A stretch of DNA of 64,000 nt from positions 1-64,000 of the forward strand of contig NZ_LXIE01000005.1 in assembly GCF_001641085.1 (NCBI RefSeq). The letters are read 5' to 3'. The position numbers and the translations under genes were made by a program. The DNA comes from Aequorivita soesokkakensis. GTDB taxonomy: Bacteria > Bacteroidota > Bacteroidia > Flavobacteriales > Flavobacteriaceae. Below, one piece after another: positions 1-64,000 of the stretch; the stretch's first letter is position 1, and every line of letters starts with the position of its first letter. A model generated the notes under the pieces. That model saw only the letters and a program-made list of their open reading frames with translations. It had not been told where the DNA came from and made no database searches.

Positions 1-2
1 GA

Positions 3-137
3 TTAGACTGGCCATATCCTAAATTTAGAGTCAATAAGAATACTAGCGAAAGTGTAAAATTTTTCATGTTCTGGGGCTTAATAATTTATTTTATTGTTTC
101 AAAAATAACACATAATATATATTTAACAACTCTTTAA
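3..137 (+). CDS. 3' end of an unidentified gene cut by the window edge (partial)
   Basis: Frame 3 is open from the window edge to a TAA at 135-137 and gives 44 residues. The first half is polar (DWPYPKFRVNKNTSES) and the second is hydrophobic (FFMFWGLIIYFIV), which looks like a last transmembrane segment with a short tail. The gene would converge on nqrF and share the hairpin terminator at 158-187. No family can be named from so short a piece. Chance openness in AT-rich DNA is possible, so this is tentative. Confidence 0.4.
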   Translation, partial: LDWPYPKFRVNKNTSESVKFFMFWGLIIYFIVSKITHNIYLTTL

Positions 138-152
138 GAAATTTAATAACAT

Positions 153-187
153 AAAAAAAACCGTTTCAAAATAAATTGAAACGGTTT
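153..187 (-). terminator. Rho-independent terminator of the nqr operon
   Basis: A perfect 12-bp inverted repeat (AAACCGTTTCAA at 158-169 and its complement at 176-187) has a 6-nt loop. On the minus strand it is followed by a run of U. It lies 25 bp after the nqrF stop. It may also stop plus-strand transcription from the left, though its T tract in that direction is weaker. Confidence 0.85.
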
Positions 188-212
188 CTTGAAAATTGCA
201 TTAATTCTTTAA

Positions 213-1523
213 TTATCCTCCAAAATCATCAAAACGGATATTCTCGTCTGGGATTCCAAAATCCTCCCCCATCTTTTGAACGGCTTGGTTCATCAATGGT
301 GGTCCACAGAAATAAAGTTCTATGTCTTCAGGCGTATCGTGAAGGTTTAAATAGTTGTCAATTACTACTTGGTGAATAAAGCCAACAAAACCATCACCAG
401 CCTCATCGTGTATGTCTTTTTTCACTTTCCAGTTGTCTTCTTCCATTGGTTCTGAAAGTGCCAAATAGAATTTGAAATTTGGAAATTCATTTTCCAACTC
501 TTTAAAGTGGTCTAAATAGAAAAGCTCTCTTTTGGAACGTCCACCGTACCAATAAGTTACTTTTCTACCAGTTTTTAAAGTTTTGAAAAGGTGGTATAAA
601 TGTGAGCGCATTGGCGCCATTCCAGCTCCCCCACCAACATAAAGCATTTCAGCCTCGGAAGGATTGATAAAGAATTCGCCATAAGGTCCAGAAATAACAA
701 CTTTATCGCCTTCTTTACAATTAAAAATATAAGATGAAGCAATTCCTGGATTAACATCCATCCATCCGCCTTTTGCACGGTCAAATGGTGGTGTTGCAAT
801 ACGAACGTTCAACATAATTTCACGTCCTTCCGCAGGATATGAAGCCATGGAATATGCTCTTTCAACCGTTTCGGTGTTCTTCATTACTAAAGGCCATAGT
901 TTGAACTTATCCCACTCTTCTTGGAATTTATCCGGTCTTTCATGTTCCTCTGGGTGAGCAGTGATGTCCATATCAGAAAACTTCACTTCGCAAGGTGGAA
1001 TTTCAATCTGAATATAACCTCCAGCCTTGTAGTTCATATCCTCTGGGATTTCAACTACAAATTCTTTAATGAAAGAGGCAACGTTATAGTTTCTCTTTAC
1101 AACAGCATCCCATTTCTTAATTCCGAAAACTTCTTCAGGAATGTGAATGTTCATATCCTGCTTCACTTTTACTTGGCAGGAAAGACGTGCTCCTTCTTTT
1201 AATTCTTTACGGGTAAAGTGTGGAGTTTCCGTAGGCAAGGCTTCACCACCACCTGAAAGTACGTGGCACTCACATTGAATACAAGTTCCACCTCCTCCGC
1301 AAGCGGAAGGTAAAAATATTTTTTCGGCACCCAAAGTTGAAAGCAATGAACCCCCCGAAGGCACTTCGATTACTTTTTCATCGTTGATTGTAATTTTCAC
1401 TGGCCCTGATGGTGCTAATTTTTCCTTGGTAAATAACAATAAGGCTACCAATAGCAACGTCAATATTAAAAGGGCAATGACGGTTACTGTTATAACTCCA
1501 AGTGTGCTTATTTCTAAAAACAT
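213..1523 (-). CDS. nqrF: Na+-translocating NADH:quinone reductase subunit F
   Basis: NADH-oxidising entry subunit of the sodium-pumping NQR complex in the inner membrane; it passes electrons from NADH through FAD and a 2Fe-2S centre. An N-terminal membrane anchor (about residues 8-31) is followed by a ferredoxin domain with Cys75, Cys81, Cys84 and Cys116. The reductase module has the FAD motif RAYSMAS (222-228) and the nucleotide motif GGGAGMAP (297-304). The length of 436 fits the family. It is the last gene of nqrABCDEF and starts 1 bp after the nqrE stop. Confidence 0.98.
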
Positions 1524-1524
1524 A

Positions 1525-2277
1525 TTATTGCTTCGTTAGTGTTGAAACTTCTGACACTGAAACCGCCGGAGCAGTTTCCTCTGTATTTTCATTTTGAATT
1601 TGTTCGGTTTTCACTCCAATGTTGCTTGGATCTGAATCCAACGATGGTTTCTTTTCATCGCCGCCTGTCAACATTCCACCAAAACTCATAAACCCTATCG
1701 CCATTAAACCAGTAATGATAAAGGTAATTCCCAATCCTCTTAATGGAGCAGGAACATTAGAGTAACGTATTTTTTCACGAATGGCAGCAATGGCCAAAAT
1801 TGCCAAAAACCATCCAATTCCTGAACTTACACCGTAATTCAAGGCCAAGCCCAATGTTGGGATATCTCTTGATTGCATAAATAATGATCCTCCCAAAATT
1901 GCACAGTTTACCGCAATAAGTGGCAAAAAGATTCCAAGGGAGTTATATAATGAAGGTGAAAATTTTTCAACTACAATTTCTACCAATTGCACCATCGTTG
2001 CGATTGTTGCAATAAATAGAATAAATGAAAGAAATCCTAAATTATAATCGGCATATTCTTCGCCAAGCCAAACCAATGCGCCATCTTTCAATAGGTATTG
2101 ATCCAAAAGCCAGTTAATGGGTACTGTTACCGCAAGTACAAATATTACGGCAGCTCCAAGACCCACAGCGGTAGAAACTTTTTTGGAAACAGCAAGATAA
2201 GAGCACATTCCAAGGAAAGTGGCAAATATCATATTGTCTATAAAGATCGATTTAAAAAATAACTCTATGTGTTCCAT
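1525..2277 (-). CDS. nqrE: Na+-translocating NADH:quinone reductase subunit E
   Basis: Integral membrane subunit of NQR, paralogous to NqrD, with about six transmembrane helices. NqrD and NqrE together shape the sodium path and, in known structures, hold a membrane 2Fe-2S centre. Conserved stretches such as [17 protein letters not shown] and [11 protein letters not shown] carry the expected cysteines. The protein is 250 residues, about 45 longer than the usual 200; the extra part is a polar C-terminal tail (from about residue 205: [12 protein letters not shown] onward) rich in Glu, Ser and Thr. Unlike its neighbours it is separated from nqrD by a 79-bp spacer containing a palindrome. Confidence 0.97.
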
Positions 2278-2291
2278 TTTCTTAAAGTATT

Positions 2292-2346
2292 CAGTAAGCA
2301 GTGGCAGTTTTCAGTAGTGCTGATTGCCTACTGGGACTGCTAACTG
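2292..2346. repeat. REP-like imperfect palindrome between nqrD and nqrE
   Basis: Two 17-nt arms (2292-2308 and 2330-2346) pair at 14 of 17 positions around a 21-nt loop. Both arms are built from repeated CAGT units. It fills almost the whole 79-bp gap between nqrD and nqrE, while the F/E, D/C and C/B junctions of this operon are only 1-2 bp. It resembles the small dispersed palindromes common between genes in bacteria. A role in mRNA stability or differential expression within the operon is inference. Confidence 0.6.
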
Positions 2347-2356
2347 CGACTATTTT

Positions 2357-3001
2357 TTATTCTTCTATAAGTTCTTTATTCCTTGAACGCTGTACCCAAA
2401 TAATGATACCAATAACTATCAAAGCCATAGGCGAAAGCAACATAAATCCATTGTTTTCGTAACCTAATGCGTACAATCCGGTTTTTGCGATTGGGTCTCC
2501 CAAAACTTTGAAGCCCAAAAGTGTTCCAGAGCCTAAAAGCTCACGGAAGAAACCTACGATTATTAATATTAAACCATATCCAGCGGCATTACCTATTCCA
2601 TCAAGGAAAGAGCGCCAAGGTTTGTTCGCCAAAGCAAATGCTTCAAAACGCCCCATAATAATACAGTTGGTAATAATAAGCCCAATGAAAACCGAAAGCT
2701 GCTTGCTCAATTCATAAGCGAAAGCTTTTAACACTTGGTCAACAATAATTACCAATGCAGCCACTATTATAAGCTGTGCTATAATTCTGATTTTCCCAGG
2801 GATAACATTTCGCAAAAGTGAAATAACTACGTTCCCAACGCCCAGTACAACCATTACTGAAACTGCCATTACTATAGAAGCCTTTAGCTGTGCTGTAATT
2901 GCCAATGCTGAACATATACCCAATACCTGAATGGTGATAGGGTTATTGTCTGCTAATGGGTCAAGAATTAACCTGCTGTCTTTTTTTGATAGAAGTCCCA
3001 T
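2357..3001 (-). CDS. nqrD: Na+-translocating NADH:quinone reductase subunit D
   Basis: Integral membrane NQR subunit of 214 residues, paralogous to NqrE. It starts with the typical cytoplasmic stretch (LILDPLADNNPITIQVLGICSALAIT) and continues with about six hydrophobic helices; NCIIMGRFEAFA matches the Cys-bearing repeat also found in NqrE. It helps form the sodium channel of the complex. It starts 1 bp after the nqrC stop and is followed by the palindromic spacer before nqrE. Confidence 0.97.
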   Translation of the reverse strand: MGLLSKKDSRLILDPLADNNPITIQVLGICSALAITAQLKASIVMAVSVMVVLGVGNVVISLLRNVIPGKIRIIAQLIIVAALVIIVDQVLKAFAYELSKQLSVFIGLIITNCIIMGRFEAFALANKPWRSFLDGIGNAAGYGLILIIVGFFRELLGSGTLLGFKVLGDPIAKTGLYALGYENNGFMLLSPMALIVIGIIIWVQRSRNKELIEE

Positions 3002-3002
3002 A

Positions 3003-3761
3003 CTATTGCTCGTTTTTTAATTTTTCCAAATAAGGAATGTATTGCGCAACATCTTTTTTGATCATTGCCGTTACACCGTTCCCTGTAATTGTAGCGCCCG
3101 CAAGGGCATCCACTTTTTGATCGTCTTTTCTTTCGTTTAGCGGGTCATTGTTTCCTTTTGCTACGGTAATTCCCTCAAAGGCATCTCCGTTCATAATCTG
3201 TTCGCCTTTAAAGTCATCCATAAAAAAACGTTCCTTTATGTTTGCTCCAAGTCCCGGTGTTTCTCCTTTGTGGTCAAAAAACACACCTTCCACTACAAAA
3301 TCCTTGTCAAGCGAAACATAGCCCCAAATAGCATCCCAAAGTCCTTTTCCGCGCATCGGGATTATATAATAGGTCATTCCATCTTTTTCGCCAATAAACA
3401 AAGGAAGCTTTCTTTTGTAATTGGGATCATCACTTGCGTGCGCCTCTTCCTTTTTAATATCAATCAAATAAGCATTTTCGTCTTCAGTAGCTTCATTGCC
3501 CTGGATTACCAATTGCTTTTTTATGTATTTATGAAAAGTTGCCTCAACTTCCTTGGTAGGAATAAAGGTTACGCTTCCCGTTCCTTCGTTATCGTCAACG
3601 CCCATCGCATAAAGGATGTTCTGTTGTTTCTCAAAACGTTCGTTTTCAGAAATCTTTCCACGTAATCCCTGTGCAACCCCGGCCAAAAGACTTCCAACCA
3701 CCAATACCATTATAACTGCAAACAGTATTGTATATGAATTTTTATCAGTAAACTTTGCCAT
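3003..3761 (-). CDS. nqrC: Na+-translocating NADH:quinone reductase subunit C
   Basis: Membrane-anchored, mostly periplasmic NQR subunit carrying covalent FMN. One transmembrane segment lies at residues 11-32. The flavinylation motif is D218-A-L-A-G-A-T224, and Thr224 is the expected FMN attachment site used by the ApbE transferase (apbE itself is not in this window). The length of 252 is normal. It lies 2 bp after nqrB and 1 bp before nqrD. Confidence 0.97.
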   Translation of the reverse strand: MAKFTDKNSYTILFAVIMVLVVGSLLAGVAQGLRGKISENERFEKQQNILYAMGVDDNEGTGSVTFIPTKEVEATFHKYIKKQLVIQGNEATEDENAYLIDIKKEEAHASDDPNYKRKLPLFIGEKDGMTYYIIPMRGKGLWDAIWGYVSLDKDFVVEGVFFDHKGETPGLGANIKERFFMDDFKGEQIMNGDAFEGITVAKGNNDPLNERKDDQKVDALAGATITGNGVTAMIKKDVAQYIPYLEKLKNEQ

Positions 3762-3763
3762 GA

Positions 3764-4972
3764 TTACGCTGTTTTAGCTTTTAAATGTTTTGCTCGTTTC
3801 ATTCTCTTATTAATATTCCCTTTAACAACATAGTGGTCTATAGTTGGAGCGAATACGTTCATCAATAATATTGCGAGCATCACGCCTTCTGGATAGGCTG
3901 GGTTGAAGACCCGAATCATTATAGACATAAACCCTATAAAGAAACCGTAAATCCATTTTCCTTTGTTGGTCTGTGATGCCGTAACTGGGTCTGTAGCCAT
4001 ATAAACAATACCAAAGGCCAAACCACCAATAATCAAGTGATGCCAAAACGGCTCGTTCATTAATCCATAAAACTTGCTTCCTTCCTGAATCCATCCTTGA
4101 GCAACAACACCATTGAATATCAAGCCCATTGCAATGGCGCCAATTACAGCAGAAAGCATAATACGCCAGCTTCCTATTTTTGTGAAAATCAAGAAAAGAC
4201 CTCCTATAATAATAAGGAATGTTGAAGTTTCGCCAACTGATCCCGGTATAAAGCCCCAGAACATATCCCAGAGACTATAAACGGGATGGCTGTTTGCGGC
4301 CAAAGTTCCCAAAATGGTTTCCCCAGAAATTGCATCTGGCTGTCCCGCCATTGCTTGCGCTCCGTGTACCCAAACTTTATCACCACTCATCCAAGTTGGA
4401 TAGGCGAAGAACAAAAAGGCACGGATTGTTAGTGCGGGGTTCAAAATGTTCATTCCTGTTCCACCAAAGACTTCTTTCCCAATAACAACTCCGAATATTA
4501 CCGCAACGGCAAGCATCCAAAGTGGAATATCGATGGGAACAATAAGTGGCACAAGCATTCCCGTTACCAAATATCCTTCCTCTACTTCGTGTTTTTTAAT
4601 GATGGCGAAAATAAATTCTACTCCAAGACCTACAACATAGGAAACAATTACTAACGGTAAAACCGTCCAAGCACCAAGAATAAAGTTATCCCAAGTGAAG
4701 AAATTGCCCAATGGATCTAACCGCAATGTGTTGTCAATAGCTGCGTAATGCTGATACCCCGCATTGAAAATACCAAAAATCAAACACGGAACAAGTGCCA
4801 TTATCACTGTGTTCATGGTACGCTTCAAATCATCCACAACACGAACGTGCGCTCCGGAATGCGTAGTTTCGTTCGGTGTATATAAAAAGGTATGCAGTGC
4901 ATTGAACGCAGGGGCCATTTTGGTGCCCTTGTATTTTTCCTTTAGCTTATGTAAATTCTGTTTCAATCCCAT
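3764..4972 (-). CDS. nqrB: Na+-translocating NADH:quinone reductase subunit B
   Basis: Large membrane subunit of NQR (402 residues, about ten helices) that carries a covalent FMN and riboflavin and takes part in Na+ transfer and quinone reduction. Typical family stretches are the N-terminal HTFLYTPNETTHSGAHVR and GGTGMNILNPALTIRAFLFFAYP. The expected flavinylation site reads D213-A-I-S-G-E-T219, so the usual Ala before the acceptor Thr is Glu. The Thr is kept. It sits 35 bp after nqrA. Confidence 0.96.
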   Translation of the reverse strand: MGLKQNLHKLKEKYKGTKMAPAFNALHTFLYTPNETTHSGAHVRVVDDLKRTMNTVIMALVPCLIFGIFNAGYQHYAAIDNTLRLDPLGNFFTWDNFILGAWTVLPLVIVSYVVGLGVEFIFAIIKKHEVEEGYLVTGMLVPLIVPIDIPLWMLAVAVIFGVVIGKEVFGGTGMNILNPALTIRAFLFFAYPTWMSGDKVWVHGAQAMAGQPDAISGETILGTLAANSHPVYSLWDMFWGFIPGSVGETSTFLIIIGGLFLIFTKIGSWRIMLSAVIGAIAMGLIFNGVVAQGWIQEGSKFYGLMNEPFWHHLIIGGLAFGIVYMATDPVTASQTNKGKWIYGFFIGFMSIMIRVFNPAYPEGVMLAILLMNVFAPTIDHYVVKGNINKRMKRAKHLKAKTA

Positions 4973-5007
4973 ATACTACTTATTTTTCATTTTTTCAAAA
5001 TGAATAA

Positions 5008-6360
5008 TTATCCAATTTCTTTATACATTAAATCAAGACCGTTCCTGATGATTTGTTGATGCGGCTGCTTGCTCACGCAAACAAATTCGGTAAGCGAAAA
5101 ATCTTCCGGAGCCACTTCATACATTCCCAAAGCTTCCATTTGGTCCAGATCTTTCACCATACAGGCCTTTAGCATTTGCATAGGGAACATATCCAATGGA
5201 AAAACCTCTTCGTAATTACCCGTTACCACAAAAGCGCGGTGCTCTCCGTTAGTATTGGTATCAAGATCGTATTTTTTATTTGGCGTTAACCAAGAAAAGG
5301 TAAGCGCTCTTGAAGTTGAAATTTTGTCAAAAACCGGTTTGTTCCATCCAAACAATTCATAATCGTCCCCTTCCGGAATCACGGTTACCGTATTGCTGTA
5401 ATAGCCCAAGTGTCCTTTCGGGGAAATCTTTTTCCCGGTAAGCACATCACCGCTAATTACGCGAACGTTTTCATCTTTCAGTCCAGAATCATACAAAAAC
5501 GTTGCAGCTTCTGAACCGATTCTCGTTCTATAATATTTTGGAGTTTTTACTTCAGAACCAGAAAGCGCGATGATGCGGTCTGGATTGAATTTCCCTGTAA
5601 GCAACAATTCGCCAATAATCACAAGATCCTGTGGCGCGATGGTCCAAACAATCTCGTTTTTATTAACGGGGCTTATTTTGTTTATCTGTGTTCCCACGTT
5701 TCCTGCCGGATGCGGTCCAGAAACGTTGTGAAGCGAAATATCTTTCAAACCTTTAAAAGGCGAGCTTCCGCTTTTGCCAACCCCAACGTGTACTTGCCCT
5801 TTGGTAAGTTTGCTCAAAGCAGTAACGGCAGCCTGTAACTCCTTTTCTTTTCCATTTAAAGAGAAATCAACGTCGTTTGCCAATGGCGCAGTACTAACAG
5901 CAGAAATAAAAATATCTCTTGGCTCCTGCTCCGTATCAGCAATCACCGCATAGGGGCGCTGCATAATAAACGGCCAGCAACCAGACTCCAGCAAACGGCT
6001 TTTAATAGCCTCAGCACTTGAGGAATCCGGGCTCAAAATGCCAAAATCCTTAAAAGTATCCTGCGGATCTGCTTCAATGATGATTTCTGTGATTACGCGT
6101 TTCGCGCCGCGTTCAATTTTGGTTAGAGTTCCACTAACGGGCGAAACAAACTTTACAAGCTCATTGCTTTTAGAGTAGAAAATAGTGTCGCCAGCTTGAA
6201 CTTTTCCACCTTCACGAACCACCATTTTTGGGGTTATAAGATGGAAGTCAGAAGGTCTTAGTGCGAAGGTTCTGGATCGCGGGGCGCTGGAAAGTGTTTT
6301 TTCTGCTTCACCCTTTAATTTAATGGTAAGACCTTTTTTAATCTTAATGTCTTTGGACAT
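5008..6360 (-). CDS. nqrA: Na+-translocating NADH:quinone reductase subunit A
   Basis: First gene of the nqr operon; it encodes the peripheral, cytoplasm-facing subunit (450 residues) linked to quinone binding. The family N-terminus is clear (DIKIKKGLTIKLKGEA, then ALRPSDFHLITPKMVVREGGKVQAGD), as is GPHPAGNVGTQI around the middle. No transmembrane segment is seen, as expected. A promoter with a TAAATTTG -7 box lies about 75 bp upstream. The operon order A-B-C-D-E-F is the canonical one. Confidence 0.97.
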   Translation of the reverse strand: MSKDIKIKKGLTIKLKGEAEKTLSSAPRSRTFALRPSDFHLITPKMVVREGGKVQAGDTIFYSKSNELVKFVSPVSGTLTKIERGAKRVITEIIIEADPQDTFKDFGILSPDSSSAEAIKSRLLESGCWPFIMQRPYAVIADTEQEPRDIFISAVSTAPLANDVDFSLNGKEKELQAAVTALSKLTKGQVHVGVGKSGSSPFKGLKDISLHNVSGPHPAGNVGTQINKISPVNKNEIVWTIAPQDLVIIGELLLTGKFNPDRIIALSGSEVKTPKYYRTRIGSEAATFLYDSGLKDENVRVISGDVLTGKKISPKGHLGYYSNTVTVIPEGDDYELFGWNKPVFDKISTSRALTFSWLTPNKKYDLDTNTNGEHRAFVVTGNYEEVFPLDMFPMQMLKACMVKDLDQMEALGMYEVAPEDFSLTEFVCVSKQPHQQIIRNGLDLMYKEIG

Positions 6361-6434
6361 AAATATGGATATTAATAATGCCTTTTTAATACCCTATTTT
6401 CCCTCAAAACGAAAGCGGGGGAAATAAGGGCGTG

Positions 6435-6466
6435 CAAATTTATAAATTAAATATACCATTGCACAA
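6435..6466 (-). promoter_or_regulatory. Bacteroidota-type promoter of the nqr operon
   Basis: On the minus strand TTG (6466-6464) is followed after 21 bp by TAAATTTG (6442-6435), an exact match to the TTG-N17-23-TAnnTTTG consensus described for Flavobacterium. It leaves a leader of about 70 nt before nqrA. The rest of the 6361-6728 gap is AT-rich, and I see no clear promoter for the plus-strand gene at 6729. Confidence 0.6.
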
Positions 6467-6728
6467 TAAAAGGCTATAATTTTCTGTGTTAAAAAGGGAT
6501 GGGTTGTTATTTTATAATGTTTATAAATTAGCAGAAGGGTTTAAGAAGAAAAATCCTTTTTGGGAATTTGCAGGAAAGTGGTAATATTGATATGAGCTGT
6601 ATGCTTTTATGATTTGAAAAAGAAGACATCCTTATTCAAAATAAAAAAAAATGGCGAAGTGAATAGCATAATGAACCCTAAAATCTAACTATCCTACTTA
6701 AAGCAGCAAACATTCCAACATATATGAC

Positions 6729-7376
6729 ATGAAAATAGTAAAGAAAGCTGCAAAATGGATTTTATATATTTTATTAATCCCAATCACTTATTTATTGATT
6801 TCGCTACTGTTGACGGCAATTACAGTGGACAGAAAGGCTACTGAAACCGATTCAAATAAGTCCATATTCTTGACCACAAACGGAGTTCATTTAGATATTA
6901 TCATCCCCATAAAAAACATAGACCCAATAGTATTATCCGGAATAAACCACAAGGCATCCGAAAACTATTTAGCATTCGGTTGGGGAGACGAAAACTTCTA
7001 TTTAAACACGCCAACCTGGGGAGATTTAACCTTTAAAAACGCTTTTGGGGCTATGTTTTTAAAAAGTCCAACATTGGTTCATATAACCCGTTACCAAAAT
7101 AAAAAAAGTGATTGGATTGAAATAAAAGTAACCGACAAGGAATTAAAAAAAATAAACCAGTATTTAAATGAAACATTTTTCACAAATGAAAATGGTGAGA
7201 AAATTTTACTCAAAGACAAAGGCTACACAGCAACAGATGATTTTTACAAAGCAAACGGAAGCTATACCTGTTTCAATACTTGCAATTCATGGGTTAATTC
7301 TGGTTTCAAAAAAAGTGGTTTGAAATCTTGTTATTGGACACCTTTCGATTTCGGGTTGATGAATAAATACAAATAA
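6729..7376 (+). CDS. TIGR02117/DUF2459 family protein
   Basis: A 215-residue protein with one N-terminal transmembrane helix (about residues 10-30) and an extracytoplasmic domain typical of DUF2459. Visible family features are TTNGVHLDIIIP, the FGWGDENFYLNTPTW stretch and a C-terminal CFNTCNSWVNSGFKKSG with two Cys. Its biochemical function is unknown. The ATG at 6729 was chosen because the ATG at 6724 runs into a stop at once. The TPR gene follows 20 bp later, so they are probably cotranscribed. Confidence 0.8.
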   Translation: MKIVKKAAKWILYILLIPITYLLISLLLTAITVDRKATETDSNKSIFLTTNGVHLDIIIPIKNIDPIVLSGINHKASENYLAFGWGDENFYLNTPTWGDLTFKNAFGAMFLKSPTLVHITRYQNKKSDWIEIKVTDKELKKINQYLNETFFTNENGEKILLKDKGYTATDDFYKANGSYTCFNTCNSWVNSGFKKSGLKSCYWTPFDFGLMNKYK

Positions 7377-7396
7377 AAAAATATTTCAATAATCCT

Positions 7397-8053
7397 TTGA
7401 AACAAAAAACAGTAAAATACATAGCCATCATTTTTATAGGCTCGTTTGTTATAAGCATAATAAGTGGAATAGGGTTAAACATTTGGGGGCTTTCCAATAT
7501 TTTTGAATCAAACAACAGCTCCGACTTTTCTGAAGAAGAATACAAAGAATACCAAAAACAAGAGATGCTCCGCAATTACTACAACCCGCTTGTGGACAGC
7601 CTGCTTGACGCAAACCCAAGAATTGCAGCAGCCTATATAGACAGTGTTTTAATAAGATATCCCTCAGAATATGATATGGCATTTAGGCAAGGCATTGCCT
7701 ATCATAGAATTGATTCCCTTGAAAAAGCAATCGCCTCTTATCAAAAAGCCATGGATATAAATGGCGGCGAATATCCCCAAGCCTTGCAATACATTGGCTT
7801 CGCACTCTCCGACCTAAAAAAATATGACGAAGCAATTGTTCAATTTGAAAAAGCCTCAAGTATATCCAGTGGCTACGAAAATGAACTGTACATTGCAGAA
7901 AACTACGAACTAAAAGGAGATACCGAAGAAGCAATCAGATACTACAAACTTTTCCTTTCCAGCCTTGAGGCCAATAATCTAAACCTCCGTTATTGGGAAG
8001 ACATCAGGGATCTAAAAAAGAAAATCACCGAATTGGAAATAACAAAACAATAA
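7397..8053 (+). CDS. TPR-repeat protein with N-terminal membrane anchor
   Basis: 218 residues starting at TTG. A hydrophobic segment (VKYIAIIFIGSFVISIISGI) anchors the protein, followed by an acidic linker and about three tetratricopeptide repeats (roughly residues 75-195; EKAIASYQKAMDINGG and YDEAIVQFEKASSI are clear helix pairs). TPR domains bind other proteins. No partner can be named. It sits 20 bp after the DUF2459 gene. Confidence 0.75.
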   Translation: MKQKTVKYIAIIFIGSFVISIISGIGLNIWGLSNIFESNNSSDFSEEEYKEYQKQEMLRNYYNPLVDSLLDANPRIAAAYIDSVLIRYPSEYDMAFRQGIAYHRIDSLEKAIASYQKAMDINGGEYPQALQYIGFALSDLKKYDEAIVQFEKASSISSGYENELYIAENYELKGDTEEAIRYYKLFLSSLEANNLNLRYWEDIRDLKKKITELEITKQ

Positions 8054-8107
8054 AGCATCTATTCAGAACTATTCTTGGTTCTTAATTATTGGTTCATTAC
8101 CTATAAA

Positions 8108-8171
8108 GGCAACTTAAGGGATACTTAAAGGTAACCTAAGGTTTAATTAAGGTTTACTTAAGGTATATGAA
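8108..8171 (+). repeat. Degenerate 11-bp phased repeats upstream of the Plug gene
   Basis: Six units beginning GG and mostly ending TTAA or CTAA follow each other with a period of 10-12 bp (starts 8108, 8119, 8130, 8140, 8151, 8162), for example ggtttaattaa and ggtttacttaa. The spacing is close to one DNA helical turn. They lie in the 249-bp gap (8054-8302) before the DUF5103/Plug gene. Binding of a regulator or DNA bending is only a guess. Confidence 0.5.
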
Positions 8172-8302
8172 GATTATTCCTACAAAAAGTTTTCGTCCAA
8201 GACATATCAAAACAAATAAATTCACAAACAATAATTACCATCACCAACCCACTATTCGAAGAGGCACAAAATTTGTTTATCTTAGCGCTATAAACCAGTA
8301 TC

Positions 8303-9556
8303 ATGCTAAAAACACTTTCCACCACCTTCCTTTTATTACTAACCGTCTTCCCTACTTTCGCCCAAATTGTTGAGAAAGTGGAACCTTCATACATCAGTAC
8401 AATACAGTTTCGCGGTGCTACAGACCTCAGCCAGTTGCCGATTATCCGTCTTGGCGAACAGGTCAATCTATCATTTGACGCCCTTAATGGCGATGAAGAG
8501 GATTATTACTACACCCTCTCGCATTATAATTTTGACTGGTCGCCCAGTGATCTTTCCAAAAGCGAATACCTAGATGGTTTTGATGATGTTCGTATTCAGA
8601 CATACCAAAATTCATTAAATACACTTCAAATATTTTCGCACTACGAACTCACAATCCCCAATCGCGATACCCGGGCTATCCAAAAGAGCGGTAATTATTT
8701 GCTCAGCATCTTTAATGGTGATGGCGACCTAGTATTCACTAGAAAATTCATGGTGATTGAAAACATTGCCACGGTAGCAGTAGAAATAAAACGCGCCCGC
8801 GATTTAAAAGTGATTAATGAAAAACAAGTAGTTCAATTTACCATCAATTCGCCAAACTTGTTATTGATAAATCCAAAGCAGACCGTTAAAACACTAGTGC
8901 TTCAAAACAGCAACCTTAACACTGCAATCACAAATTTGGTTCCCCAATACACTATGGGGAATGAACTGATATATAGATACGACAAGGAAGCATCCTTTGG
9001 CGGTGGCAATGAGTTTCTTGCTTTTGACAATAAGGACGAACGCTCTGCAACTAACGGCGTGCGCTCCATTGAGGTTACCGATGTGTATGAAAATTACCTT
9101 TACACAAACATTCCACGGTATGACAGACCCTACACCTACAATCCAGACATTAACGGAAACTTTGTGGTCAGAAACGTAGATGCCCAAAATCAGGACATTG
9201 AAGCGGAATACGTGCGTATGCATTTTAATCTGCAGTATTATGACGATTTGGGCGATAAGGAATTGCACCTTTACGGCAATTTCAATAACTGGACTATAGA
9301 CGGCAGTACCTATATGAAATATGACCCAACGAGTGACACTTACAGAAACGAAAGATTATTTAAACAAGGGTATTACAACTATAAATACGTTGTTGTAAAC
9401 CGCGACGGAAGCATAGACGAGGGCGCAGTGAGCGGCGATTTTTGGCAAACCGAAAACGATTATACCGTTATAGTCTATTTCCGTGATTTGGGCGCTAGAT
9501 ATGATCGCATCATTGGTGCGGGATATGCCAATTCCACAAACATCAATAACAATTGA
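8303..9556 (+). CDS. Type IX secretion system Plug protein (DUF5103)
   Basis: 417-residue exported protein with a Sec signal peptide (MLKTLSTTFLLLLTVFPTFAQ). The body matches the DUF5103 family, whose Flavobacterium member was found as the Plug that closes the SprA translocon when PorV is absent. It begins with an N-terminal beta-rich domain (YYYTLSHYNFDWSPSDLSKSEYLDGF). The C-terminal third (LYGNFNNWTIDGSTYMKYD) resembles an E-set/CBM48-like fold. It would act in the periplasm at the outer membrane and fits the PorT gene and T9SS cargos nearby. Confidence 0.8.
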   Translation: MLKTLSTTFLLLLTVFPTFAQIVEKVEPSYISTIQFRGATDLSQLPIIRLGEQVNLSFDALNGDEEDYYYTLSHYNFDWSPSDLSKSEYLDGFDDVRIQTYQNSLNTLQIFSHYELTIPNRDTRAIQKSGNYLLSIFNGDGDLVFTRKFMVIENIATVAVEIKRARDLKVINEKQVVQFTINSPNLLLINPKQTVKTLVLQNSNLNTAITNLVPQYTMGNELIYRYDKEASFGGGNEFLAFDNKDERSATNGVRSIEVTDVYENYLYTNIPRYDRPYTYNPDINGNFVVRNVDAQNQDIEAEYVRMHFNLQYYDDLGDKELHLYGNFNNWTIDGSTYMKYDPTSDTYRNERLFKQGYYNYKYVVVNRDGSIDEGAVSGDFWQTENDYTVIVYFRDLGARYDRIIGAGYANSTNINNN

Positions 9557-9603
9557 TTTATTAAAATAGAAGTTGAAGTGACGATTCCTTTTTTTAAATA
9601 GCA

Positions 9604-10704
9604 ATGAAACGCAAAAAAAAAGAAAATTCCAGCGGGAGAAAATCGTTGCAATATCGCGGCAATAAATGCTTAAACTGCGAACAACCCCTTGATATAAGCG
9701 ACGTTTATTGTCCCTATTGTTCCCAGTTGAACAGCCACAAAAAGCTTTCCATAAAAGATTTTTTTCTGGAATTTTTAAGCAGTATTCTGGTTTACGACTC
9801 GCGACTGCGCAATACCCTCAAAGATTTGTTGTTTCGTCCGGGAGTCATTACCCGCAATTATGCCAAGGGACAACGTTTAAAATACGCCAATCCGTTCCGC
9901 TTCTTTTTGAGCGTTTCCATAATCTATTTTTTGGTGAATGGCCTGCTGGATGTGATAAATCCTGGGGTGGATGATAATAATGCAGTAAACTTCAACTCCA
10001 AGCTGGCCGATCGTTCCTTTGTAGATTCATTGAGCCAAAACATTGCGGCAACAACTTCAAACGCTATCAACATAGCAGATTCCATTAAAAAAATGCAATC
10101 CCCAAAAGAACTAAAGTACATTTCAGATAAAGAACTGGATACAATGTCTTTAATGAAAAGTTATACCGAAAGGTTCTCCCTCTACAATGATTTTTACGAA
10201 AAATACAAAATAAAAAACGCCGAGATAGCTCTGGACAGCCTGCACCACAAAAATACTTCGTTTAATAGATGGATCTATTCAAAAAATATCACAGTAGATA
10301 AAATTAAGGAAAACCCTTCCGCTTTTATTAAATACGTCATTTCCAAAATACCCTTTTTCCTCTTTTTCTTTACCCCATTTTTCGCCTTCTTTTTCTGGCT
10401 GGTTTATTCAAAGAAAAAGTACACCTATATGGAACACATGATTTTCATCTTCCATATATTCAGTTTTATCTTTTTGGCGATGCTCCTTTTTATACTTCCC
10501 GATTTTATAATTGGCACCAAGTTTTTTGTTGGCTGCCTCTTCGTTTTTATTGGGCCAATTTATTTCTACAAGGCTTTGCGTAATTTTTACGGGCAGGGAA
10601 GAGTGATAACTTTAATAAAATTTGTATTTTTAAACACTGTGTTTGTAATAGGATTGACTTTTGCCGCGATGATTTTTGTGGCCGCAAGCGCAGCAATCTA
10701 TTAA
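9604..10704 (+). CDS. DUF3667 membrane protein with N-terminal zinc ribbon
   Basis: 366 residues. An N-terminal zinc ribbon is formed by Cys22, Cys25, Cys36 and Cys39 (KCLNCEQPLD...YCPYCSQ), followed by the DUF3667 signature (LKDLLFRPGVITRNYAKGQRLKYANPFRFF). At least five hydrophobic segments follow (around residues 98-115, 245-265, 275-300, 305-325 and 335-360). The function of the family is unknown. ApaG follows after 2 bp, suggesting one transcript. Confidence 0.85.
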   Translation: MKRKKKENSSGRKSLQYRGNKCLNCEQPLDISDVYCPYCSQLNSHKKLSIKDFFLEFLSSILVYDSRLRNTLKDLLFRPGVITRNYAKGQRLKYANPFRFFLSVSIIYFLVNGLLDVINPGVDDNNAVNFNSKLADRSFVDSLSQNIAATTSNAINIADSIKKMQSPKELKYISDKELDTMSLMKSYTERFSLYNDFYEKYKIKNAEIALDSLHHKNTSFNRWIYSKNITVDKIKENPSAFIKYVISKIPFFLFFFTPFFAFFFWLVYSKKKYTYMEHMIFIFHIFSFIFLAMLLFILPDFIIGTKFFVGCLFVFIGPIYFYKALRNFYGQGRVITLIKFVFLNTVFVIGLTFAAMIFVAASAAIY

Positions 10705-10706
10705 AA

Positions 10707-11093
10707 ATGGTGCAACAAGTAACACAAGGAATTAAAATTTCGGTAAAAACCGAATTTGACGGCACGTTTTACAAAAACCGTAAAATGCAGTATGCCTTTG
10801 CCTATACCGTTACCATTGAAAACCAAAGTAAGGATACAGTCCAGCTCACCGCCCGCTCGTGGAAAATCAAGGATTCCCTTAACAACACTGAAATTGTGGA
10901 AGGCGAAGGCGTTATAGGCCAAAAACCTATTTTGCAACCCGGCGAAAAACACGCTTACACCAGTGGATGTCTGCTCTATTCCCCCTTCGGATCTATGAAA
11001 GGGCACTATAATATGGTGAACTTCGCGACCACCCGAAAGTTTAGGGTTTCCATCCCTCTTTTCAATTTGAGTGCTCCTTTTTCTATGAATTAG
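10707..11093 (+). CDS. apaG: ApaG family protein (Co2+/Mg2+ efflux-linked)
   Basis: 128-residue single-domain protein with a fibronectin type III-like beta sandwich. The conserved GEGVIGQKPILQPGEKHAYTSG core and the ending with SIPLFNLSAPF are diagnostic. In Salmonella the family was linked to cobalt resistance and magnesium efflux, but the mechanism is not settled. It starts 2 bp after the DUF3667 gene and converges on the NRDE gene. Confidence 0.92.
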   Translation: MVQQVTQGIKISVKTEFDGTFYKNRKMQYAFAYTVTIENQSKDTVQLTARSWKIKDSLNNTEIVEGEGVIGQKPILQPGEKHAYTSGCLLYSPFGSMKGHYNMVNFATTRKFRVSIPLFNLSAPFSMN

Positions 11094-11128
11094 ACCCCTA
11101 ACCTCCAAAGAAGGAAACGAAACTCTGG

Positions 11129-11842
11129 TTACTGCGTATTGATTACTGAATCACCGATCTTACCTGTTTGCAAATCTTCATAACGCATTTCTATAACATC
11201 TTCCTTTTTGGAAATCTGGGTAATGCTTTTCGTTTTTATAAAACCGCGATCCATAATAAGATTGCTGTTTAAATCCCCCTCACCCGCTGTTTTGTGGAAT
11301 TGAAGCAGTTCCTCTTCCGAAGGTTTTATGGTTTCAAACAAAAATGCTGAAAACCACTGTTCACGCTTTTTCTTCAAATTTTCAGGATATAATGGCGAAG
11401 AAGACCAAATTTGTGGCGCCAAAGGTTCTTCGGAAAAATGATACGTTTCGCCATCCCAAACCAATTGAAACAATTGGACTTCAGCTTCCCATTCAATCAA
11501 AACTGCCGTAAACGGTTCTATTCCGCTAAAATCATAGCTTTCAATTTCCTTTTTTAAATTGTCTGATTTCAATAAATCTTTTACGACCAATCCCCTACTT
11601 TTTCTGTAAAAAGCTTCCCGTTTGTGAGCCACAAACCCACCGTTCATCAAACAGACAATTCGTTTTTTATCACTTGCACCAATCCACGTTCCTCCGGCCA
11701 CGGCGTCTTTTGGGTAAAGCAATTTTACATTATCTTCTTCATAAATTCCTGGCGGAAAAGTTTCACGTCCCGGAGCTTCATCACGATTGGAAGTTAGGAT
11801 AAAATCGTTGTTGGTTTTTGGGATAAAAGTTATTGTGCACAT
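11129..11842 (-). CDS. NRDE/TANGO2 family protein
   Basis: 237-residue protein whose N-terminus (MCTITFIPKTNNDFILTSNRDE) has the family-defining Cys2 and NRDE motif, followed by WIGASDKKRIVCLMNGG. Bacterial TANGO2 homologues are cytoplasmic; proposed roles in heme or lipid handling are not proven. It stands alone on the minus strand, divergent from pruA across a repeat-rich spacer. Confidence 0.85.
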   Translation of the reverse strand: MCTITFIPKTNNDFILTSNRDEAPGRETFPPGIYEEDNVKLLYPKDAVAGGTWIGASDKKRIVCLMNGGFVAHKREAFYRKSRGLVVKDLLKSDNLKKEIESYDFSGIEPFTAVLIEWEAEVQLFQLVWDGETYHFSEEPLAPQIWSSSPLYPENLKKKREQWFSAFLFETIKPSEEELLQFHKTAGEGDLNSNLIMDRGFIKTKSITQISKKEDVIEMRYEDLQTGKIGDSVINTQ

Positions 11843-11853
11843 ACGTTAAATTT

Positions 11854-11966
11854 GAAATTCCAAATAACAAACACCAAATTCCAAATAAAATTCCAAACAA
11901 CAAGTGCCAAATTCCAAAAAAAAAGAGAAACCAATTTGTAATTGGGGATTTCAAGGTTTGGTGTTT
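11854..11966. repeat. AAATTCCAA repeat cluster with nested inverted repeats
   Basis: At least four copies of a core close to AAATTCCAAA lie at 11855-11920, joined by ACAAACACC-type spacers. AAACACCAAA (11869-11878) has an exact complement TTTGGTGTTT at 11957-11966, and inside this pair CCAATT (11931-11936) and AATTGG (11940-11945) form a short hairpin. The element sits between the divergent NRDE and pruA genes. It looks like the degenerate intergenic repeats often seen in Flavobacteriaceae; it is not a CRISPR. Confidence 0.6.
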
Positions 11967-11975
11967 CCATTTTTG

Positions 11976-11983
11976 TACCTTTG
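11976..11983 (+). promoter_or_regulatory. -7 box of the pruA promoter
   Basis: TACCTTTG is an exact TAnnTTTG match 31 bp before the pruA ATG. A TTTG lies only 15 bp upstream (11957-11960), slightly short for a -33 element, and it falls inside the inverted-repeat arm, so the upstream element is uncertain. Confidence 0.55.
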
Positions 11984-12014
11984 CACTCTTCATAAATAGA
12001 AAAATAAAAAAGTT

Positions 12015-13640
12015 ATGGGAAATGGATTTTTTGAAGTGCCAATCGCCGTAAACGAACCTGTAAAAAGCTATGCGCCAGGTTCACCGGAACGTGAGGAAGT
12101 ACTTAAAACTTACAAAGAAATGTATAAGGCAAAAATAGACGTGCCTTTATTTATCAACGGAAAAGAGGTTAAAACCAAAGAAACTGCTACTATGTCTCCG
12201 CCGCACGACCATAAGCACGTGCTTGGAACCTATTATAAAGCAACCAAAAAAAATGTGGAAGAAGCAATTGAAACTGCTTTGGAAGCCAGAAAAAAATGGG
12301 CCGTTATGCCGTGGGAACAACGTGCGGGAATCTTTCTTCGCGCTGCCGAATTGCTTGCCGGACCCTACAGAGCTAAAATAAACGCAGCTACCATGCTCGC
12401 CCAGTCCAAAAATATTTATCAGGCAGAAATTGATTCGGCATGTGAGCTTATTGACTTTTTAAGATTCAACGTTCAGTATATGACCGAGATTTATGCCGAG
12501 CAACCAGAATCTACTTCCGCAGCCTGGAACCGAATTGAATACCGTCCATTGGAAGGTTTTATTTATGCAATCACTCCTTTCAACTTTACAGCTATTGCCG
12601 GAAACCTTCCCGCAAGCGCCGCTTTGATGGGGAATGTTGTTGTATGGAAACCGAGTAATGCCCAAATATATTCCGCAAAAGTGATTATGGATGTATTCCG
12701 TGAGGCTGGTGTTCCCGCAGGTGTAATCAATATGGTTATGGGAGATCCTGCAATGATTTCGGACACGCTAATGGCAAGTCCAGATTTCAGCGGGGTTCAC
12801 TTTACAGGCTCTACTGGTGTTTTTCAGGGAATTTGGAAAAATATTGGTGATAACATAAAAAATTACAAAACCTATCCACGTATCGTTGGGGAAACTGGCG
12901 GAAAAGATTTCATTGTTGCGCACAAAACATCAAACCCTAAGCAAGTTGCAACCGCAATGGCCCGCGGTGCCTTTGAATATCAAGGTCAAAAATGTAGCGC
13001 CGCTAGCCGTTGCTATATTCCAAAAAGCATTTGGAAAGACGTCAAAGAATATTTGGTTGATGATATCCGCTCCTTCAAAATGGGAACTCCGGAAGATATG
13101 GGCAACTTCATAAACGCTGTTATTCACGAAAGCTCTTTTGACAAACTTGCAAGCTATATAGACCAAGCCAAAAAGGATAAAAATGTTGAAATAATTGCTG
13201 GCGGGAATTATGACAAAAGCAAAGGCTACTTTATTGAACCTACTGTAATTGTAACAAAAGATCCAAAATACACTACCATGTGTACTGAACTTTTTGGGCC
13301 TGTGCTTACCGTGTATGTTTATGACGATAATAAATGGGAAGAAACCTTGCATTTGGTTGATGAAACCAGTGAATATGCCTTAACAGGTGCTGTTTTCAGT
13401 GAAGATAGATATGCTTTGGAAGAAGCTGTGAAAATTCTTGAAAACGCTGCGGGTAATTTCTACATCAACGACAAGCCTACGGGAGCCGTAGTTGGTCAAC
13501 AGCCATTTGGTGGTGCACGCGCTAGCGGAACCAACGACAAAGCTGGAAGTAAGCAAAATCTGTATCGCTGGATTTCACCAAGAATGGTGAAGGAGACTTT
13601 TGTTTCGCCAACAGATTACAGATATCCTTTCTTAGGATAG
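12015..13640 (+). CDS. pruA: L-glutamate gamma-semialdehyde dehydrogenase
   Basis: Oxidises glutamate semialdehyde (P5C) to glutamate with NAD+, the second step of proline breakdown. The 541 residues form one aldehyde dehydrogenase domain with general-base Glu293 (VGETGGKDF), nucleophile Cys327 (GQKCSAASR) and the P5C-specific C-terminus (GGARASGTNDKAG, then YRWISPRMVKETF). It is the stand-alone enzyme; the PutA proline dehydrogenase is not fused and not nearby. The -7 box at 11976 and the terminator at 13661-13695 make it a single-gene transcript. Confidence 0.96.
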   Translation: MGNGFFEVPIAVNEPVKSYAPGSPEREEVLKTYKEMYKAKIDVPLFINGKEVKTKETATMSPPHDHKHVLGTYYKATKKNVEEAIETALEARKKWAVMPWEQRAGIFLRAAELLAGPYRAKINAATMLAQSKNIYQAEIDSACELIDFLRFNVQYMTEIYAEQPESTSAAWNRIEYRPLEGFIYAITPFNFTAIAGNLPASAALMGNVVVWKPSNAQIYSAKVIMDVFREAGVPAGVINMVMGDPAMISDTLMASPDFSGVHFTGSTGVFQGIWKNIGDNIKNYKTYPRIVGETGGKDFIVAHKTSNPKQVATAMARGAFEYQGQKCSAASRCYIPKSIWKDVKEYLVDDIRSFKMGTPEDMGNFINAVIHESSFDKLASYIDQAKKDKNVEIIAGGNYDKSKGYFIEPTVIVTKDPKYTTMCTELFGPVLTVYVYDDNKWEETLHLVDETSEYALTGAVFSEDRYALEEAVKILENAAGNFYINDKPTGAVVGQQPFGGARASGTNDKAGSKQNLYRWISPRMVKETFVSPTDYRYPFLG

Positions 13641-13660
13641 TATTCAAATTGAAGTATTAA

Positions 13661-13695
13661 AAAAGCCCGTTTTGATTATTTCAAGACGGGCTTTT
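13661..13695 (+). terminator. Bidirectional terminator after pruA
   Basis: A 15-bp stem (AAAAGCCCGT at 13661-13670 paired with ACGGGCTTTT at 13686-13695, continued inward with one G-U pair) and a 5-nt loop, with T-rich flanks on both strands. It separates pruA from the convergent Omp28-type gene. Confidence 0.85.
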
Positions 13696-13716
13696 AAATT
13701 TTATTAAAGTTTTATT

Positions 13717-15018
13717 TTACTGGAAAATTTTATTTTCACCCAGCTCAGCGTGTTGCGAATTTTTTGCGCTATTGTCAGCTTTCACTACCATTACCACAAA
13801 ACTTAAATTGTCTGCATTGTATTCTGCGGGTACCGTAAATGTATAGTTCTTTGAGTAAACCTGATAAGCAGAAGTTTCAGGAATAGCATCCCCAAACAAG
13901 TTTGATAGGGAATTTCTTAAAGCATCATTGTGCACAAAATCTGGAATTGGATTACCTTGTCCGTAATATGGATGGCCCTCCACTGTGTTGAAATAATTGG
14001 CCTGCGGAGCCACAACGCCACTTTCTATTAAATAAACCACCAGTTTATCGCCCGGTTCTGAACCATTTGCATATACCACTTTAACATCTACGGAAAGATT
14101 TGAACCGTTTATCTGTGAGTTAATTGCTACGGATAAATCTGTTTCTGCACCTGCAAGATTGGTTACTGCCGTAAAATCATAAGGATCATTCCAAGCTTCC
14201 GTTCTATTTAATTGGGTTTGTGGAAAACTGTCCGGCACATTAAATTCATCTTGAAGATCTTCAATCTGCGCAAAATCCATTGGGTCAGGAATGCTTATCG
14301 CTGTTTTATGAATGGCAACTACTGAAATATAAGGAGTAAGCTCTTTTGCATGATCAATAGCAACCAATGCATCTAGGCAATAGCCACACCAAGTTCCGGT
14401 ATAATCCTCAATAACTACATTTCTTTTTGGAATGTAAACCGAAAAATCTTTTACTGGAGTTGTAAAGGTTTCATTGTTAACCATATATTCTGCATAAACC
14501 TCAAAATTTCCTTCACTTGCGGAAGAAAACGTAAACCCAGAAATTGCATTTCCATTTACATAAAAGGTTGCATCAGAAGCCGTGTTGTTACCGTTTGAGT
14601 CAAAGAGACCAAAAGTAACGGTCTGGTTTTTCATTGCTCTTGAAACATCAACAGTCAAAGCTCTTTCAGTAGGCGCAAGTACTTCAAAGTTAAGAATATT
14701 ACTATTGATATTTTCATAAACAGCTTTCACTGTATATGTTCCTGTGGTGTTAAAAGTATATGACGGTTCTTGGATTTCAGCATCATTTACATATATTTTT
14801 GAAGAAGAAGTATAATCTTCGCCGTCACTTCCGGTTATAGTGAAAGTAACCATTTCACCAGTTGACAATACCTCAAGTTCGCCATCACCCGCGTCGCTTT
14901 TAAGGGCAATAGAAAGGCTCTGGGCTGGGGTTCCAATTGGATCTTCTTTTTTGCTACAGGCAGCAATTGCCACAAAAACAAAGAGAATCATAAATTTAAA
15001 ATAGGGATAGGTTTTCAT
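13717..15018 (-). CDS. Omp28-like lipoprotein with thioredoxin-type CxxC
   Basis: 433-residue exported lipoprotein: hydrophobic signal, then lipobox AIAAC with Cys21. The N-terminal half contains two Ig-like beta modules (about residues 30-200). The C-terminal half is the Omp28 family domain and begins with a thioredoxin-like active site (DYTGTWCGYCLDALVAIDHA). Omp28 is named after a Porphyromonas outer-membrane protein; its reaction is unknown, though the CxxC suggests thiol chemistry. It is divergent from the TlpA-type gene, and a second Omp28-type gene lies at 18534. Confidence 0.8.
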   Translation of the reverse strand: MKTYPYFKFMILFVFVAIAACSKKEDPIGTPAQSLSIALKSDAGDGELEVLSTGEMVTFTITGSDGEDYTSSSKIYVNDAEIQEPSYTFNTTGTYTVKAVYENINSNILNFEVLAPTERALTVDVSRAMKNQTVTFGLFDSNGNNTASDATFYVNGNAISGFTFSSASEGNFEVYAEYMVNNETFTTPVKDFSVYIPKRNVVIEDYTGTWCGYCLDALVAIDHAKELTPYISVVAIHKTAISIPDPMDFAQIEDLQDEFNVPDSFPQTQLNRTEAWNDPYDFTAVTNLAGAETDLSVAINSQINGSNLSVDVKVVYANGSEPGDKLVVYLIESGVVAPQANYFNTVEGHPYYGQGNPIPDFVHNDALRNSLSNLFGDAIPETSAYQVYSKNYTFTVPAEYNADNLSFVVMVVKADNSAKNSQHAELGENKIFQ

Positions 15019-15177
15019 GATAAATTATTAAAAATGAAGTGCGCTAATATAATCTATTTATAAAAAAAGGCACGGTTTTGGAATGTTAAATCCATAAATT
15101 TCAAAAAAACAAATTAAGTTTTTATTAAAAATAACTTAATATTGCTACTCTTTAATTAATTGTATAAACTTTATTCG

Positions 15178-15663
15178 ATGAAAAAATTACTTCCCCTTTT
15201 TCTTGTAATGGTATCTTTTTGCGCCATTTCACAAAATGAATTGCCAAAAGTGGATATGACCACGCTAGACGGAAACCCTATCAACTCACAAGAACTTTCT
15301 ACAGACAACAGTGTTGTTGTTGTTTCATTATGGGCTACTTGGTGCGTACCGTGCATAAAAGAGCTGGATGCTATTAGTGAAATGTATCAAGACTGGCAGG
15401 AAGAAACCAATGTAAAACTCTATGCAGTTTCCATTGACGACAGCCGTGGCGTAAAACGCGTAAAGCCTTTGGTTAACGGGAAAGGCTGGGATTACACCAT
15501 TCTTTTAGACACCAACAATGATTTTAAACGCGCCCTTGGAGCAGCAACAGTGCCACTTACCTTATTAGTGAAAAACAACGAAATTGTTTACAGACACTCA
15601 GGTTACAGCCCAGGAGCAGAGATGGAACTTTATGAGAAAATAAAGGAATTCTCAGCCAACTAA
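15178..15663 (+). CDS. TlpA-family thiol:disulfide oxidoreductase
   Basis: Exported thioredoxin-fold protein of 161 residues. The ATG at 15178 gives a good signal peptide (MKKLLPLFLVMVSFCAISQ); the in-frame TTG at 15160 would add six residues before it. The redox site is WATWCVPC (Cys56, Cys59), and the cis-Pro region is seen in AATVPLTLLV. Proteins of this group act in the periplasm on cysteine pairs. It precedes the DUF6029 gene by 26 bp and is probably cotranscribed with it; the linked Omp28 proteins may be partners (inference). Confidence 0.9.
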   Translation: MKKLLPLFLVMVSFCAISQNELPKVDMTTLDGNPINSQELSTDNSVVVVSLWATWCVPCIKELDAISEMYQDWQEETNVKLYAVSIDDSRGVKRVKPLVNGKGWDYTILLDTNNDFKRALGAATVPLTLLVKNNEIVYRHSGYSPGAEMELYEKIKEFSAN

Positions 15664-15689
15664 CTTTTTTTACCAACCAAACTTACAAA

Positions 15690-17351
15690 ATGAAAAAACT
15701 TATTCTTGGAGCCTGTATGTTTATGGGCGCAATCGGATTTTCACAGGACAATGGCTACTTTTTCGGGGGGCTGGAATCCAACTCACAATGGTTATTGGAC
15801 GATGAAGATTTCGGTTTTACCGCACCAGAAGACCAATTTAGATCAAACAATTATTTACAGCTTAATTATACTTTAGGAAAATTTACCGCCGGAGTACAAT
15901 ACGAAGCATATTTGCCTACAGTTTTATTGGGGTATTCGCCAACTTGGGAGAACCAAAATGGAATAGGCACCTACTATCTTAATTTTAAAAACGAAACCTT
16001 GGATATTACCGGAGGTTATTTTTATGAGCAATTTGGTAGTGGATTGATTTTAAGAACTTGGGAAGACCGCCAATTGGGAATCAACAATGCCTTAAAAGGA
16101 CTTCGTGTAAAATTTACCCCAACAGCAGATCTTGATATTACTGGAGTATATGGACAAATAAGAAACGGTTTTGATGTTTCTGAAGGTGTTATGCAAGGCG
16201 TTGATGCCAATTTAGACCTTACTAGCCTTATGAAAGTTGACGCTGTAGACCTAAAGCTTGGCGCAAGCTATGTTGGCAGATACCAATCAAACGGGTCTAA
16301 TGATTCTATTCCTTCAAACGTTAACGCTTACGGCGGAAGGTTGGATTTTGTAGCGAATAATTTTTACGGAGGGGTTGAAGCAATAACAAAAGATCCAGAC
16401 GTAATTGTAAATGAAGGATCCGTTAGCTCTCCGCAGCTTTTTGACGGTACCGCACTTCAAGTAAATTTGGGATATGCACAGAAAGGATTGGGCATCAATT
16501 CTACTTTCAGAAGATTGGAAAATTTCAGTTTTTATGCAGATCGTTATGCCGAAGGAAACGTTTACAATGAACAAATTGTAAATTATGTGCCGGGCCTTAC
16601 CAAGCAACACGATTATTTACTTTCAAATATATATGTCTACAGCGCACAGCCGCGCTTGCTTTTCAATGATACTGAAAAAAGAGCTGGGGAAGTGGGTGCG
16701 CAAGTAGATGTTTATTATTCATTTGACAAAGAATCTACACTTGGAAAACTTGGAACTAAAATAGCCGGAAACTTCTCTTATTGGGCAGGCTTGGAGGCAA
16801 CCTATAACGATGCCGAGCAAACGTATGACGCAAAATTTATAGGTGATGGTGACCGTTATTTCCGTGACCTTAATATTGAGGTGAAAAACCGCTGGTCTTC
16901 AAAATGGAGCTCTATTGCTACCTTTCAAGATGTTATTATTGATAAGGGAGTTGCTGAAGGTGGACCACTGGGCCAACAAGGAGATATTAGAGCGCAAATT
17001 GCAGTAATTGAAGGAACTCGCAAATTTGAAGGCGGAAAAGCACTACGCATGGAATTGCAACATCTATGGATTGATAAAAGCAGAAAAAACGTAGATAGAA
17101 AAAACTGGGCTGCAGGAGTATTGGAATACAATTTTAATACCGCTCTTACCCTTTACGCTGCTGATGCCTGGAATTATGAAGGCGAAGGAAAGCTACACTA
17201 TTACAGCTTTGGCGGAAGTTATACCAAAGGCCCTGCCCGTTTCGCTTTAAACTACGGCCGTCAGCGCGGTGGATTGATATGTGTGGGCGGTGTTTGTAGA
17301 TATGTTCCAGAAAACACTGGTGTTACTGCAAATCTTGTTGTTACTTTCTAA
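15690..17351 (+). CDS. DUF6029 family outer-membrane protein
   Basis: 553 residues with signal peptide (MKKLILGACMFMGAIGFSQ) and alternating amphipathic strands throughout, ending in VTANLVVTF with a terminal Phe, as in outer-membrane beta barrels. I assign it to DUF6029 from its overall sequence pattern (NYLQLNYTLGKFTAGVQYEAYLP); the function is unknown. It follows a TlpA-type oxidoreductase gene closely and is closed by a strong terminator. Confidence 0.72.
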   Translation: MKKLILGACMFMGAIGFSQDNGYFFGGLESNSQWLLDDEDFGFTAPEDQFRSNNYLQLNYTLGKFTAGVQYEAYLPTVLLGYSPTWENQNGIGTYYLNFKNETLDITGGYFYEQFGSGLILRTWEDRQLGINNALKGLRVKFTPTADLDITGVYGQIRNGFDVSEGVMQGVDANLDLTSLMKVDAVDLKLGASYVGRYQSNGSNDSIPSNVNAYGGRLDFVANNFYGGVEAITKDPDVIVNEGSVSSPQLFDGTALQVNLGYAQKGLGINSTFRRLENFSFYADRYAEGNVYNEQIVNYVPGLTKQHDYLLSNIYVYSAQPRLLFNDTEKRAGEVGAQVDVYYSFDKESTLGKLGTKIAGNFSYWAGLEATYNDAEQTYDAKFIGDGDRYFRDLNIEVKNRWSSKWSSIATFQDVIIDKGVAEGGPLGQQGDIRAQIAVIEGTRKFEGGKALRMELQHLWIDKSRKNVDRKNWAAGVLEYNFNTALTLYAADAWNYEGEGKLHYYSFGGSYTKGPARFALNYGRQRGGLICVGGVCRYVPENTGVTANLVVTF

Positions 17352-17372
17352 GAATTTAAAAACCTTATAAAT

Positions 17373-17407
17373 AAAAAAGGCTCCGAAATTATTCGGAGCC
17401 TTTTTTT
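17373..17407 (+). terminator. Bidirectional terminator after the DUF6029 gene
   Basis: GGCTCCGAA (17379-17387) and its complement (17392-17400) form a stem extended by A/T pairs with a 4-nt loop, followed by seven T. A-rich on the other side, so it also serves the convergent gene that ends at 17425. Confidence 0.9.
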
Positions 17408-17424
17408 ATTTAATTCGTTTGGAA

Positions 17425-18153
17425 TTACTGAACAACAATTTTAGTTGTTTGCATAGCTCCTTTTTCATTTTTGAATTGAACTATATATGTTTGTGCACTT
17501 AAGTCAGACATATTAACTTCTTGACGCCCTGTTTCAAAACGATCTTGCTTTACAATACGCCCTCTTAAGTCATATACCATCATACTTACTGGCTCATTTA
17601 CATCCAGCACCAATTGATTGGAAACAACGGTTGATTGAATTTTCAAATTAACCACGCTATTTTCGTTTACACCCAAAGTAGGGTTATAACGATAAGTGAA
17701 GGTTAGTGGTGTTCCAATTTCGGTAACACCATCTGCCTCATATTGATGAAAGGCAAAAACAAAGTCTAAATTATCAGTACCATTTCCTGGGTCACCATTG
17801 TAAAAATGGTTGCCTTCAAGAGTAGTTTCGCCCACGCCAATGGGAAGTACTTCTGGTGCTGGTGGCACTGTCTGTCCCACAGTGATGCCTGTATAGCACT
17901 GTCCATAGCAAAGTTCAAAACCATCACCATTTCCTGAAGATGAACTTACAAACTCAATTCTGGTATAAATTTCATTGGAAGGGTTATTATTGGTAACATA
18001 AAATTCGTAAGAAGCATCGGGGTAAGTGGTAGTACCGTATTCAATAACATCACCATCGTTAAGCACATTTCCTGCTCGGTCTGCAACTGTGTATTGAGCA
18101 TTTGCGATTGAAACCGCGCCCATAACACTTAAAAGGAGTAATTTAAGTTTCAT
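17425..18153 (-). CDS. Secreted protein with T9SS type A sorting domain
   Basis: 242 residues: a signal peptide (MKLKLLLLSVMGAVSIANAQ), a beta-rich middle of unknown role with a Cys-x3-Cys pair (ELCYGQCYTG), and a C-terminal T9SS type A sorting domain of about 70 residues (NQLVLDVNEPVSMMVYDLRGR ... MQTTKIVVQ). It is therefore expected to cross the outer membrane through the T9SS. A TACTTTTG box (18206-18213, minus strand) lies 53 bp upstream. Confidence 0.8.
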   Translation of the reverse strand: MKLKLLLLSVMGAVSIANAQYTVADRAGNVLNDGDVIEYGTTTYPDASYEFYVTNNNPSNEIYTRIEFVSSSSGNGDGFELCYGQCYTGITVGQTVPPAPEVLPIGVGETTLEGNHFYNGDPGNGTDNLDFVFAFHQYEADGVTEIGTPLTFTYRYNPTLGVNENSVVNLKIQSTVVSNQLVLDVNEPVSMMVYDLRGRIVKQDRFETGRQEVNMSDLSAQTYIVQFKNEKGAMQTTKIVVQ

Positions 18154-18533
18154 TTTTTTTGTTTTTAGGATTAATCAATATTAAAGTTTAATTATATAGG
18201 TATCACAAAAGTAAAGATAATTATTAAAAAACTTCACTTCTTTATTCATTCTATTACAGATATTTAACATTTTAAGGCCAAAGCTTGATTAAAACGGTAT
18301 TTTTAAAGAATTGCTTTCTTTAAAATTATTTTCTATTTCATCATTCTATTGTGAATTTTAAAAAACATTATTAAAAAATCAATTTCAATGAATCTAACAT
18401 GCATTATGGAAATGTAAATACAACATTTTAACATAAATAGTCCAAAAAAATGCATTTCAAGCCATAAAAATAAATTATAAAAAAGTACATTTGTGGCTAT
18501 ACTAATTTTCACAACAAAATAAATCTAAAAATC
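18154..18533. promoter_or_regulatory. Divergent AT-rich promoter region between two exported-protein genes
   Basis: A 380-bp gap without a gene. It holds a minus-strand -7 box TACTTTTG (18206-18213) for the T9SS cargo and a plus-strand TACATTTG (18486-18493), 41 bp before the Omp28-type gene. Neither has a clear TTG at the usual distance. A perfect 10-bp inverted repeat (TTTTAAAGAA 18301-18310 with 18316-18325) lies near the middle. It could be an operator or a hairpin, but AT-rich DNA makes such repeats common. Confidence 0.5.
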
Positions 18534-20216
18534 ATGTTTAAAAAATTACCCCTAAGCATTGTTTTTGCATTGTTTGCCTTCGCTTCTTTTGGCCAAACAA
18601 TCGTATCGACATCCCCAGCTAACAAAAAAGTAGTCCTTGAAGAATTTACCGGAATACATTGCGTATACTGCCCTCAAGGTCACGCTATTGCACAGGCAAT
18701 CCAAGACAACAATCCTGGAAATGCATTCTTGATCAATATCCACACTGGAAGTTTTGCCAATCCAAGTGGTGGTGAGCCAGATTTCAGAACTCCATATGGA
18801 GCAGCAATTGCCGGACAGACCGGTCTTGTAGGATATCCTGCAGCCACTGTAAACCGTCATAATTTCCCAGGAAAAGAACAAGGTGCTCCAGGCACAACTG
18901 CAATGAACAGAAATAACTGGACTTCGGCCTCAACAATTACTTTAGGTGAAGGATCTAATGTTAACGTTGGTGTTGAAGCTGAAATAGATGTACAAACAAA
19001 TATACTGACCGTTCATGTAGAGGCTTACTATACTTCTAATAGCCCAGAATCTACTAACTTATTGAATGTTGCTTTACTACAAAACAATACTAAAGGACCT
19101 CAAACTGGTGGTGGACAAGGAAATAACTATGTGCACATGCACAGACTTGTAGAAATGATTACTGGCCAATGGGGCGAAGTAATAAACACTACAACTACAG
19201 GAACTTTTGTGGATAGAACTTTTACTTATACAATCCCAGCAATGTACAATAACGTTCCTGTAGAAATTGCAGATATGGAGGTTGTTGCTTTTATCACAAA
19301 TACGCACCAAGAATTGCCAAGTGGTTCTGGAGTATACCCAGAATTTACAGGAATTACAAACAACAATGACGCTTATGTAAGATATATCGTGGATGTTCCA
19401 AATACTTGTAATGACATGCTTGCCCCTCAAGTAAACATTCAAAACTTGGGTCAAGATCCATTAACTTCTTTAGCTATAGAATATACAATCAATGGTGATG
19501 TACATACCTATAACTGGACTGGAAACATTACTGCGCTTCACAATGAAACTATTGATCTTCCTGAGGTTGCTTATACCATACAAGCATCCAATACGCTTGA
19601 AGTAAGTGTTCCAAATGACGATGACAACGGCAACAATGACGCTACAGTATCTTTTGATGAAGCTGTTGCTGGTACTGGTACTGTTGATATGGTTTTACAT
19701 ACTGACGGATACGGAAGTGAAGTTAGATGGAACCTAAAAGATGCTGATGGTAACACATTATATAGTGGTGGGCCTTACGGAAACAATCAAACAATAGAGC
19801 AAAGATTTACATTACCTGCAAACTGTTATGCGTTTAGCATCATTGATACCTTTGGTGACGGTGGTGGTTCAGTAACGCTTACAGATGCTGAAGGAACTGT
19901 TGTATTCTACACAAATGGTCAATACGGTTCTGGAAAAACAGAGCAATTTTCAAGCAACGGAGTTTTGGGCGTAAGCCAATCTGAACTTGACGCAATTAGC
20001 TTGTATCCAAACCCTGCAAGCACAGTATTAAATCTTAAAAATGCTGAAAATGCAACCATTCAAGTTTATGACGTTCTTGGAAAAATGATTTTTTCACAAG
20101 AAAACATTTCTATGGATGAGCAAATTAATGTTGCAAACCTTCAAACAGGAACTTACTTTATGAAAATTTCTAAGGACAACCTTGTAGCTACAAAGAGATT
20201 CCTAATTTCAAAATAA
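18534..20216 (+). CDS. Omp28-like protein with T9SS type A sorting domain
   Basis: 560 residues: signal peptide (ends ASFGQ), an Omp28-like domain with a thioredoxin-type site (EEFTGIHCVYCPQGHAIAQ, Cys-x2-Cys), a beta-rich middle (about 290-480) and a C-terminal T9SS type A domain (LYPNPASTVLNLKNAENATIQVYD ... ATKRFLISK). It is probably exposed on the surface or secreted, in contrast to the lipoprotein homologue at 13717. The function is unknown, but the CxxC suggests thiol exchange or disulfide binding. Confidence 0.82.
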   Translation: MFKKLPLSIVFALFAFASFGQTIVSTSPANKKVVLEEFTGIHCVYCPQGHAIAQAIQDNNPGNAFLINIHTGSFANPSGGEPDFRTPYGAAIAGQTGLVGYPAATVNRHNFPGKEQGAPGTTAMNRNNWTSASTITLGEGSNVNVGVEAEIDVQTNILTVHVEAYYTSNSPESTNLLNVALLQNNTKGPQTGGGQGNNYVHMHRLVEMITGQWGEVINTTTTGTFVDRTFTYTIPAMYNNVPVEIADMEVVAFITNTHQELPSGSGVYPEFTGITNNNDAYVRYIVDVPNTCNDMLAPQVNIQNLGQDPLTSLAIEYTINGDVHTYNWTGNITALHNETIDLPEVAYTIQASNTLEVSVPNDDDNGNNDATVSFDEAVAGTGTVDMVLHTDGYGSEVRWNLKDADGNTLYSGGPYGNNQTIEQRFTLPANCYAFSIIDTFGDGGGSVTLTDAEGTVVFYTNGQYGSGKTEQFSSNGVLGVSQSELDAISLYPNPASTVLNLKNAENATIQVYDVLGKMIFSQENISMDEQINVANLQTGTYFMKISKDNLVATKRFLISK

Positions 20217-20237
20217 ACCAGTTTCCTTAAATATTTT

Positions 20238-20266
20238 AAAACCCTCGAATTGTTCGGGGGTTTTTT
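20238..20266 (+). terminator. Terminator after the Omp28/T9SS gene
   Basis: AAAACCCTCGAA (20238-20249) pairs with TTCGGGGGTTTT (20253-20264), 12 bp with one G-U pair and a 3-nt loop, followed by T residues. Confidence 0.85.
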
Positions 20267-20298
20267 ATTACTTTAAATTGGTATATAAATTTCTTAAA

Positions 20299-20865
20299 AT
20301 GAAATATTCCATTAGTGAAGAAAAAGTTGTTTTCGACGACCATTACAAAATGGTCAAAGCAAAGGTAACTTATGATACTTTTGAAGGAAACCATATAAGC
20401 ACCACCCGTCTCGCTTTTGAAAGAGGAGATTCCGTAGCGATACTACTGTTGGAGAAAGATTCCCATTCTATCCTTTTAACAAATCAATTTCGTTACCCAA
20501 CTTGTAAAAATGCCGATGGCTGGCTTTTGGAAATTCCAGCGGGATCCTTGGAAGAAAATGAAAAACCGCAGGACTGCATAAAAAGGGAAGTAATGGAGGA
20601 ATTGGGTTATAAAATTAAGATGCCAAAATTGCTTTCAACCTTCTACACTTCGCCCGGTGCTTCAACAGAACGGATATTTTTATTTTATTGCGAAGTTTCA
20701 AAAAATGACAAGATTGAAAAAGGCGGCGGAAACGAACACGAAAACGAAGATATACAATTGGTAAAGATTCCGGTTTCGCAAATAACTTCAAAAATTTTGG
20801 AGCTGAAGGATGCAAAGACAATACTCGCTCTGCAATGGTTTCCATTAAATATAATGAATAAGTAA
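20299..20865 (+). CDS. NUDIX hydrolase (ADP-ribose pyrophosphatase-like)
   Basis: 188 residues from the ATG at 20299; an in-frame TTG at 20278 would add seven residues but starts only 12 bp after the terminator stem. The NUDIX box G-x5-E-x7-RE-V-x-EE-x-G-Y is complete (GSLEENEKPQDCIKREVMEELGY), so the Mg2+-binding glutamates are present. The N-terminal beta domain and the position of the box resemble ADP-sugar pyrophosphatases; the exact substrate cannot be read. It converges on rsmG with 4 bp between stops. Confidence 0.88.
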   Translation: MKYSISEEKVVFDDHYKMVKAKVTYDTFEGNHISTTRLAFERGDSVAILLLEKDSHSILLTNQFRYPTCKNADGWLLEIPAGSLEENEKPQDCIKREVMEELGYKIKMPKLLSTFYTSPGASTERIFLFYCEVSKNDKIEKGGGNEHENEDIQLVKIPVSQITSKILELKDAKTILALQWFPLNIMNK

Positions 20866-20869
20866 TTTT

Positions 20870-21502
20870 TTATTTCCCTTTAAATTTTAAGGGTAAATGC
20901 ACCACGCTTTTGGTTTCAAAGAATTCTTCGGAAAAAAAATCACTTAAAGGAAAAACGGTCGCTTTTGGATAATATTTAAGTTCTTCGGATAAATCCCCGC
21001 CTTTCAAATAAAGAATCCCGTTCTTTCTTTCGTGAATACTCTTTTTGGCAATTTTTCCATCAACCCAATGTACAAATGTATCCATTTGTGCCACTGCCCT
21101 GCTCACAATAAAATCATATTTTCCCGAAACAGTTTCCACGCGGGCGTTGGTAGCTTTTACGTTTTGAAGTTGCAAACCGTCCACAACTTCATCTACTACT
21201 TTTATTTTTTTTCCGATACTGTCCACAAGATGAAAATGTACTTCCGGAAAAAGAATAGCCAAGGGAATGCCTGGAAAACCACCGCCTGTACCCACGTCCA
21301 AAATTTTGGAGCCCGGCAGAAAAGTTTGAATTTTGGCTATACCCAGCGAATGGAGCACATGGCGCAGATAAAGTTCATCAATATCCTTTCGGGAAACTAC
21401 GTTTATTTTCAAATTCCAGTCCTCGTAAAGCTCCTGTAGCTTTTCAAATTGACTTTTCTGAATATCAGTTAATTGCGGAAAATATTTAAGTATCAGTTCC
21501 AT
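20870..21502 (-). CDS. rsmG: 16S rRNA (guanine-527-N7) methyltransferase
   Basis: 210-residue class I methyltransferase that modifies G527 of 16S rRNA. The SAM site is ILDVGTGGGFPGIPLAILFP, followed by the acidic HLVDSIGKK and the VSRAVAQMD motif typical of RsmG (GidB). A minus-strand TACTTTTG box at 21519-21526 lies 17 bp upstream of the ATG, giving a very short leader. It is divergent from the desaturase gene. Confidence 0.94.
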   Translation of the reverse strand: MELILKYFPQLTDIQKSQFEKLQELYEDWNLKINVVSRKDIDELYLRHVLHSLGIAKIQTFLPGSKILDVGTGGGFPGIPLAILFPEVHFHLVDSIGKKIKVVDEVVDGLQLQNVKATNARVETVSGKYDFIVSRAVAQMDTFVHWVDGKIAKKSIHERKNGILYLKGGDLSEELKYYPKATVFPLSDFFSEEFFETKSVVHLPLKFKGK

Positions 21503-21518
21503 ATTTTAATTTCAACGG

Positions 21519-21526
21519 CAAAAGTA
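21519..21526 (-). promoter_or_regulatory. -7 box of the rsmG promoter
   Basis: TACTTTTG on the minus strand is an exact TAnnTTTG match just upstream of rsmG. No TTG stands 17-23 bp further up, so the -33 element is not identified. Confidence 0.45.
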
Positions 21527-21581
21527 TAGCATCTTTCATAAATTAATGGTTTTGAAACCCTACTTTTAACCAAAAGATGAT

Positions 21582-21589
21582 TATTTTTG
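21582..21589 (+). promoter_or_regulatory. -7 box of the desaturase-aminotransferase promoter
   Basis: TATTTTTG is an exact match to the consensus, 40 bp before the TTG start of the desaturase gene. The position supports the TTG at 21629 as the real start, since an ATG further in would remove conserved N-terminal sequence. A possible -33 TTTG (21551-21554) is further away than usual. Confidence 0.5.
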
Positions 21590-21628
21590 TGGTTTCCACA
21601 GTAAAAATCCCCAGTTAAACAATTCATT

Positions 21629-22729
21629 TTGACATATACAAATTTAAATTTCTCACGAGTAGACAGTGCTAAATTCTTCAGAACCCTGAATACACGTGTT
21701 AACGAATATTTTAAGGACAATAAAATAGCCCGAACCGGAAACTGGAAACTGCATCTTAAAACTGTGGTGATGTTTTCACTTTACTTGACCCCTTACTTTT
21801 TAATGTTAACTCTTGACCTGCCAGATTGGGTACAGTTGCTTTTTACAATAGTGATGGGCGTTGGCATGGCCGGTGTGGGGATGAATGTGATGCACGATGC
21901 AAATCACGGCTCCTATTCATCAAAAAAGTGGGTAAATAAAATAATGGGCGGCAGTATGTACATTCTTGCCGGGAATGTGTATAACTGGCAAGTACAGCAC
22001 AACGTGCTTCACCACACTTACACAAACATCCACGGTCATGACGAAGATTTGGAAGCTGGACGTATTCTTCGGTTTTCAAAACATTCAAAATGGCATAGGC
22101 TTCATAAATTTCAACATCTTTACAGTCTTTTCTTTTATGGCCTTTTAACCTTTAACTGGGTGCTGACCACAGATTTTTTTCAGACAAAACGATACTTGGC
22201 ACGAAAACTTTCCTACGGAAAATTGCCAAAACCGGTTACACAATGGAGTATTTTGGTTATTACAAAAATGATCTATTTAGCGCTTTGGATATTGATTCCC
22301 ATTCTGTTTTTCAACATTGTTTGGTGGAAAATTTTAATCGGATTCTTTATCATGCACTATGTTGCAGGCCTTATTTTGAGTGTGGTTTTTCAACTTGCAC
22401 ACGTTGTTGAGGATACTGATATTATGCTTCCGGATGAAAGCGGGACTATGAAAAACACTTGGGCAATCCATCAATTGTTCACTACCGTGAATTTTTCAAC
22501 CAACAACAGAATTGTGAATTGGTACACCGGAGGCCTGAACCATCAAGTAGAACACCATATTTTTCCGAATATAAGCCATATCCATTACAAGAATATTTCA
22601 AAAATCGTAAAAAGCACAACAAAAGAATTTAATCTACCCTATAAAGAATATAAAACCACCCGCCGGGCAATTATTGCACATTTCCGACACTTAAAGGAAA
22701 TGGGGCTTAAGCCGGTTGTATCTGCATAA
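21629..22729 (+). CDS. Membrane fatty acid desaturase
   Basis: 366-residue di-iron desaturase that puts a double bond into acyl chains; it affects membrane fluidity. The three histidine boxes are complete: HDANH, HNVLHH and QVEHH. They are set among about four or five transmembrane segments. The translated start is TTG (MTYTNLNFSRVDSAKFFRTL), which keeps the family N-terminus. Position of the double bond and acyl carrier (CoA or lipid) cannot be told from sequence. The aminotransferase gene starts 5 bp downstream. Confidence 0.9.
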   Translation: MTYTNLNFSRVDSAKFFRTLNTRVNEYFKDNKIARTGNWKLHLKTVVMFSLYLTPYFLMLTLDLPDWVQLLFTIVMGVGMAGVGMNVMHDANHGSYSSKKWVNKIMGGSMYILAGNVYNWQVQHNVLHHTYTNIHGHDEDLEAGRILRFSKHSKWHRLHKFQHLYSLFFYGLLTFNWVLTTDFFQTKRYLARKLSYGKLPKPVTQWSILVITKMIYLALWILIPILFFNIVWWKILIGFFIMHYVAGLILSVVFQLAHVVEDTDIMLPDESGTMKNTWAIHQLFTTVNFSTNNRIVNWYTGGLNHQVEHHIFPNISHIHYKNISKIVKSTTKEFNLPYKEYKTTRRAIIAHFRHLKEMGLKPVVSA

Positions 22730-22734
22730 TACTT

Positions 22735-23922
22735 ATGGACCAAAGACTTTCAAAACGAGTGAACGAGATGGCAACCTCGGCCACCTTGGCAATGGCTGCC
22801 AAAACTAGAGAATTAAAAGAACAAGGAATTGACATTATTGGCTTGAGTCTCGGAGAGCCTGATTTCCCGATTCCAGAATTTGTGAAGGAAGCCGCCATTC
22901 AAGCAGTTAAGGACAATTATCATTCCTACACTCCCGTAGATGGTTATGGCGATTTGAAGAAAGCTATTATCACCAAATTCAAACGGGACAACAACTTAAC
23001 GTATAAACCTTCCCAAATAGTAGTTTCCACAGGTGCAAAACAATCCTTGGCAAACTTGACCATGGTGCTTTTGGATGACGGCGATGAAGTTTTATTGCCA
23101 GCTCCATATTGGGTAAGCTATGCAGACCAATGCAAGGTTGCCGGAGGCGTTCCAAAAGAAATACCAACTTCCATTGAAACAGATTTCAAAGTAACCGCTG
23201 AAGCATTGGAAGCTGCAATTACGCCAAAAACAAAAATGATCATTTACAGCTCGCCCTGCAACCCGAGTGGTTCGGTTTACAGCAAAAAAGAGTTACGGGC
23301 ATTGGCAGATGTTTTGGTGAAATATCCAAACATTATTGTTATCAGTGATGAAATTTATGAGCATATCAACTTCATAGGCGAACACGCTTCCATGGCTGAA
23401 TTTGATGATATGTATGACAGAACGGTAGTGGTAAACGGTGTTTCCAAAGCTTTTTCAATGACCGGTTGGCGTATTGGATACATTGGCGGTCCCGAATGGA
23501 TTGCCCGCGCTTGCGACAAAATGCAGGGGCAGGTTACCAGTGGTGCAAACTGTATTGCGCAAAGAGCCACAATAACAGCACTTGAAAATCCACCGAGCAA
23601 AATAAAATTTATGGTGGATGCCTTCAAAGAAAGAAGAACTTTAATATTGGATTTACTTTCAGAAATTGAAGGTTTTAAAACCAATAAACCAGAAGGTGCT
23701 TTTTATGTTTTCCCAGACATTTCCTATTTCTTCGGAAAAACACTGCGCGGAAAAAATATAAATACTGCTTCAGATTTTTCTCTTTATTTATTGGAAGAAG
23801 CAAAAGTTGCAACCGTTACCGGCGAAGCATTTGGAGACCCAAACTGCATCCGTATTTCTTATGCGGCTTCTGAATCAGACATTAAAGAGTCGATGAAAAG
23901 AATAAAAGAAGCTCTTAATTAA
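22735..23922 (+). CDS. Class I pyridoxal phosphate aminotransferase (aspartate-type)
   Basis: 395 residues of fold type I. The PLP lysine lies in VNGVSKAFSMTGWRIGY, with the substrate Arg in the following SYAASESD region and the N-SPCNPSG motif upstream. It matches bacterial class Ib aspartate/prephenate aminotransferases, supplying aspartate, glutamate or aromatic amino acids. Specificity is not certain. It is tightly coupled to the desaturase gene (5 bp), with no obvious metabolic reason. Confidence 0.9.
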   Translation: MDQRLSKRVNEMATSATLAMAAKTRELKEQGIDIIGLSLGEPDFPIPEFVKEAAIQAVKDNYHSYTPVDGYGDLKKAIITKFKRDNNLTYKPSQIVVSTGAKQSLANLTMVLLDDGDEVLLPAPYWVSYADQCKVAGGVPKEIPTSIETDFKVTAEALEAAITPKTKMIIYSSPCNPSGSVYSKKELRALADVLVKYPNIIVISDEIYEHINFIGEHASMAEFDDMYDRTVVVNGVSKAFSMTGWRIGYIGGPEWIARACDKMQGQVTSGANCIAQRATITALENPPSKIKFMVDAFKERRTLILDLLSEIEGFKTNKPEGAFYVFPDISYFFGKTLRGKNINTASDFSLYLLEEAKVATVTGEAFGDPNCIRISYAASESDIKESMKRIKEALN

Positions 23923-23944
23923 AAACCTTTACCTTAAAAATATG

Positions 23945-23980
23945 GAAATAGGATTGGTTAAAATTGATCAATCCTATTTC
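23945..23980. terminator. Perfect inverted repeat after the aminotransferase gene
   Basis: GAAATAGGATTG (23945-23956) and its exact complement (23969-23980) form a 12-bp stem with a 12-nt loop, 22 bp after the stop codon. The following bases are not a clear T run, so termination is likely but an operator role cannot be excluded. Confidence 0.5.
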
Positions 23981-24041
23981 TGTATTATAATTTATCTGTA
24001 ATTTAGGCAATTGTAAAAATTAACTCAAAACAAATCTTCTA

Positions 24042-26954
24042 ATGAAAACTAAGATTACCTTATTTCTACTTTTCTTCGTCTTCCTTTTTCAAGTGCATGC
24101 GCAGGAAAAAACTAATGCTACCTACGTTGGAAAGGTTGGATCGATGATACATGTGCCATCGATATCTTCACGGACCGATTTACCCCCAGCAACTACAAAA
24201 GAACAAGTTATGCAAGATGGTAGAGCTTCAAAAAACTTGATTGTTCCTGGAAAAGACCCACAAATTGAAGACGATTATTTCGTTCGAAATCCAGACAAAA
24301 TGGAACAACTGCTTAGCGGAAGAGTTCCTTCGCTGGTTTTTGATGCTGCCCAGTCTAGTTCACAACCTACAGATCCATCTATTGGCGTTGGCCCCAACCA
24401 CGCTGTAGTTGTTTTCAATACTGGTTTCAGAATATTCGATAAAAGTGGAAACCCGTTAACAGGACAGGTTAACCCAAACCCAACCATTTTTCCGAATGGA
24501 GGTTGCTGCGACCTTACCATTTCTTATGACAACGCTGCCGATAGATTCATAATGACATTTTTGGGATCTGGAGCACAAATAGCCGTTTCTGACGGACCTG
24601 ACCCTGTAAATGATGGTTGGTACGTTTATACAATTCCACAGATAGATGACTATCAAAAACTTTCTGTTTGGAGTGATGGATATTATATTACTCAAAATTC
24701 AGGGGATACTAATAAAATTTATGCAATGGAAAGAGACAAAATGCTTGTTGGTGATCCATCTGCACAAGTAATAGGGTTCCCACTTCCTGGAATTGTAACA
24801 AGTGGCTTTTATAGCCCACAGGCATTGAATGTTACTAACGATAACCTGCCGGCTGCTGGTGGTTTGCCAATTATTTATTTACAAGATGACGCTTGGTCCG
24901 GGGTTTCCCAAGATCACGTAAAGCTTTGGACAGTTGATGTAAATTGGGTTACTCCTGGTAGTTCTACCATTTCGGCTCCAGTAGAATTGATAACCACTCC
25001 TTTTATTTCAGTATTTGACGGAGGAAGTTTTTCAAACTTGGCACAACCGGGCGGGGGCGCTGATATTGATGCGCTACAAGCTACAATAATGAATCAGGCT
25101 CAATTCAGAAAATTTGGGGATCACAACTCTGCACTTTTCAATTTTGTTGTTGACACAGATGCTAGCAGTGGTGAACTTGCTGGAATACGTTGGTTTGAAC
25201 TTCGTCAACCTAGTGACGGACAGCCTTGGACCATTTACCAGGAAGGAACTTATACCGCTCCCGACGGAAAACACGCTTGGCATGCAAGTATGATGATGGA
25301 CGTACAAGGAAATATAGGTATGGGTTATACCTCAATGGCAGGCCCAACAACCCCAGACCCTACAACCAAAAGAGTAAGTTCATACTATACCGGACGTTAT
25401 GCAAATGACCCTTTAAATACAATGACAATTGGCGAAGAATTAATTGCAGCAGGAAACCAAAATATTCCTGGCCTTCGTTATGGGGATTATAGTAAAATTG
25501 ACCTAGACCCATCTAACGATAAGGAATTCTGGTTCATTAATGAATATATGAATAGTGGAAGAAAAGATGTTGTTGGTGTTTTCCAAATAGCTCCAAACTT
25601 TAATAACGATGTTGGAGTTGTTAGCATTGACGCACCCGTAACTGGAACTCTTTCTAATAGCGAAACCGTTACCGTTACCATCTTTAATTACGGACAAAAC
25701 AGCGCTTCAAACATTCCAGTTACTTTTCAAGTAGATGGTGGAGCGGTTATTTCAGAAACTTTCGCAGGAACTATCGCGTCTGCCGCAACTGCACAATATA
25801 CATTTACCGCAACCGCAAACATGGGCACTGTAGGGCAAACATATTCTATCACGGCTGAAACCAATTTAGCTGGAGACGAAGATACTACCAATGATGCCCG
25901 CACTAAATCTGTTACCTATTTAGAGCCTAACGATTTAGGCGTTAGCGCCATTACCGCACCAGTTTCTGGTACAGACCTTACTGGCGCTGAAAATATTACT
26001 GTTACGGTAAACAACTTTGGTGGTGAACCAAAATCAAATTTTGACGTATCTTATGATTTGGACGGAACTGTTGTTACCGAAGTAATAGTAGGGCCATTAG
26101 CAGGTAATTCCTCTACATCATACACCTTTGCACAAACTGGTGATTTTTCTGCTTTGGGTAGTTATAATTTAAGCGCATACACTTCTTTGCCTGGAGATAG
26201 CGACCCTTCAAACGATTCTACTTCGGTGGTAATTGTGAAACAAAACTGTCAGCCAGTTGGCGATTGTTCTTTTGGAGATGGGCTTACTCTTTTCCAAGTA
26301 ACAGATATAAATAATCCTTCTGCTTGTGAGGGCTATGGAGATTTTACAAACTTAATAGCCGTGATAGAACCAGATTCAACAAATGATCTTACTGTAACTA
26401 CAGGTTATGGAGATCAATTCCTTCGTGTTTGGATAGATTTTAATGACGATTTCCTTTTCACAAATGACGAAACGGTAGTTAACAACGTAGTAATTGCCGC
26501 TGGTCAAGGCGGTGGAACATACACTATCACAACCGATTTGGTAATCCCTCCAGGAGCTGCTTTAGGCCAACATTTAATGCGTGCTAAAACAAACTGGAAC
26601 GGACCTGTGCCTGATGATGCCTGTGAAGAAACAACCTTTGGTGAAACCGAAGACTACACTGCGCAAATAGGGGTTTTAGGCGTTCAAGACAATATTTTTG
26701 ACGAAAATGGTTTGACCGTTTTAACATTGGAAAACAACAATTTTGACGTAAGTTTAAAAACCGTTAACTATTCCGGCGCAATGAACCTTTCGGTTTACAA
26801 TACATTGGGACAAAGATTGTTGTTCAAAAAACTAGAAAACAACGGAAACGGATACAACTACAAATTGGACATGAGCTATGTGGCCAAAGGCGTTTATTTA
26901 GTTCGAGTTGGAAATAAAGATAATGGAAGAGTGAAACGAATTATCGTTAAATAA
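24042..26954 (+). CDS. Large secreted protein with CARDB-like and GEVED domains and T9SS signal
   Basis: 970 residues. Signal peptide (ends VHAQ), then a domain of about 450 residues resembling surface proteins (QSSSQPTDPSIGVGPNHAVV), two CARDB-like Ig modules (about 530-730: NDVGVVSIDAPVTG and NDLGVSAITAPVSG begin homologous repeats), a GEVED domain (about 755-880: LRVWIDFNDDFLFTNDE ... GETEDYTAQIG) and a T9SS type A sorting domain at the end (MNLSVYNTLGQRLLFKKLEN ... RVKRIIVK). It is expected on the cell surface or in the medium. Substrate or ligand is unknown; no protease catalytic motif was recognised. Confidence 0.8.
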   Translation: MKTKITLFLLFFVFLFQVHAQEKTNATYVGKVGSMIHVPSISSRTDLPPATTKEQVMQDGRASKNLIVPGKDPQIEDDYFVRNPDKMEQLLSGRVPSLVFDAAQSSSQPTDPSIGVGPNHAVVVFNTGFRIFDKSGNPLTGQVNPNPTIFPNGGCCDLTISYDNAADRFIMTFLGSGAQIAVSDGPDPVNDGWYVYTIPQIDDYQKLSVWSDGYYITQNSGDTNKIYAMERDKMLVGDPSAQVIGFPLPGIVTSGFYSPQALNVTNDNLPAAGGLPIIYLQDDAWSGVSQDHVKLWTVDVNWVTPGSSTISAPVELITTPFISVFDGGSFSNLAQPGGGADIDALQATIMNQAQFRKFGDHNSALFNFVVDTDASSGELAGIRWFELRQPSDGQPWTIYQEGTYTAPDGKHAWHASMMMDVQGNIGMGYTSMAGPTTPDPTTKRVSSYYTGRYANDPLNTMTIGEELIAAGNQNIPGLRYGDYSKIDLDPSNDKEFWFINEYMNSGRKDVVGVFQIAPNFNNDVGVVSIDAPVTGTLSNSETVTVTIFNYGQNSASNIPVTFQVDGGAVISETFAGTIASAATAQYTFTATANMGTVGQTYSITAETNLAGDEDTTNDARTKSVTYLEPNDLGVSAITAPVSGTDLTGAENITVTVNNFGGEPKSNFDVSYDLDGTVVTEVIVGPLAGNSSTSYTFAQTGDFSALGSYNLSAYTSLPGDSDPSNDSTSVVIVKQNCQPVGDCSFGDGLTLFQVTDINNPSACEGYGDFTNLIAVIEPDSTNDLTVTTGYGDQFLRVWIDFNDDFLFTNDETVVNNVVIAAGQGGGTYTITTDLVIPPGAALGQHLMRAKTNWNGPVPDDACEETTFGETEDYTAQIGVLGVQDNIFDENGLTVLTLENNNFDVSLKTVNYSGAMNLSVYNTLGQRLLFKKLENNGNGYNYKLDMSYVAKGVYLVRVGNKDNGRVKRIIVK

Positions 26955-26975
26955 ACCCACACTTCTTTAATTCAG

Positions 26976-27012
26976 AAAAACCCAAAGTACAAATTGTGCT
27001 TTGGGTTTTTTC
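26976..27012 (+). terminator. Terminator after the GEVED/T9SS gene
   Basis: AAAAACCCAAAG (26976-26987) pairs with CTTTGGGTTTTT (26999-27010), with further weaker pairs inward, followed by T. It overlaps the in-frame TTG codons upstream of purT and so argues against a longer PurT. Confidence 0.85.
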
Positions 27013-27050
27013 ATACAATCTATTCCCGTATTTTTACAAAAAATCAAAGA

Positions 27051-28217
27051 ATGGCAAAAATTTTATTATTGGGAAGTGGTGAACTTGGAAAAGAATTCAC
27101 AATAGCTGCAAAGCGAATCGGACAAACGGTTATTGCCGTTGATAGTTATAAAAATGCGCCCGCCGCTCAACTCGCAGATTTTTCGGAAGTAATAAATATG
27201 CTCGATGGAAATACTTTGGATGCCCTCGTTGAAAAATACAAGCCAGACTATATTGTTCCCGAAATTGAAGCCATTCGCACCGAACGCTTTTACGAATATG
27301 AAAAACAGGGCTACACAGTAATTCCTTCTGCGAAAGCGGCAAATTTTACTATGAACCGTAAAGCCATTCGCGATCTTGCCTCTAAAGAATTAGGTTTAAA
27401 AACGGCAGCTTATCGTTACGCTACCTCAGCTGAAAGTTTGAAAAAAGCTGTTTCTGAAATAGGAATGCCCTGCGTAGTAAAACCGCTAATGTCTTCCAGC
27501 GGAAAAGGCCAAAGCACCATAAAAACCGAAGCAGATATTGAAAAAGCCTGGAAATATTCGCAGGAGGGTTCACGCGGTGATGTAGCCGAAGTGATCGTGG
27601 AGGCCTTTGTTAATTTTAATTATGAAATAACCTTGCTAACAGTTACCCAACGCAACGGAAAAACACTTTTCTGTCCGCCCATTGGACACAGACAGGAACG
27701 TGGCGATTATATGGAAAGCTGGCAACCAGCACCAATGAAAACCGATGTTTTAAAAGAAGCGCAACAAATGGCTGAAAAAGTAACCACTGCCCTAACTGGT
27801 TGCGGAATTTGGGGCGTAGAATTTTTTATAGCTGATGATGGGGTTTACTTTTCAGAATTGTCCCCAAGACCGCACGATACCGGAATGGTGACATTGGCAA
27901 AAACACAAAATTTCAACGAATTTGAATTGCATCTTCGTGCTGTCCTCGGACTTCCCATTCCAGAAATAACCCAGGAACGCATGGGTGCCAGTGCCGTAAT
28001 TTTAGCTTCGGAAAATTCAGAAAATCCAACTTTTGAAGGTTTGGAAAAAATAGCTTCTGCCGCAAAAACAGATTTCAGGATTTTTGGAAAACCCACTTCC
28101 CGTCCGTATAGAAGAATGGGCGTTGTTTTAACGCACGACAATCTTAACGGAAATATTTCAGAAGTAACCGAAAGGGCAAAAATGTTGGTCAAAGAAGTAA
28201 AAGTAATTTCAAACTAA
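27051..28217 (+). CDS. purT: Formate-dependent phosphoribosylglycinamide formyltransferase
   Basis: 388-residue ATP-grasp enzyme that makes formyl-GAR from GAR, formate and ATP in purine synthesis, an alternative to the folate-dependent PurN. The start [16 protein letters not shown] gives the family length; an upstream TTG at 26994 lies inside a terminator hairpin. Motifs include the N-terminal GSGELGKE, the ATP-grasp loop [11 protein letters not shown] and the metal site [25 protein letters not shown]. It is convergent with trkH. Confidence 0.96.
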
Positions 28218-28238
28218 ACCAAAACCTAAAACCTGAAA

Positions 28239-29744
28239 CTATCTATTCCTCCAGAAAAAAGGGGTCAATAAAATAAGTACTGTAAACAATTCCAATCTAC
28301 CAATAAGCATTAAAAAGCTGGACCACCATTTTGCGGCATCGGGCAAATAGGAATAATTATTTACAGGACCAAGATCTCCCAACGCTGGACCTATATTTCC
28401 CAAGGAAGATGCTGCACCCCCAAGGGCCGTTTTAAAGTCTAAACCGAGCCAAGAGAATACCAAAGTACCCACAATAAAAGAGAGCATATAAAGAATGAAA
28501 AAGCCAAGTATGTTGAAAACAATAGGCTGTGGCACTGCTTTTCGGTTATAACGAACTGGCAAAATAGCATGCGGATGAAGCGTTCTTTTAAATTCGAGTA
28601 CGCCATTTTTAATCATTATCAAATGACGCATCACTTTAATCCCCCCAGCGGTTGAGCCTGCACAACCTCCCAAAAACATCATCCCAAAAAAGAAAATCGT
28701 CAAAAAGGGAGTCCACAATGTATAATCGGCACTCACAAAACCCGTGGTTGTAATTATAGTTAATACTTGGAAAAGCGCATGCCGAACGGCACTTTCAAAA
28801 GGCCCCCAAACCATTGGGTGTGCAATACTTGAAATTGTAATATCTGCTTCAAAATAAATAAGAAGTGCAGCCACAATACTCAACCCAACAACAAAAGCTG
28901 TGTATAGTTTAAATTCCTCATCCTGGAATATTTTTTGAAATTTCCGCTTAAAAGCGAAATAACTAAGCACAAAATTGCTTCCCGCCAAAAACATAAATAC
29001 AATGATGATGTATTGTACCATTGGTTTATCATTCCAAAATGCGACGCTGGCATTTTTTGTGGAGAATCCGCCTGTACTCAATGTTGCCAGTGAATGATTT
29101 ATGGCATCAAAAAAATTCATTCCCGCAATTTTCAGCAAAACAGTTTCAGCCAAAGTATAGCCCACATAAATTAGCCAAAGTCTTTTTGCGGTATCCGTTA
29201 TCCGCGGATGCAGTTTGTCTCCGCCGGGACCTGGCGCTTCGGCTGCAAAAAGTTGCATCCCGCCAATTCCCAACAATGGTAGAATAGCTATCGCCAAAAC
29301 AATAATTCCCATCCCTCCAATCCAGTGGGTAATGCTTCGCCAAAACAAAACACCGCGCGGCACGGCTTCAATATCTGTTAAAATAGAAGCTCCCGTAGTG
29401 GTATACCCGCTCATGGTTTCAAAAAAAGCATCGGTAAAGCTTGGAATCGCGTTTGTAAAAATATAGGGCAACGTCCCTATTAGCGCCATAAAAATCCATC
29501 CAAAAGTAACAATAATGTATCCTTCCCTTTTTTGGATTTCCTTTCGGTGGTTTTTGGTTAAAAACATTATGATTCCACCAACACCGAGAGCAACGGTGCC
29601 AGCCATCAGCATTTCCTTCAACACACCATCCTCGTAATACCAACTCACAATGGAAGAAAGCAGCATAAAGCCGCCGTTCACCATCAGCAAAAGGCCCATT
29701 AAATGCGAAATGATTTTATAATTAAGTTTGGATAATGAATTCAT
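28239..29744 (-). CDS. trkH: Trk-type potassium uptake membrane subunit
   Basis: 501-residue K+ transporter pore subunit with four M1-P-M2-like repeats. Selectivity filter segments are visible in order: SGYTTTGAS, LSTGGFST, ITTTGFVSADY and SLGNIGPALG. It is driven by the membrane potential or ion gradients and gated by TrkA. The trkA gene is 83 bp upstream on the same strand, so the two are likely one operon. The H/G name choice is by convention. Confidence 0.93.
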   Translation of the reverse strand: MNSLSKLNYKIISHLMGLLLMVNGGFMLLSSIVSWYYEDGVLKEMLMAGTVALGVGGIIMFLTKNHRKEIQKREGYIIVTFGWIFMALIGTLPYIFTNAIPSFTDAFFETMSGYTTTGASILTDIEAVPRGVLFWRSITHWIGGMGIIVLAIAILPLLGIGGMQLFAAEAPGPGGDKLHPRITDTAKRLWLIYVGYTLAETVLLKIAGMNFFDAINHSLATLSTGGFSTKNASVAFWNDKPMVQYIIIVFMFLAGSNFVLSYFAFKRKFQKIFQDEEFKLYTAFVVGLSIVAALLIYFEADITISSIAHPMVWGPFESAVRHALFQVLTIITTTGFVSADYTLWTPFLTIFFFGMMFLGGCAGSTAGGIKVMRHLIMIKNGVLEFKRTLHPHAILPVRYNRKAVPQPIVFNILGFFILYMLSFIVGTLVFSWLGLDFKTALGGAASSLGNIGPALGDLGPVNNYSYLPDAAKWWSSFLMLIGRLELFTVLILLTPFFWRNR

Positions 29745-29827
29745 TATATGAAATGCCTTTTACATTTTTTTTAAAAGGAAGCCGAAAAATAGAGGCATTC
29801 CATCTTCCGCTTTATGAAATATTTATT

Positions 29828-31177
29828 TTATATAAAAAGTTTTTCCACTTTCCCGATGGATTGCGGAAGACAGCAAACCACTACTCTATCGCCATTTTTT
29901 ATTTCGAAATCACCCAAGGCAATAATGCCTTCCCCATTTCTAACAACCCCGCCAATAATGGCAGAAACCGGAAAATCGAGATCTTTTATTTTTTTATTGC
30001 ACACTTTGGAGTGCGAGGAAACCTCAAACTCAAGCAGTTCTGCGTTCATATTGTTCAGCTTCGTCATCGCCACAACCTCGCCTTTACGAACATAACGGAA
30101 AATATTGTTTGCCGCTAAAAGTTTTTTGTTGATAAGTGTATCAATCCCAATGGAATGCGAAAGCTGAAAATAGTCCATATTTTCAACCAATGCGATGGCT
30201 TTTTTTACCCCTTTCGACTTTGCAACCAAACAAGACATAATATTGGTTTCGCTATTTCCGGTGACTGAAATGAATGCGTCCATATCCTCTATGGATTCTT
30301 CCGATAAAAGATCCACATTTCTACCATCGCCGTTAATTACCAAACAGCCTGGAATATCATCGGCAATTTCAAAGGCTTTGTCTTTGCTGCTTTCAATAAG
30401 TTTTACCCTAAAACTGCTTTTGCAAAGATCTTTGGCCGTTTTGTACCCAATTTTACTTCCACCAAGAATCATTACATTTTTTATTTCCTGTCTAACTTTT
30501 CCCGTAAGTTTAAAAATTTGTTCCACCCCATTTTTACAGGTTACAAAATAAACCTGATCTCCTTCCTTAAATTGTGTGTCGCCTCGCGGAATCAAAGTAT
30601 ATTGGGTTCCGTAGCGTTGCAACGCAATGGGAACGTACTTTAAATCGGGATAAATTCTTGCAACTTCTTTTACAGATTTACCCACAAAGGCCGAAGTGCG
30701 GGAAAGGTTAAGCCCAATCATGGTCAAGGCTCCGTTTTCAAATTCGTAGGTATCGTTAAAGGCGCTTTGGTTGAGCAAAAGTTCAATTTCGTTTGAGGCC
30801 AAGGATTCTGGCGAAATCAATTCATCAATCCCAAATTTTGTGAAACCTACCTCATCTTTTCTGTCAATAAATTCGGTGTTTGAAATTCGCGCAATGGTAC
30901 GTTTGGCGCCCAATTGTTTGGCGAGCACACAAACAGTAATATTTGTAGTTTCGCTGGAAGTAACGGCTATAACAAGATCCGTTTCACTAACGCGGGAATC
31001 CTGTAAAACTGAAATGGAGGTAGCGTCGCCGCGAACAACCCGTATATCCAAATGCGTGTCAGCATTTGCCAAAGATTCCCGGTTTGTATCGATAAGAGTA
31101 ATATCCTGCGATTCGAAAGAAAGCAGTTTTGCAAGGTGAAAACCTACTTCTCCGGCGCCGGCAACAATAATTTTCAT
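29828..31177 (-). CDS. trkA: Trk system potassium uptake regulatory protein
   Basis: 449-residue cytosolic partner of TrkH with two RCK units. Each has an NAD-binding Rossmann part (IVAGAGEVGFHLAKLL at the start; VMILGGSKIGYKTAKDL around residue 233) followed by an RCK-C ligand domain. It binds nucleotides and controls potassium flow. It lies upstream of trkH on the minus strand, with a TATCTTTG -7 box 71 bp before the start. Confidence 0.95.
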   Translation of the reverse strand: MKIIVAGAGEVGFHLAKLLSFESQDITLIDTNRESLANADTHLDIRVVRGDATSISVLQDSRVSETDLVIAVTSSETTNITVCVLAKQLGAKRTIARISNTEFIDRKDEVGFTKFGIDELISPESLASNEIELLLNQSAFNDTYEFENGALTMIGLNLSRTSAFVGKSVKEVARIYPDLKYVPIALQRYGTQYTLIPRGDTQFKEGDQVYFVTCKNGVEQIFKLTGKVRQEIKNVMILGGSKIGYKTAKDLCKSSFRVKLIESSKDKAFEIADDIPGCLVINGDGRNVDLLSEESIEDMDAFISVTGNSETNIMSCLVAKSKGVKKAIALVENMDYFQLSHSIGIDTLINKKLLAANNIFRYVRKGEVVAMTKLNNMNAELLEFEVSSHSKVCNKKIKDLDFPVSAIIGGVVRNGEGIIALGDFEIKNGDRVVVCCLPQSIGKVEKLFI

Positions 31178-31248
31178 TGAACTATTTTTAAATTCCTAAA
31201 ATAAATTTTCAAGATTGAGCCAAAAGATATTTTAAAAATGAATCTTGA

Positions 31249-31256
31249 CAAAGATA
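31249..31256 (-). promoter_or_regulatory. -7 box of the trkA-trkH promoter
   Basis: TATCTTTG on the minus strand matches TAnnTTTG exactly. It shares the 179-bp divergent region with the menG promoter. No convincing -33 element was found. Confidence 0.4.
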
Positions 31257-31314
31257 TAGAATTTTAACGCATCCCTAACAGAACAGCAATCAATGTATTT
31301 GTAGCTGAAAACCA

Positions 31315-31343
31315 TTGCAAATCTTAAAAAATATGTAGTTTTG
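31315..31343 (+). promoter_or_regulatory. Promoter of the menG-porT unit
   Basis: TTG (31315-31317), an 18-bp spacer and TAGTTTTG (31336-31343) fit the Bacteroidota consensus. The ATG of menG is 13 bp further on, so the leader is very short or almost absent. Confidence 0.55.
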
Positions 31344-31356
31344 CAGGCGCAATTTT

Positions 31357-32088
31357 ATGGAAAAGAAAATAACACCTTACAAAAATTCCTCGGAAGGAAA
31401 AAAGAAACAGGTTGAGCAGATGTTCGACACTATTTCTGAAAATTATGACGGCCTGAATCGGGTAATTTCGTTGGGAACGGATATTAAATGGCGAAAAAAA
31501 GTGATTAAAATGGTTGCCGAAAAAAACCCGAAAAGCATCCTTGATATTGCTACGGGAACCGGCGATCTCGCCATTCAGTTTGCCGAAAAAACTTCCGCTG
31601 AAAGAATTGTGGGGTTGGATATTTCTGAAGGAATGCTTTCCGTTGCCCGCAAAAAGGTTTCGGGGAAAAAGATTTCAGAAAAAATTGAATTTGTACAGGC
31701 TGATTCCGAAGCCCTGCCTTTTGATGACAATACTTTTGACGCTATCACGGTTTCCTTCGGCATCCGCAATTTTGAAAATCTTGAAAAAGGCCTTTCAGAA
31801 ATTCTTCGCGTGCTAAAAAAAGATGGCATTTTTGTTATTTTGGAAACTTCAGTACCCACCAAATTTCCATTTAAACAAGGGTATTATTTTTATACAAAAG
31901 CCATTTTGCCGCTTGTGGGCAAAGTGTTTTCAAAAGATAAAGTTGCCTATAAATATTTATGCGAAAGTGCATCTGTTTTCCCTTACGGTGAAAAACTCAA
32001 CAATATTTTGCGCAAAATTGGGTTTAATGAAGTGAAAAATAAACCGCAAACTTTTGGTGTCGCAACCATTTATAATGCTACAAAGTAA
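31357..32088 (+). CDS. menG: Demethylmenaquinone methyltransferase
   Basis: 243-residue SAM-dependent methyltransferase of the UbiE/MenG family, performing the last methylation in menaquinone synthesis. The SAM motif is ILDIATGTGDLAIQ, and the family signatures YDGLNRVISLGTDIKWRKK and FGIRNFENLEKGLSEILRVLK are present. Bacteroidota use menaquinone, so the demethylmenaquinone activity is most likely. The product serves as acceptor for NQR encoded earlier in the window. porT starts 3 bp downstream. Confidence 0.95.
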   Translation: MEKKITPYKNSSEGKKKQVEQMFDTISENYDGLNRVISLGTDIKWRKKVIKMVAEKNPKSILDIATGTGDLAIQFAEKTSAERIVGLDISEGMLSVARKKVSGKKISEKIEFVQADSEALPFDDNTFDAITVSFGIRNFENLEKGLSEILRVLKKDGIFVILETSVPTKFPFKQGYYFYTKAILPLVGKVFSKDKVAYKYLCESASVFPYGEKLNNILRKIGFNEVKNKPQTFGVATIYNATK

Positions 32089-32091
32089 TCT

Positions 32092-32802
32092 ATGAAGAAG
32101 CTATTTTTTGTATTGGCCGTTTTATTCATTGCAAACAGCGCGCAGGCGCAGTGGTTTTTCAACAAGGAGCGGATTGCAAATTTGGAAAATTTTGACAAAA
32201 AGCGCTTTTCCTGGGGTTACTTTTTGGGTTTCAACAACTACGATTTCAAAATTGATTACAACGAACAATATGCAGACAATAACACAGACATACAAGTGGA
32301 ACGTTCTACAGGTTTTAACGTTGGGCTTATTGGCGATATGCGCATAAATCAATATTTCAACCTGCGTTTGGAGCCAGGGCTTTATTTTACACAGCGGAAT
32401 CTAACCTTTCCGGGCTTTACCGAACAGAGAGATTATCTGCGGGAGGTGAAATCAACATACATCCACGTACCATTGTTGCTAAAGGTTTCAACCAAGCGTT
32501 TGAACAATATTAAACCATTTATAATTGGCGGGGTTTCCACTTCGCTCAATCTTTCCAGCAACGAAAAAAATCCTGAAGACAACGAACAGGGAAAATTCCG
32601 GATGACCAAAAGCACCAATTATTACGAACTTGGTTTTGGGATAGATTTTTACCTCTATTATTTCAAATTCACGCCTTCCATTCGTGGGGTTTTTGCACTT
32701 AATGACGAATTGGTTCGCGATGATGACCCAAATAGTCCATGGACCGGGAACATAGAAAAATTATCTTCCCGAGGTGTTTTCATAAATTTTACATTTCAGT
32801 AA
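32092..32802 (+). CDS. porT: Type IX secretion/gliding protein PorT
   Basis: 236-residue outer-membrane beta-barrel protein with signal peptide (MKKLFFVLAVLFIANSAQAQ) followed by the PorT-like FDKKRFSWGYFLGFNNYDFKI. PorT is needed for gingipain secretion in Porphyromonas, and its Flavobacterium counterpart SprT for gliding; it is a component of the T9SS. Position right after menG (3 bp) is, to my knowledge, common in Flavobacteriaceae. Its last 14 bp overlap the 3' end of the opposite-strand RNA methyltransferase gene. Confidence 0.88.
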   Translation: MKKLFFVLAVLFIANSAQAQWFFNKERIANLENFDKKRFSWGYFLGFNNYDFKIDYNEQYADNNTDIQVERSTGFNVGLIGDMRINQYFNLRLEPGLYFTQRNLTFPGFTEQRDYLREVKSTYIHVPLLLKVSTKRLNNIKPFIIGGVSTSLNLSSNEKNPEDNEQGKFRMTKSTNYYELGFGIDFYLYYFKFTPSIRGVFALNDELVRDDDPNSPWTGNIEKLSSRGVFINFTFQ

Positions 32803-33517
32803 ACCTTCTGAATTCGCTTAAAAGAATAGCCGTTGCCGTTGCCACATTGAGGCTTTCGGTTTTTTGGGTTTTTCCGAAGCGTGGAATGTTTATTTTATGT
32901 GTGATTTTTTGAATAATTTCTTCTGAAATACCATTGGCTTCGTTGCCCATAACAACAATTCCATCCTTCGGGAGTTTTTCGGAATACACATTTTTTCCTT
33001 CCATAAATCCCCCGTAAATGGGCAATTCTGTTTTTTCGAAATATTCCGAAAGCGACAAATAATGAATTTGCACCCGCGCCAACGAACCCATAGTTGCCTG
33101 CACCACTTTTGGATTGAAACAATCCGTAGTGTCTTTTGAACAAAGCAATTGTTGCACTCCAAACCAATCGCACAAACGAATAATGGTGCCTAAATTTCCG
33201 GGATCGCGAACTGCATCCAAAGCAACCATCAACCCCGAATCCTGCAACGGTTTCGGTTTGGGGATTTCAAAAACTGCCAAAGAAGTATTTGCGGTTTTTA
33301 GAAAACTTATTTTTTTAAGCTCGGCTTCGGTACTATGGAAATGGTTTTCAGCAGAAATTTTTGAAGCATCCGTTGTAAATAATGATTGAAGCTTCAAACC
33401 TTCCTGCAATAATTCGGCAATAACTTTTGGTCCTTCGCCCACAAAAAGACCTGTTTGGTCGCGGTACTTTTTTTGTTGAAGACTCGTTATTAATTTTGTT
33501 TGACTTTTGCTGACCAA
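32789..33517 (-). CDS. SpoU/TrmH family RNA 2'-O-methyltransferase
   Basis: 242 residues from the TTG at 33517, which yields the family N-terminus MVSKSQTKLITSLQQKKYR; a GTG 36 bp upstream would add 12 unrelated residues. An RNA-binding substrate domain (GLFVGEGPKVIAELL) is followed by the SPOUT knot with motif 1 DAVRDPGNLGTIIRLCDWFG, motif 2 VVMGNEANGI and motif 3 TESLNVATATAILLSEF. It methylates a ribose in rRNA or tRNA; the target is not known. Its start region is only 36 bp from that of tamL. Confidence 0.9.
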   Translation of the reverse strand: MVSKSQTKLITSLQQKKYRDQTGLFVGEGPKVIAELLQEGLKLQSLFTTDASKISAENHFHSTEAELKKISFLKTANTSLAVFEIPKPKPLQDSGLMVALDAVRDPGNLGTIIRLCDWFGVQQLLCSKDTTDCFNPKVVQATMGSLARVQIHYLSLSEYFEKTELPIYGGFMEGKNVYSEKLPKDGIVVMGNEANGISEEIIQKITHKINIPRFGKTQKTESLNVATATAILLSEFRRFTEM

Positions 33518-33524
33518 AATATAG

Positions 33525-33532
33525 TATTTTTG
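33525..33532 (+). promoter_or_regulatory. -7 box of the tamL promoter
   Basis: TATTTTTG is an exact consensus match 21 bp before the proposed TTG start of tamL, which supports that short start. It lies between the two divergent start codons, so the two transcription starts must be very close together. Confidence 0.5.
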
Positions 33533-33553
33533 AATTTGAATAAAAATGTACAC

Positions 33554-36112
33554 TTGAAGCGCGACCTCACAAAAATATCACTATTTATAGTATTAATCAG
33601 TTTGTTTTTTTCCTGTAATGCTGTAAAACGTGTACCGGATGGAAAATATTTACTCACAGAAAACACGATTCTGGTTGACAGTGTAAAAACCAAGGATGCT
33701 GGCGTTTATAGCCAATTAGCCCAAAAACCAAATACTTCCATCCCGCTTGTGGGCATTCCTTTTGGGTTGCATATTTATAATCTTGCGGATCCACAGCCCG
33801 ATTCTACCTATTATAAATGGCTCCACAAAAACCCGAAGCGCGAGGAGCGGCTTATTCGTCTTCTTTCAAAAAAACAGGTGGATCAAATAGACAGTAGTTA
33901 TGTTGGGTTTAACGAATGGTTGCAAAAATCTGGGGATGCGCCTGTAATTATCGATCAGAAAAAAATTGAAAAATCTTTGGAAAGGTTAAAGCGATGGTAT
34001 GCAAGCTATGGATATTTTAATGACGAAGTAGATTATAAAATTGAGCCCAGCGAAACAAAGAACAAAAGAGCGCAAATCACTTATTCCGTAAAAAGGCATC
34101 AGCCCTATTTTGTGGGCGATTCCATACTTGAAACAATTAGTTCGCCCGTGGTTGACTCACTCTTTCAAGACACCAAAGGAAGTTCTTTTATTGTTCCGGG
34201 AAAACAATATGCCGCGACAGATTTTGTAAATGAACGCGACCGGCTCACTATTCAGTTTAGAAATTCCGGGCTTTACCATTTTGAGCAGGAATATGTAGGT
34301 TTTGAGGCAGATACTGTAAACACAGACCACAAAGCCAATATTACTTATATTATCCCCGACAGGAAAATTACGCAAGGAGACAGTACCTATACAGTTCCTT
34401 TTAAGGTACACAGTATTGATGAAGTTCGGATTGTTACGGATTTTTCATACGAAAACAAAGACAAACAATTTCAGGATTCCATAAGCTATAAAGGCTATAA
34501 ACTCTACAGTTATGGCAAAATGCGATTTCGTCCAAAGGCCATTACAGACGCTATTTCCATTACTCCTGGAAAAATTTACAAGGATATTGACAGAACCTTG
34601 ACCTACAATCAAATTAGCGATCTGCGTATTTTTAAATACCCGAATATAAGTTATGCTGAAGTAGCAAAGGATTCCACCGGAAGGTTGTTGAATTCTACCA
34701 TTCTGTTAAGTCCGCGCGATCGTTTTACATTGGGGGTAGATTTTGATGCTTACACCTCGACCATTCAGCAGTTTGGAATCAGTTTTAGCGGAAATATGAT
34801 TTTTAGGAATATTTTCCGAGGCGCGGAAATTCTTGAAATTTCAGGGCGCGGAAGCTTAGGTTCTTCCAAAGATGCCGCAGAAAGCGACAGTAGTTTTTTC
34901 AATATTTCCGAATTTGGGGGGGATGTGAAACTAACCTTCCCAAGGATTATTTTTCCATTAAATACTGAAAAAATCATTCCGAAATACATGTCGCCATCAA
35001 CCAGTGTCAGCTTTGGTGCTAGTTTACAAAACAATATTGGTTTGGACAGGCAATCCATTAATGCTATATATAATTACAGGTGGAAGCCTTCAAAAATACT
35101 CACCTATCAAGTAGACTTAATGAACCTTCAATACGTTCGAAATCTAAACACAGATAACTATTTCAACGTTTACAAAAGCTCCTATAATAGGCTGAATGAA
35201 ATCGCCCAGGAATTAAATTATGATTTTAACAATCCAGATCCAAACCCCAGTTTGGAAATTCCGGATGAAACGGCTATGTTTATTGATGATGTACGAAATA
35301 GAATAATAAATTCTGACGATGAAACCTATCAAGAAGTCTTAAGTATTTATGAACGCCAACAACGTCTTAGTGAGAACAACCTGATTTTTGCATCAAATGT
35401 AACATTAACGCGAGATACTCGGGAAAACCTGAATGACAACAATTTTTCTCGCATTCGTTTAAAGCTTGAATCGGCCGGTAATCTGCTCTCCGGTATATCC
35501 AGTCTTGCGGGTTTTCAAAAAAATGACGCGGGAAATTACAAGACGCTGGGAGTAGTTTTTTCGCAATATGCAAAAATCGAAGCGGAGTATATAAAACATT
35601 GGGACATAACCAGCAATAATATAGTGGCCGTTCGCGCTTTTGGAGGTATTGCCATTCCTTATGGAAACAGTAATAGCATTCCTTTCACTCGTAGTTATTT
35701 TGCAGGTGGCGCCAATGATAACCGTGGTTGGAGAGCCTATGATCTTGGTCCCGGAAGCAGCGGAAGCATTCTTGATTTTAACGATGCGAATTTCAAACTC
35801 GCTTTCAACGCGGAATATCGTTTTACAATTTTGGGAGATTTAAAAGGCGGTCTGTTTGTTGATGCGGGCAATATCTGGAACGTGCTGGACAATATTGAAG
35901 ATGAAGCCTCCGTATTTAATGGGATTGCTGATTTAAAAGAAATTGCTGTTGCATCAGGATTTGGGGTGCGGTATGATTTCGGTTTTTTTGTATTGCGTTT
36001 CGATGTTGGTTTTAAAACCCACAACCCAGGAAGACCCGTGGGTGAACGTTGGTTTAAAGACTATAATTTCCCCAATGCTGTTTACAACATCGGCATCAAC
36101 TATCCCTTCTAA
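33554..36112 (+). CDS. tamL: TamL-type lipoprotein of the BamA/TamA family
   Basis: 852 residues from TTG at 33554. This start gives a lipoprotein signal with lipobox LFFSC (Cys21), followed by AVKRVPDGKYLLTENTI, the typical N-terminus of Bacteroidota TamL. POTRA-like domains fill about residues 25-400. The C-terminal Omp85 barrel includes the ARAFGGIAIPYGNSNSIPFTRSYFAGGANDNRGW stretch (VRAFGG and RGWRAYDLGPG are the family core). It inserts proteins or lipids into the outer membrane, working with TamB. Longer TTG starts at 33536 and 33500 exist but would bury the lipobox. Confidence 0.88.
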   Translation: MKRDLTKISLFIVLISLFFSCNAVKRVPDGKYLLTENTILVDSVKTKDAGVYSQLAQKPNTSIPLVGIPFGLHIYNLADPQPDSTYYKWLHKNPKREERLIRLLSKKQVDQIDSSYVGFNEWLQKSGDAPVIIDQKKIEKSLERLKRWYASYGYFNDEVDYKIEPSETKNKRAQITYSVKRHQPYFVGDSILETISSPVVDSLFQDTKGSSFIVPGKQYAATDFVNERDRLTIQFRNSGLYHFEQEYVGFEADTVNTDHKANITYIIPDRKITQGDSTYTVPFKVHSIDEVRIVTDFSYENKDKQFQDSISYKGYKLYSYGKMRFRPKAITDAISITPGKIYKDIDRTLTYNQISDLRIFKYPNISYAEVAKDSTGRLLNSTILLSPRDRFTLGVDFDAYTSTIQQFGISFSGNMIFRNIFRGAEILEISGRGSLGSSKDAAESDSSFFNISEFGGDVKLTFPRIIFPLNTEKIIPKYMSPSTSVSFGASLQNNIGLDRQSINAIYNYRWKPSKILTYQVDLMNLQYVRNLNTDNYFNVYKSSYNRLNEIAQELNYDFNNPDPNPSLEIPDETAMFIDDVRNRIINSDDETYQEVLSIYERQQRLSENNLIFASNVTLTRDTRENLNDNNFSRIRLKLESAGNLLSGISSLAGFQKNDAGNYKTLGVVFSQYAKIEAEYIKHWDITSNNIVAVRAFGGIAIPYGNSNSIPFTRSYFAGGANDNRGWRAYDLGPGSSGSILDFNDANFKLAFNAEYRFTILGDLKGGLFVDAGNIWNVLDNIEDEASVFNGIADLKEIAVASGFGVRYDFGFFVLRFDVGFKTHNPGRPVGERWFKDYNFPNAVYNIGINYPF

Positions 36113-36127
36113 ACCATATAAATTTGT

Positions 36128-36135
36128 TATTTTTG
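36128..36135 (+). promoter_or_regulatory. -7 box of the fbaA promoter
   Basis: TATTTTTG, an exact consensus match, 20 bp before the fbaA ATG. It begins 15 bp after the tamL stop; no clear -33 element is seen. Confidence 0.5.
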
Positions 36136-36155
36136 CTTGCTAAACACATTTGAAT

Positions 36156-37223
36156 ATGAACCATGGAATTAAGTCCGGAGTAGCTTCGGGAAAAGAAATT
36201 CAAAGAATCCATCAATACGCAAAAGAGAAAGGTTTTGCAATGCCCGCCGTGAATGTTGTGGGCTCTGATAGCGTGAATGCCGTTATGGAAACTGCGGCAG
36301 CTTTAAACTCCCCCGTAATTATCCAATTTTCAAATGGAGGAGCACATTTTAATGCCGGGAAAGGACTTTCAAACGAAAACGAAAAAGCAGCAATAGCTGG
36401 GGGCGTTGCTGGTGCAAAACACGTACACGAACTTGCAAAAGTTTATGGCGCAACGGTTATTCTTCATACAGACCACTGCGCAAAAAAATTGCTTCCATGG
36501 ATTGACGGTTTGCTAGATGCAGGCGAAAAATTCTATAAAGAAACCGGAAAACCGCTTTATAGTTCACATATGATAGACCTTTCCGAAGAACCTATTGAGG
36601 AAAATATTGAAATATGCAAACGCTATTTGGAACGCATGAGCAAAATTGGGATGACTCTTGAAATTGAGCTGGGCATCACTGGTGGCGAAGAAGATGGTGT
36701 GGATAATACAGATGTAGATTCCTCAAAATTATACACCCAGCCCGAAGAAGTAGCGTATGCTTATGAAGAACTTTCAAAAATTAGCGACCAATTTACCATT
36801 GCCGCTGCTTTTGGTAATGTTCACGGTGTTTACAAGCCTGGAAATGTAAAATTGACTCCCGTTATTTTGAAAAATTCACAGGAATATGTTCAGAAAAAAT
36901 TCAACACCGGTCCAAATCCAATTGATTTTGTTTTTCACGGCGGAAGCGGTTCTACTTTGGAAGAAATCCGTGAAGCGATCGGTTACGGAGTTATAAAGAT
37001 GAATATTGATACCGATATGCAATTTGCTTTCACCGAAGGTGTGCGAGATTATATGATTAACAATTTGGAATATTTAAAGACACAAATTGGAAACCCTGAA
37101 GGAGAAGAATTACCAAACAAAAAATATTACGACCCAAGAAAATGGCTTCGCGATGGCGAAATCACTTTCAAAAAAAGACTTGAACAGGCTTTTAAAGATT
37201 TGAACAATGTAAACACATTGTAA
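36156..37223 (+). CDS. fbaA: Class II fructose-bisphosphate aldolase
   Basis: 355-residue zinc aldolase of glycolysis and gluconeogenesis that splits fructose 1,6-bisphosphate into two triose phosphates. Zinc and active-site motifs are visible: LHTDHCAKK, LEIELGITGGEEDG, AFGNVHGVY and FVFHGGSGST, plus the NIDTDMQ phosphate site. The ATG at 36156 was taken rather than the TTG two codons earlier. The length is that of the E. coli-type class IIa enzymes. accD follows after 42 bp. Confidence 0.96.
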   Translation: MNHGIKSGVASGKEIQRIHQYAKEKGFAMPAVNVVGSDSVNAVMETAAALNSPVIIQFSNGGAHFNAGKGLSNENEKAAIAGGVAGAKHVHELAKVYGATVILHTDHCAKKLLPWIDGLLDAGEKFYKETGKPLYSSHMIDLSEEPIEENIEICKRYLERMSKIGMTLEIELGITGGEEDGVDNTDVDSSKLYTQPEEVAYAYEELSKISDQFTIAAAFGNVHGVYKPGNVKLTPVILKNSQEYVQKKFNTGPNPIDFVFHGGSGSTLEEIREAIGYGVIKMNIDTDMQFAFTEGVRDYMINNLEYLKTQIGNPEGEELPNKKYYDPRKWLRDGEITFKKRLEQAFKDLNNVNTL

Positions 37224-37265
37224 CCTTTTCAATAAGAAATAATAATATTTAATAAACAATAGTTT

Positions 37266-38132
37266 ATGCCTTGGTTTAAAAGAACAAAAAAAGGGATACA
37301 AACCCCAACCGAAGAGAAAAAAGACGTTCCAAAAGGACTTTGGTACAAATCTCCCACAGGAAAAATTGTTGACAGCGAAGAGCTTGAAAAGAATTTTTAC
37401 GTAAGTCCCGAAGATGGCTACCATGTTAGAATAGGAAGCAAAGAATATTTTGAAATACTTTTTGATGACAATAAATTCAAAGAACTCGACAAAAACCTTA
37501 CTTCTCAAGATACCTTAAAGTTTGAGGACAAAAAGAAATATACTGACAGACTGAAAGAAGCTCAGGACAAAACTGGGCTGAAAGATGCCGTTCGTTGTGC
37601 TGTTGGAAAGTCTATGGGTGCTGATTTGGTAATTGCCTGTATGGATTTCAGTTTTATTGGTGGTTCCATGGGAAGCGTTGTAGGTGAAAAGATTGCCCGT
37701 GCGGCAGACTATTCACTTAAAAAGAAAATTCCGTTATTGATAATATCAAAAAGTGGTGGTGCCAGAATGATGGAAGCTGCGCTATCATTGATGCAATTGG
37801 CAAAAACAAGTGTAAAGCTTGCGCAGTTGAGCGATGCTGGAATACCCTATATTTCTTTGTGTACAGATCCAACCACAGGAGGAACAACCGCTTCTTTTGC
37901 TATGCTTGGCGATATAAACATTAGCGAGCCCGGCGCATTGATTGGTTTTGCTGGTCCGCGCGTAGTTCGCGATACTACAGGAAAAGAACTTCCGGAAGGT
38001 TTTCAAACTGCCGAATTCGTTTTGGAACACGGTTTCCTTGATTTTATAACGCACCGTAGAGACCTAAAAAGAAAAATCAATCTTTATCTGGATTTGGTTT
38101 TGAACAGACCACTTCGTGAGAAAACAGCATAA
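37266..38132 (+). CDS. accD: Acetyl-CoA carboxylase carboxyltransferase beta subunit without the usual zinc ribbon
   Basis: 288-residue carboxyltransferase subunit that moves CO2 from biotin to acetyl-CoA, starting fatty acid synthesis. The crotonase-type core is clear ([60 protein letters not shown]). The N-terminal region keeps its shape ([11 protein letters not shown] ... [21 protein letters not shown]) but the four zinc-binding Cys of the E. coli enzyme are replaced (Ser/Gly and Ser/Asp), so it cannot bind zinc in that way. AccA is not in the window. Confidence 0.95.
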
Positions 38133-38170
38133 AAAAAGCTGCCCAAAAAAAGGGCAGCTTTTTCTTTTTT
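38133..38170 (+). terminator. Terminator after accD
   Basis: AAAAAGCTGCCC (38133-38144) and GGGCAGCTTTTT (38152-38163) form a perfect 12-bp stem around a 7-nt A loop, followed by a long T run. It starts right after the accD stop and may also serve the convergent gene ending at 38182. Confidence 0.9.
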
Positions 38171-38181
38171 TATCAAATCAA

Positions 38182-39015
38182 TTAATTCATTGTAAAAGGA
38201 TATTCTTCGCCATTATATATAAATATGGCTTGATTATCACATTCACCATCACCAAAATCAATCGCTGCGGTTAAGCCATCCTGTGAAACTTCAAGCCTTC
38301 CAGCAACTACCCAACGGCATGAAGTTTTATAGACAAGCGTCTCAGTCACTTCACCACTTCTTTCAAAACCATTTGTAAACTCAGTTTGCCAGTTTCCAGT
38401 TACGTGATAAACATTATCCAGCCAAGTTCCGGAGCCTACGCCTTCAACCCATTCAGAGATACGGGTTCCGTTTCGGGTTCCTGTAACTGAATTATTTGGA
38501 AAACTTACGGTAATACTTTCATTGATGGTAGATTGTGGATTTCCATTTTGGTTTGCAATTTCATAAAGAATTGTTCCTCCGCCGCTAACCATATTCCCAT
38601 TGAAAACAAAATCCTGGAATGTATAGTTTACCGTATAAGTGCCATTCACTAATGGTCCATATTCCAAAAGAATGCTGCCGGAAACCACATTTCCGTTGTT
38701 CAATGTACAGGAAGCGCCAAAATCCAATAAAATGGTAAACACATTTCCTTGAAATCCAACAGTAATTTCAGTACAGGCCGGGAATAACGAAAATTGCGTA
38801 ACACCTCTGCCACCAGTTTCATTTTCTACAAAGGCCTGCTCCATAATATTAAAGGTTCCTTCAGCAATATTGTCCATTTTTGCTGCTCTTGTAGAGTTTT
38901 CAGAATTAAAATTAACTTCTTCAGACGAATTATTTTCTTCCTTATCACAGCTTGTAAAAAGGAAGATTCCCATCGTAAAAAATGCAACAATTAATCTAAA
39001 AGGGATGATTTTCAT
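38182..39015 (-). CDS. Hypothetical lipoprotein
   Basis: 277 residues with a lipoprotein signal (FFTMGIFLFTSC, Cys23) followed by an acidic Ser/Asn linker. The rest is beta-rich and resembles many uncharacterised flavobacterial lipoproteins; CRWVVAGRLEVSQDGLTAAIDFGDGECDNQAIFIYNGEEYPF at the C-terminus (CRWVVAGRLE and DFGDGECDN its ends) recalls a repeated motif in such proteins. No enzymatic motif was seen. It is a single gene, and function is unknown. Confidence 0.75.
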   Translation of the reverse strand: MKIIPFRLIVAFFTMGIFLFTSCDKEENNSSEEVNFNSENSTRAAKMDNIAEGTFNIMEQAFVENETGGRGVTQFSLFPACTEITVGFQGNVFTILLDFGASCTLNNGNVVSGSILLEYGPLVNGTYTVNYTFQDFVFNGNMVSGGGTILYEIANQNGNPQSTINESITVSFPNNSVTGTRNGTRISEWVEGVGSGTWLDNVYHVTGNWQTEFTNGFERSGEVTETLVYKTSCRWVVAGRLEVSQDGLTAAIDFGDGECDNQAIFIYNGEEYPFTMN

Positions 39016-39124
39016 AAAATTTGATGTTTAGGGGTTTAGACATTTATAACGTCAAAAATGATAAATTCAATATATTTTAAAGTAAATTTTTATTTGAAAC
39101 ACAACTATTTCGAATCCGATTTTG

Positions 39125-39132
39125 TATTTTTG
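39125..39132 (+). promoter_or_regulatory. -7 box of the rpsO promoter
   Basis: TATTTTTG, an exact match, 57 bp before the rpsO ATG, leaving a leader of about 50 nt. No TTG at a proper distance upstream was found. Confidence 0.45.
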
Positions 39133-39189
39133 CGCCCTTGATTATCAAAACGGTAGTCAGTACATAATAATCATTTTAATAATATTTGC

Positions 39190-39459
39190 ATGTATTTATC
39201 ACAAGAAGAGAAAGAAAAAATCTTCGCAAAACACGGAAAGTCTAAGACTGACACTGGTTCAGCCGAAGGACAGATTGCGTTATTCACATACCGCATTGAG
39301 CATTTAACAAAACACCTTAAAGCAAACCACAAGGACTACAACACTGAGCGTTCTTTGGTAATGTTGGTAGGTAAAAGACGGTCATTGTTGGATTATCTTA
39401 TGAAAAAAGATATTCTTCGTTACCGTGCTATCGTTAAAGAATTAGGATTACGTAAGTAA
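39190..39459 (+). CDS. rpsO: 30S ribosomal protein S15
   Basis: 89-residue S15, a primary binder of the central domain of 16S rRNA. Family signature residues are present (SKTDTGSAEGQIALFTYRIEHLTKHLKANHKDYNTERSLVMLVGKRR: TGS, the HLKANHKD loop and the basic RR). The gene is followed by a terminator and then pnp; rpsO-pnp order is conserved across many bacteria. Confidence 0.98.
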   Translation: MYLSQEEKEKIFAKHGKSKTDTGSAEGQIALFTYRIEHLTKHLKANHKDYNTERSLVMLVGKRRSLLDYLMKKDILRYRAIVKELGLRK

Positions 39460-39465
39460 TATTTT

Positions 39466-39490
39466 AAAGGGCTCTTACGAGCCCTTTTTA
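39466..39490 (+). terminator. Terminator between rpsO and pnp
   Basis: AAAGGGCTC (39466-39474) and GAGCCCTTT (39479-39487) form a perfect 9-bp stem with a 4-nt loop, followed by T. It would uncouple pnp from rpsO at least partly. Confidence 0.85.
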
Positions 39491-39577
39491 AATTTCTGCG
39501 CAGGCAGGAATCTTTTAATTTTTTTCTGAAATATTTTTTTTCAGAACACACAGAAAAGCTACCCAAAGGTTTTTCAT

Positions 39578-39653
39578 TGGTCAACCACAACAACACAACA
39601 ACACTCGACTGATATACAGTCGTTGACCATTTTTAACCGTCCGTTTTACGGAC
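39578..39653 (+). promoter_or_regulatory. Structured leader of pnp
   Basis: TGGTCAAC (39578-39585) is complementary to GTTGACCA (39622-39629). Inside this pair CGACTG (39606-39611) and CAGTCG (39617-39622) make a perfect hairpin with a 5-nt loop, sharing one base with the outer arm. A further small hairpin (GTCCG 39639-39643 with CGGAC 39649-39653) ends 15 bp before the ATG. E. coli pnp is controlled through a leader stem cut by RNase III; a similar control here is inference. Confidence 0.5.
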
Positions 39654-39667
39654 AAAATGAAAAACAA

Positions 39668-41911
39668 ATGATACCTAAAGTATTTAGAGAGGTCATAGAC
39701 CTTGGTGATGGACGTGAAATTTCCATCGAAACCGGAAAATTGGCAAAACAGGCCCACGGTTCTGTTGTTGTACAATCCGGAAAATGTATGTTGCTATGTA
39801 CCGTAGTTTCAAACTACAAACAGAGCGATGTTGATTTTCTACCCTTAACAGTAGATTATCGCGAAAAATTTGCCGCTTCGGGTCGTTATCCAGGTGGTTT
39901 CTTCAAAAGAGAAGCTAGACCGAGCGACGGTGAAGTATTAACAATGCGTCTTGTGGATCGTGTATTGCGCCCACTTTTCCCAAAAGATTATCACGCTGAA
40001 ACACAAGTGATGATTCAATTGATGAGCCACGATGATGATGTTATGCCAGATGCAATGGCAGGTTTGGCAGCTTCTGCGGCTATCCAGCTTTCAGATTTTC
40101 CTTTTGAATGTGCTATTTCTGAAGCACGTGTGGGAAGAATCAACGGTCAATTCGTAATAAACCCTTCAAGAGCGCAATTGGAAGAATCAGACATTGATAT
40201 GGTGATTGGTGCTTCTGCAGATTCTGTGATGATGGTTGAAGGCGAAATGAAGGAAATTAGCGAAGAAGAAATGGTTGAAGCCATTAAATTCGCTCACGAA
40301 CACATTAAAAAACAGTGCGAAGCGCAACTTAGATTGGCTGAAGCATTTGGCAAAAAAGAAGTTCGTGAATACGAAGCAGAACGCGAAGATGAAGATTTGA
40401 AGAAAAAGATTCACACAATGGCTTATGATAAAGTGTATGCCGTTGCAAAATCCGCTTCTGCAAAACATGAACGCAGTGCTTCTTTTGATGAAATTAAAGA
40501 AGAAATCAAAGCCACATTTTCTGAAGAAGAATTGGCAGATTTTGGAGATTTAGTTTCAAAATATTATTACAAAGCAGAAAAAGCTGCCGTTCGTGACCTT
40601 ACCTTAAATGAAGGTTTACGTTTGGATGGAAGAAAGACTGACGAGATTCGCCCAATCTGGTGCGAGGTTGATTATTTACCTTCCACACACGGTTCTGCAA
40701 TTTTCACACGTGGGGAAACACAAGCTTTGGCAACCGTAACTTTGGGAACTTCCCGCGAAGCAAACCAAATTGACATGCCATCTTTTGAAGGCGAAGAGAC
40801 TTTCTACCTTCACTACAACTTCCCTCCTTTCTCAACTGGTGAAGCGCGCCCAATTCGCGGTACTTCCCGTAGAGAAGTTGGTCACGGAAACTTGGCGCAA
40901 AGAGCTTTGAAAGGAATGATTCCTGCAGATTGCCCTTACACAGTTCGTGTAGTTTCAGAAGTATTGGAATCTAACGGTTCCTCTTCTATGGCAACGGTTT
41001 GTTCTGGAACAATGGCGTTGATGGATGCTGGGGTTCAATTGAAGAAACCAGTTTCTGGGATTGCAATGGGATTGATTTCTGATGGCGAAACTGGAAAATA
41101 TGCAGTACTTTCCGATATTTTAGGTGATGAAGATCACTTGGGCGATATGGACTTTAAAGTAACCGGAACGGCTGACGGAATCACTGCTTGCCAGATGGAT
41201 ATTAAAGTGAAAGGTCTTTCCTATGAAATTTTGGTAAATGCGCTGAAACAAGCTGCTGCCGGAAGACTCCATATTCTTGAAAAATTGACGGATACCATCG
41301 CAAAACCAAATGCAGATGTGAAACCTCACGCTCCAAAAATGATCACCGTTACTATTCCGAACGAATACATCGGTGCATTGATTGGACCAGGAGGAAAAGT
41401 AATCCAAGAGCTTCAAAAAGCTACCAAAACCACGATTGTTATCAACGAAGATCCTGTTACCGAAGAAGGTATCGTGGAAATTCTTGGAACAAACCAAGAA
41501 GGAATTGATGCGGTATTGGCGAAAATTGATTCGCTTACCTTCAAACCAGAAGTGGGTGGCACATATAAGGTTAAGGTTATAAAAATGCTTGATTTTGGTG
41601 CGGTAGTTGAATATTTGGACGCTCCCGGAAACGAAACCTTGCTTCACGTTAGCGAACTTGCTTGGGAACGTACGGAAAATGTAACCGATGTTGTAAATAT
41701 GGGTGATGTGTTTGATGTGAAATTTATCGGTTTCGATCCTAGAACGAAAAAGGATAAAGTTTCAAGAAAAGCATTGTTGCCAAAACCGGAAGGTTACAAA
41801 GAGCGCCCACCCCGCGATGATAACCGTAGTGGTGGACGTGATAATCGTGGACGCGACAATCGTGGTCGTGACGATCGCAACAGTCGCGATAGAGATAGAA
41901 AGAGAGATTAA
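39668..41911 (+). CDS. pnp: Polynucleotide phosphorylase
   Basis: 747-residue 3'-5' exoribonuclease that uses phosphate. Two RNase PH domains (about 1-220 and 310-545), an alpha-helical linker, a KH domain with the IGPGGKVIQ loop and an S1 domain ([22 protein letters not shown]) are in order, followed by a basic Arg/Asp/Gly tail with RGRDN-type repeats. The ATG at 39668 ([15 protein letters not shown]) was chosen; the upstream frame extension to 39623 falls in the leader hairpins. Confidence 0.97.
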
Positions 41912-41927
41912 TTCTTTTTAAATAAAT

Positions 41928-41958
41928 AAAAAAGCCTTCAGAAATGAGGGCTTTTTTT
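41928..41958 (+). terminator. Terminator after pnp
   Basis: AAAAAAGCCTTCA (41928-41940) and TGAGGGCTTTTTT (41945-41957) pair along their length with one G-U pair and a GAAA loop. The T run overlaps the stop codon of the convergent gene at 41957. Confidence 0.85.
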
Positions 41959-42526
41959 ATTTATACGGACTTCTGCTTTTGCGAGTGAATTGAAGATGAA
42001 GTCCTGTACTGAAAATCACTCTGTCTGGATTTAGATTTACGTGAAACTTCAGACCAATTGAAAAGCCTCGTTTCAACATACCTCTAACCACAATAGTTAG
42101 CGGCACTCCTATAGTGGAATAAAAAACATCCGTATTTTTATAAGATCCATTTGCGCCATTATATATTTCTTCATAGGTACGAATATCCACATAACCCAAA
42201 CCTCCAAAAACATCCGTATACAGCCGTTTGTATATTCTAAATTCCCTACCATAATAAAGATTTAGTTCATAGTAGGCGTCATCAGAACCCGGGAAAAAGG
42301 CAAAGTATTCTGCACCTCCCTCAGCTCCCACGGCAAAAATATTATTCTGGTATGAAAAGCGTAAGTCCCCACTAAATGATGGTCCCAACGAATTTCCGTC
42401 AGTGTATACTGCTGAAGGAGAAAAGCTAAATGAATGATATGCTAGCTTCGTGCCTGACTCATTTTCTTGAGAGTATCCTTTAAAAAAACTAAAAAGTATA
42501 AATAAATAAAGTAGCCTTTTCAACAT
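41957..42526 (-). CDS. Hypothetical outer-membrane beta-barrel protein
   Basis: 189 residues from the ATG at 42526, which gives a signal peptide (MLKRLLYLFILFSFFKGYSQ); an in-frame start 48 bp upstream would add 16 hydrophobic residues before it. The mature part shows alternating strands (LAYHSFSFSPSAVYTDG, FAVGAEGGAEYFAFF) like small outer-membrane barrels. The family is not recognised. It faces away from the Lcl surface gene block. Confidence 0.65.
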   Translation of the reverse strand: MLKRLLYLFILFSFFKGYSQENESGTKLAYHSFSFSPSAVYTDGNSLGPSFSGDLRFSYQNNIFAVGAEGGAEYFAFFPGSDDAYYELNLYYGREFRIYKRLYTDVFGGLGYVDIRTYEEIYNGANGSYKNTDVFYSTIGVPLTIVVRGMLKRGFSIGLKFHVNLNPDRVIFSTGLHLQFTRKSRSPYK

Positions 42527-42645
42527 TAAATATAAATTATAGATATAACCAAAGATGAAAAAAAACCACAACAACGCAACCTTTTAAAAATTTTCAGACT
42601 ATAAGGAAAAGAACAATCAATAATCCTTTTTAAATCTTAAAAACA

Positions 42646-43251
42646 ATGATATCTATTCCAAAACCAATTATTAAATCAATCCTCTTTGGCTTATTAATAA
42701 TAAGCTATAGTTGCAGTAAAGACCCTGAAAATATTGTAGAAATTGAGGAAGCTGACACAAATGATTGTTTTAAAATAGGCGATGAGTTTCAGGGTGGAAT
42801 CGTTTTTTATATAGACGCAACCAATGAGCACGGTTTGATAGCGGCTACGGAAGATCAAAGTAGTGGTGCAATATGGGGATGTCCGGAAACAACTGACCCT
42901 ATAGCAAACCAACGAGATATAGGCTTTGGAAATGCCAACACAAATGCAATTGTAAATAATTGCGCTGAAGTAAATACCTCCGCTAAGATTTGTTCGGAAT
43001 TAATTTTGAATGGGTATGATGATTGGTTTTTACCCACCGTGCATGAGCTAGAATTATTATATCACAATAGAAATTTGGTCGGAGGTTTTTCAAGTACAAA
43101 TTATTCGAGTTCCTCCGAAGGGAAAAATAATGATGGCATTTATAAAGATGTTATTTCAATTGATTTTGGTTTAAATCCTGTTCATGCAGATAGGCAACAA
43201 CCTATAGATAAAACAACCCCCCTAGCTGTTCGCGCAATCCGTAAATTTTAA
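42646..43251 (+). CDS. Lcl/DUF1566-like surface lipoprotein (paralogue 1)
   Basis: 201 residues with lipobox IISYSC (Cys23), a short acidic linker and one domain related to the Legionella collagen-like protein C-terminal/DUF1566 family: start CFKIGDEFQGGIVFYID, core GYDDWFLPTVHELELLYHNR, a Ser-rich SSSSEG turn, and the VRAIRKF end. DUF1566-type domains occur in surface adhesins and fimbrial proteins. It is the first of six or more tightly linked genes. Ligand unknown. Confidence 0.75.
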   Translation: MISIPKPIIKSILFGLLIISYSCSKDPENIVEIEEADTNDCFKIGDEFQGGIVFYIDATNEHGLIAATEDQSSGAIWGCPETTDPIANQRDIGFGNANTNAIVNNCAEVNTSAKICSELILNGYDDWFLPTVHELELLYHNRNLVGGFSSTNYSSSSEGKNNDGIYKDVISIDFGLNPVHADRQQPIDKTTPLAVRAIRKF

Positions 43252-43261
43252 TAAACACATT

Positions 43262-43837
43262 ATGAAGAATAATTTTATAAAAACTTCAATTTTACTTTTA
43301 AGTTTAACTTTTTTCACCAATTCGTCATTTGCCCAGAACGATTGCTTTAAGATTGGTGACGAATATCAAGGGGGCATTATATTCTACATTGACCAAACCG
43401 GAGAACACGGCTTGATTGCCGCACCTTCTGACGAACCCGGATTTGCAATTTATGGCTGTTTAGGAAATACCAGCCCCATAGCAGATAATTCAGAAATAGG
43501 TTCAGGCGATAGTAATACCCAAGGAATCGTTAATTATTGCGAAGAAGAAGGAATTGCCGCTAGACTATGTTCCGATTTATCACTAAATGGCTATTCTGAT
43601 TGGTTTCTCCCCTCAATTAATGAATTGGAAATGTTATATCTAAACAGAAATGCTGTCGGCGGGTTTGACAATACAGAAACTTCTGCATATATAAGTTCTA
43701 CAGAAGCAAGGCCAGCACCCGCTTATTACAGAAGTTGGGCGTATGATTTTGGAAGCCCCCAATTAATTCCGTATACAAGAAAAGTTGTTTCACAAAAGGA
43801 CAATACTTTTAAAGTAAGAGCTATTAGAAAATTTTAA
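43262..43837 (+). CDS. Lcl/DUF1566-like secreted protein (paralogue 2)
   Basis: 191 residues, paralogous to its neighbours at 42646 and 46501, but with an ordinary signal peptide (ends SSFAQ) and no lipobox. Shared landmarks are CFKIGDEYQGGIIFYIDQTGEHGLIAAP, GYSDWFLPSINELEMLYLNR and a final VRAIRKF. Four Cys (28, 66, 93, 103) align with those of paralogue 1 and could form disulfides. Its start is 10 bp after the preceding stop. It is likely periplasmic or exported further. Confidence 0.75.
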   Translation: MKNNFIKTSILLLSLTFFTNSSFAQNDCFKIGDEYQGGIIFYIDQTGEHGLIAAPSDEPGFAIYGCLGNTSPIADNSEIGSGDSNTQGIVNYCEEEGIAARLCSDLSLNGYSDWFLPSINELEMLYLNRNAVGGFDNTETSAYISSTEARPAPAYYRSWAYDFGSPQLIPYTRKVVSQKDNTFKVRAIRKF

Positions 43838-43846
43838 AAATCTATT

Positions 43847-44881
43847 ATGAAAAATCTTCGGTATATTTCAATTATTCTTCTACTTGCAATTTTCAATTCC
43901 TGTGAAGACGAACCTTTGGGAAAAGCAGATCCATCAAAGGTAATTCAAGTAAATTCTGAGCTTTATAATCTCATTGAAAAAGCGGCAGGAAACGATTTTG
44001 AAAACGAATTGACCTGTATTGATTTCAATTATGCTTTTACACTTGTTATTTATGACGAGAATATGGATATTTTCGGCTATCAAGTTATAAATAGCGATAG
44101 TGAATTCAGTGAATTTTTGGGAACCTTGGAAGAAGGAAAATCCATCAGTCTCAGTTATCCAATAACCAGTATTTTAGATAATGGCCAGCCTTACGTGATT
44201 AACAATAATGATGAGCTAAAAGAAGCAATTGATAAATGTTTGGAGGAAGATACAATCACAACCTGCAACAACATACTTACACAGCCCACCTGCATTTGGA
44301 AAATAAGGCATATTAACGGGCCAAATACGGAATATGGTAGCTCCTATTTTGAAGTGAGCTATTATGGCAATGCAGGACTTTACTTTCAAGAGGAGGCCTT
44401 TGGCGGAACTTGGGTTACTTATTTCATAGAAGATGAATTGCATCTAAATATTTTCTTAACAGGAAATCAAGAAATAAGCGATGACTGGAATTTTGATTGG
44501 AAAGTGGTAAGTTTTAACGAAGCGCAAATGGAAATAACCAACGGAACCGATACCTATCAATTAGTAAAGGATTGTTACGAACCTTGCCGAAAATTTCTAT
44601 ATGAGGAATGTGAAATAGAACCGGGTTCCCAAAGAGCAATTTTTGATTTGGAAAGTTATTTTGATTGTTTCTTCCCCTTCACTGGCATTCCAGATCCTTC
44701 AATGGTAACCTGGAGCTATTATGAAACATTTGAAGATATGCTTGCTGGCACAAACCCTATTGTCAATTTAATGTATGAAAACAGCATAAACCCACAAATA
44801 ATTTATATTAGATTTGATGATATTAATACGGGGAATCCGCTGGTTTATGTGCCAATAATTTTAAAAGCAATATCTTGTTAA
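43847..44881 (+). CDS. Hypothetical lipoprotein with adhesin-like C-terminal module
   Basis: 344 residues with lipobox AIFNSC (Cys19). The N-terminal part is unassigned. The C-terminal about 85 residues (ECEIEPGSQRAIFDLESYF ... WSYYETFEDMLAGTNPI ... NPQIIYIRFDD) resemble the repeated modules of large flavobacterial T9SS adhesins, where each begins with such an acidic line and ends near an IYVRV-type strand. This likeness is by eye. It starts 9 bp after the previous stop in the surface operon. Confidence 0.65.
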   Translation: MKNLRYISIILLLAIFNSCEDEPLGKADPSKVIQVNSELYNLIEKAAGNDFENELTCIDFNYAFTLVIYDENMDIFGYQVINSDSEFSEFLGTLEEGKSISLSYPITSILDNGQPYVINNNDELKEAIDKCLEEDTITTCNNILTQPTCIWKIRHINGPNTEYGSSYFEVSYYGNAGLYFQEEAFGGTWVTYFIEDELHLNIFLTGNQEISDDWNFDWKVVSFNEAQMEITNGTDTYQLVKDCYEPCRKFLYEECEIEPGSQRAIFDLESYFDCFFPFTGIPDPSMVTWSYYETFEDMLAGTNPIVNLMYENSINPQIIYIRFDDINTGNPLVYVPIILKAISC

Positions 44882-44901
44882 TACTACTTAAATGTATCAA
44901 T

Positions 44902-46497
44902 ATGAAAGCAAAAACATTTTTTTCCGCACTATTTATAATTGCAAGTGTTATTACAAATGCACAAGTAGCAACTATTAATTGGCAAAATACTATTGGAGGA
45001 AATGCAAGGGAAGGATCTCGTACAATTCAGCAAACAAGTGATGGCGGAATTATAATTGCAGGTGTTTCGGAATCCAACGCATCTGGTGATAAGACAGAGA
45101 ATTCTCAAGGTGAAGATGATTTATGGATTGTAAAATTAAATTCTGTTGGAGCTTTAGAATGGGAAAATACCATTGGTGGCAGTGCAATGGAAATAATTCA
45201 ATCCCACGGAACCGCTATACAACAGACCTCTGACGGAGGCTATATTATAGGATGCAACTCAAATTCCAATATTTCAGGAGATAAAACCGAAAATTCAAAC
45301 GGTGATTTTGACTTCTGGATAATCAAATTAAATTCTTCCGGAGAAATTGAATGGCAAAATACTATTGGCGGCAGCAACGTAGAAATTTTTGGAAGCATTT
45401 TCAATACAAGTGATGGGGGATATATTTTAGGTGGCAGCTCAAACTCCAATATTTCAGGGGATAAAAACGAAAACTCCAAAGGAAGTGAAGATTATTGGGT
45501 GCTTAAACTTAATAGCTCCGGAAACATTGAATGGCAAAAAACCATTGGAGGAAATGCTGCAGATCAATTGGAAGAATTAAAACCAACTGCAGATGGAGGG
45601 TACATTTTGGGAGGTTGGTCTATTTCTGGTATTTCTGGAGATAAATCGGAGGCTCCAATTGGTGCTTGGGACTATTGGATTGTTAAAATTGACAGTTCGG
45701 GAAACATAGAATGGGAAAACACCATTGGCGGTGATGACGTTGAATATTTCAGTCAAATTTTTCAAACCAATGATGGGGGTTATATTCTGTCGGGTGATTC
45801 TCTATCCAATATTTCGGGAGACAAATCTGAAAATTCAAATGGCGAAAATGATTTTTGGATAATAAAACTCAATAATTTAGGAGAAATTGAATGGGAAAAT
45901 ACAATTGGCGGTAGCGATTTAGATTCTCGACCTACAGCATTCCCAACAGAAGAAGGAGGTTATATTGTTGCGGGTAGCTCGTGGTCAAATATATCAGGTG
46001 ATAAAACAGAAAATTCAAAAGGTGAGCAGGACATTTGGATTCTTAAATTAAATGATTTAGGAGAAATTGAATGGCAAAAAACCATTGGTGGAAATAGTTC
46101 GGATTGGGTTTTTGATATTATTCAAAATAATGATGGTAGCTATACAATTGGAGGGAACTCATATTCAAACATTTCAGGTGATAAAACAGAAAACTCCAAA
46201 GGTGCCTCAGATTATTGGATAGTAAATTTTTCAACTATTCTAGGGGTTGAGGAAAATCCAACTATTAACACAATCACTCTATATCCAAACCCAGCAAATA
46301 GTGTTCTTTACATAAAAAACTCAGAGAGAATTATTGATAGCCTAATCATATATTCTCCTTTAGGAAAAATTATAGATGAGTTTACGGTGAATAATAATTC
46401 AGCAGCCGTGGATATTTCAGGATTGGCAACGGGAATTTATTACATCACTTTAAAAAGTGGCAATGATAAAACCATTAAAAAATTTGTAAAAAAATAA
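44902..46497 (+). CDS. T9SS-exported protein with seven 60-residue propeller-like repeats
   Basis: 531 residues from the ATG at 44902. A signal peptide (ends TNAQ) is followed by seven repeats, each beginning W(Q/E)(N/K)TIGG, with Trp at 27, 87, 151, 211, 271, 331 and 391, so the spacing is exactly 60 except for one of 64. Each repeat also has a DGGYI strand, SGDKTENS loop and a D-x-W-I-x-K-L strand. A C-terminal T9SS type A domain follows (ITLYPNPANSVLYIKNS ... KTIKKFVKK). Seven units suggest a seven-bladed beta propeller on the surface. Ligand or substrate unknown. Confidence 0.82.
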   Translation: MKAKTFFSALFIIASVITNAQVATINWQNTIGGNAREGSRTIQQTSDGGIIIAGVSESNASGDKTENSQGEDDLWIVKLNSVGALEWENTIGGSAMEIIQSHGTAIQQTSDGGYIIGCNSNSNISGDKTENSNGDFDFWIIKLNSSGEIEWQNTIGGSNVEIFGSIFNTSDGGYILGGSSNSNISGDKNENSKGSEDYWVLKLNSSGNIEWQKTIGGNAADQLEELKPTADGGYILGGWSISGISGDKSEAPIGAWDYWIVKIDSSGNIEWENTIGGDDVEYFSQIFQTNDGGYILSGDSLSNISGDKSENSNGENDFWIIKLNNLGEIEWENTIGGSDLDSRPTAFPTEEGGYIVAGSSWSNISGDKTENSKGEQDIWILKLNDLGEIEWQKTIGGNSSDWVFDIIQNNDGSYTIGGNSYSNISGDKTENSKGASDYWIVNFSTILGVEENPTINTITLYPNPANSVLYIKNSERIIDSLIIYSPLGKIIDEFTVNNNSAAVDISGLATGIYYITLKSGNDKTIKKFVKK

Positions 46498-46500
46498 ACC

Positions 46501-47145
46501 ATGAAAAAGCATCAACTAAAATTTTTGGGGTTATTATTTATTGTAGCATTATTGTTTAATTCCTGCAACAAAAATGATGACACTCCTGAAGAAAATTTAA
46601 TATTGGAAATAGGCATGGAATACCAAGGAGGGATCATTTTCTATTTGGATAATACTGAAGAACACGGATTAATTGCATACCAATCTGACCTTGCAGATGC
46701 TCCTTGGGGATGTTTCCATCAGCCAAGCCCAATACCTCCAACCGCTCCAATTGCCCAAAATGACGGAATCGGATTTGGCGAACAAAATACGCTTGCAATT
46801 GTTAACTTTTGTGACGAACCAGATAGTGCGGCGCGACTAGCCTATGATTTAGATGCTAATGGATATGATGATTGGTATCTTCCCTCCATTGATGAATTGA
46901 AATTGATTTATGAAAATAGAGATTTAATTGGAGGCTTTCCCGATTTGAACAATGACCCTAATGAAGAATATATTATTTACTCCAGTTCTTCAGAAGGATG
47001 GGGAACAAATGATGGTGACGGAGGTTTTTTATATTTAAATTATCAAGTGTATGAATTTTCCGTGACTACTATCTTTCCAGATGAAAGAAGACTTTTTACT
47101 GGAAAAGACAACGCAATGAAAGTAAGACCTATCAGATCCTTTTAA
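46501..47145 (+). CDS. Lcl/DUF1566-like surface lipoprotein (paralogue 3)
   Basis: 214 residues with lipobox LLFNSC (Cys22) and acidic linker. The domain matches the two copies upstream: MEYQGGIIFYLDNTEEHGLIAY, GYDDWYLPSIDELKLIYENR, SSSSEGWG and an ending with VRPIRSF. It lies 3 bp after the propeller gene and 18 bp before the ECF sigma gene, and so closes the surface block. The three paralogues suggest past duplication with later divergence in their membrane anchoring. Confidence 0.75.
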   Translation: MKKHQLKFLGLLFIVALLFNSCNKNDDTPEENLILEIGMEYQGGIIFYLDNTEEHGLIAYQSDLADAPWGCFHQPSPIPPTAPIAQNDGIGFGEQNTLAIVNFCDEPDSAARLAYDLDANGYDDWYLPSIDELKLIYENRDLIGGFPDLNNDPNEEYIIYSSSSEGWGTNDGDGGFLYLNYQVYEFSVTTIFPDERRLFTGKDNAMKVRPIRSF

Positions 47146-47163
47146 AATTTTAGGAGAATTTAT

Positions 47164-47709
47164 TTGAAAATAGAAGAATTAATAAAACAATGCATAAAAA
47201 ATGACCGGACAGCACAGAACGAGCTGTTCCGGCAATACAAAGACACGCTTTATTTTACCTCTTTAAAATACTGCAGAAACGAAGCCGATGCCGAAGATAA
47301 TCTGCACGATGCATTTATAACCATTTTTCAAAAAATAAAAACATATAGAAACAAAGGCTCTTTTGAGGGATGGATGAAGCGAATAACCATTTATAAAGCA
47401 ATTGATAAATACAAAGCCAACAAACCGTTAAGTATTGAATTAAAAAATGATATTCTGGAGGAAAACGTTACGATTGAGGAAGAACAAAATCTTTCGCTAG
47501 ACCAACTTTTAAAACTCATCCAAGAGCTGCCAGACCAATACAGGCTGGTTTTTAACCTGTATCAACTTGATGGATTTTCACACAAAGAAATTGCCGTGCT
47601 TTTAACTATTTCAGAAGGCACCTCAAAATCTAATTACCACCGCGCAAAATTGATATTGCGCGATAAAATTGAAGCATTTAAAAAACCCCAACACCTAAAA
47701 ACAAACTAA
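47164..47709 (+). CDS. ECF-type RNA polymerase sigma factor
   Basis: 181 residues from TTG. Sigma region 2 (about 22-90: NELFRQYKDTLYFTSLKYCRNEADAEDNLHDAFITIFQKI) binds core and the -10 element; region 4 (about 118-168: LPDQYRLVFNLYQLDGFSHKEIAVLLTISEGTSKSNYHRAK) has the helix-turn-helix. It lies 18 bp after an Lcl-type gene and 1 bp before a membrane protein gene, so it may both belong to and control the surface operon. That link is inference. Confidence 0.92.
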   Translation: MKIEELIKQCIKNDRTAQNELFRQYKDTLYFTSLKYCRNEADAEDNLHDAFITIFQKIKTYRNKGSFEGWMKRITIYKAIDKYKANKPLSIELKNDILEENVTIEEEQNLSLDQLLKLIQELPDQYRLVFNLYQLDGFSHKEIAVLLTISEGTSKSNYHRAKLILRDKIEAFKKPQHLKTN

Positions 47710-47710
47710 A

Positions 47711-48358
47711 ATGGGACAAAAGAAAGACATAGGGCAGCTTTTTGAAAACAAGCTGAACCACGCAAAAAAGATTCCCAACACAAGTCTTTGGGAGAAAATA
47801 AACGCTTCTTTGGATGAAGAAAAACGCAGAAAAAAAAGACTTTTTTTATATTGGCTTGTGAGCGGTGGAATTTCTGTTTTACTGGGGCTGCTTCTATTGT
47901 TTGGCAATGAAATGTTTTTTAGTTCCAGTTTGTCCAAACATCAAAATACTGTTCCTTTAAACGAACAGTCCAACACAATCTCTGAAAATGAAAACGGCGA
48001 AAATACTGTAGAAATTTCAACAGAAAATTCGCAAACTATTAAAAATACAGGTGAAGAAAAACTTACGAGAATAATTCTTCCCGAAGAGAATAGAGAATCA
48101 AGTGAGGCAGGAAATCCTTTAGATAAAAATGCTTCAGCGCAATCTGTAGCTGCTGAAAACAAATCAATAAAAAATAAATCTAAGCATAAAAGCACGGATG
48201 AAAATTTTACTGTTACCAAAAATTACTATTACTATAATAGCAAGGATGGAAAGCAGATTGTAACAAAAAACAAAGACGAAATTGATAGTTTAATTTTAGA
48301 ACACTACAAATCTTTAGATTCAACTGTTTCTAAAAAAGATGAAGGTCCTCTAGATTAA
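47711..48358 (+). CDS. Single-pass membrane protein, possible anti-sigma partner
   Basis: 215 residues: a charged cytoplasmic part (about 1-43), one transmembrane helix (44-64) and a long polar, Ser/Glu/Lys-rich outer part without Cys. The gene starts 1 bp after the ECF sigma gene, the usual place for an anti-sigma factor. The layout fits, and the N-terminal segment (FENKLNHAKKIPNTSLWEKI) resembles proteins encoded beside sigma genes in flavobacteria. No zinc-type anti-sigma motif (H-x3-C-x2-C) is present, so the role is a proposal. Confidence 0.7.
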   Translation: MGQKKDIGQLFENKLNHAKKIPNTSLWEKINASLDEEKRRKKRLFLYWLVSGGISVLLGLLLLFGNEMFFSSSLSKHQNTVPLNEQSNTISENENGENTVEISTENSQTIKNTGEEKLTRIILPEENRESSEAGNPLDKNASAQSVAAENKSIKNKSKHKSTDENFTVTKNYYYYNSKDGKQIVTKNKDEIDSLILEHYKSLDSTVSKKDEGPLD

Positions 48359-48486
48359 GGTTCTGCTTTCTGTAGCTTGAATTAGCAAAATCTTAAAAAA
48401 ATTAAAACTTTTGTAACCTTTTCTGCGTTTCTTACGTATAATAAAGTACACAAGTTTTAAACCTTAATCTACAGGACAAACCTTAA

Positions 48487-49350
48487 ATGAGACAACTTAA
48501 AATTACCAAGCAGGTAACCAACAGGGAAACTGCTTCATTAGACAAGTACCTTCAAGAAATTGGAAAAGTTGACTTAATCACCGCAGACGAAGAAGTAGAA
48601 TTGGCACAACGCATAAAAGCGGGTGACCAGCGCGCTTTGGAAAAATTGACCAAAGCTAACCTTCGTTTCGTCGTTTCGGTGGCAAAGCAATATCAAAACC
48701 AAGGGCTTACCCTTCCCGATCTTATTAATGAAGGAAACCTTGGCCTTATTAAAGCTGCACAACGTTTTGATGAAACGCGTGGTTTTAAATTTATTTCGTA
48801 TGCTGTTTGGTGGATCCGTCAGTCTATTCTTCAAGCTTTGGCTGAGCAATCGCGTATTGTACGACTTCCTTTAAATAAAATTGGAAGCATCAACAAAATC
48901 AACAAAATGTACGCTTATTTGGAACAAGCCAATGAGCGCCCGCCTTCCGCTGAAGAAATTGCAAAAGAGCTGGATATGACCATCAACGACGTAAAAGAGT
49001 CCATGAAAAACTCTGGCCGTCACGTATCGATGGATGCTCCGCTTGTTGAAGGCGAAGACAGTAATCTTTATGACGTTTTGCGAAGCGGCGAAAGCCCAAA
49101 CCCAGATCGCGCTTTGTTGCACGAATCGCTTAGAACAGAAATTGAGCGTGCTTTGGAAACATTAACGCCACGTGAAGCTGACGTTATTCGTTTGTACTTC
49201 GGCTTGGGTGACCAGCATCCAATGACTTTGGAAGAAATTGGCGAAACCTTTGATCTTACCCGCGAACGTGTTCGTCAGATTAAAGAGAAGGCAATTAGAA
49301 GATTGAAACACACTTCAAGAAGTAAAATATTAATGACCTATTTGGGATAA
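48487..49350 (+). CDS. rpoD: Primary sigma factor of Bacteroidota type
   Basis: 287 residues, without region 1.1, the usual size for the Bacteroidota housekeeping sigma factor. Region 1.2 ([25 protein letters not shown]), region 2 ([56 protein letters not shown]), region 3 and region 4 with the helix-turn-helix ([30 protein letters not shown]) follow in order. It is the factor expected to read the TAnnTTTG promoters of this window. Two terminators lie downstream. Confidence 0.95.
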
Positions 49351-49368
49351 TGCCCATAAAGATAACTT

Positions 49369-49415
49369 ACAGTATCAGTTTTTCAGCCAGTCTGAAAAAA
49401 TACTGTTCGTTTTTT
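49369..49415 (+). terminator. First terminator after rpoD
   Basis: ACAGTA (49369-49374) with TACTGT (49401-49406) and, inside, TTTTTCAG (49379-49386) with CTGAAAAA (49392-49399) build a two-part stem, followed by TCG and six T. Confidence 0.75.
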
Positions 49416-49427
49416 GATTGATGAATG

Positions 49428-49456
49428 AATCCTCGGCTGATTACCGGGGATTTTTC
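49428..49456 (+). terminator. Second terminator after rpoD
   Basis: AATCCTCGG (49428-49436) pairs with CCGGGGATT (49444-49452), one G-U pair, followed by T. Together with the preceding hairpin this seals rpoD from rpe. Confidence 0.75.
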
Positions 49457-49491
49457 ATTCCATAAAAAATTAATACCAGTTCAATAATTCA

Positions 49492-49499
49492 TATTTTTG
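49492..49499 (+). promoter_or_regulatory. -7 box of the rpe promoter
   Basis: TATTTTTG, exact match, 16 bp before the rpe ATG, leaving a very short leader. A -33 element is not clear. Confidence 0.5.
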
Positions 49500-49515
49500 C
49501 AAAAACATTTTTAAA

Positions 49516-50184
49516 ATGAGCCACACAATTATAGCCCCATCCATTCTTGCAGCAGATTTTGCTAACCTACAACGCGATATTGAAATGGTAAATAACAGTG
49601 AGGCCGATTGGTTTCATCTTGATGTAATGGACGGTGTTTTTGTTCCAAACATATCTTTCGGCATGCCGGTAATAAAAAGCATTGCTGCTCACGCCAAAAA
49701 ACCATTAGACGTACATTTGATGATCATTGATCCCGACCGATATATTAAAGCGTTTGCAGATTTGGGAGCAAATGTACTTTCAGTTCATTTTGAGGCTTGC
49801 ACACATCTTCACCGTACGCTCCAAGGAATAAAGGCAGAAGGAATGCAGGCAGGTGTTGCTATAAATCCGCACACCAACGTTTCTCTTTTGGAAGATATCA
49901 TCAATGATATTGATTTGGTTTGCATGATGAGTGTAAATCCAGGTTTTGGCGGACAAAGTTTTATTGAGAATACTTATAAAAAGGTAAAGCAGCTCCGAAA
50001 AATAATTGAAGCAAATGGTGCAAAAACTAAAATTGAAATAGACGGCGGTGTGACCAATAAAAACGCTAAACAATTGGTTGATGCCGGCGCCGATGTTTTG
50101 GTGGCAGGCAGTTATGTTTTTGGGGCGAGCAATCCAACACAAACAATTAAAGATTTAAAAAAAAATAGTACTATAGTACTGTAA
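49516..50184 (+). CDS. rpe: Ribulose-phosphate 3-epimerase
   Basis: 222-residue TIM-barrel enzyme of the pentose phosphate pathway, interconverting ribulose 5-phosphate and xylulose 5-phosphate. Metal and catalytic motifs are present: APSILAADFANL, HLDVMDGVFVPNISFG, PLDVHLMI, MMSVNPGFGGQSF, and IDGGVTNKN. The YpdA-type gene starts 1 bp after its stop, so the two are one transcript. Confidence 0.97.
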   Translation: MSHTIIAPSILAADFANLQRDIEMVNNSEADWFHLDVMDGVFVPNISFGMPVIKSIAAHAKKPLDVHLMIIDPDRYIKAFADLGANVLSVHFEACTHLHRTLQGIKAEGMQAGVAINPHTNVSLLEDIINDIDLVCMMSVNPGFGGQSFIENTYKKVKQLRKIIEANGAKTKIEIDGGVTNKNAKQLVDAGADVLVAGSYVFGASNPTQTIKDLKKNSTIVL

Positions 50185-50185
50185 A

Positions 50186-51187
50186 ATGCCCACTGTTTCC
50201 TCTTCTGAAAATTTATTTGATGTTTTAATAGTTGGTGCTGGCCCAATAGGCATAGCTTGTGCATTGGAATGCAAAAAGAAAAGGCTTAATTACGTTGTAG
50301 TTGAAAAAGGGACACTCACCAATTCGCTCTATAACTATCCGCTAAATATGAATTTTTTTTCCACTTCGGAAAAATTGGAGATTGATGAAATTCCTTTTAT
50401 TAGTAATAATCCCAAACCTACCAGAAATGAGGCTTTGGAATATTATCGGCGTGTTGCAACTTCAAATGAACTTCAAATTAATTTATTCGAAAGAATTCTT
50501 TCCGTTGAAAAAAATGGAACATATTTTAAAATTGTTTCAGAAAAAAATAATTACCAAGCCAAAAATATAATTGTAAGTACTGGTTTTTATGACATCCCAA
50601 AAACACTGGACGTTCCAGGGGAAGAATTACAGAAGGTGACACATTACTACAAAGAGGCCCATCCATTTATATTGCAAAAAGTTGTTGTTGTTGGCGCTAG
50701 TAATTCAGCAGTAGATGCTGCGTTAGAAATATGGCGAAAAGGCGGTGAAGTAACTATGGTTGTTCGCGGACCGGAAATTGGTGAACGTGTAAAATATTGG
50801 GTAAAACCCGATATTGAAAATAGAATTGAAGAAGGAAGTATTAAAGCATATTTTAATTCTGAAATAGAAAAAGTTACCGAAAACGAAGTTTTTATAAATA
50901 CTCCAAAAGGCACAGAAATTTTACAAAATAATTTTGTGATTGCGCTTACTGGGTATCAGCCAGATTTTGATTTTCTTAAAAAAATGGGGATTAAATTTTC
51001 AGCTGATGGAAAATTATTTCCGAGCTACGATCCAGAAACTATGGAGACAAATGTTGAAGGTGTTTATTTGGCGGGTGTTATATGTGGGGGGATGGAAACA
51101 CACAAATGGTTTATTGAAAACTCCCGAATCCATTCCAAAATTATTGCTGAGAATATTTCAAAAAAAATTAATATCCCGCGAAATTAA
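50186..51187 (+). CDS. YpdA/Bdr-type flavin disulfide reductase
   Basis: 333-residue FAD/NADPH protein of the YpdA family, which reduces bacillithiol disulfide in Firmicutes. The FAD site is LIVGAGPIGIACALE near the N-terminus and the NADPH site VVVVGASNSAVDAALE around residue 170. It lacks the CxxC of thioredoxin reductase, as do known YpdA proteins. Whether this organism makes bacillithiol cannot be read here. Its last 20 bp overlap the end of the opposite-strand peptidase gene. Confidence 0.85.
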   Translation: MPTVSSSENLFDVLIVGAGPIGIACALECKKKRLNYVVVEKGTLTNSLYNYPLNMNFFSTSEKLEIDEIPFISNNPKPTRNEALEYYRRVATSNELQINLFERILSVEKNGTYFKIVSEKNNYQAKNIIVSTGFYDIPKTLDVPGEELQKVTHYYKEAHPFILQKVVVVGASNSAVDAALEIWRKGGEVTMVVRGPEIGERVKYWVKPDIENRIEEGSIKAYFNSEIEKVTENEVFINTPKGTEILQNNFVIALTGYQPDFDFLKKMGIKFSADGKLFPSYDPETMETNVEGVYLAGVICGGMETHKWFIENSRIHSKIIAENISKKINIPRN

Positions 51188-52004
51188 AGTTTAGCAACTT
51201 CTTTGTATAATCATACAGTTTTGGAAAAATTGTTTTAAAATCCTGTGGTGATTCAAAAAAATATTCAGCCAAAACGGCCATAAATTCATATTGGTTGGTG
51301 AAGGCATATTCACGAAAATATTTTGTTTTGTCCAATTGATCTTTTACTTCCTGTTTGGTCAATTGTTTTAAAATATTCTGAAATTGTTTCGTGAAACGTG
51401 CAGAATCAATATCGCTACTGTTTTTTGCCTCCAATTGCATAGCGTGCATAAACTCGTGTATTCCCACATTCAGATTGTCATTGTTTATTTGAAAACCTTC
51501 CAAAAAATCTTTCCAGGAAAGCACCAGCGCTCTCTCTTTAGGGTTGAATTCGCCCTTATGAAAATTATTATTTACGGTACTGTAAAATTCAGCCGGGTAA
51601 ATAAGAATAAAATCAATTAATGAGTAAGTATAGTTTTTTCGCCCAAAACTGAGCATACATGCTATTGCCGCAATTAAAACTTTGATTTGTTCAGTAACGA
51701 TCAACTCTCCCCTGCCGATAAATTTCTTTTTTGATAGAAATTCTACAATTCTATGCTGAAACTGTCTTTTATGTTTTTCTGAAAGATTGTTATAAAATTC
51801 AAAATCGTTTTCAAGAATTTTGATTTGGGAGGGTATTAATTTCTTATAAACAAAGTAATGCCTAAAAAGTGGTCTATTGAAACTTTTAGCGAACCAACCT
51901 TCGAATATCCTAAATAGAAAAAAAGTAAAGCCCAGTAAAACAATCCCGTATGCATAAGGAGCAAGCCAAGGAGCATAGGCTTCAGATAGGAAATAAATAT
52001 ACAT
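51168..52004 (-). CDS. Zinc peptidase of the M90/MtfA family
   Basis: 278 residues. An N-terminal membrane segment (about 13-32) precedes the MtfA-like domain (FYNNLSEKHKRQFQHRIVEFLSKKKFIGRG), whose zinc site is HEFMH in LNVGIHEFMHAMQLE; YPAEFYST and VLSWKDFLEGF are further family marks. E. coli MtfA is a soluble aminopeptidase that binds the Mlc repressor; this version is membrane-anchored, so its partner may differ. It is transcribed alone. Confidence 0.85.
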   Translation of the reverse strand: MYIYFLSEAYAPWLAPYAYGIVLLGFTFFLFRIFEGWFAKSFNRPLFRHYFVYKKLIPSQIKILENDFEFYNNLSEKHKRQFQHRIVEFLSKKKFIGRGELIVTEQIKVLIAAIACMLSFGRKNYTYSLIDFILIYPAEFYSTVNNNFHKGEFNPKERALVLSWKDFLEGFQINNDNLNVGIHEFMHAMQLEAKNSSDIDSARFTKQFQNILKQLTKQEVKDQLDKTKYFREYAFTNQYEFMAVLAEYFFESPQDFKTIFPKLYDYTKKLLNFNFAGY

Positions 52005-52087
52005 ATTGAAAGTAAAAGTGTTTTATAAAGGCTTAAGTATAACGTTTTAGCTAATGCTTTATTTCTTTATTAAAAAAAGGTTGCAAA

Positions 52088-52119
52088 AAAAATCCCCGGC
52101 ATTTCTGCCGAGGATTTTT
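52088..52119 (-). terminator. Terminator of the susCD unit
   Basis: Arms 52088-52101 and 52106-52119 pair over 14 positions with one mismatch and a 4-nt loop; on the minus strand a long U run follows. It lies 31 bp after the susD-type stop. Confidence 0.8.
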
Positions 52120-52149
52120 GTAATTTAAAGTATTATTGAATTCTTTTTT

Positions 52150-53613
52150 TTAGAAATCAAAAGTGTAAAACTTATCCCAGAACAATTGTGTTTCTGGAGC
52201 GTCTCCGCCGATAGCGCTAGCGGCAGCTTCATAGTTTGCACCGTTTAGTGTTTGCTCTCCTACTGGATAATTATATCTTACTGGGAAACCAGATTGAGCA
52301 TCTGTTGGTTGAACCAAAATTGGATAATCCAAACGACGAACACTTAGGTATGAAGCAAATGTTCTGTTATAAAGACCTAAATATGCTTGTGTTCCTATTA
52401 CTTGTTTCCAAGCTGGAGTAGAAGTACTGCTTGCCAATGCGCTAGTGTAATCAACACCAGAGCTAGCTAGGTAAGCAGAAGGATCACCTGCATTCCAATA
52501 AGCAAAAGAAGCAGTAATACCAGCCACATAATGGCTTTCTGCACTTCCACCAACATTATATCCTCTTGCAGCAGCTTCAGCCATCAAAAATTCAGCTTCA
52601 ACATATGAAAGAATTACTCCAGGTTCAGTTGGATCTACAACACGGTCAGCAACGTGTGAAAAGTTAAAGTAAGTTGAAGGTGTTCCTATTTCTCCCCCTA
52701 AGTACTCACCATCAATAGTTGTAAAGTAAGAAGCTCTACGAGGATCTTCCAAACCGTTCATGATATCAACAATTGTTGCACCAGCAACATAATCATTACG
52801 TCCGCTTAACACCAGGTTGTTGTTCATTGGGTTATTGTTTGGTGCATTAGCAGAGTATTGGTAGCTACCATTATCAGCATTGCTACTAAATACTCCTGAA
52901 GATACAGCAGATTCAACAGTTGATTGTGAAAGACCAGCATCAACATCAGCAAGCATAATACCCATTCTAAGTTTCAAGGTATTTGCAAACTTTTTCCATC
53001 CTGCAACGTTTCCGTTATACATAAGGTCAACTGTTCCGTTTGAATCAAAACTTCCATTTCCAGTATTCATACTGTTAACAGCAGCTGTCAAACGAGAAAT
53101 TAAGTCCTTATATACAGTAAGTCCATCATCATACTTTGGCAAAAGATTTTCAATATCCAATGCTTCAGAATAAGGAACGTCACCATAAGTTTCAACTAAA
53201 TTGCTAAATGCATATACAGAAAGAACCTCAATGATTGCAAGTTTGTTTTGCTTTAAATCATTTGTGATTGGGTTATTTGTTGCAGAAATAATAGTTGCCG
53301 CTTCGTTTAAGTCTCTTAAAACATCACGATACATTTCTCTCCAGTGGTTATCCGGAATAGGACGTGTAGTTTGATCATAGTTACTTTCGTCAGCATAGGT
53401 AGTTTCCTGTAACTGTTGAGTCCATAACCTTAAGTTATTAAGGTTAACGTTAGGAGTGACTACCTGATCGGCAAGTTGTTTTTGAGCTGATGAAAATAAA
53501 CTTTCACCACTCACCGATGTTGGGTCTTTTATATTTTGGTTCAGGTCCTCAAGATTGTCTGAACACGACACGGCCATAACTGCCGCAGTTAAAATTAAAA
53601 TCAGTTTCTTCAT
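52150..53613 (-). CDS. SusD/RagB-like outer-membrane lipoprotein
   Basis: 487 residues with lipobox AVSC (Cys17) and a TPR-like alpha-helical SusD fold, of the SusD-like_2 type (LRLWTQQLQETTYADES, GWKKFANTLKLRMGIML, EAEFLMAEAAARGY, WKQVIGTQAYLGLYNRTFASYLSVRRLDYP). It is the lid that captures nutrient for the SusC transporter encoded 11 bp upstream. No glycoside hydrolase, peptidase or regulator sits next to the pair, so the nutrient is unknown. Confidence 0.9.
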   Translation of the reverse strand: MKKLILILTAAVMAVSCSDNLEDLNQNIKDPTSVSGESLFSSAQKQLADQVVTPNVNLNNLRLWTQQLQETTYADESNYDQTTRPIPDNHWREMYRDVLRDLNEAATIISATNNPITNDLKQNKLAIIEVLSVYAFSNLVETYGDVPYSEALDIENLLPKYDDGLTVYKDLISRLTAAVNSMNTGNGSFDSNGTVDLMYNGNVAGWKKFANTLKLRMGIMLADVDAGLSQSTVESAVSSGVFSSNADNGSYQYSANAPNNNPMNNNLVLSGRNDYVAGATIVDIMNGLEDPRRASYFTTIDGEYLGGEIGTPSTYFNFSHVADRVVDPTEPGVILSYVEAEFLMAEAAARGYNVGGSAESHYVAGITASFAYWNAGDPSAYLASSGVDYTSALASSTSTPAWKQVIGTQAYLGLYNRTFASYLSVRRLDYPILVQPTDAQSGFPVRYNYPVGEQTLNGANYEAAASAIGGDAPETQLFWDKFYTFDF

Positions 53614-53624
53614 TTTTCTATGTA

Positions 53625-56600
53625 TTAAAATTGTGCTTTAATGTTAAACCCATAATCTTGGGTAGTTGGCAATGCACCAGTACTGTAACCTTGCAAGTTA
53701 CCAGAGCTCAAACCTGATTCAGGATCAGCATATGGTAAGTTCTTGTCAATAATCCAAAGATTAGAACCTGAAACACTAAACTGAAGTCCAGTCATAAAAG
53801 TGTTATCTAACATTTTCGATGGCATTGTATAAGTAAGGGATACTTGACGCAATTTAATATAACTAGCATCATATACAAAAGCTGAGTTTGGTAAACCTCT
53901 TGCATAACCAAAAGCTCCATAACGATCTGCACGGATACGTGTAGTGTTAACAGAACCATCAGGGTTTACACCTTCATTGATGAAACCACCACCATCAGCA
54001 ATTGTATTTCTAACAGGATTTCCAAGATCATTGGTAAATGCTGTGTTGTCATATAGACCCGTTGCAAGTCCATAATATTGATCCAGTGAGAAAATACTTC
54101 CACCTTCTTGAATATCAATAAGGAAACTAAAGGATAGTGCCTTATATGTCAATGTGTTTGAAATACCAGCTAACCAATCTGGGTTAGTGTCACCAATTAC
54201 ATTGTTTGAAGTAGCAGTTGCAATGTATTGACCGTTTGCAGGATCAACAACTCTTTGACCATTAAGATACGTATAGTCTGTACCGTAAATCACACCGTAA
54301 GGCTGTCCCAATACTGCGTTGATAGTAACACCACCTTGGAAGCTACCCAATTGTAAAGTTTCGATTCCTTCTGGAAGTTCCAATACTTCACTCTTGTTTT
54401 GAGACCAGTTGATGTTCAATCCCCAAGTAAAGTTGTCATTTTTAACTGGCATAGCGTTTAAAGATACCTCGATACCTTTGTTTTCGATTTCACCAGCGTT
54501 TAACAACTTACCTGTATAACCTGTAGCAGCTGAAATAGGCACTTGTACAATTTGGTCAATAGAGTTTGATTTGTAGTAAGCTACATCAAAACCAAGTCTA
54601 TTATTAGCAAATTTCATTTCAAGACCTGCTTCATAACTCTTTGTTGTCTCAGGTTTCAATTCTGGGTTATTTCTTACACTTGGAACTGATGTACCTATAT
54701 CACCGTTGATTACATAAGTATCAACCAATCTATCGAATGGCGCACCGTTACCAACTTCTGCATAGTTTAATCTTAATTTACCAAAAGTAATAGCATTTAC
54801 ATTAAGCAATTTGCTGAACACAAAACTGGTAGATACAGATGGGTAGTAGAAAGAGCTATTGTCTTCAGGTAAAGTAGAGAAATGATCTCTTCTTATTGTA
54901 CCATCTAAATAAACTACATTTCCAAATCCGAAAGATGCACTTGCATAAACACCATCAACACCAATTTTCTCAGCTTGTTCAACTGGGTTTGGAAGTGGAG
55001 ACGCACTGTTTTGTAGTGAATACAATCCAGCAACAACAAGACCACCTGAAGTAGAAGATGTTAATGAATTAAATTCATTTCTTCTGATGTTTGTTCCTAA
55101 AATACCTGCAAAGCTGATGCTTTCAGAAAAATCTGTATCAAAGTTAAACATCAAATCATAGTTTGTTTCAGTAGCAGTAATATCTCTTCTAAGGTAACCA
55201 GAATCAACATTTCCTCTAGAAACTCCAAATGTAGTTGCAACAGAACCTACAGCTCTTCGCTCTTCTTGTTGCTCATTATAAGTATCAGTAGAAACTCTAC
55301 CGGTTACGTTTAACCAGCCAGCAAGTTCATAATTCAATTCAAAATTACCGATGAAACGGCTTCTTCCGTCATTTTGATAGTTTTCATAACGTGTCCAATA
55401 TGGGTTATCCCAGAAAATTGGAGGAGATCCAGCTTCTGAAGTTGCTGGGTTCCAAGATACGTTTCTTCTTGTAGCAAAATAGATGTCTCTTTGTTGTTGA
55501 ACATCTACGTTTGTTTGCCACCATTGTTTCATATTACCAACAACGTTGTCATTATAACCTGTAGAGTTACGACCTAATGCGTCAGTTTTAATATAATTAG
55601 CAAAACCACTTGCAGTTAATTTATCTGAAACATCGTAAGTACCACTAAGAATAAAATTATGTCTATCCAATTGACTGTTCGGCATTAATCCCGATTGATC
55701 AAGTTTAGTATATGACAGACGGTAAGAACCTTTTTCCAAACCGTTTGAAATAGATATGGAGTTTGTTAAGCTTATTGGAGTTTCAAAGAAAGTGATTGGT
55801 CCATTTTTAGCATTAACCCAAGGAGTTGCTGTTCTGTAGTTTGGAGAATCTGGATCGAATGAATCCCATTGGTAAACCAAGCGGCCATCAAAAGGAGCAC
55901 CATAAGAAGCATCTTCAGTATAAGGAACAACAAGATCTGTATTACCATCACCATTAATATCTTCTTCATACCAAAATCCATCAGGACCACCGTAATATGC
56001 GCCATAACCTGCTCCATATTGATTTTGATAAGTTGCAAAAGTGCTCTTATCTATAAAACCAACTGTGGCATTTGAGTTAATAGTAACTCCAAGTCCTTTT
56101 GCTTTTTTACCTTTTTTAGTTGTAATGATAATAACCCCGTTTGCAGCACGTGAACCATAAAGTGCAGATGCAGCAGCACCTTTCAATACGTTTATAGATT
56201 CAATGTCATCTGGGTTAACGTCAGCAGCAGCGTTACCATAGTCATAATAGTTACCAGACGCCTGGCCTTGAGCAGCAGCGTTTGTGTTTCTGTTACTAAT
56301 TGGCACACCATCAATAACGAACAAGGCTTGGTTGTCTCCAGTTAAAGAGGTATTACCTCTAATAACTACGTTGGTAGAACCACCAAAGTTGTTGTTTCTT
56401 TTAATGTTAAGACCAGAAACCTTACCAGAAAGGGCATTTGTAAAGTTGTTCCCTTTAACGGTAGAGATATCCTCTCCTCCTACTTGTTGCGTAGAGTAAC
56501 CCAATGATTGTTTTTCACGGGAAACACCAAGTGCAGTTACCACCACCTCGTCCAAAACTGAACCAGCTTTTAAGGTAACATCAATTTTATTTGAAGCCCC

Positions 56601-56855
56601 AACAGCAATCTCTTGAGTTTCAAAACCTACATAACTATAAACAAGTGTTTGCCCTTGAGCAGCCTCAATGGTATAGTTACCATCAAAATCAGACTGTGTT
56701 CCAGTGCTTGTACCTTGTATAATTATGTTAACTCCTGGAAGTGGCAAACCCGTGTCATCGGTTACCGCTCCGGAAATCATTTTTTCCTGTGCAAAAGTGA
56801 GCTGCACAACCAACACTAATAAAAGTGTTAAAATTCCACTAAACTTTGTTTTCAT
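53625..56855 (-). CDS. SusC/RagA-like TonB-dependent transporter
   Basis: 1076 residues from the ATG at 56855 (MKTKFSGILTLLLVLVVQLTFAQ signal); an upstream start would only add eight residues. A carboxypeptidase-D-like beta domain (about 23-105: MISGAVTDDTGLPLPGVNIIIQG) and a TonB box-like region (EVVVTALGVSREKQS) precede the plug (VKGNNFTNALSGKVSGLNI ... IESINVLKGAAASALYGSRAANGVIIITTKKG) and a large barrel. It moves SusD-bound nutrients through the outer membrane. The susD gene follows after 11 bp. Confidence 0.93.
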   Translation of the reverse strand: MKTKFSGILTLLLVLVVQLTFAQEKMISGAVTDDTGLPLPGVNIIIQGTSTGTQSDFDGNYTIEAAQGQTLVYSYVGFETQEIAVGASNKIDVTLKAGSVLDEVVVTALGVSREKQSLGYSTQQVGGEDISTVKGNNFTNALSGKVSGLNIKRNNNFGGSTNVVIRGNTSLTGDNQALFVIDGVPISNRNTNAAAQGQASGNYYDYGNAAADVNPDDIESINVLKGAAASALYGSRAANGVIIITTKKGKKAKGLGVTINSNATVGFIDKSTFATYQNQYGAGYGAYYGGPDGFWYEEDINGDGNTDLVVPYTEDASYGAPFDGRLVYQWDSFDPDSPNYRTATPWVNAKNGPITFFETPISLTNSISISNGLEKGSYRLSYTKLDQSGLMPNSQLDRHNFILSGTYDVSDKLTASGFANYIKTDALGRNSTGYNDNVVGNMKQWWQTNVDVQQQRDIYFATRRNVSWNPATSEAGSPPIFWDNPYWTRYENYQNDGRSRFIGNFELNYELAGWLNVTGRVSTDTYNEQQEERRAVGSVATTFGVSRGNVDSGYLRRDITATETNYDLMFNFDTDFSESISFAGILGTNIRRNEFNSLTSSTSGGLVVAGLYSLQNSASPLPNPVEQAEKIGVDGVYASASFGFGNVVYLDGTIRRDHFSTLPEDNSSFYYPSVSTSFVFSKLLNVNAITFGKLRLNYAEVGNGAPFDRLVDTYVINGDIGTSVPSVRNNPELKPETTKSYEAGLEMKFANNRLGFDVAYYKSNSIDQIVQVPISAATGYTGKLLNAGEIENKGIEVSLNAMPVKNDNFTWGLNINWSQNKSEVLELPEGIETLQLGSFQGGVTINAVLGQPYGVIYGTDYTYLNGQRVVDPANGQYIATATSNNVIGDTNPDWLAGISNTLTYKALSFSFLIDIQEGGSIFSLDQYYGLATGLYDNTAFTNDLGNPVRNTIADGGGFINEGVNPDGSVNTTRIRADRYGAFGYARGLPNSAFVYDASYIKLRQVSLTYTMPSKMLDNTFMTGLQFSVSGSNLWIIDKNLPYADPESGLSSGNLQGYSTGALPTTQDYGFNIKAQF

Positions 56856-57252
56856 TTTTTTGTTTGTTTGAATTAGCACATCAAAAGTGCCAATAAAATC
56901 TTACAATTCCAACTTTTAATGAAAGTAGATTATTAAAATTTTAACCAAATGTTAAATTAAAAAACGGGCTATATGGGGTTTTTTTATGTTAATTTTATAC
57001 AAACCCTTGATTTTCTTATAGTTTCGGAAGACTCCTAAAAAACATATCATCGGTTTAATGTTGAAAAAAAAAATTATTTATTTTCAAACACTTTATGAAC
57101 AATTGTAGAAACAGGCCAAATAATCGAATTTTTATGGTTTTTAACGAAATTTAACAGACTGAACAATCTAGTTGTTAAAGTGTTAAATGATTAAGGAAAA
57201 ATAGATTTAATAGATAAAAATCAACGTTTTTCAATTTAAAGTCTTATTACAA
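56856..57252. other. Non-coding gap upstream of the susC-type gene
   Basis: About 400 bp of AT-rich DNA without a credible gene. No exact TAnnTTTG was found for the minus-strand susC gene. TTTAACA (57150-57156) and TGTTAAA (57173-57179, repeated at 57181-57187) form an inverted repeat that could be an operator. No T-rich terminator is obvious for the gene ending at 57253. Confidence 0.4.
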
Positions 57253-57786
57253 CTATTTAGTGGCGCTTTCTCCTTTAAATTGCTGTGAATTGTTTTTGAA
57301 GAGAACATTAAAAGTAGTCAGGCTGCCGTAGCAACGTGTTATATATTGTTGAAGGTCTATTTTATCCTGTTCAGCCAATTCCTTACTCGCGTTTATTTTT
57401 TGCTCCATCACCCGAAGCCTATCGCGAAGCATTACTATTTTGTGGAAAAAAGTATCAATAGAAATTTCTTTTGAAGCCAAATTTTTATCTGCAGGATTCA
57501 AAACCATAACACCACCTTTCCACTTATCAGCTATAGGAACAATCTCACTGAAACCGTTCCATTTTTTGAGAATATCGCGAAGGCTTTTTTCAACTTCATA
57601 AAAACTTACCGTGTCAACCTCATCTTCGGCCGCTTCAATAATTTCAAAAGCATCATCCGTGGCTATTGTTTCCAGTCCATTTTCAATAAAGGTTACCCAA
57701 TACATTTTTGCGGTAACATTTGTTACCACTCCTTTTCCGTGTTTTGGATGGTCAATCCGAGAGCCTATTCCTAAAATTTGTTTCAT
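57253..57786 (-). CDS. Conserved hypothetical protein with SH3-like N-terminal domain
   Basis: 177 residues. The first about 55 residues (GIGSRIDHPKHGKGVVTNVTAKMYWVTFIENGLETIA) resemble the small beta-barrel modules with an HPxxGxGxV start seen in CarD/UvrD-type proteins. The rest is helical and charged, probably coiled coil (RDRLRVMEQKINASKELAEQDKIDLQQYITRCYG). It has no signal peptide and no catalytic motif, suggesting a cytosolic nucleic-acid or protein binder. I do not recognise a named family. Confidence 0.75.
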   Translation of the reverse strand: MKQILGIGSRIDHPKHGKGVVTNVTAKMYWVTFIENGLETIATDDAFEIIEAAEDEVDTVSFYEVEKSLRDILKKWNGFSEIVPIADKWKGGVMVLNPADKNLASKEISIDTFFHKIVMLRDRLRVMEQKINASKELAEQDKIDLQQYITRCYGSLTTFNVLFKNNSQQFKGESATK

Positions 57787-57860
57787 TGTAGAGTTAATTT
57801 AAGTAGTAAAAATAAATAAAATGATTTATCCATTGTAAACACAGCTCTGGTATTTCTGAA

Positions 57861-57895
57861 ATAAAAAACCATCCAAATTTTAAAGTTGGATGGTT
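57861..57895 (-). terminator. Terminator of the small basic gene
   Basis: AACCATCC (57867-57874) and GGATGGTT (57888-57895) form a perfect stem (A/T-rich loop of 13 nt). On the minus strand it is followed by a U run. It lies 32 bp after the stop of the small gene, which supports that gene being a real transcript end. Confidence 0.75.
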
Positions 57896-57927
57896 CTCTG
57901 GGCTTATCTTAACAAGCCGGCCAAAAA

Positions 57928-58032
57928 CTACTTCTTCTTAGGAGCAGTTGGCGAAGCCTTTTTGTTATCCTGCTTTTTGGCTTGTGGGCCTTTTGCAGGT
58001 TGCGGCTTTTTGTTTTGCTGTTGTTGTGGCAT
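57928..58032 (-). CDS. Small basic Gln/Lys/Pro-rich protein
   Basis: A 34-residue reading frame with ATG at 58032-58030 and TAG at 57930-57928, beginning MPQQQQNKKPQPAKGP and ending in PKKK. About a third of it is Lys, with many Pro and Gln, and it has no hydrophobic segment, so it is likely soluble and disordered, perhaps binding RNA or DNA. A proper terminator follows and an AT-rich leader precedes it. Too short for standard gene finding; function is unknown. Confidence 0.55.
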   Translation of the reverse strand: MPQQQQNKKPQPAKGPQAKKQDNKKASPTAPKKK

Positions 58033-58050
58033 AACAATTATTTTTTTTGA

Positions 58051-58119
58051 TTTAACAATATAAAGGTAGAAAGTGCTATTGTTAAATTATTCTCTCGTTG
58101 GCTAAAGTTTAACAATAGC
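58051..58119 (-). promoter_or_regulatory. Three-armed alternative hairpin after the copper operon
   Basis: TTTAACAATA occurs at 58051-58060 and 58108-58117; its complement TATTGTTAAA lies between them at 58077-58086. The middle arm can pair with either side: a 10-bp stem with a 16-nt loop, or a perfect 12-bp stem (58075-58086 with 58108-58119) with a 21-nt loop. The two are mutually exclusive. It lies between the HMA gene and the small basic gene. It may end the copper transcript or act as a switch or operator. Confidence 0.5.
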
Positions 58120-58134
58120 CTTTGCTCAAAAAAA

Positions 58135-58494
58135 TTAATCGTCTTTATGATCATCGACAACTTGCTGGTCGCGATATTTACAGCAAGGATCTATACTTTC
58201 ATATACCTCATCTTTAGCTTTAATATCTTGTGTATCGTGACCACTGTCGGCAATACTTTGTTGGATTTTTGTTAAATCGGTTTTACCTTCATTGTAAATT
58301 AAATTCAATTGATGTGTATTCACATCCCAAGTTGCCATTTTTACACCTTTAGCTTGAATGGAGGCTTTTTCAATGCGCTCTTTACACATACCGCATACGC
58401 CATCAACTTCAATTGAAGCTTTTGCGTTTTTATTCTGGGCAAAGCCAGTAGCGCTAATCAAAAATATTCCTAAAATTGCAATTATACTTTTCAT
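58135..58494 (-). CDS. Exported heavy-metal-associated (HMA) protein
   Basis: 119 residues: signal peptide (ends ATGFAQ), one HMA domain with the metal pair CGMC (VDGVCGMCKERIEKAS) and a polar tail with a second CC pair (SIDPCCKYRDQQ) and several His/Asp. It is probably a periplasmic Cu(I) or heavy-metal chaperone. It follows the TonB-receptor gene after 29 bp and is the last gene of the metal operon. In related operons such proteins go with CopA and an outer-membrane receptor; metal specificity is inferred. Confidence 0.88.
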   Translation of the reverse strand: MKSIIAILGIFLISATGFAQNKNAKASIEVDGVCGMCKERIEKASIQAKGVKMATWDVNTHQLNLIYNEGKTDLTKIQQSIADSGHDTQDIKAKDEVYESIDPCCKYRDQQVVDDHKDD

Positions 58495-58523
58495 AAATTT
58501 CAGTTTAAAGTTTATTGTTTAAA

Positions 58524-60758
58524 TTAATTAATTCTGTATCGTAAGCCTGCGTAATACGAACTTCCAAAAATAGGCCCGTAAACATAGGTTGTGTCAAAAG
58601 TTGTTCCAAAAGGGTTATCACTTCCCACTATTGGGTTTTGCTGTTTTACATTCGTAATATTTTCACCACCAACATAGATTTCAAAATTAGGTGAAAAAAC
58701 TTTAGTAACCTGCGCATTCAGCGTTGAAATGCTAGGCGAAAATTCTGAAAGACCAATCGTATTCAAATAACTTTCGTTAGAAGCAAAGCGCTGCTCGCCC
58801 ACATAATTATAAGTAGCGTCAAATTTCCAGTTTCCTCCTTTCGCTGTTTGATGTGTTTCATATGAAGCATTTGCAAAAAACCGGTGGTTCGGAGTTAACG
58901 GCGTTTGCTTTTTTCCGCTTAAATAAGTGGTTTCTACATCGTAGTATTTGTAAGCCAATCGCATATCAAAATGCTCAAAAGGATTATAATTGAATTCTGC
59001 CTGAAAATTATTCGAAAAACTTTCGCCCTCCAAATTATAGAAATTTATTTGCTGCGGATTTTCCCAATCCACAACAATTTGATTTACGAAATCTGTTCTG
59101 TAAAAATCGAGCGTAATATCTGCCTTTCTACTGAAGATATTGAAACCTTGCATATAAGAAATACCATAATTCCAAGCAATTTCAGGATCTAGTCCATAAA
59201 TATTTCCGCCGTTGTTTAAAATATTAAAGCTACGCGAAGTGGCAAAAAGACTTTGGTTTTCAGCAAAAATATTCGCGCTGCGTTTTCCCCTTCCCGCTGA
59301 CACACGAATAGCCGATTTGTTCCAAGGTGTGTAACGCAAATGAAAACGCGGTGTTACGAAAGCACCCAAGGTATTGTGTACGTCCCCGCGAATTCCAAAA
59401 CTGTAACTCAAATCATTTAAATTGTCAAAATTATATTCAAAAAATGCTCCAACGGAATTTTCAACCCGGTTAAAATTTTCAGTGTAAACCAATTCATTAT
59501 AACCGTCATACGTTCCGCTCACACCAGTTTTAATTTTGTGGCGAGAATCACTGATAATTGAATTATAAAGCAATTTCACATACAAACTGTTGTGCTGAAT
59601 GTTGTAATTGTTAAGCCCAAAATAAGATTCTTGATCATGGTGACTGAAAGCCATTTGAACTCCAGCCGTTTGCCAAGGCACATCTGGATTTACGTAACCA
59701 AAATTTCCAGACACATCAACCCTTTGGGTTTTTATTTCACTGCCCCAAGCATTTGTGGTTCCGCGATCTTCTTTAGGATTGAAAATGGTTTGCCCTGTTT
59801 GTTTTTCATCATTCAAATATCGAACATTGAAAAACCCAACATAACCGTTTTCAGTATCTGTATATTGCCAGCGGTTCATCACGTTTATTTGCTGCATTAA
59901 AGGTGCATCCAAAAAGGAATCATCGTTTTTATCGAACTCCGTTTCGCGCATATTTCCATGAATATATAAACCCGTGCTCCAACGCTCACTTAGTTTCGTG
60001 TTTAAATGGGTATTTAACTCGAAACGTCCATTTCCAGAACCATATGCGTTCACGAAAAGCTTATCGTCCATCATTGGTTTTTGTAGCTCGGCGTTTATTT
60101 GCCCTGCAATACTTTCATAACCATTAACCACACTTCCCGCACCTTTGGTAATTTGAATACTTTCAACCCAAGTTCCGGGAATAAAACTCAACCCATAAGC
60201 CTGCGAAGCGCCACGGATGCTCGGTACGTTTTCAGTGGTTATCAAAATATACGGACTTGTCAATCCTAACATTTTTATTTGCCGCGTTCCCGAAATAGCA
60301 TCGGCAAAATTCACATCGATGGAAGGATTGGTTTCAAAGCTTTCCGCAAGGTTACAACAAGCTGCTTTTAGCAATTCGGCACTACTCACGTTTATTACAT
60401 TTTGTGATTGGATAAAAGACCGCGAACTAGCTTTCTGTCGCGCAGTAATTGTAATTTCATCCAGGTTGGCTGTAGACTTCAAACTGTGCCTAATTTTTTT
60501 AGGCGAATCCACCGAAATAGTATCGGTTTTATAACCCACAAAACTGATGACCATTTTTTTGTATTCCGGCTTATAATTTAGTTCAAAATTACCATCAAAA
60601 TTGGTAACGGTACCCACTTGGGTGTTCAGCCAATAAACGTTTGCACCACTCAGCGGAACTTCTTTGTTATTGATATTTTCAGTAATCGTTCCCGTTATTT
60701 TTTCCTGTGAAAAAACGCAAAATGGAAGTATAAAAAGTACAAATAATAGATTTTTCAT
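58524..60758 (-). CDS. TonB-dependent receptor of the heavy-metal operon
   Basis: 744 residues. Signal peptide (ends VFSQ), a CarboxypepD_reg-like domain (about 20-95: ITGTITENINNKEVPLSGANVYW), a plug with an unusual double Cys (KAACCNLAESFETNPSIDV, Cys134-Cys135), and a barrel ending SSYYAGLRYRIN. The CC pair in the plug and position between copA and the HMA gene suggest that it handles a metal or metal complex. Whether this is import or a role in detoxification cannot be read from sequence. Confidence 0.9.
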   Translation of the reverse strand: MKNLLFVLFILPFCVFSQEKITGTITENINNKEVPLSGANVYWLNTQVGTVTNFDGNFELNYKPEYKKMVISFVGYKTDTISVDSPKKIRHSLKSTANLDEITITARQKASSRSFIQSQNVINVSSAELLKAACCNLAESFETNPSIDVNFADAISGTRQIKMLGLTSPYILITTENVPSIRGASQAYGLSFIPGTWVESIQITKGAGSVVNGYESIAGQINAELQKPMMDDKLFVNAYGSGNGRFELNTHLNTKLSERWSTGLYIHGNMRETEFDKNDDSFLDAPLMQQINVMNRWQYTDTENGYVGFFNVRYLNDEKQTGQTIFNPKEDRGTTNAWGSEIKTQRVDVSGNFGYVNPDVPWQTAGVQMAFSHHDQESYFGLNNYNIQHNSLYVKLLYNSIISDSRHKIKTGVSGTYDGYNELVYTENFNRVENSVGAFFEYNFDNLNDLSYSFGIRGDVHNTLGAFVTPRFHLRYTPWNKSAIRVSAGRGKRSANIFAENQSLFATSRSFNILNNGGNIYGLDPEIAWNYGISYMQGFNIFSRKADITLDFYRTDFVNQIVVDWENPQQINFYNLEGESFSNNFQAEFNYNPFEHFDMRLAYKYYDVETTYLSGKKQTPLTPNHRFFANASYETHQTAKGGNWKFDATYNYVGEQRFASNESYLNTIGLSEFSPSISTLNAQVTKVFSPNFEIYVGGENITNVKQQNPIVGSDNPFGTTFDTTYVYGPIFGSSYYAGLRYRIN

Positions 60759-60761
60759 TTT

Positions 60762-63269
60762 TTAAATTTTTGTGCCGCGCAATCGCAACGCATTAGTAAT
60801 AACTGAAACCGAACTGAAACTCATAGCCAGCGCAGCAATCATTGGTGATAATAATATTCCGAAAAAGGGATAGAGCACTCCAGCGGCAATCGGCACGCCG
60901 AGTGTGTTGTAAATCAAAGCGAAAAACAGGTTTTGTTTAATGTTTCCCATTACTTTTTCGCTTAGGTGAAATGCTTTCACAATTCCGTGCAAATCGCCTT
61001 TTACCAGTGTTATTCCGGCGCTTTCAATAGCTACGTCAGTTCCCGTGCCCATTGCTATGCCCACATCGCTTTGTGCCAAAGCGGGCGCATCGTTAATTCC
61101 GTCGCCGGCCATTGCAACTTTTTTGCCTTCAGTTTGCAGTTTTTCAACTTCTTTCAGTTTATTCTGCGGAAGCATTTCGGCTTTAAAATCTGTAAGGTTT
61201 AATTCCGAAGCAACAGCTTTTGCTGTATCGTGATTATCGCCCGTTAGCATTATAACCTGAATTCCTTTTTCCTGAAGTTCGGCAATTGCTTTTTTGCTGG
61301 TTTGTTTTATTTTATCAGCAATCACAACATAACCCACCACTTTCCCATCTACGGAAAGCATAGGTACGGTTTTGCCTTTTTGCTGTTCTTCGGAAATTTC
61401 TTTTTGAAGTTTTTCGGAAATATTTGCGCCAGCTTCCTCCATCATCTTTTCGTTCCCGAGCGCTACTTTTTTTCCGTTGATAATTCCTGTTACACCTTTA
61501 CCCGTAACCGAATTGAAATCGGTAGCATTAATTGCTTCGGAATTTTTCTCCTTTCCGTATTTTACGGTAGCATCAGCCAATGGATGTTCACTGTTTTGGT
61601 TAAGTGAAACTATATATTGAAGCACATCTTCTTCCGAAAAACTTTCTGAAAAACCCATTTTTTCAACGGAAGGTTTTCCTTCGGTAATAGTTCCGGTTTT
61701 GTCAATAATCAAAACATCAATTTTATTCAAGGTTTCGAGCGCTTCTGCATTTTTGATAAGCACGCCGTTTTGAGCGCCCTTCCCTACTCCAACCATTACA
61801 GACATTGGCGTAGCAAGGCCCAAAGCGCACGGACAGGCAATTATCAACACTGCAATTGCATTAACCAATGCAAATACATATTTTGGCTCAGGACCGAAAA
61901 CCGCCCAAACAATAAATGTGATTATTGAAATAAGAACAACTATCGGTACAAAATATCCCGAAATTTTATCGGCCAATTTTTGAATTGGAGCTCTGCTTCG
62001 ACTGGCTTTGTTTACCATTTCAATGATTTGTGAAAGCAGAGTGTCACTTCCCACTTTTTCGGCTTTCATCACAAAAGTCTGTTTCCCGTTTATCGTTCCG
62101 GAGCTTACTTTATCTCCCTCCGTTTTGGAAACAGGAACAGGTTCACCGGTAATCATCGATTCGTCAATAGAACTTTCACCTTCTATTATGCTTCCGTCCA
62201 CAGGAATTTTCTCGCCCGGTTTTACGCGAAGCTTGTCGCCAACTTCAATTTTATCAATCGCAATGGTTTCTTCCTTTCCGTCAACAATCCGAACTGCTTT
62301 GTTCGGCGCCAATTTCAACAATTCCTTTACTGCGGAGTTGGTGCGGTTATGGGCACGAGCTTCCAAAACTTGCCCCATTAAAACTAAGGTTAGTATTACC
62401 GTTGCTGCTTCAAAATAAACGTGTACGGTTCCCATTTCGGTTTTGAATTGCGCGGGGAAAAAATCTGGAAAAAGCATCCCGAAAACACTGAAAATCCAAG
62501 CTACTCCAGCACCAATCCCGATGAGGGTAAACATATTTAAATTCCAAGTTTTAATGGAACGATAAGCGCGTTCAAAAAACATCCAGGTAGCGTAAAAAAC
62601 CACTGGCAATGAGAGTCCGAATTGTACCCAATTCCAATATTTCATCGGCATCCAATCGTATAATGGATTGTTTGGAATCATCTCTGACATTGCTATTAAA
62701 AAGATTGGAACGGTAAAAACCACTGCAATCCAAAACTTTTTAAGTAATGTTTTATAGGTTTTGTTTTCGGCAGATTCATTTACTTCCTTTGGCACCAAAT
62801 CCATTCCGCAGATTGGGCACGAACCTGGTTCATCTCGAACTATTTCAGGATGCATTGGGCAAGTGTATTCCGTTGCCGAGCTATTTGAAGTTTTTGCTTC
62901 TTCTACCAGATCCATTCCGCATACGGGGCAATCGCCGGGCTTGTCATAGGTTTTTTCACCTTCGCAGTGCATTGGGCAATAGAAAGTGCCAGAGCTACTT
63001 TGATTTGCTCTTTTCTCATCCTTTTTCTTTTGATGTTTTTCAGCGGCTTCAACATCATCGGGAAGGGAAATACTGTAGCTTCCGCCGTCATCCGCTAAAG
63101 CTTTTTCAAAGACTTTTAGCGGAATGTGTTTTTCCATTTCAATGACAGCTTCGGCTTTTTCGAGGTTTACCGATGCTTTGGAAACGCCTTCAATTTCACT
63201 TAAAGTCTTTTCCACGTGGCCTCGGCAGCCGTTGCAGGTCATTCCGTGTATTTTATATGTATGTATCAT
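60762..63269 (-). CDS. copA: Copper-type P1B ATPase with HMA and two heavy-metal-binding modules
   Basis: 835 residues. N-terminal HMA (GMTCNGC, Cys12/Cys15), then two copies of the short metal-binding domain (YCPMH...CPVCGMDL at 98-121 and TCPMH...CPICGMDL at 137-158), then the ATPase: TGE (374-376), CPC (479-481), DKTGT (523-527), SEHPLADA and [11 protein letters not shown] marks Cu(I)/Ag(I) export from the cytoplasm. It overlaps the DUF305 gene by 4 bp and is followed after 3 bp by the TonB receptor. Copper rather than another soft metal is inferred from motifs. Confidence 0.93.
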
Positions 63270-63742
63270 TGTTGATTCTCTAGTCGTTTAATCATTTCTT
63301 GCATTTGGCTAATCTCTTTCTTTTGAGTCTTGATTATTCCTTCGGCCAATTCCTTGACTTCAGCATCCTTAATGTCAGCTCGCTCACTAGTTAATATAGC
63401 AATTGAATGATGCGGAATCATCGCTTTCATCCACAACACATCACCAATAGGTTTCTGAGCGCGTACTAGGAATAATGCTCCGCTAAAAAGCAGAATGCTT
63501 CCCAACATAATAGCAACATTTTTATTTCGGTTGTTGTACATTTTCCTCATAAAGAAAAACATGATTAGAGCCATAGCCGATATGCCCAAACAAGTCATAT
63601 AAAAACGAGTGAGGCTGAAATAGACATGGTCCATTTCATAAGTGTTTAAATACATCGTTATGTACATTGCCACAAAAGATGCCGCCAGCATTAAAACGAA
63701 TTTTGTGTAAGGATTTCCGTGAGTGTTTTTATTATTTTCCAT
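63266..63742 (-). CDS. DUF305 membrane protein of the copper operon
   Basis: 158 residues. Three hydrophobic segments (about 11-32, 41-63 and 75-92) precede the DUF305 core ([20 protein letters not shown] ... [17 protein letters not shown]), with the His pair HH in MIPHH. The family is frequent beside copper-handling genes; His/Met clusters may bind metal, but its reaction is unknown. The end overlaps the copA start by 4 bp (ATGA), which means translational coupling. Confidence 0.85.
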
Positions 63743-63763
63743 AATTTTTAATTTTTAAGGTTA

Positions 63764-64000
63764 TTAAAAACGAATAGACATACCACCTCCAGCACCAAAA
63801 CGGTTATCATAACTGGCCATTAAAGAAAAGTTCTTTGAAAGAAAATATTCAAGACCAGCGTTCCAAGTCAATTCATCGCCGTAATCAATTCCTGTGGGCA
63901 GATCGTCCACCAAACCAAAATCGGCTTGGTATTCAATCATTCCAAAGACAAGGGTTCGGGGAAAAATCATGATTTCCCGCTCCAGCCCAATCTGGGGCCG
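63764..64000 (-). CDS. C-terminal part of an outer-membrane beta-barrel protein (partial)
   Basis: The frame runs from the window edge to the TAA at 63766-63764 and gives 78 residues; the true start lies outside. The sequence shows strands RTLVFGMIEYQADFG, DELTWNAGLEYFLSKNFSLMASYDNRFG and ends GGGMSIRF with a terminal Phe, the mark of outer-membrane barrels. It is 21 bp before the DUF305 gene and so an upstream member of the copper operon; a copper-resistance barrel of the CopB kind is possible but not proven. Confidence 0.7.
   Translation of the reverse strand, partial: RPQIGLEREIMIFPRTLVFGMIEYQADFGLVDDLPTGIDYGDELTWNAGLEYFLSKNFSLMASYDNRFGAGGGMSIRF

Follow-up and report, generated by a model that had tools for sequence, protein, structure and literature searches.

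In the window (the whole 64,000-nt stretch of an Aequorivita genome analysed here), a seven-gene same-strand cluster is placed between pnp and rpoD at positions 42646–48358. Its features are as follows.

42575–42603, + strand: predicted ECF-type promoter, CGCAACC (–35) TTTTAAAAATTTTC AGACTATA (–10), 42 nt 5' of the first ATG
42646–43251, + strand: gene 1, Lcl/DUF1566-type lipoprotein 1, variable cargo (PF07603, E = 1.3e-5; NF046116, E = 4.5e-15; lipobox ..ISYSC)
43262–43837, + strand: gene 2, Lcl/DUF1566-type secreted protein 2, variable cargo (PF07603 over the gathering score; signal peptide ending ..SSFAQ)
43847–44881, + strand: gene 3, LP3, core lipoprotein, present in each intact Aequorivita module
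44902–46497 (ATG; from 44875 if TTG), + strand: gene 4, T9SS-exported repeat protein, propeller-like, variable cargo (PF18962, E = 1.9e-13; NF047494, E = 5e-21)
46501–47145, + strand: gene 5, Lcl/DUF1566-type lipoprotein 3, recurrent cargo, with orthologues beside the sigma outside the genus
47164–47709 (TTG start), + strand: gene 6, ECF sigma factor (PF04542 and PF08281 over cut-offs)
47711–48358, + strand: gene 7, predicted anti-sigma, 215 aa, one predicted TM helix, N-terminus homologous to Dma-like proteins
48224–48316, + strand: beta-beta-alpha mini-domain of gene 7 (residues 172–202; YYYYNSxDGKQIVTxxKxEIDSLI)

All seven co-directional ORFs of the preliminary description were found, and the intergenic gaps (10, 9, 20, 3, 18 and 1 bp, in order) lie in the range of 1–20 bp that it gave. 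The composition it had proposed was likewise confirmed, with three genes for Lcl/DUF1566 proteins and one each for a lipoprotein, a T9SS repeat protein, an ECF sigma factor and a membrane protein. With Pfam and NCBIfam models, Lcl_C was detected in genes 1, 2 and 5; only gene 2 exceeds the Pfam cut-off, and genes 1 and 5 fall below it, yet they are 42–52% identical to gene 2 (52% for gene 1). Inspection of the signal peptide region of gene 2 revealed no lipobox. Gene 4 carries Por_Secre_tail and a LipL53-like repeat match (LipL53/SBBP propeller, NF047494), gene 6 carries Sigma70_r2 and r4_2, and genes 3 and 7 had no family match in the same profile search. Directly upstream of the operon lies a divergent small beta-barrel-like gene (41957–42529, minus strand).

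LP3 (AF2 model pLDDT 75.5) comprises an alpha/beta domain (residues 35–145), a lipocalin-like part (149–243) and an adhesin-repeat-like region (251–343). The lipocalin-like part weakly resembles 5byp/4qrl/4zgf in Foldseek, and no solved structure was significantly similar to LP3 by sequence search. Residues 244–335 match inside ORFs of 1600–2400 aa.

Distribution of the module and exchange of cargo

LP3, sigma and the predicted anti-sigma co-occur at one locus in 21 of the 28 Aequorivita genomes, each of which has one orthologue of the sigma, invariably at the pnp–rpoD locus. The other seven lack the sigma, one of these genomes being only 69% complete. At the six readable sigma-less loci the rest of the module is missing or present as decayed pieces: inspection of the locus in G008, G009, G011, G014 and G025 turned up neither LP3 nor the sigma nor a full anti-sigma gene, and in G020 LP3 is truncated, the anti-sigma broken and the sigma missing. 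The locus was found again in many Flavobacteriaceae genera, with LP3 beside the sigma in many of them; the linkage, whose absence in relatives the preliminary description had named as a refutation, is conserved. Still, a linked sigma is not a strict requirement for LP3, as 14 of 60 non-Aequorivita LP3 genes have none nearby.

Over this constant chassis the cargo types are Lcl, LP3, LP3-Lcl fusions, T9SS propellers and other lipoproteins, and they vary even among Aequorivita species. Lcl1 and Lcl2 were seen in the window's genome only. Gene 5 has orthologues (E<1e-50) outside the genus in four family genomes, all within 1.3 kb of a sigma orthologue; proteins resembling gene 4 were found at this locus in G163, G122, L129 and L131, and the barrel-less genome G062 has the operon without cargo. 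Several relatives have proABC genes lying between pnp and LP3; these were set aside as unrelated, since they also occur without the module. As judged by these sequence comparisons, LP3–sigma–anti-sigma form the conserved core, accompanied by Lcl and T9SS genes as variable passengers.

The promoter upstream of the operon

A predicted ECF-type promoter precedes the operon; across genomes it appears to be kept where the sigma is present and, with exceptions, to be missing or altered where the sigma is not. All 21 Aequorivita modules have a site with at most one mismatch to the consensus CGCAACYTTT-N11-AGACTATA 5' of the operon's first gene, and the reversed-pattern control gave 0 matches in the 28 Aequorivita genomes. 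A pattern search of the window's own 3.19-Mb genome, again with a reversed-pattern control, found 42575–42603 as the only exact and the only close match, the remaining matches needing 2–3 mismatches and being about as frequent as the control. The preliminary description had reported no promoter consensus here, which has to be corrected; a sigma-70 scan cannot see this ECF-type site, and the number of sites in the sigma-70 promoter scan was not above that in shuffled sequence. Separate promoters for the sigma pair had been named as evidence against a common unit: a sequence scan found no sigma-A-type –33/–7 pair within the operon, and the gaps before these two genes are 18 and 1 bp.

We built a promoter model from Aequorivita and tried it on held-out genera at a threshold score of ≥11. 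Sites reaching this score lay upstream of 26 of the 38 LP3 genes with a nearby sigma vs 3 of 490 other genes, and for several of the 12 remaining sigma-linked LP3 genes the best site was 5' of another first operon gene. Most sigma-bearing loci of other genera have also kept the promoter. Five of the 14 LP3 genes without a nearby sigma still scored promoter-positive, and the sigma-less Aequorivita G011 retains the exact site. Unlinked copies of the promoter stand 5' of surface proteins: in four Aequorivita before members of a lipoprotein family of ~420 aa, in G145 before an Lcl protein and in G062 before a lipoprotein. The motif-predicted regulon amounts to little more than the one surface-protein operon, and the promoter matches include no chaperone, LPS or vesicle gene. 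In Kordia, where LP3 adjoins a different ECF sigma (~33% identical), the Aequorivita-type promoter was found at 0 of 8 LP3 loci, and all 8 have GGGAACCTTTT..CGTCTATA, with small changes in some. This co-occurrence suggests that the promoter is recognized by the operon's own sigma.

The sigma factor and its predicted anti-sigma

Gene 6 matches generic ECF models and adjoins a Dma-like gene, gene 7, which is predicted from homology and position to encode the anti-sigma. Its predicted layout is cytosolic helices (residues 1–43), a TM helix (~44–65), a disordered tether (77–159) and the mini-domain (172–202); the AF2 model has helices at 7–18 and 24–65, a tether with pLDDT <50 and a mini-domain with pLDDT ~90. 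The N-terminus aligns with barrel-bearing Dma-like proteins encoded at the same locus beside the same sigma. These same-locus orthologues, in G006, G127 and others, match the outer-membrane barrel families PF13505/PF13568, and profile search, alignment and the AF2 model revealed no C-terminal outer-membrane beta-barrel in gene 7. In the modelled protein, the mini-domain takes the barrel's place. It is conserved over 24 aligned barrel-less anti-sigmas and, in 120 family genomes, is confined to proteins of this locus. Barrel-less and barrel-bearing anti-sigmas alternate in the sigma tree, which has many weak branches, with at least three changes. The window's genome also holds a separate, family-wide, barrel-bearing paralogue pair (G000:C23). 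The divergent small barrel-like gene was considered as the anti-sigma's missing barrel; this is unsupported, as a barrel-bearing anti-sigma (G006) has the gene as a neighbour too and many barrel-less loci are without it.

Regulatory model, alternatives and known systems

Linkage and promoter conservation argue, as the preliminary description had proposed, that the surface proteins and the sigma pair form one conserved unit. The locus is very probably an autoregulated ECF sigma/anti-sigma module controlling a small exchangeable set of outer-membrane/surface proteins. In the resting state, the cytosolic N-terminal part of gene 7's 215-aa product would hold the ECF sigma, as the position of this protein and its Dma-like homology suggest, and the disordered periplasmic tether would extend the beta-beta-alpha mini-domain outward, probably to dock on a partner in the outer envelope. 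An envelope or surface event may then release the sigma, which would transcribe its own operon from 42575–42603, a site marked out by its conservation. Besides more sigma and anti-sigma, the output would comprise LP3 and the Lcl and T9SS proteins, a positive feedback loop that carries its own brake; promoter, sigma and anti-sigma would be the stable chassis, and the surface genes its swappable cargo. These surface proteins may serve recognition or attachment, as the preliminary description had suggested. Possibly, although we propose this tentatively, gene 7 represents a new Dma-like anti-sigma branch in which the barrel is replaced by a mini-domain that senses, in trans, the state of the outer membrane or of a surface protein and is coupled to one self-amplifying promoter with species-exchanged cargo, a regulated slot for surface-antigen change.

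A Das/Dma-type envelope-stress response, in which damage to or attack on the outer membrane triggers the sigma and the surface proteins serve as a protective output and not as a recognition module, is possible but somewhat doubtful. Several relatives of the window's pair share the barrel architecture; the related Bacteroides pairs Dma1 and Dma2 alter vesiculation (PMC13088901), and an antibacterial toxin elicits a response from a similar Phocaeicola vulgatus sigma/barrel-anti-sigma pair, NigD lipoproteins being among the genes that toxin treatment strongly induces (PMC9308784). However, the near-single-operon regulon predicted from the motif lacks such stress genes, and a general stress role would better suit the G000:C23 pair. 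The Lcl and T9SS genes might instead be chance insertions using the sigma operon's promoter with no functional link, as their differences between Aequorivita species and the restriction of Lcl1 and Lcl2 to one genome could suggest. This we regard as unlikely: the same cargo types recur beside this sigma in separate genera, the closest Lcl orthologues outside the genus all adjoin it, LP3-Lcl fusions lie beside it, T9SS repeat proteins occur at four other loci, and the same promoter precedes an unlinked Lcl gene. Bacteroidota are rich in FecI/FecR-type sigma/membrane-protein pairs, and here too an ECF sigma adjoins a one-helix membrane protein and outer-membrane proteins. A FecI/FecR-type nutrient-uptake system is nevertheless extremely improbable, and we reject it because of domain content: profile search and locus comparison found no FecR domain in gene 7 and no linked TonB-dependent receptor. 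A true FecI/FecR/TonB-receptor set lies elsewhere (C12), beside LP3-like proteins.

The autoregulated surface-cargo module would carry Das/Dma-type sigma/anti-sigma control beyond gut Bacteroides into environmental Flavobacteriaceae. Its promoter has a specific sequence and a predicted regulon of hardly more than a single operon, and it is a different one where LP3 adjoins another sigma. The same locus with and without an outer-membrane barrel, even in one genus (G006 vs relatives), offers a natural experiment on anti-sigma signalling, and the operon, being small and having a single predicted promoter, lends itself to testing.

The earlier statement that no system of this composition had been described was too strong, since the sigma/anti-sigma half resembles Das/Dma (ECF21) of Bacteroides thetaiotaomicron, where removal of the anti-sigma induces genes in and adjoining the operon, the neighbours among the most (PMC13088901). 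In both, an ECF sigma adjoins an anti-sigma whose single TM helix is followed by a long disordered tether, and the N-terminal sigma-binding part of Dma has a putative counterpart in gene 7; the comparison draws on published descriptions of the Bacteroides proteins and on alignment of the gene 7 N-terminus with family relatives. Dma (dual membrane-spanning anti-sigma) has a C-terminal beta-barrel, whereas the window's anti-sigma has the conserved mini-domain. The cargo also differs (LP3, Lcl and T9SS proteins vs Bacteroides neighbours, for Dma2 DUF4858 and DUF4943 proteins), as do the fixed position between pnp and rpoD and the promoter. In P. vulgatus, toxin exposure activates the pair M0N98_03761/03760 and also induces lipoproteins (PMC9308784). 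This pair and EcfO of B. fragilis likewise have a sigma gene followed by a large anti-sigma reaching an outer-membrane barrel, but they were studied as toxin/envelope or oxidative stress systems, and the text consulted describes no surface-cargo operon. The collagen-like adhesin Lcl of Legionella has a C-terminal, C-type-lectin-like DUF1566 fold that binds glycan (PMC11162425). The window's Lcl proteins are predicted to share the DUF1566-type fold; they differ in being small (~200 aa), from Bacteroidota and without a collagen-like region, and they match the Lcl adhesin model NF046116 in the DUF1566-type part only, far under the NCBIfam cut-off. In Flavobacterium psychrophilum, SM6 ECF promoters define a T9SS regulon, and an ECF sigma/anti-sigma pair is linked to surface/secretion genes (PMC9723704). 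The likeness is that a pair in the same bacterial family is tied to surface and secretion genes; SM6, however, has a CGT box in its –10 region and controls the T9SS machinery, whereas the window's promoter has AGACTATA and precedes surface cargo.

Operon layout and conservation of the module

The preliminary description had proposed a co-directional seven-gene operon, and this layout was borne out at the sequence level: the open reading frames are as described, the gaps between them are 1-20 bp, and the operon (42646-48358) lies between pnp and the primary sigma gene.

39623-41911, pnp, flanking the operon on one side
42575-42603, promoter, 42 nt before the first ATG, recognized by conservation
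Gene 1, Lcl-type lipoprotein
Gene 2, Lcl-type secreted protein
Gene 3 (LP3), lipoprotein, no Pfam family assigned
Gene 4, repeat protein with T9SS type A export and a LipL53-like propeller match
Gene 5, Lcl-type lipoprotein
Gene 6, ECF sigma
Gene 7, protein with one TM helix, the predicted anti-sigma
48487-49350, primary sigma gene (rpoD), flanking the operon on the other side

The predicted structure of LP3 has three domains, with moderate confidence. Named genomes with LP3 at 61-83% identity were all Aequorivita, apart from a MAG classified no further than the family. Upstream of the operon lies a divergent small gene (41957-42529, minus strand) for an outer-membrane beta-barrel-like protein; its homologues occupy the interval between pnp and LP3 in one to three copies in some relatives and are absent in others.

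Gene order proved to be conserved, as a sigma orthologue was present in 21 of 28 Aequorivita genomes, each time preceded by LP3 and followed by the predicted anti-sigma, all between pnp (or proABC) and rpoD. The seven genomes lacking the sigma include one that is merely 69% complete (G007). In another (G020) LP3 is truncated, the anti-sigma broken and the sigma absent, and in the remaining five neither LP3, the sigma nor a full-length anti-sigma gene was found at the locus. G025 still has vestiges of the promoter and of the C-terminal end of the anti-sigma. This pattern of presence and absence indicates that LP3, sigma and anti-sigma are retained or lost as a unit. The Lcl and T9SS genes, a surface-protein cargo that is exchangeable, vary from one Aequorivita module to the next. 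At one locus that has lost the module (L052, in G011), an exact promoter copy remains upstream of rpoD (2586-2614, minus strand) and could affect rpoD, if read by another sigma.

LP3 and the sigma are also neighbours in many other genera of the family, where LP3 identity is 32-47% and the usual position is again the pnp-rpoD interval. The closest gene 5 orthologues outside the genus (E<1e-50) occurred in four of the 199 family genomes searched, all four within 1.3 kb of the sigma. T9SS repeat proteins occupy this locus in G163, G122, L129 and L131. In Flavobacterium species and G126 the N-terminal part of LP3 is joined to a DUF1566-type domain, some of these matches falling under the Pfam cut-off. 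Because Lcl, T9SS and LP3-fusion proteins recur beside the sigma in other genera, the cargo is a recurrent set and not a random one.

A promoter that follows the sigma

The preliminary description had found no promoter consensus upstream of the first gene; a conserved site is in fact present at 42575-42603. Alignment of the region upstream of the first operon gene at 22 Aequorivita loci (21 intact, one decayed) gave the consensus CGCAACYTTT-N11-AGACTATAGGG with fixed spacing. All intact modules in the 28 genomes had a site no more than one mismatch from the consensus; the reversed pattern gave no such site. In the window's genome no exact match other than the operon site occurs, and matches with 2-3 mismatches were about as frequent as those to the reversed pattern.

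The 60 distinct LP3 genes from other genera fall into three groups: 38 with this sigma within 4.5 kb, eight (all Kordia) with a different ECF sigma beside them, and 14 with no sigma nearby. Scored with a model built on Aequorivita sites (pass ≥11), the promoter was found at 26/38, 0/8 and 5/14 of these genes, respectively, and at 3/490 other genes; since the loci are related and neither the sigma test nor the promoter test is fully independent of descent, the counts measure conservation, not separate events. Most sigma-bearing loci of other genera scored above 25 shuffled loci (maximum 10.9), with the locus-wide best site usually ~10-35 nt before the operon's first gene. Kordia LP3 genes have a conserved promoter of their own, GGGAACCTTTT..CGTCTATA. 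Each sigma probably reads the promoter of its operon, for which this co-change of sigma and promoter is the strongest indirect support.

Outside the operon, sites that differ from the consensus at one position at most stood before genes of a ~420-aa lipoprotein family (five sites, in four Aequorivita), before an Lcl lipoprotein gene in G145 and before a further lipoprotein gene in G062. All others were located within genes or not close to a gene start, about as often as hits of the reversed control. The predicted regulon in the window's genome is the operon alone. At the ~420-aa lipoprotein loci (L206, L209, L232, L234), a glyA-like gene is adjacent in three of four.

Elsewhere in the window's genome (L092, G000:C12:176000-194000), an ECF sigma/FecR/TonB-receptor set lies divergent from a pair of LP3-like lipoproteins of 587 and 500 aa. 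This arrangement suggests that LP3-type proteins are not restricted to a single sigma system.

Two forms of anti-sigma

Gene 7 orthologues take two forms. The long form, 472 aa in the Aequorivita genome G006 and about 380-550 aa in genera other than Aequorivita, has a C-terminal outer-membrane barrel where tested. The short form (about 180-240 aa), to which the window's protein belongs, has the N-terminus and TM helix of the long form but lacks the barrel. Its C-terminal end is the conserved motif YYYYNSxDGKQIVTxxKxEIDSLI, which follows a disordered tether of roughly 80 residues and is predicted to fold into a beta-hairpin and a helix (pLDDT about 90). The motif of this mini-domain was confined to proteins of this locus in 120 family genomes. 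A long anti-sigma in G127 carries both motif and barrel, and in G167 rpoD is flanked by a barrel-bearing pair on one side and a barrel-less pair on the other (L112, G167:C1:646000-662000). At least three switches between the forms are needed on the sigma tree, many of whose branches are weak.

In the window's genome a second ECF sigma, a paralogue at 52%, is paired with a barrel-bearing anti-sigma of 527 aa (L089, G000:C23:205923-207027). Of the 199 family genomes, 165 contain a sigma at E≤1e-40, in most cases one of the second kind, and the promoter site is absent from the loci of this family-wide pair.

Proposed mechanism and known systems

We propose that gene 7 inhibits the sigma and that the sigma, reading the operon promoter, would drive positive feedback. 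The mini-domain may sense an envelope state, and the cargo proteins may act in recognition or attachment. The literature searched, whose coverage is limited, contained no description of the flavobacterial locus, its promoter or the barrel-less anti-sigma. The closest relatives in layout are the Das/Dma pairs of Bacteroides (ECF sigma and dual membrane-spanning anti-sigma), and the long anti-sigmas match the Dma layout (PMC13088901). In Das/Dma, removing the anti-sigma induces neighbouring genes, and the pairs affect vesiculation; a similar pair in P. vulgatus affects toxin tolerance (PMC13088901, PMC9308784). Having no barrel, the window's anti-sigma is not classed as a Dma. The best explanation is nevertheless that it would work like a Dma, though without the barrel.
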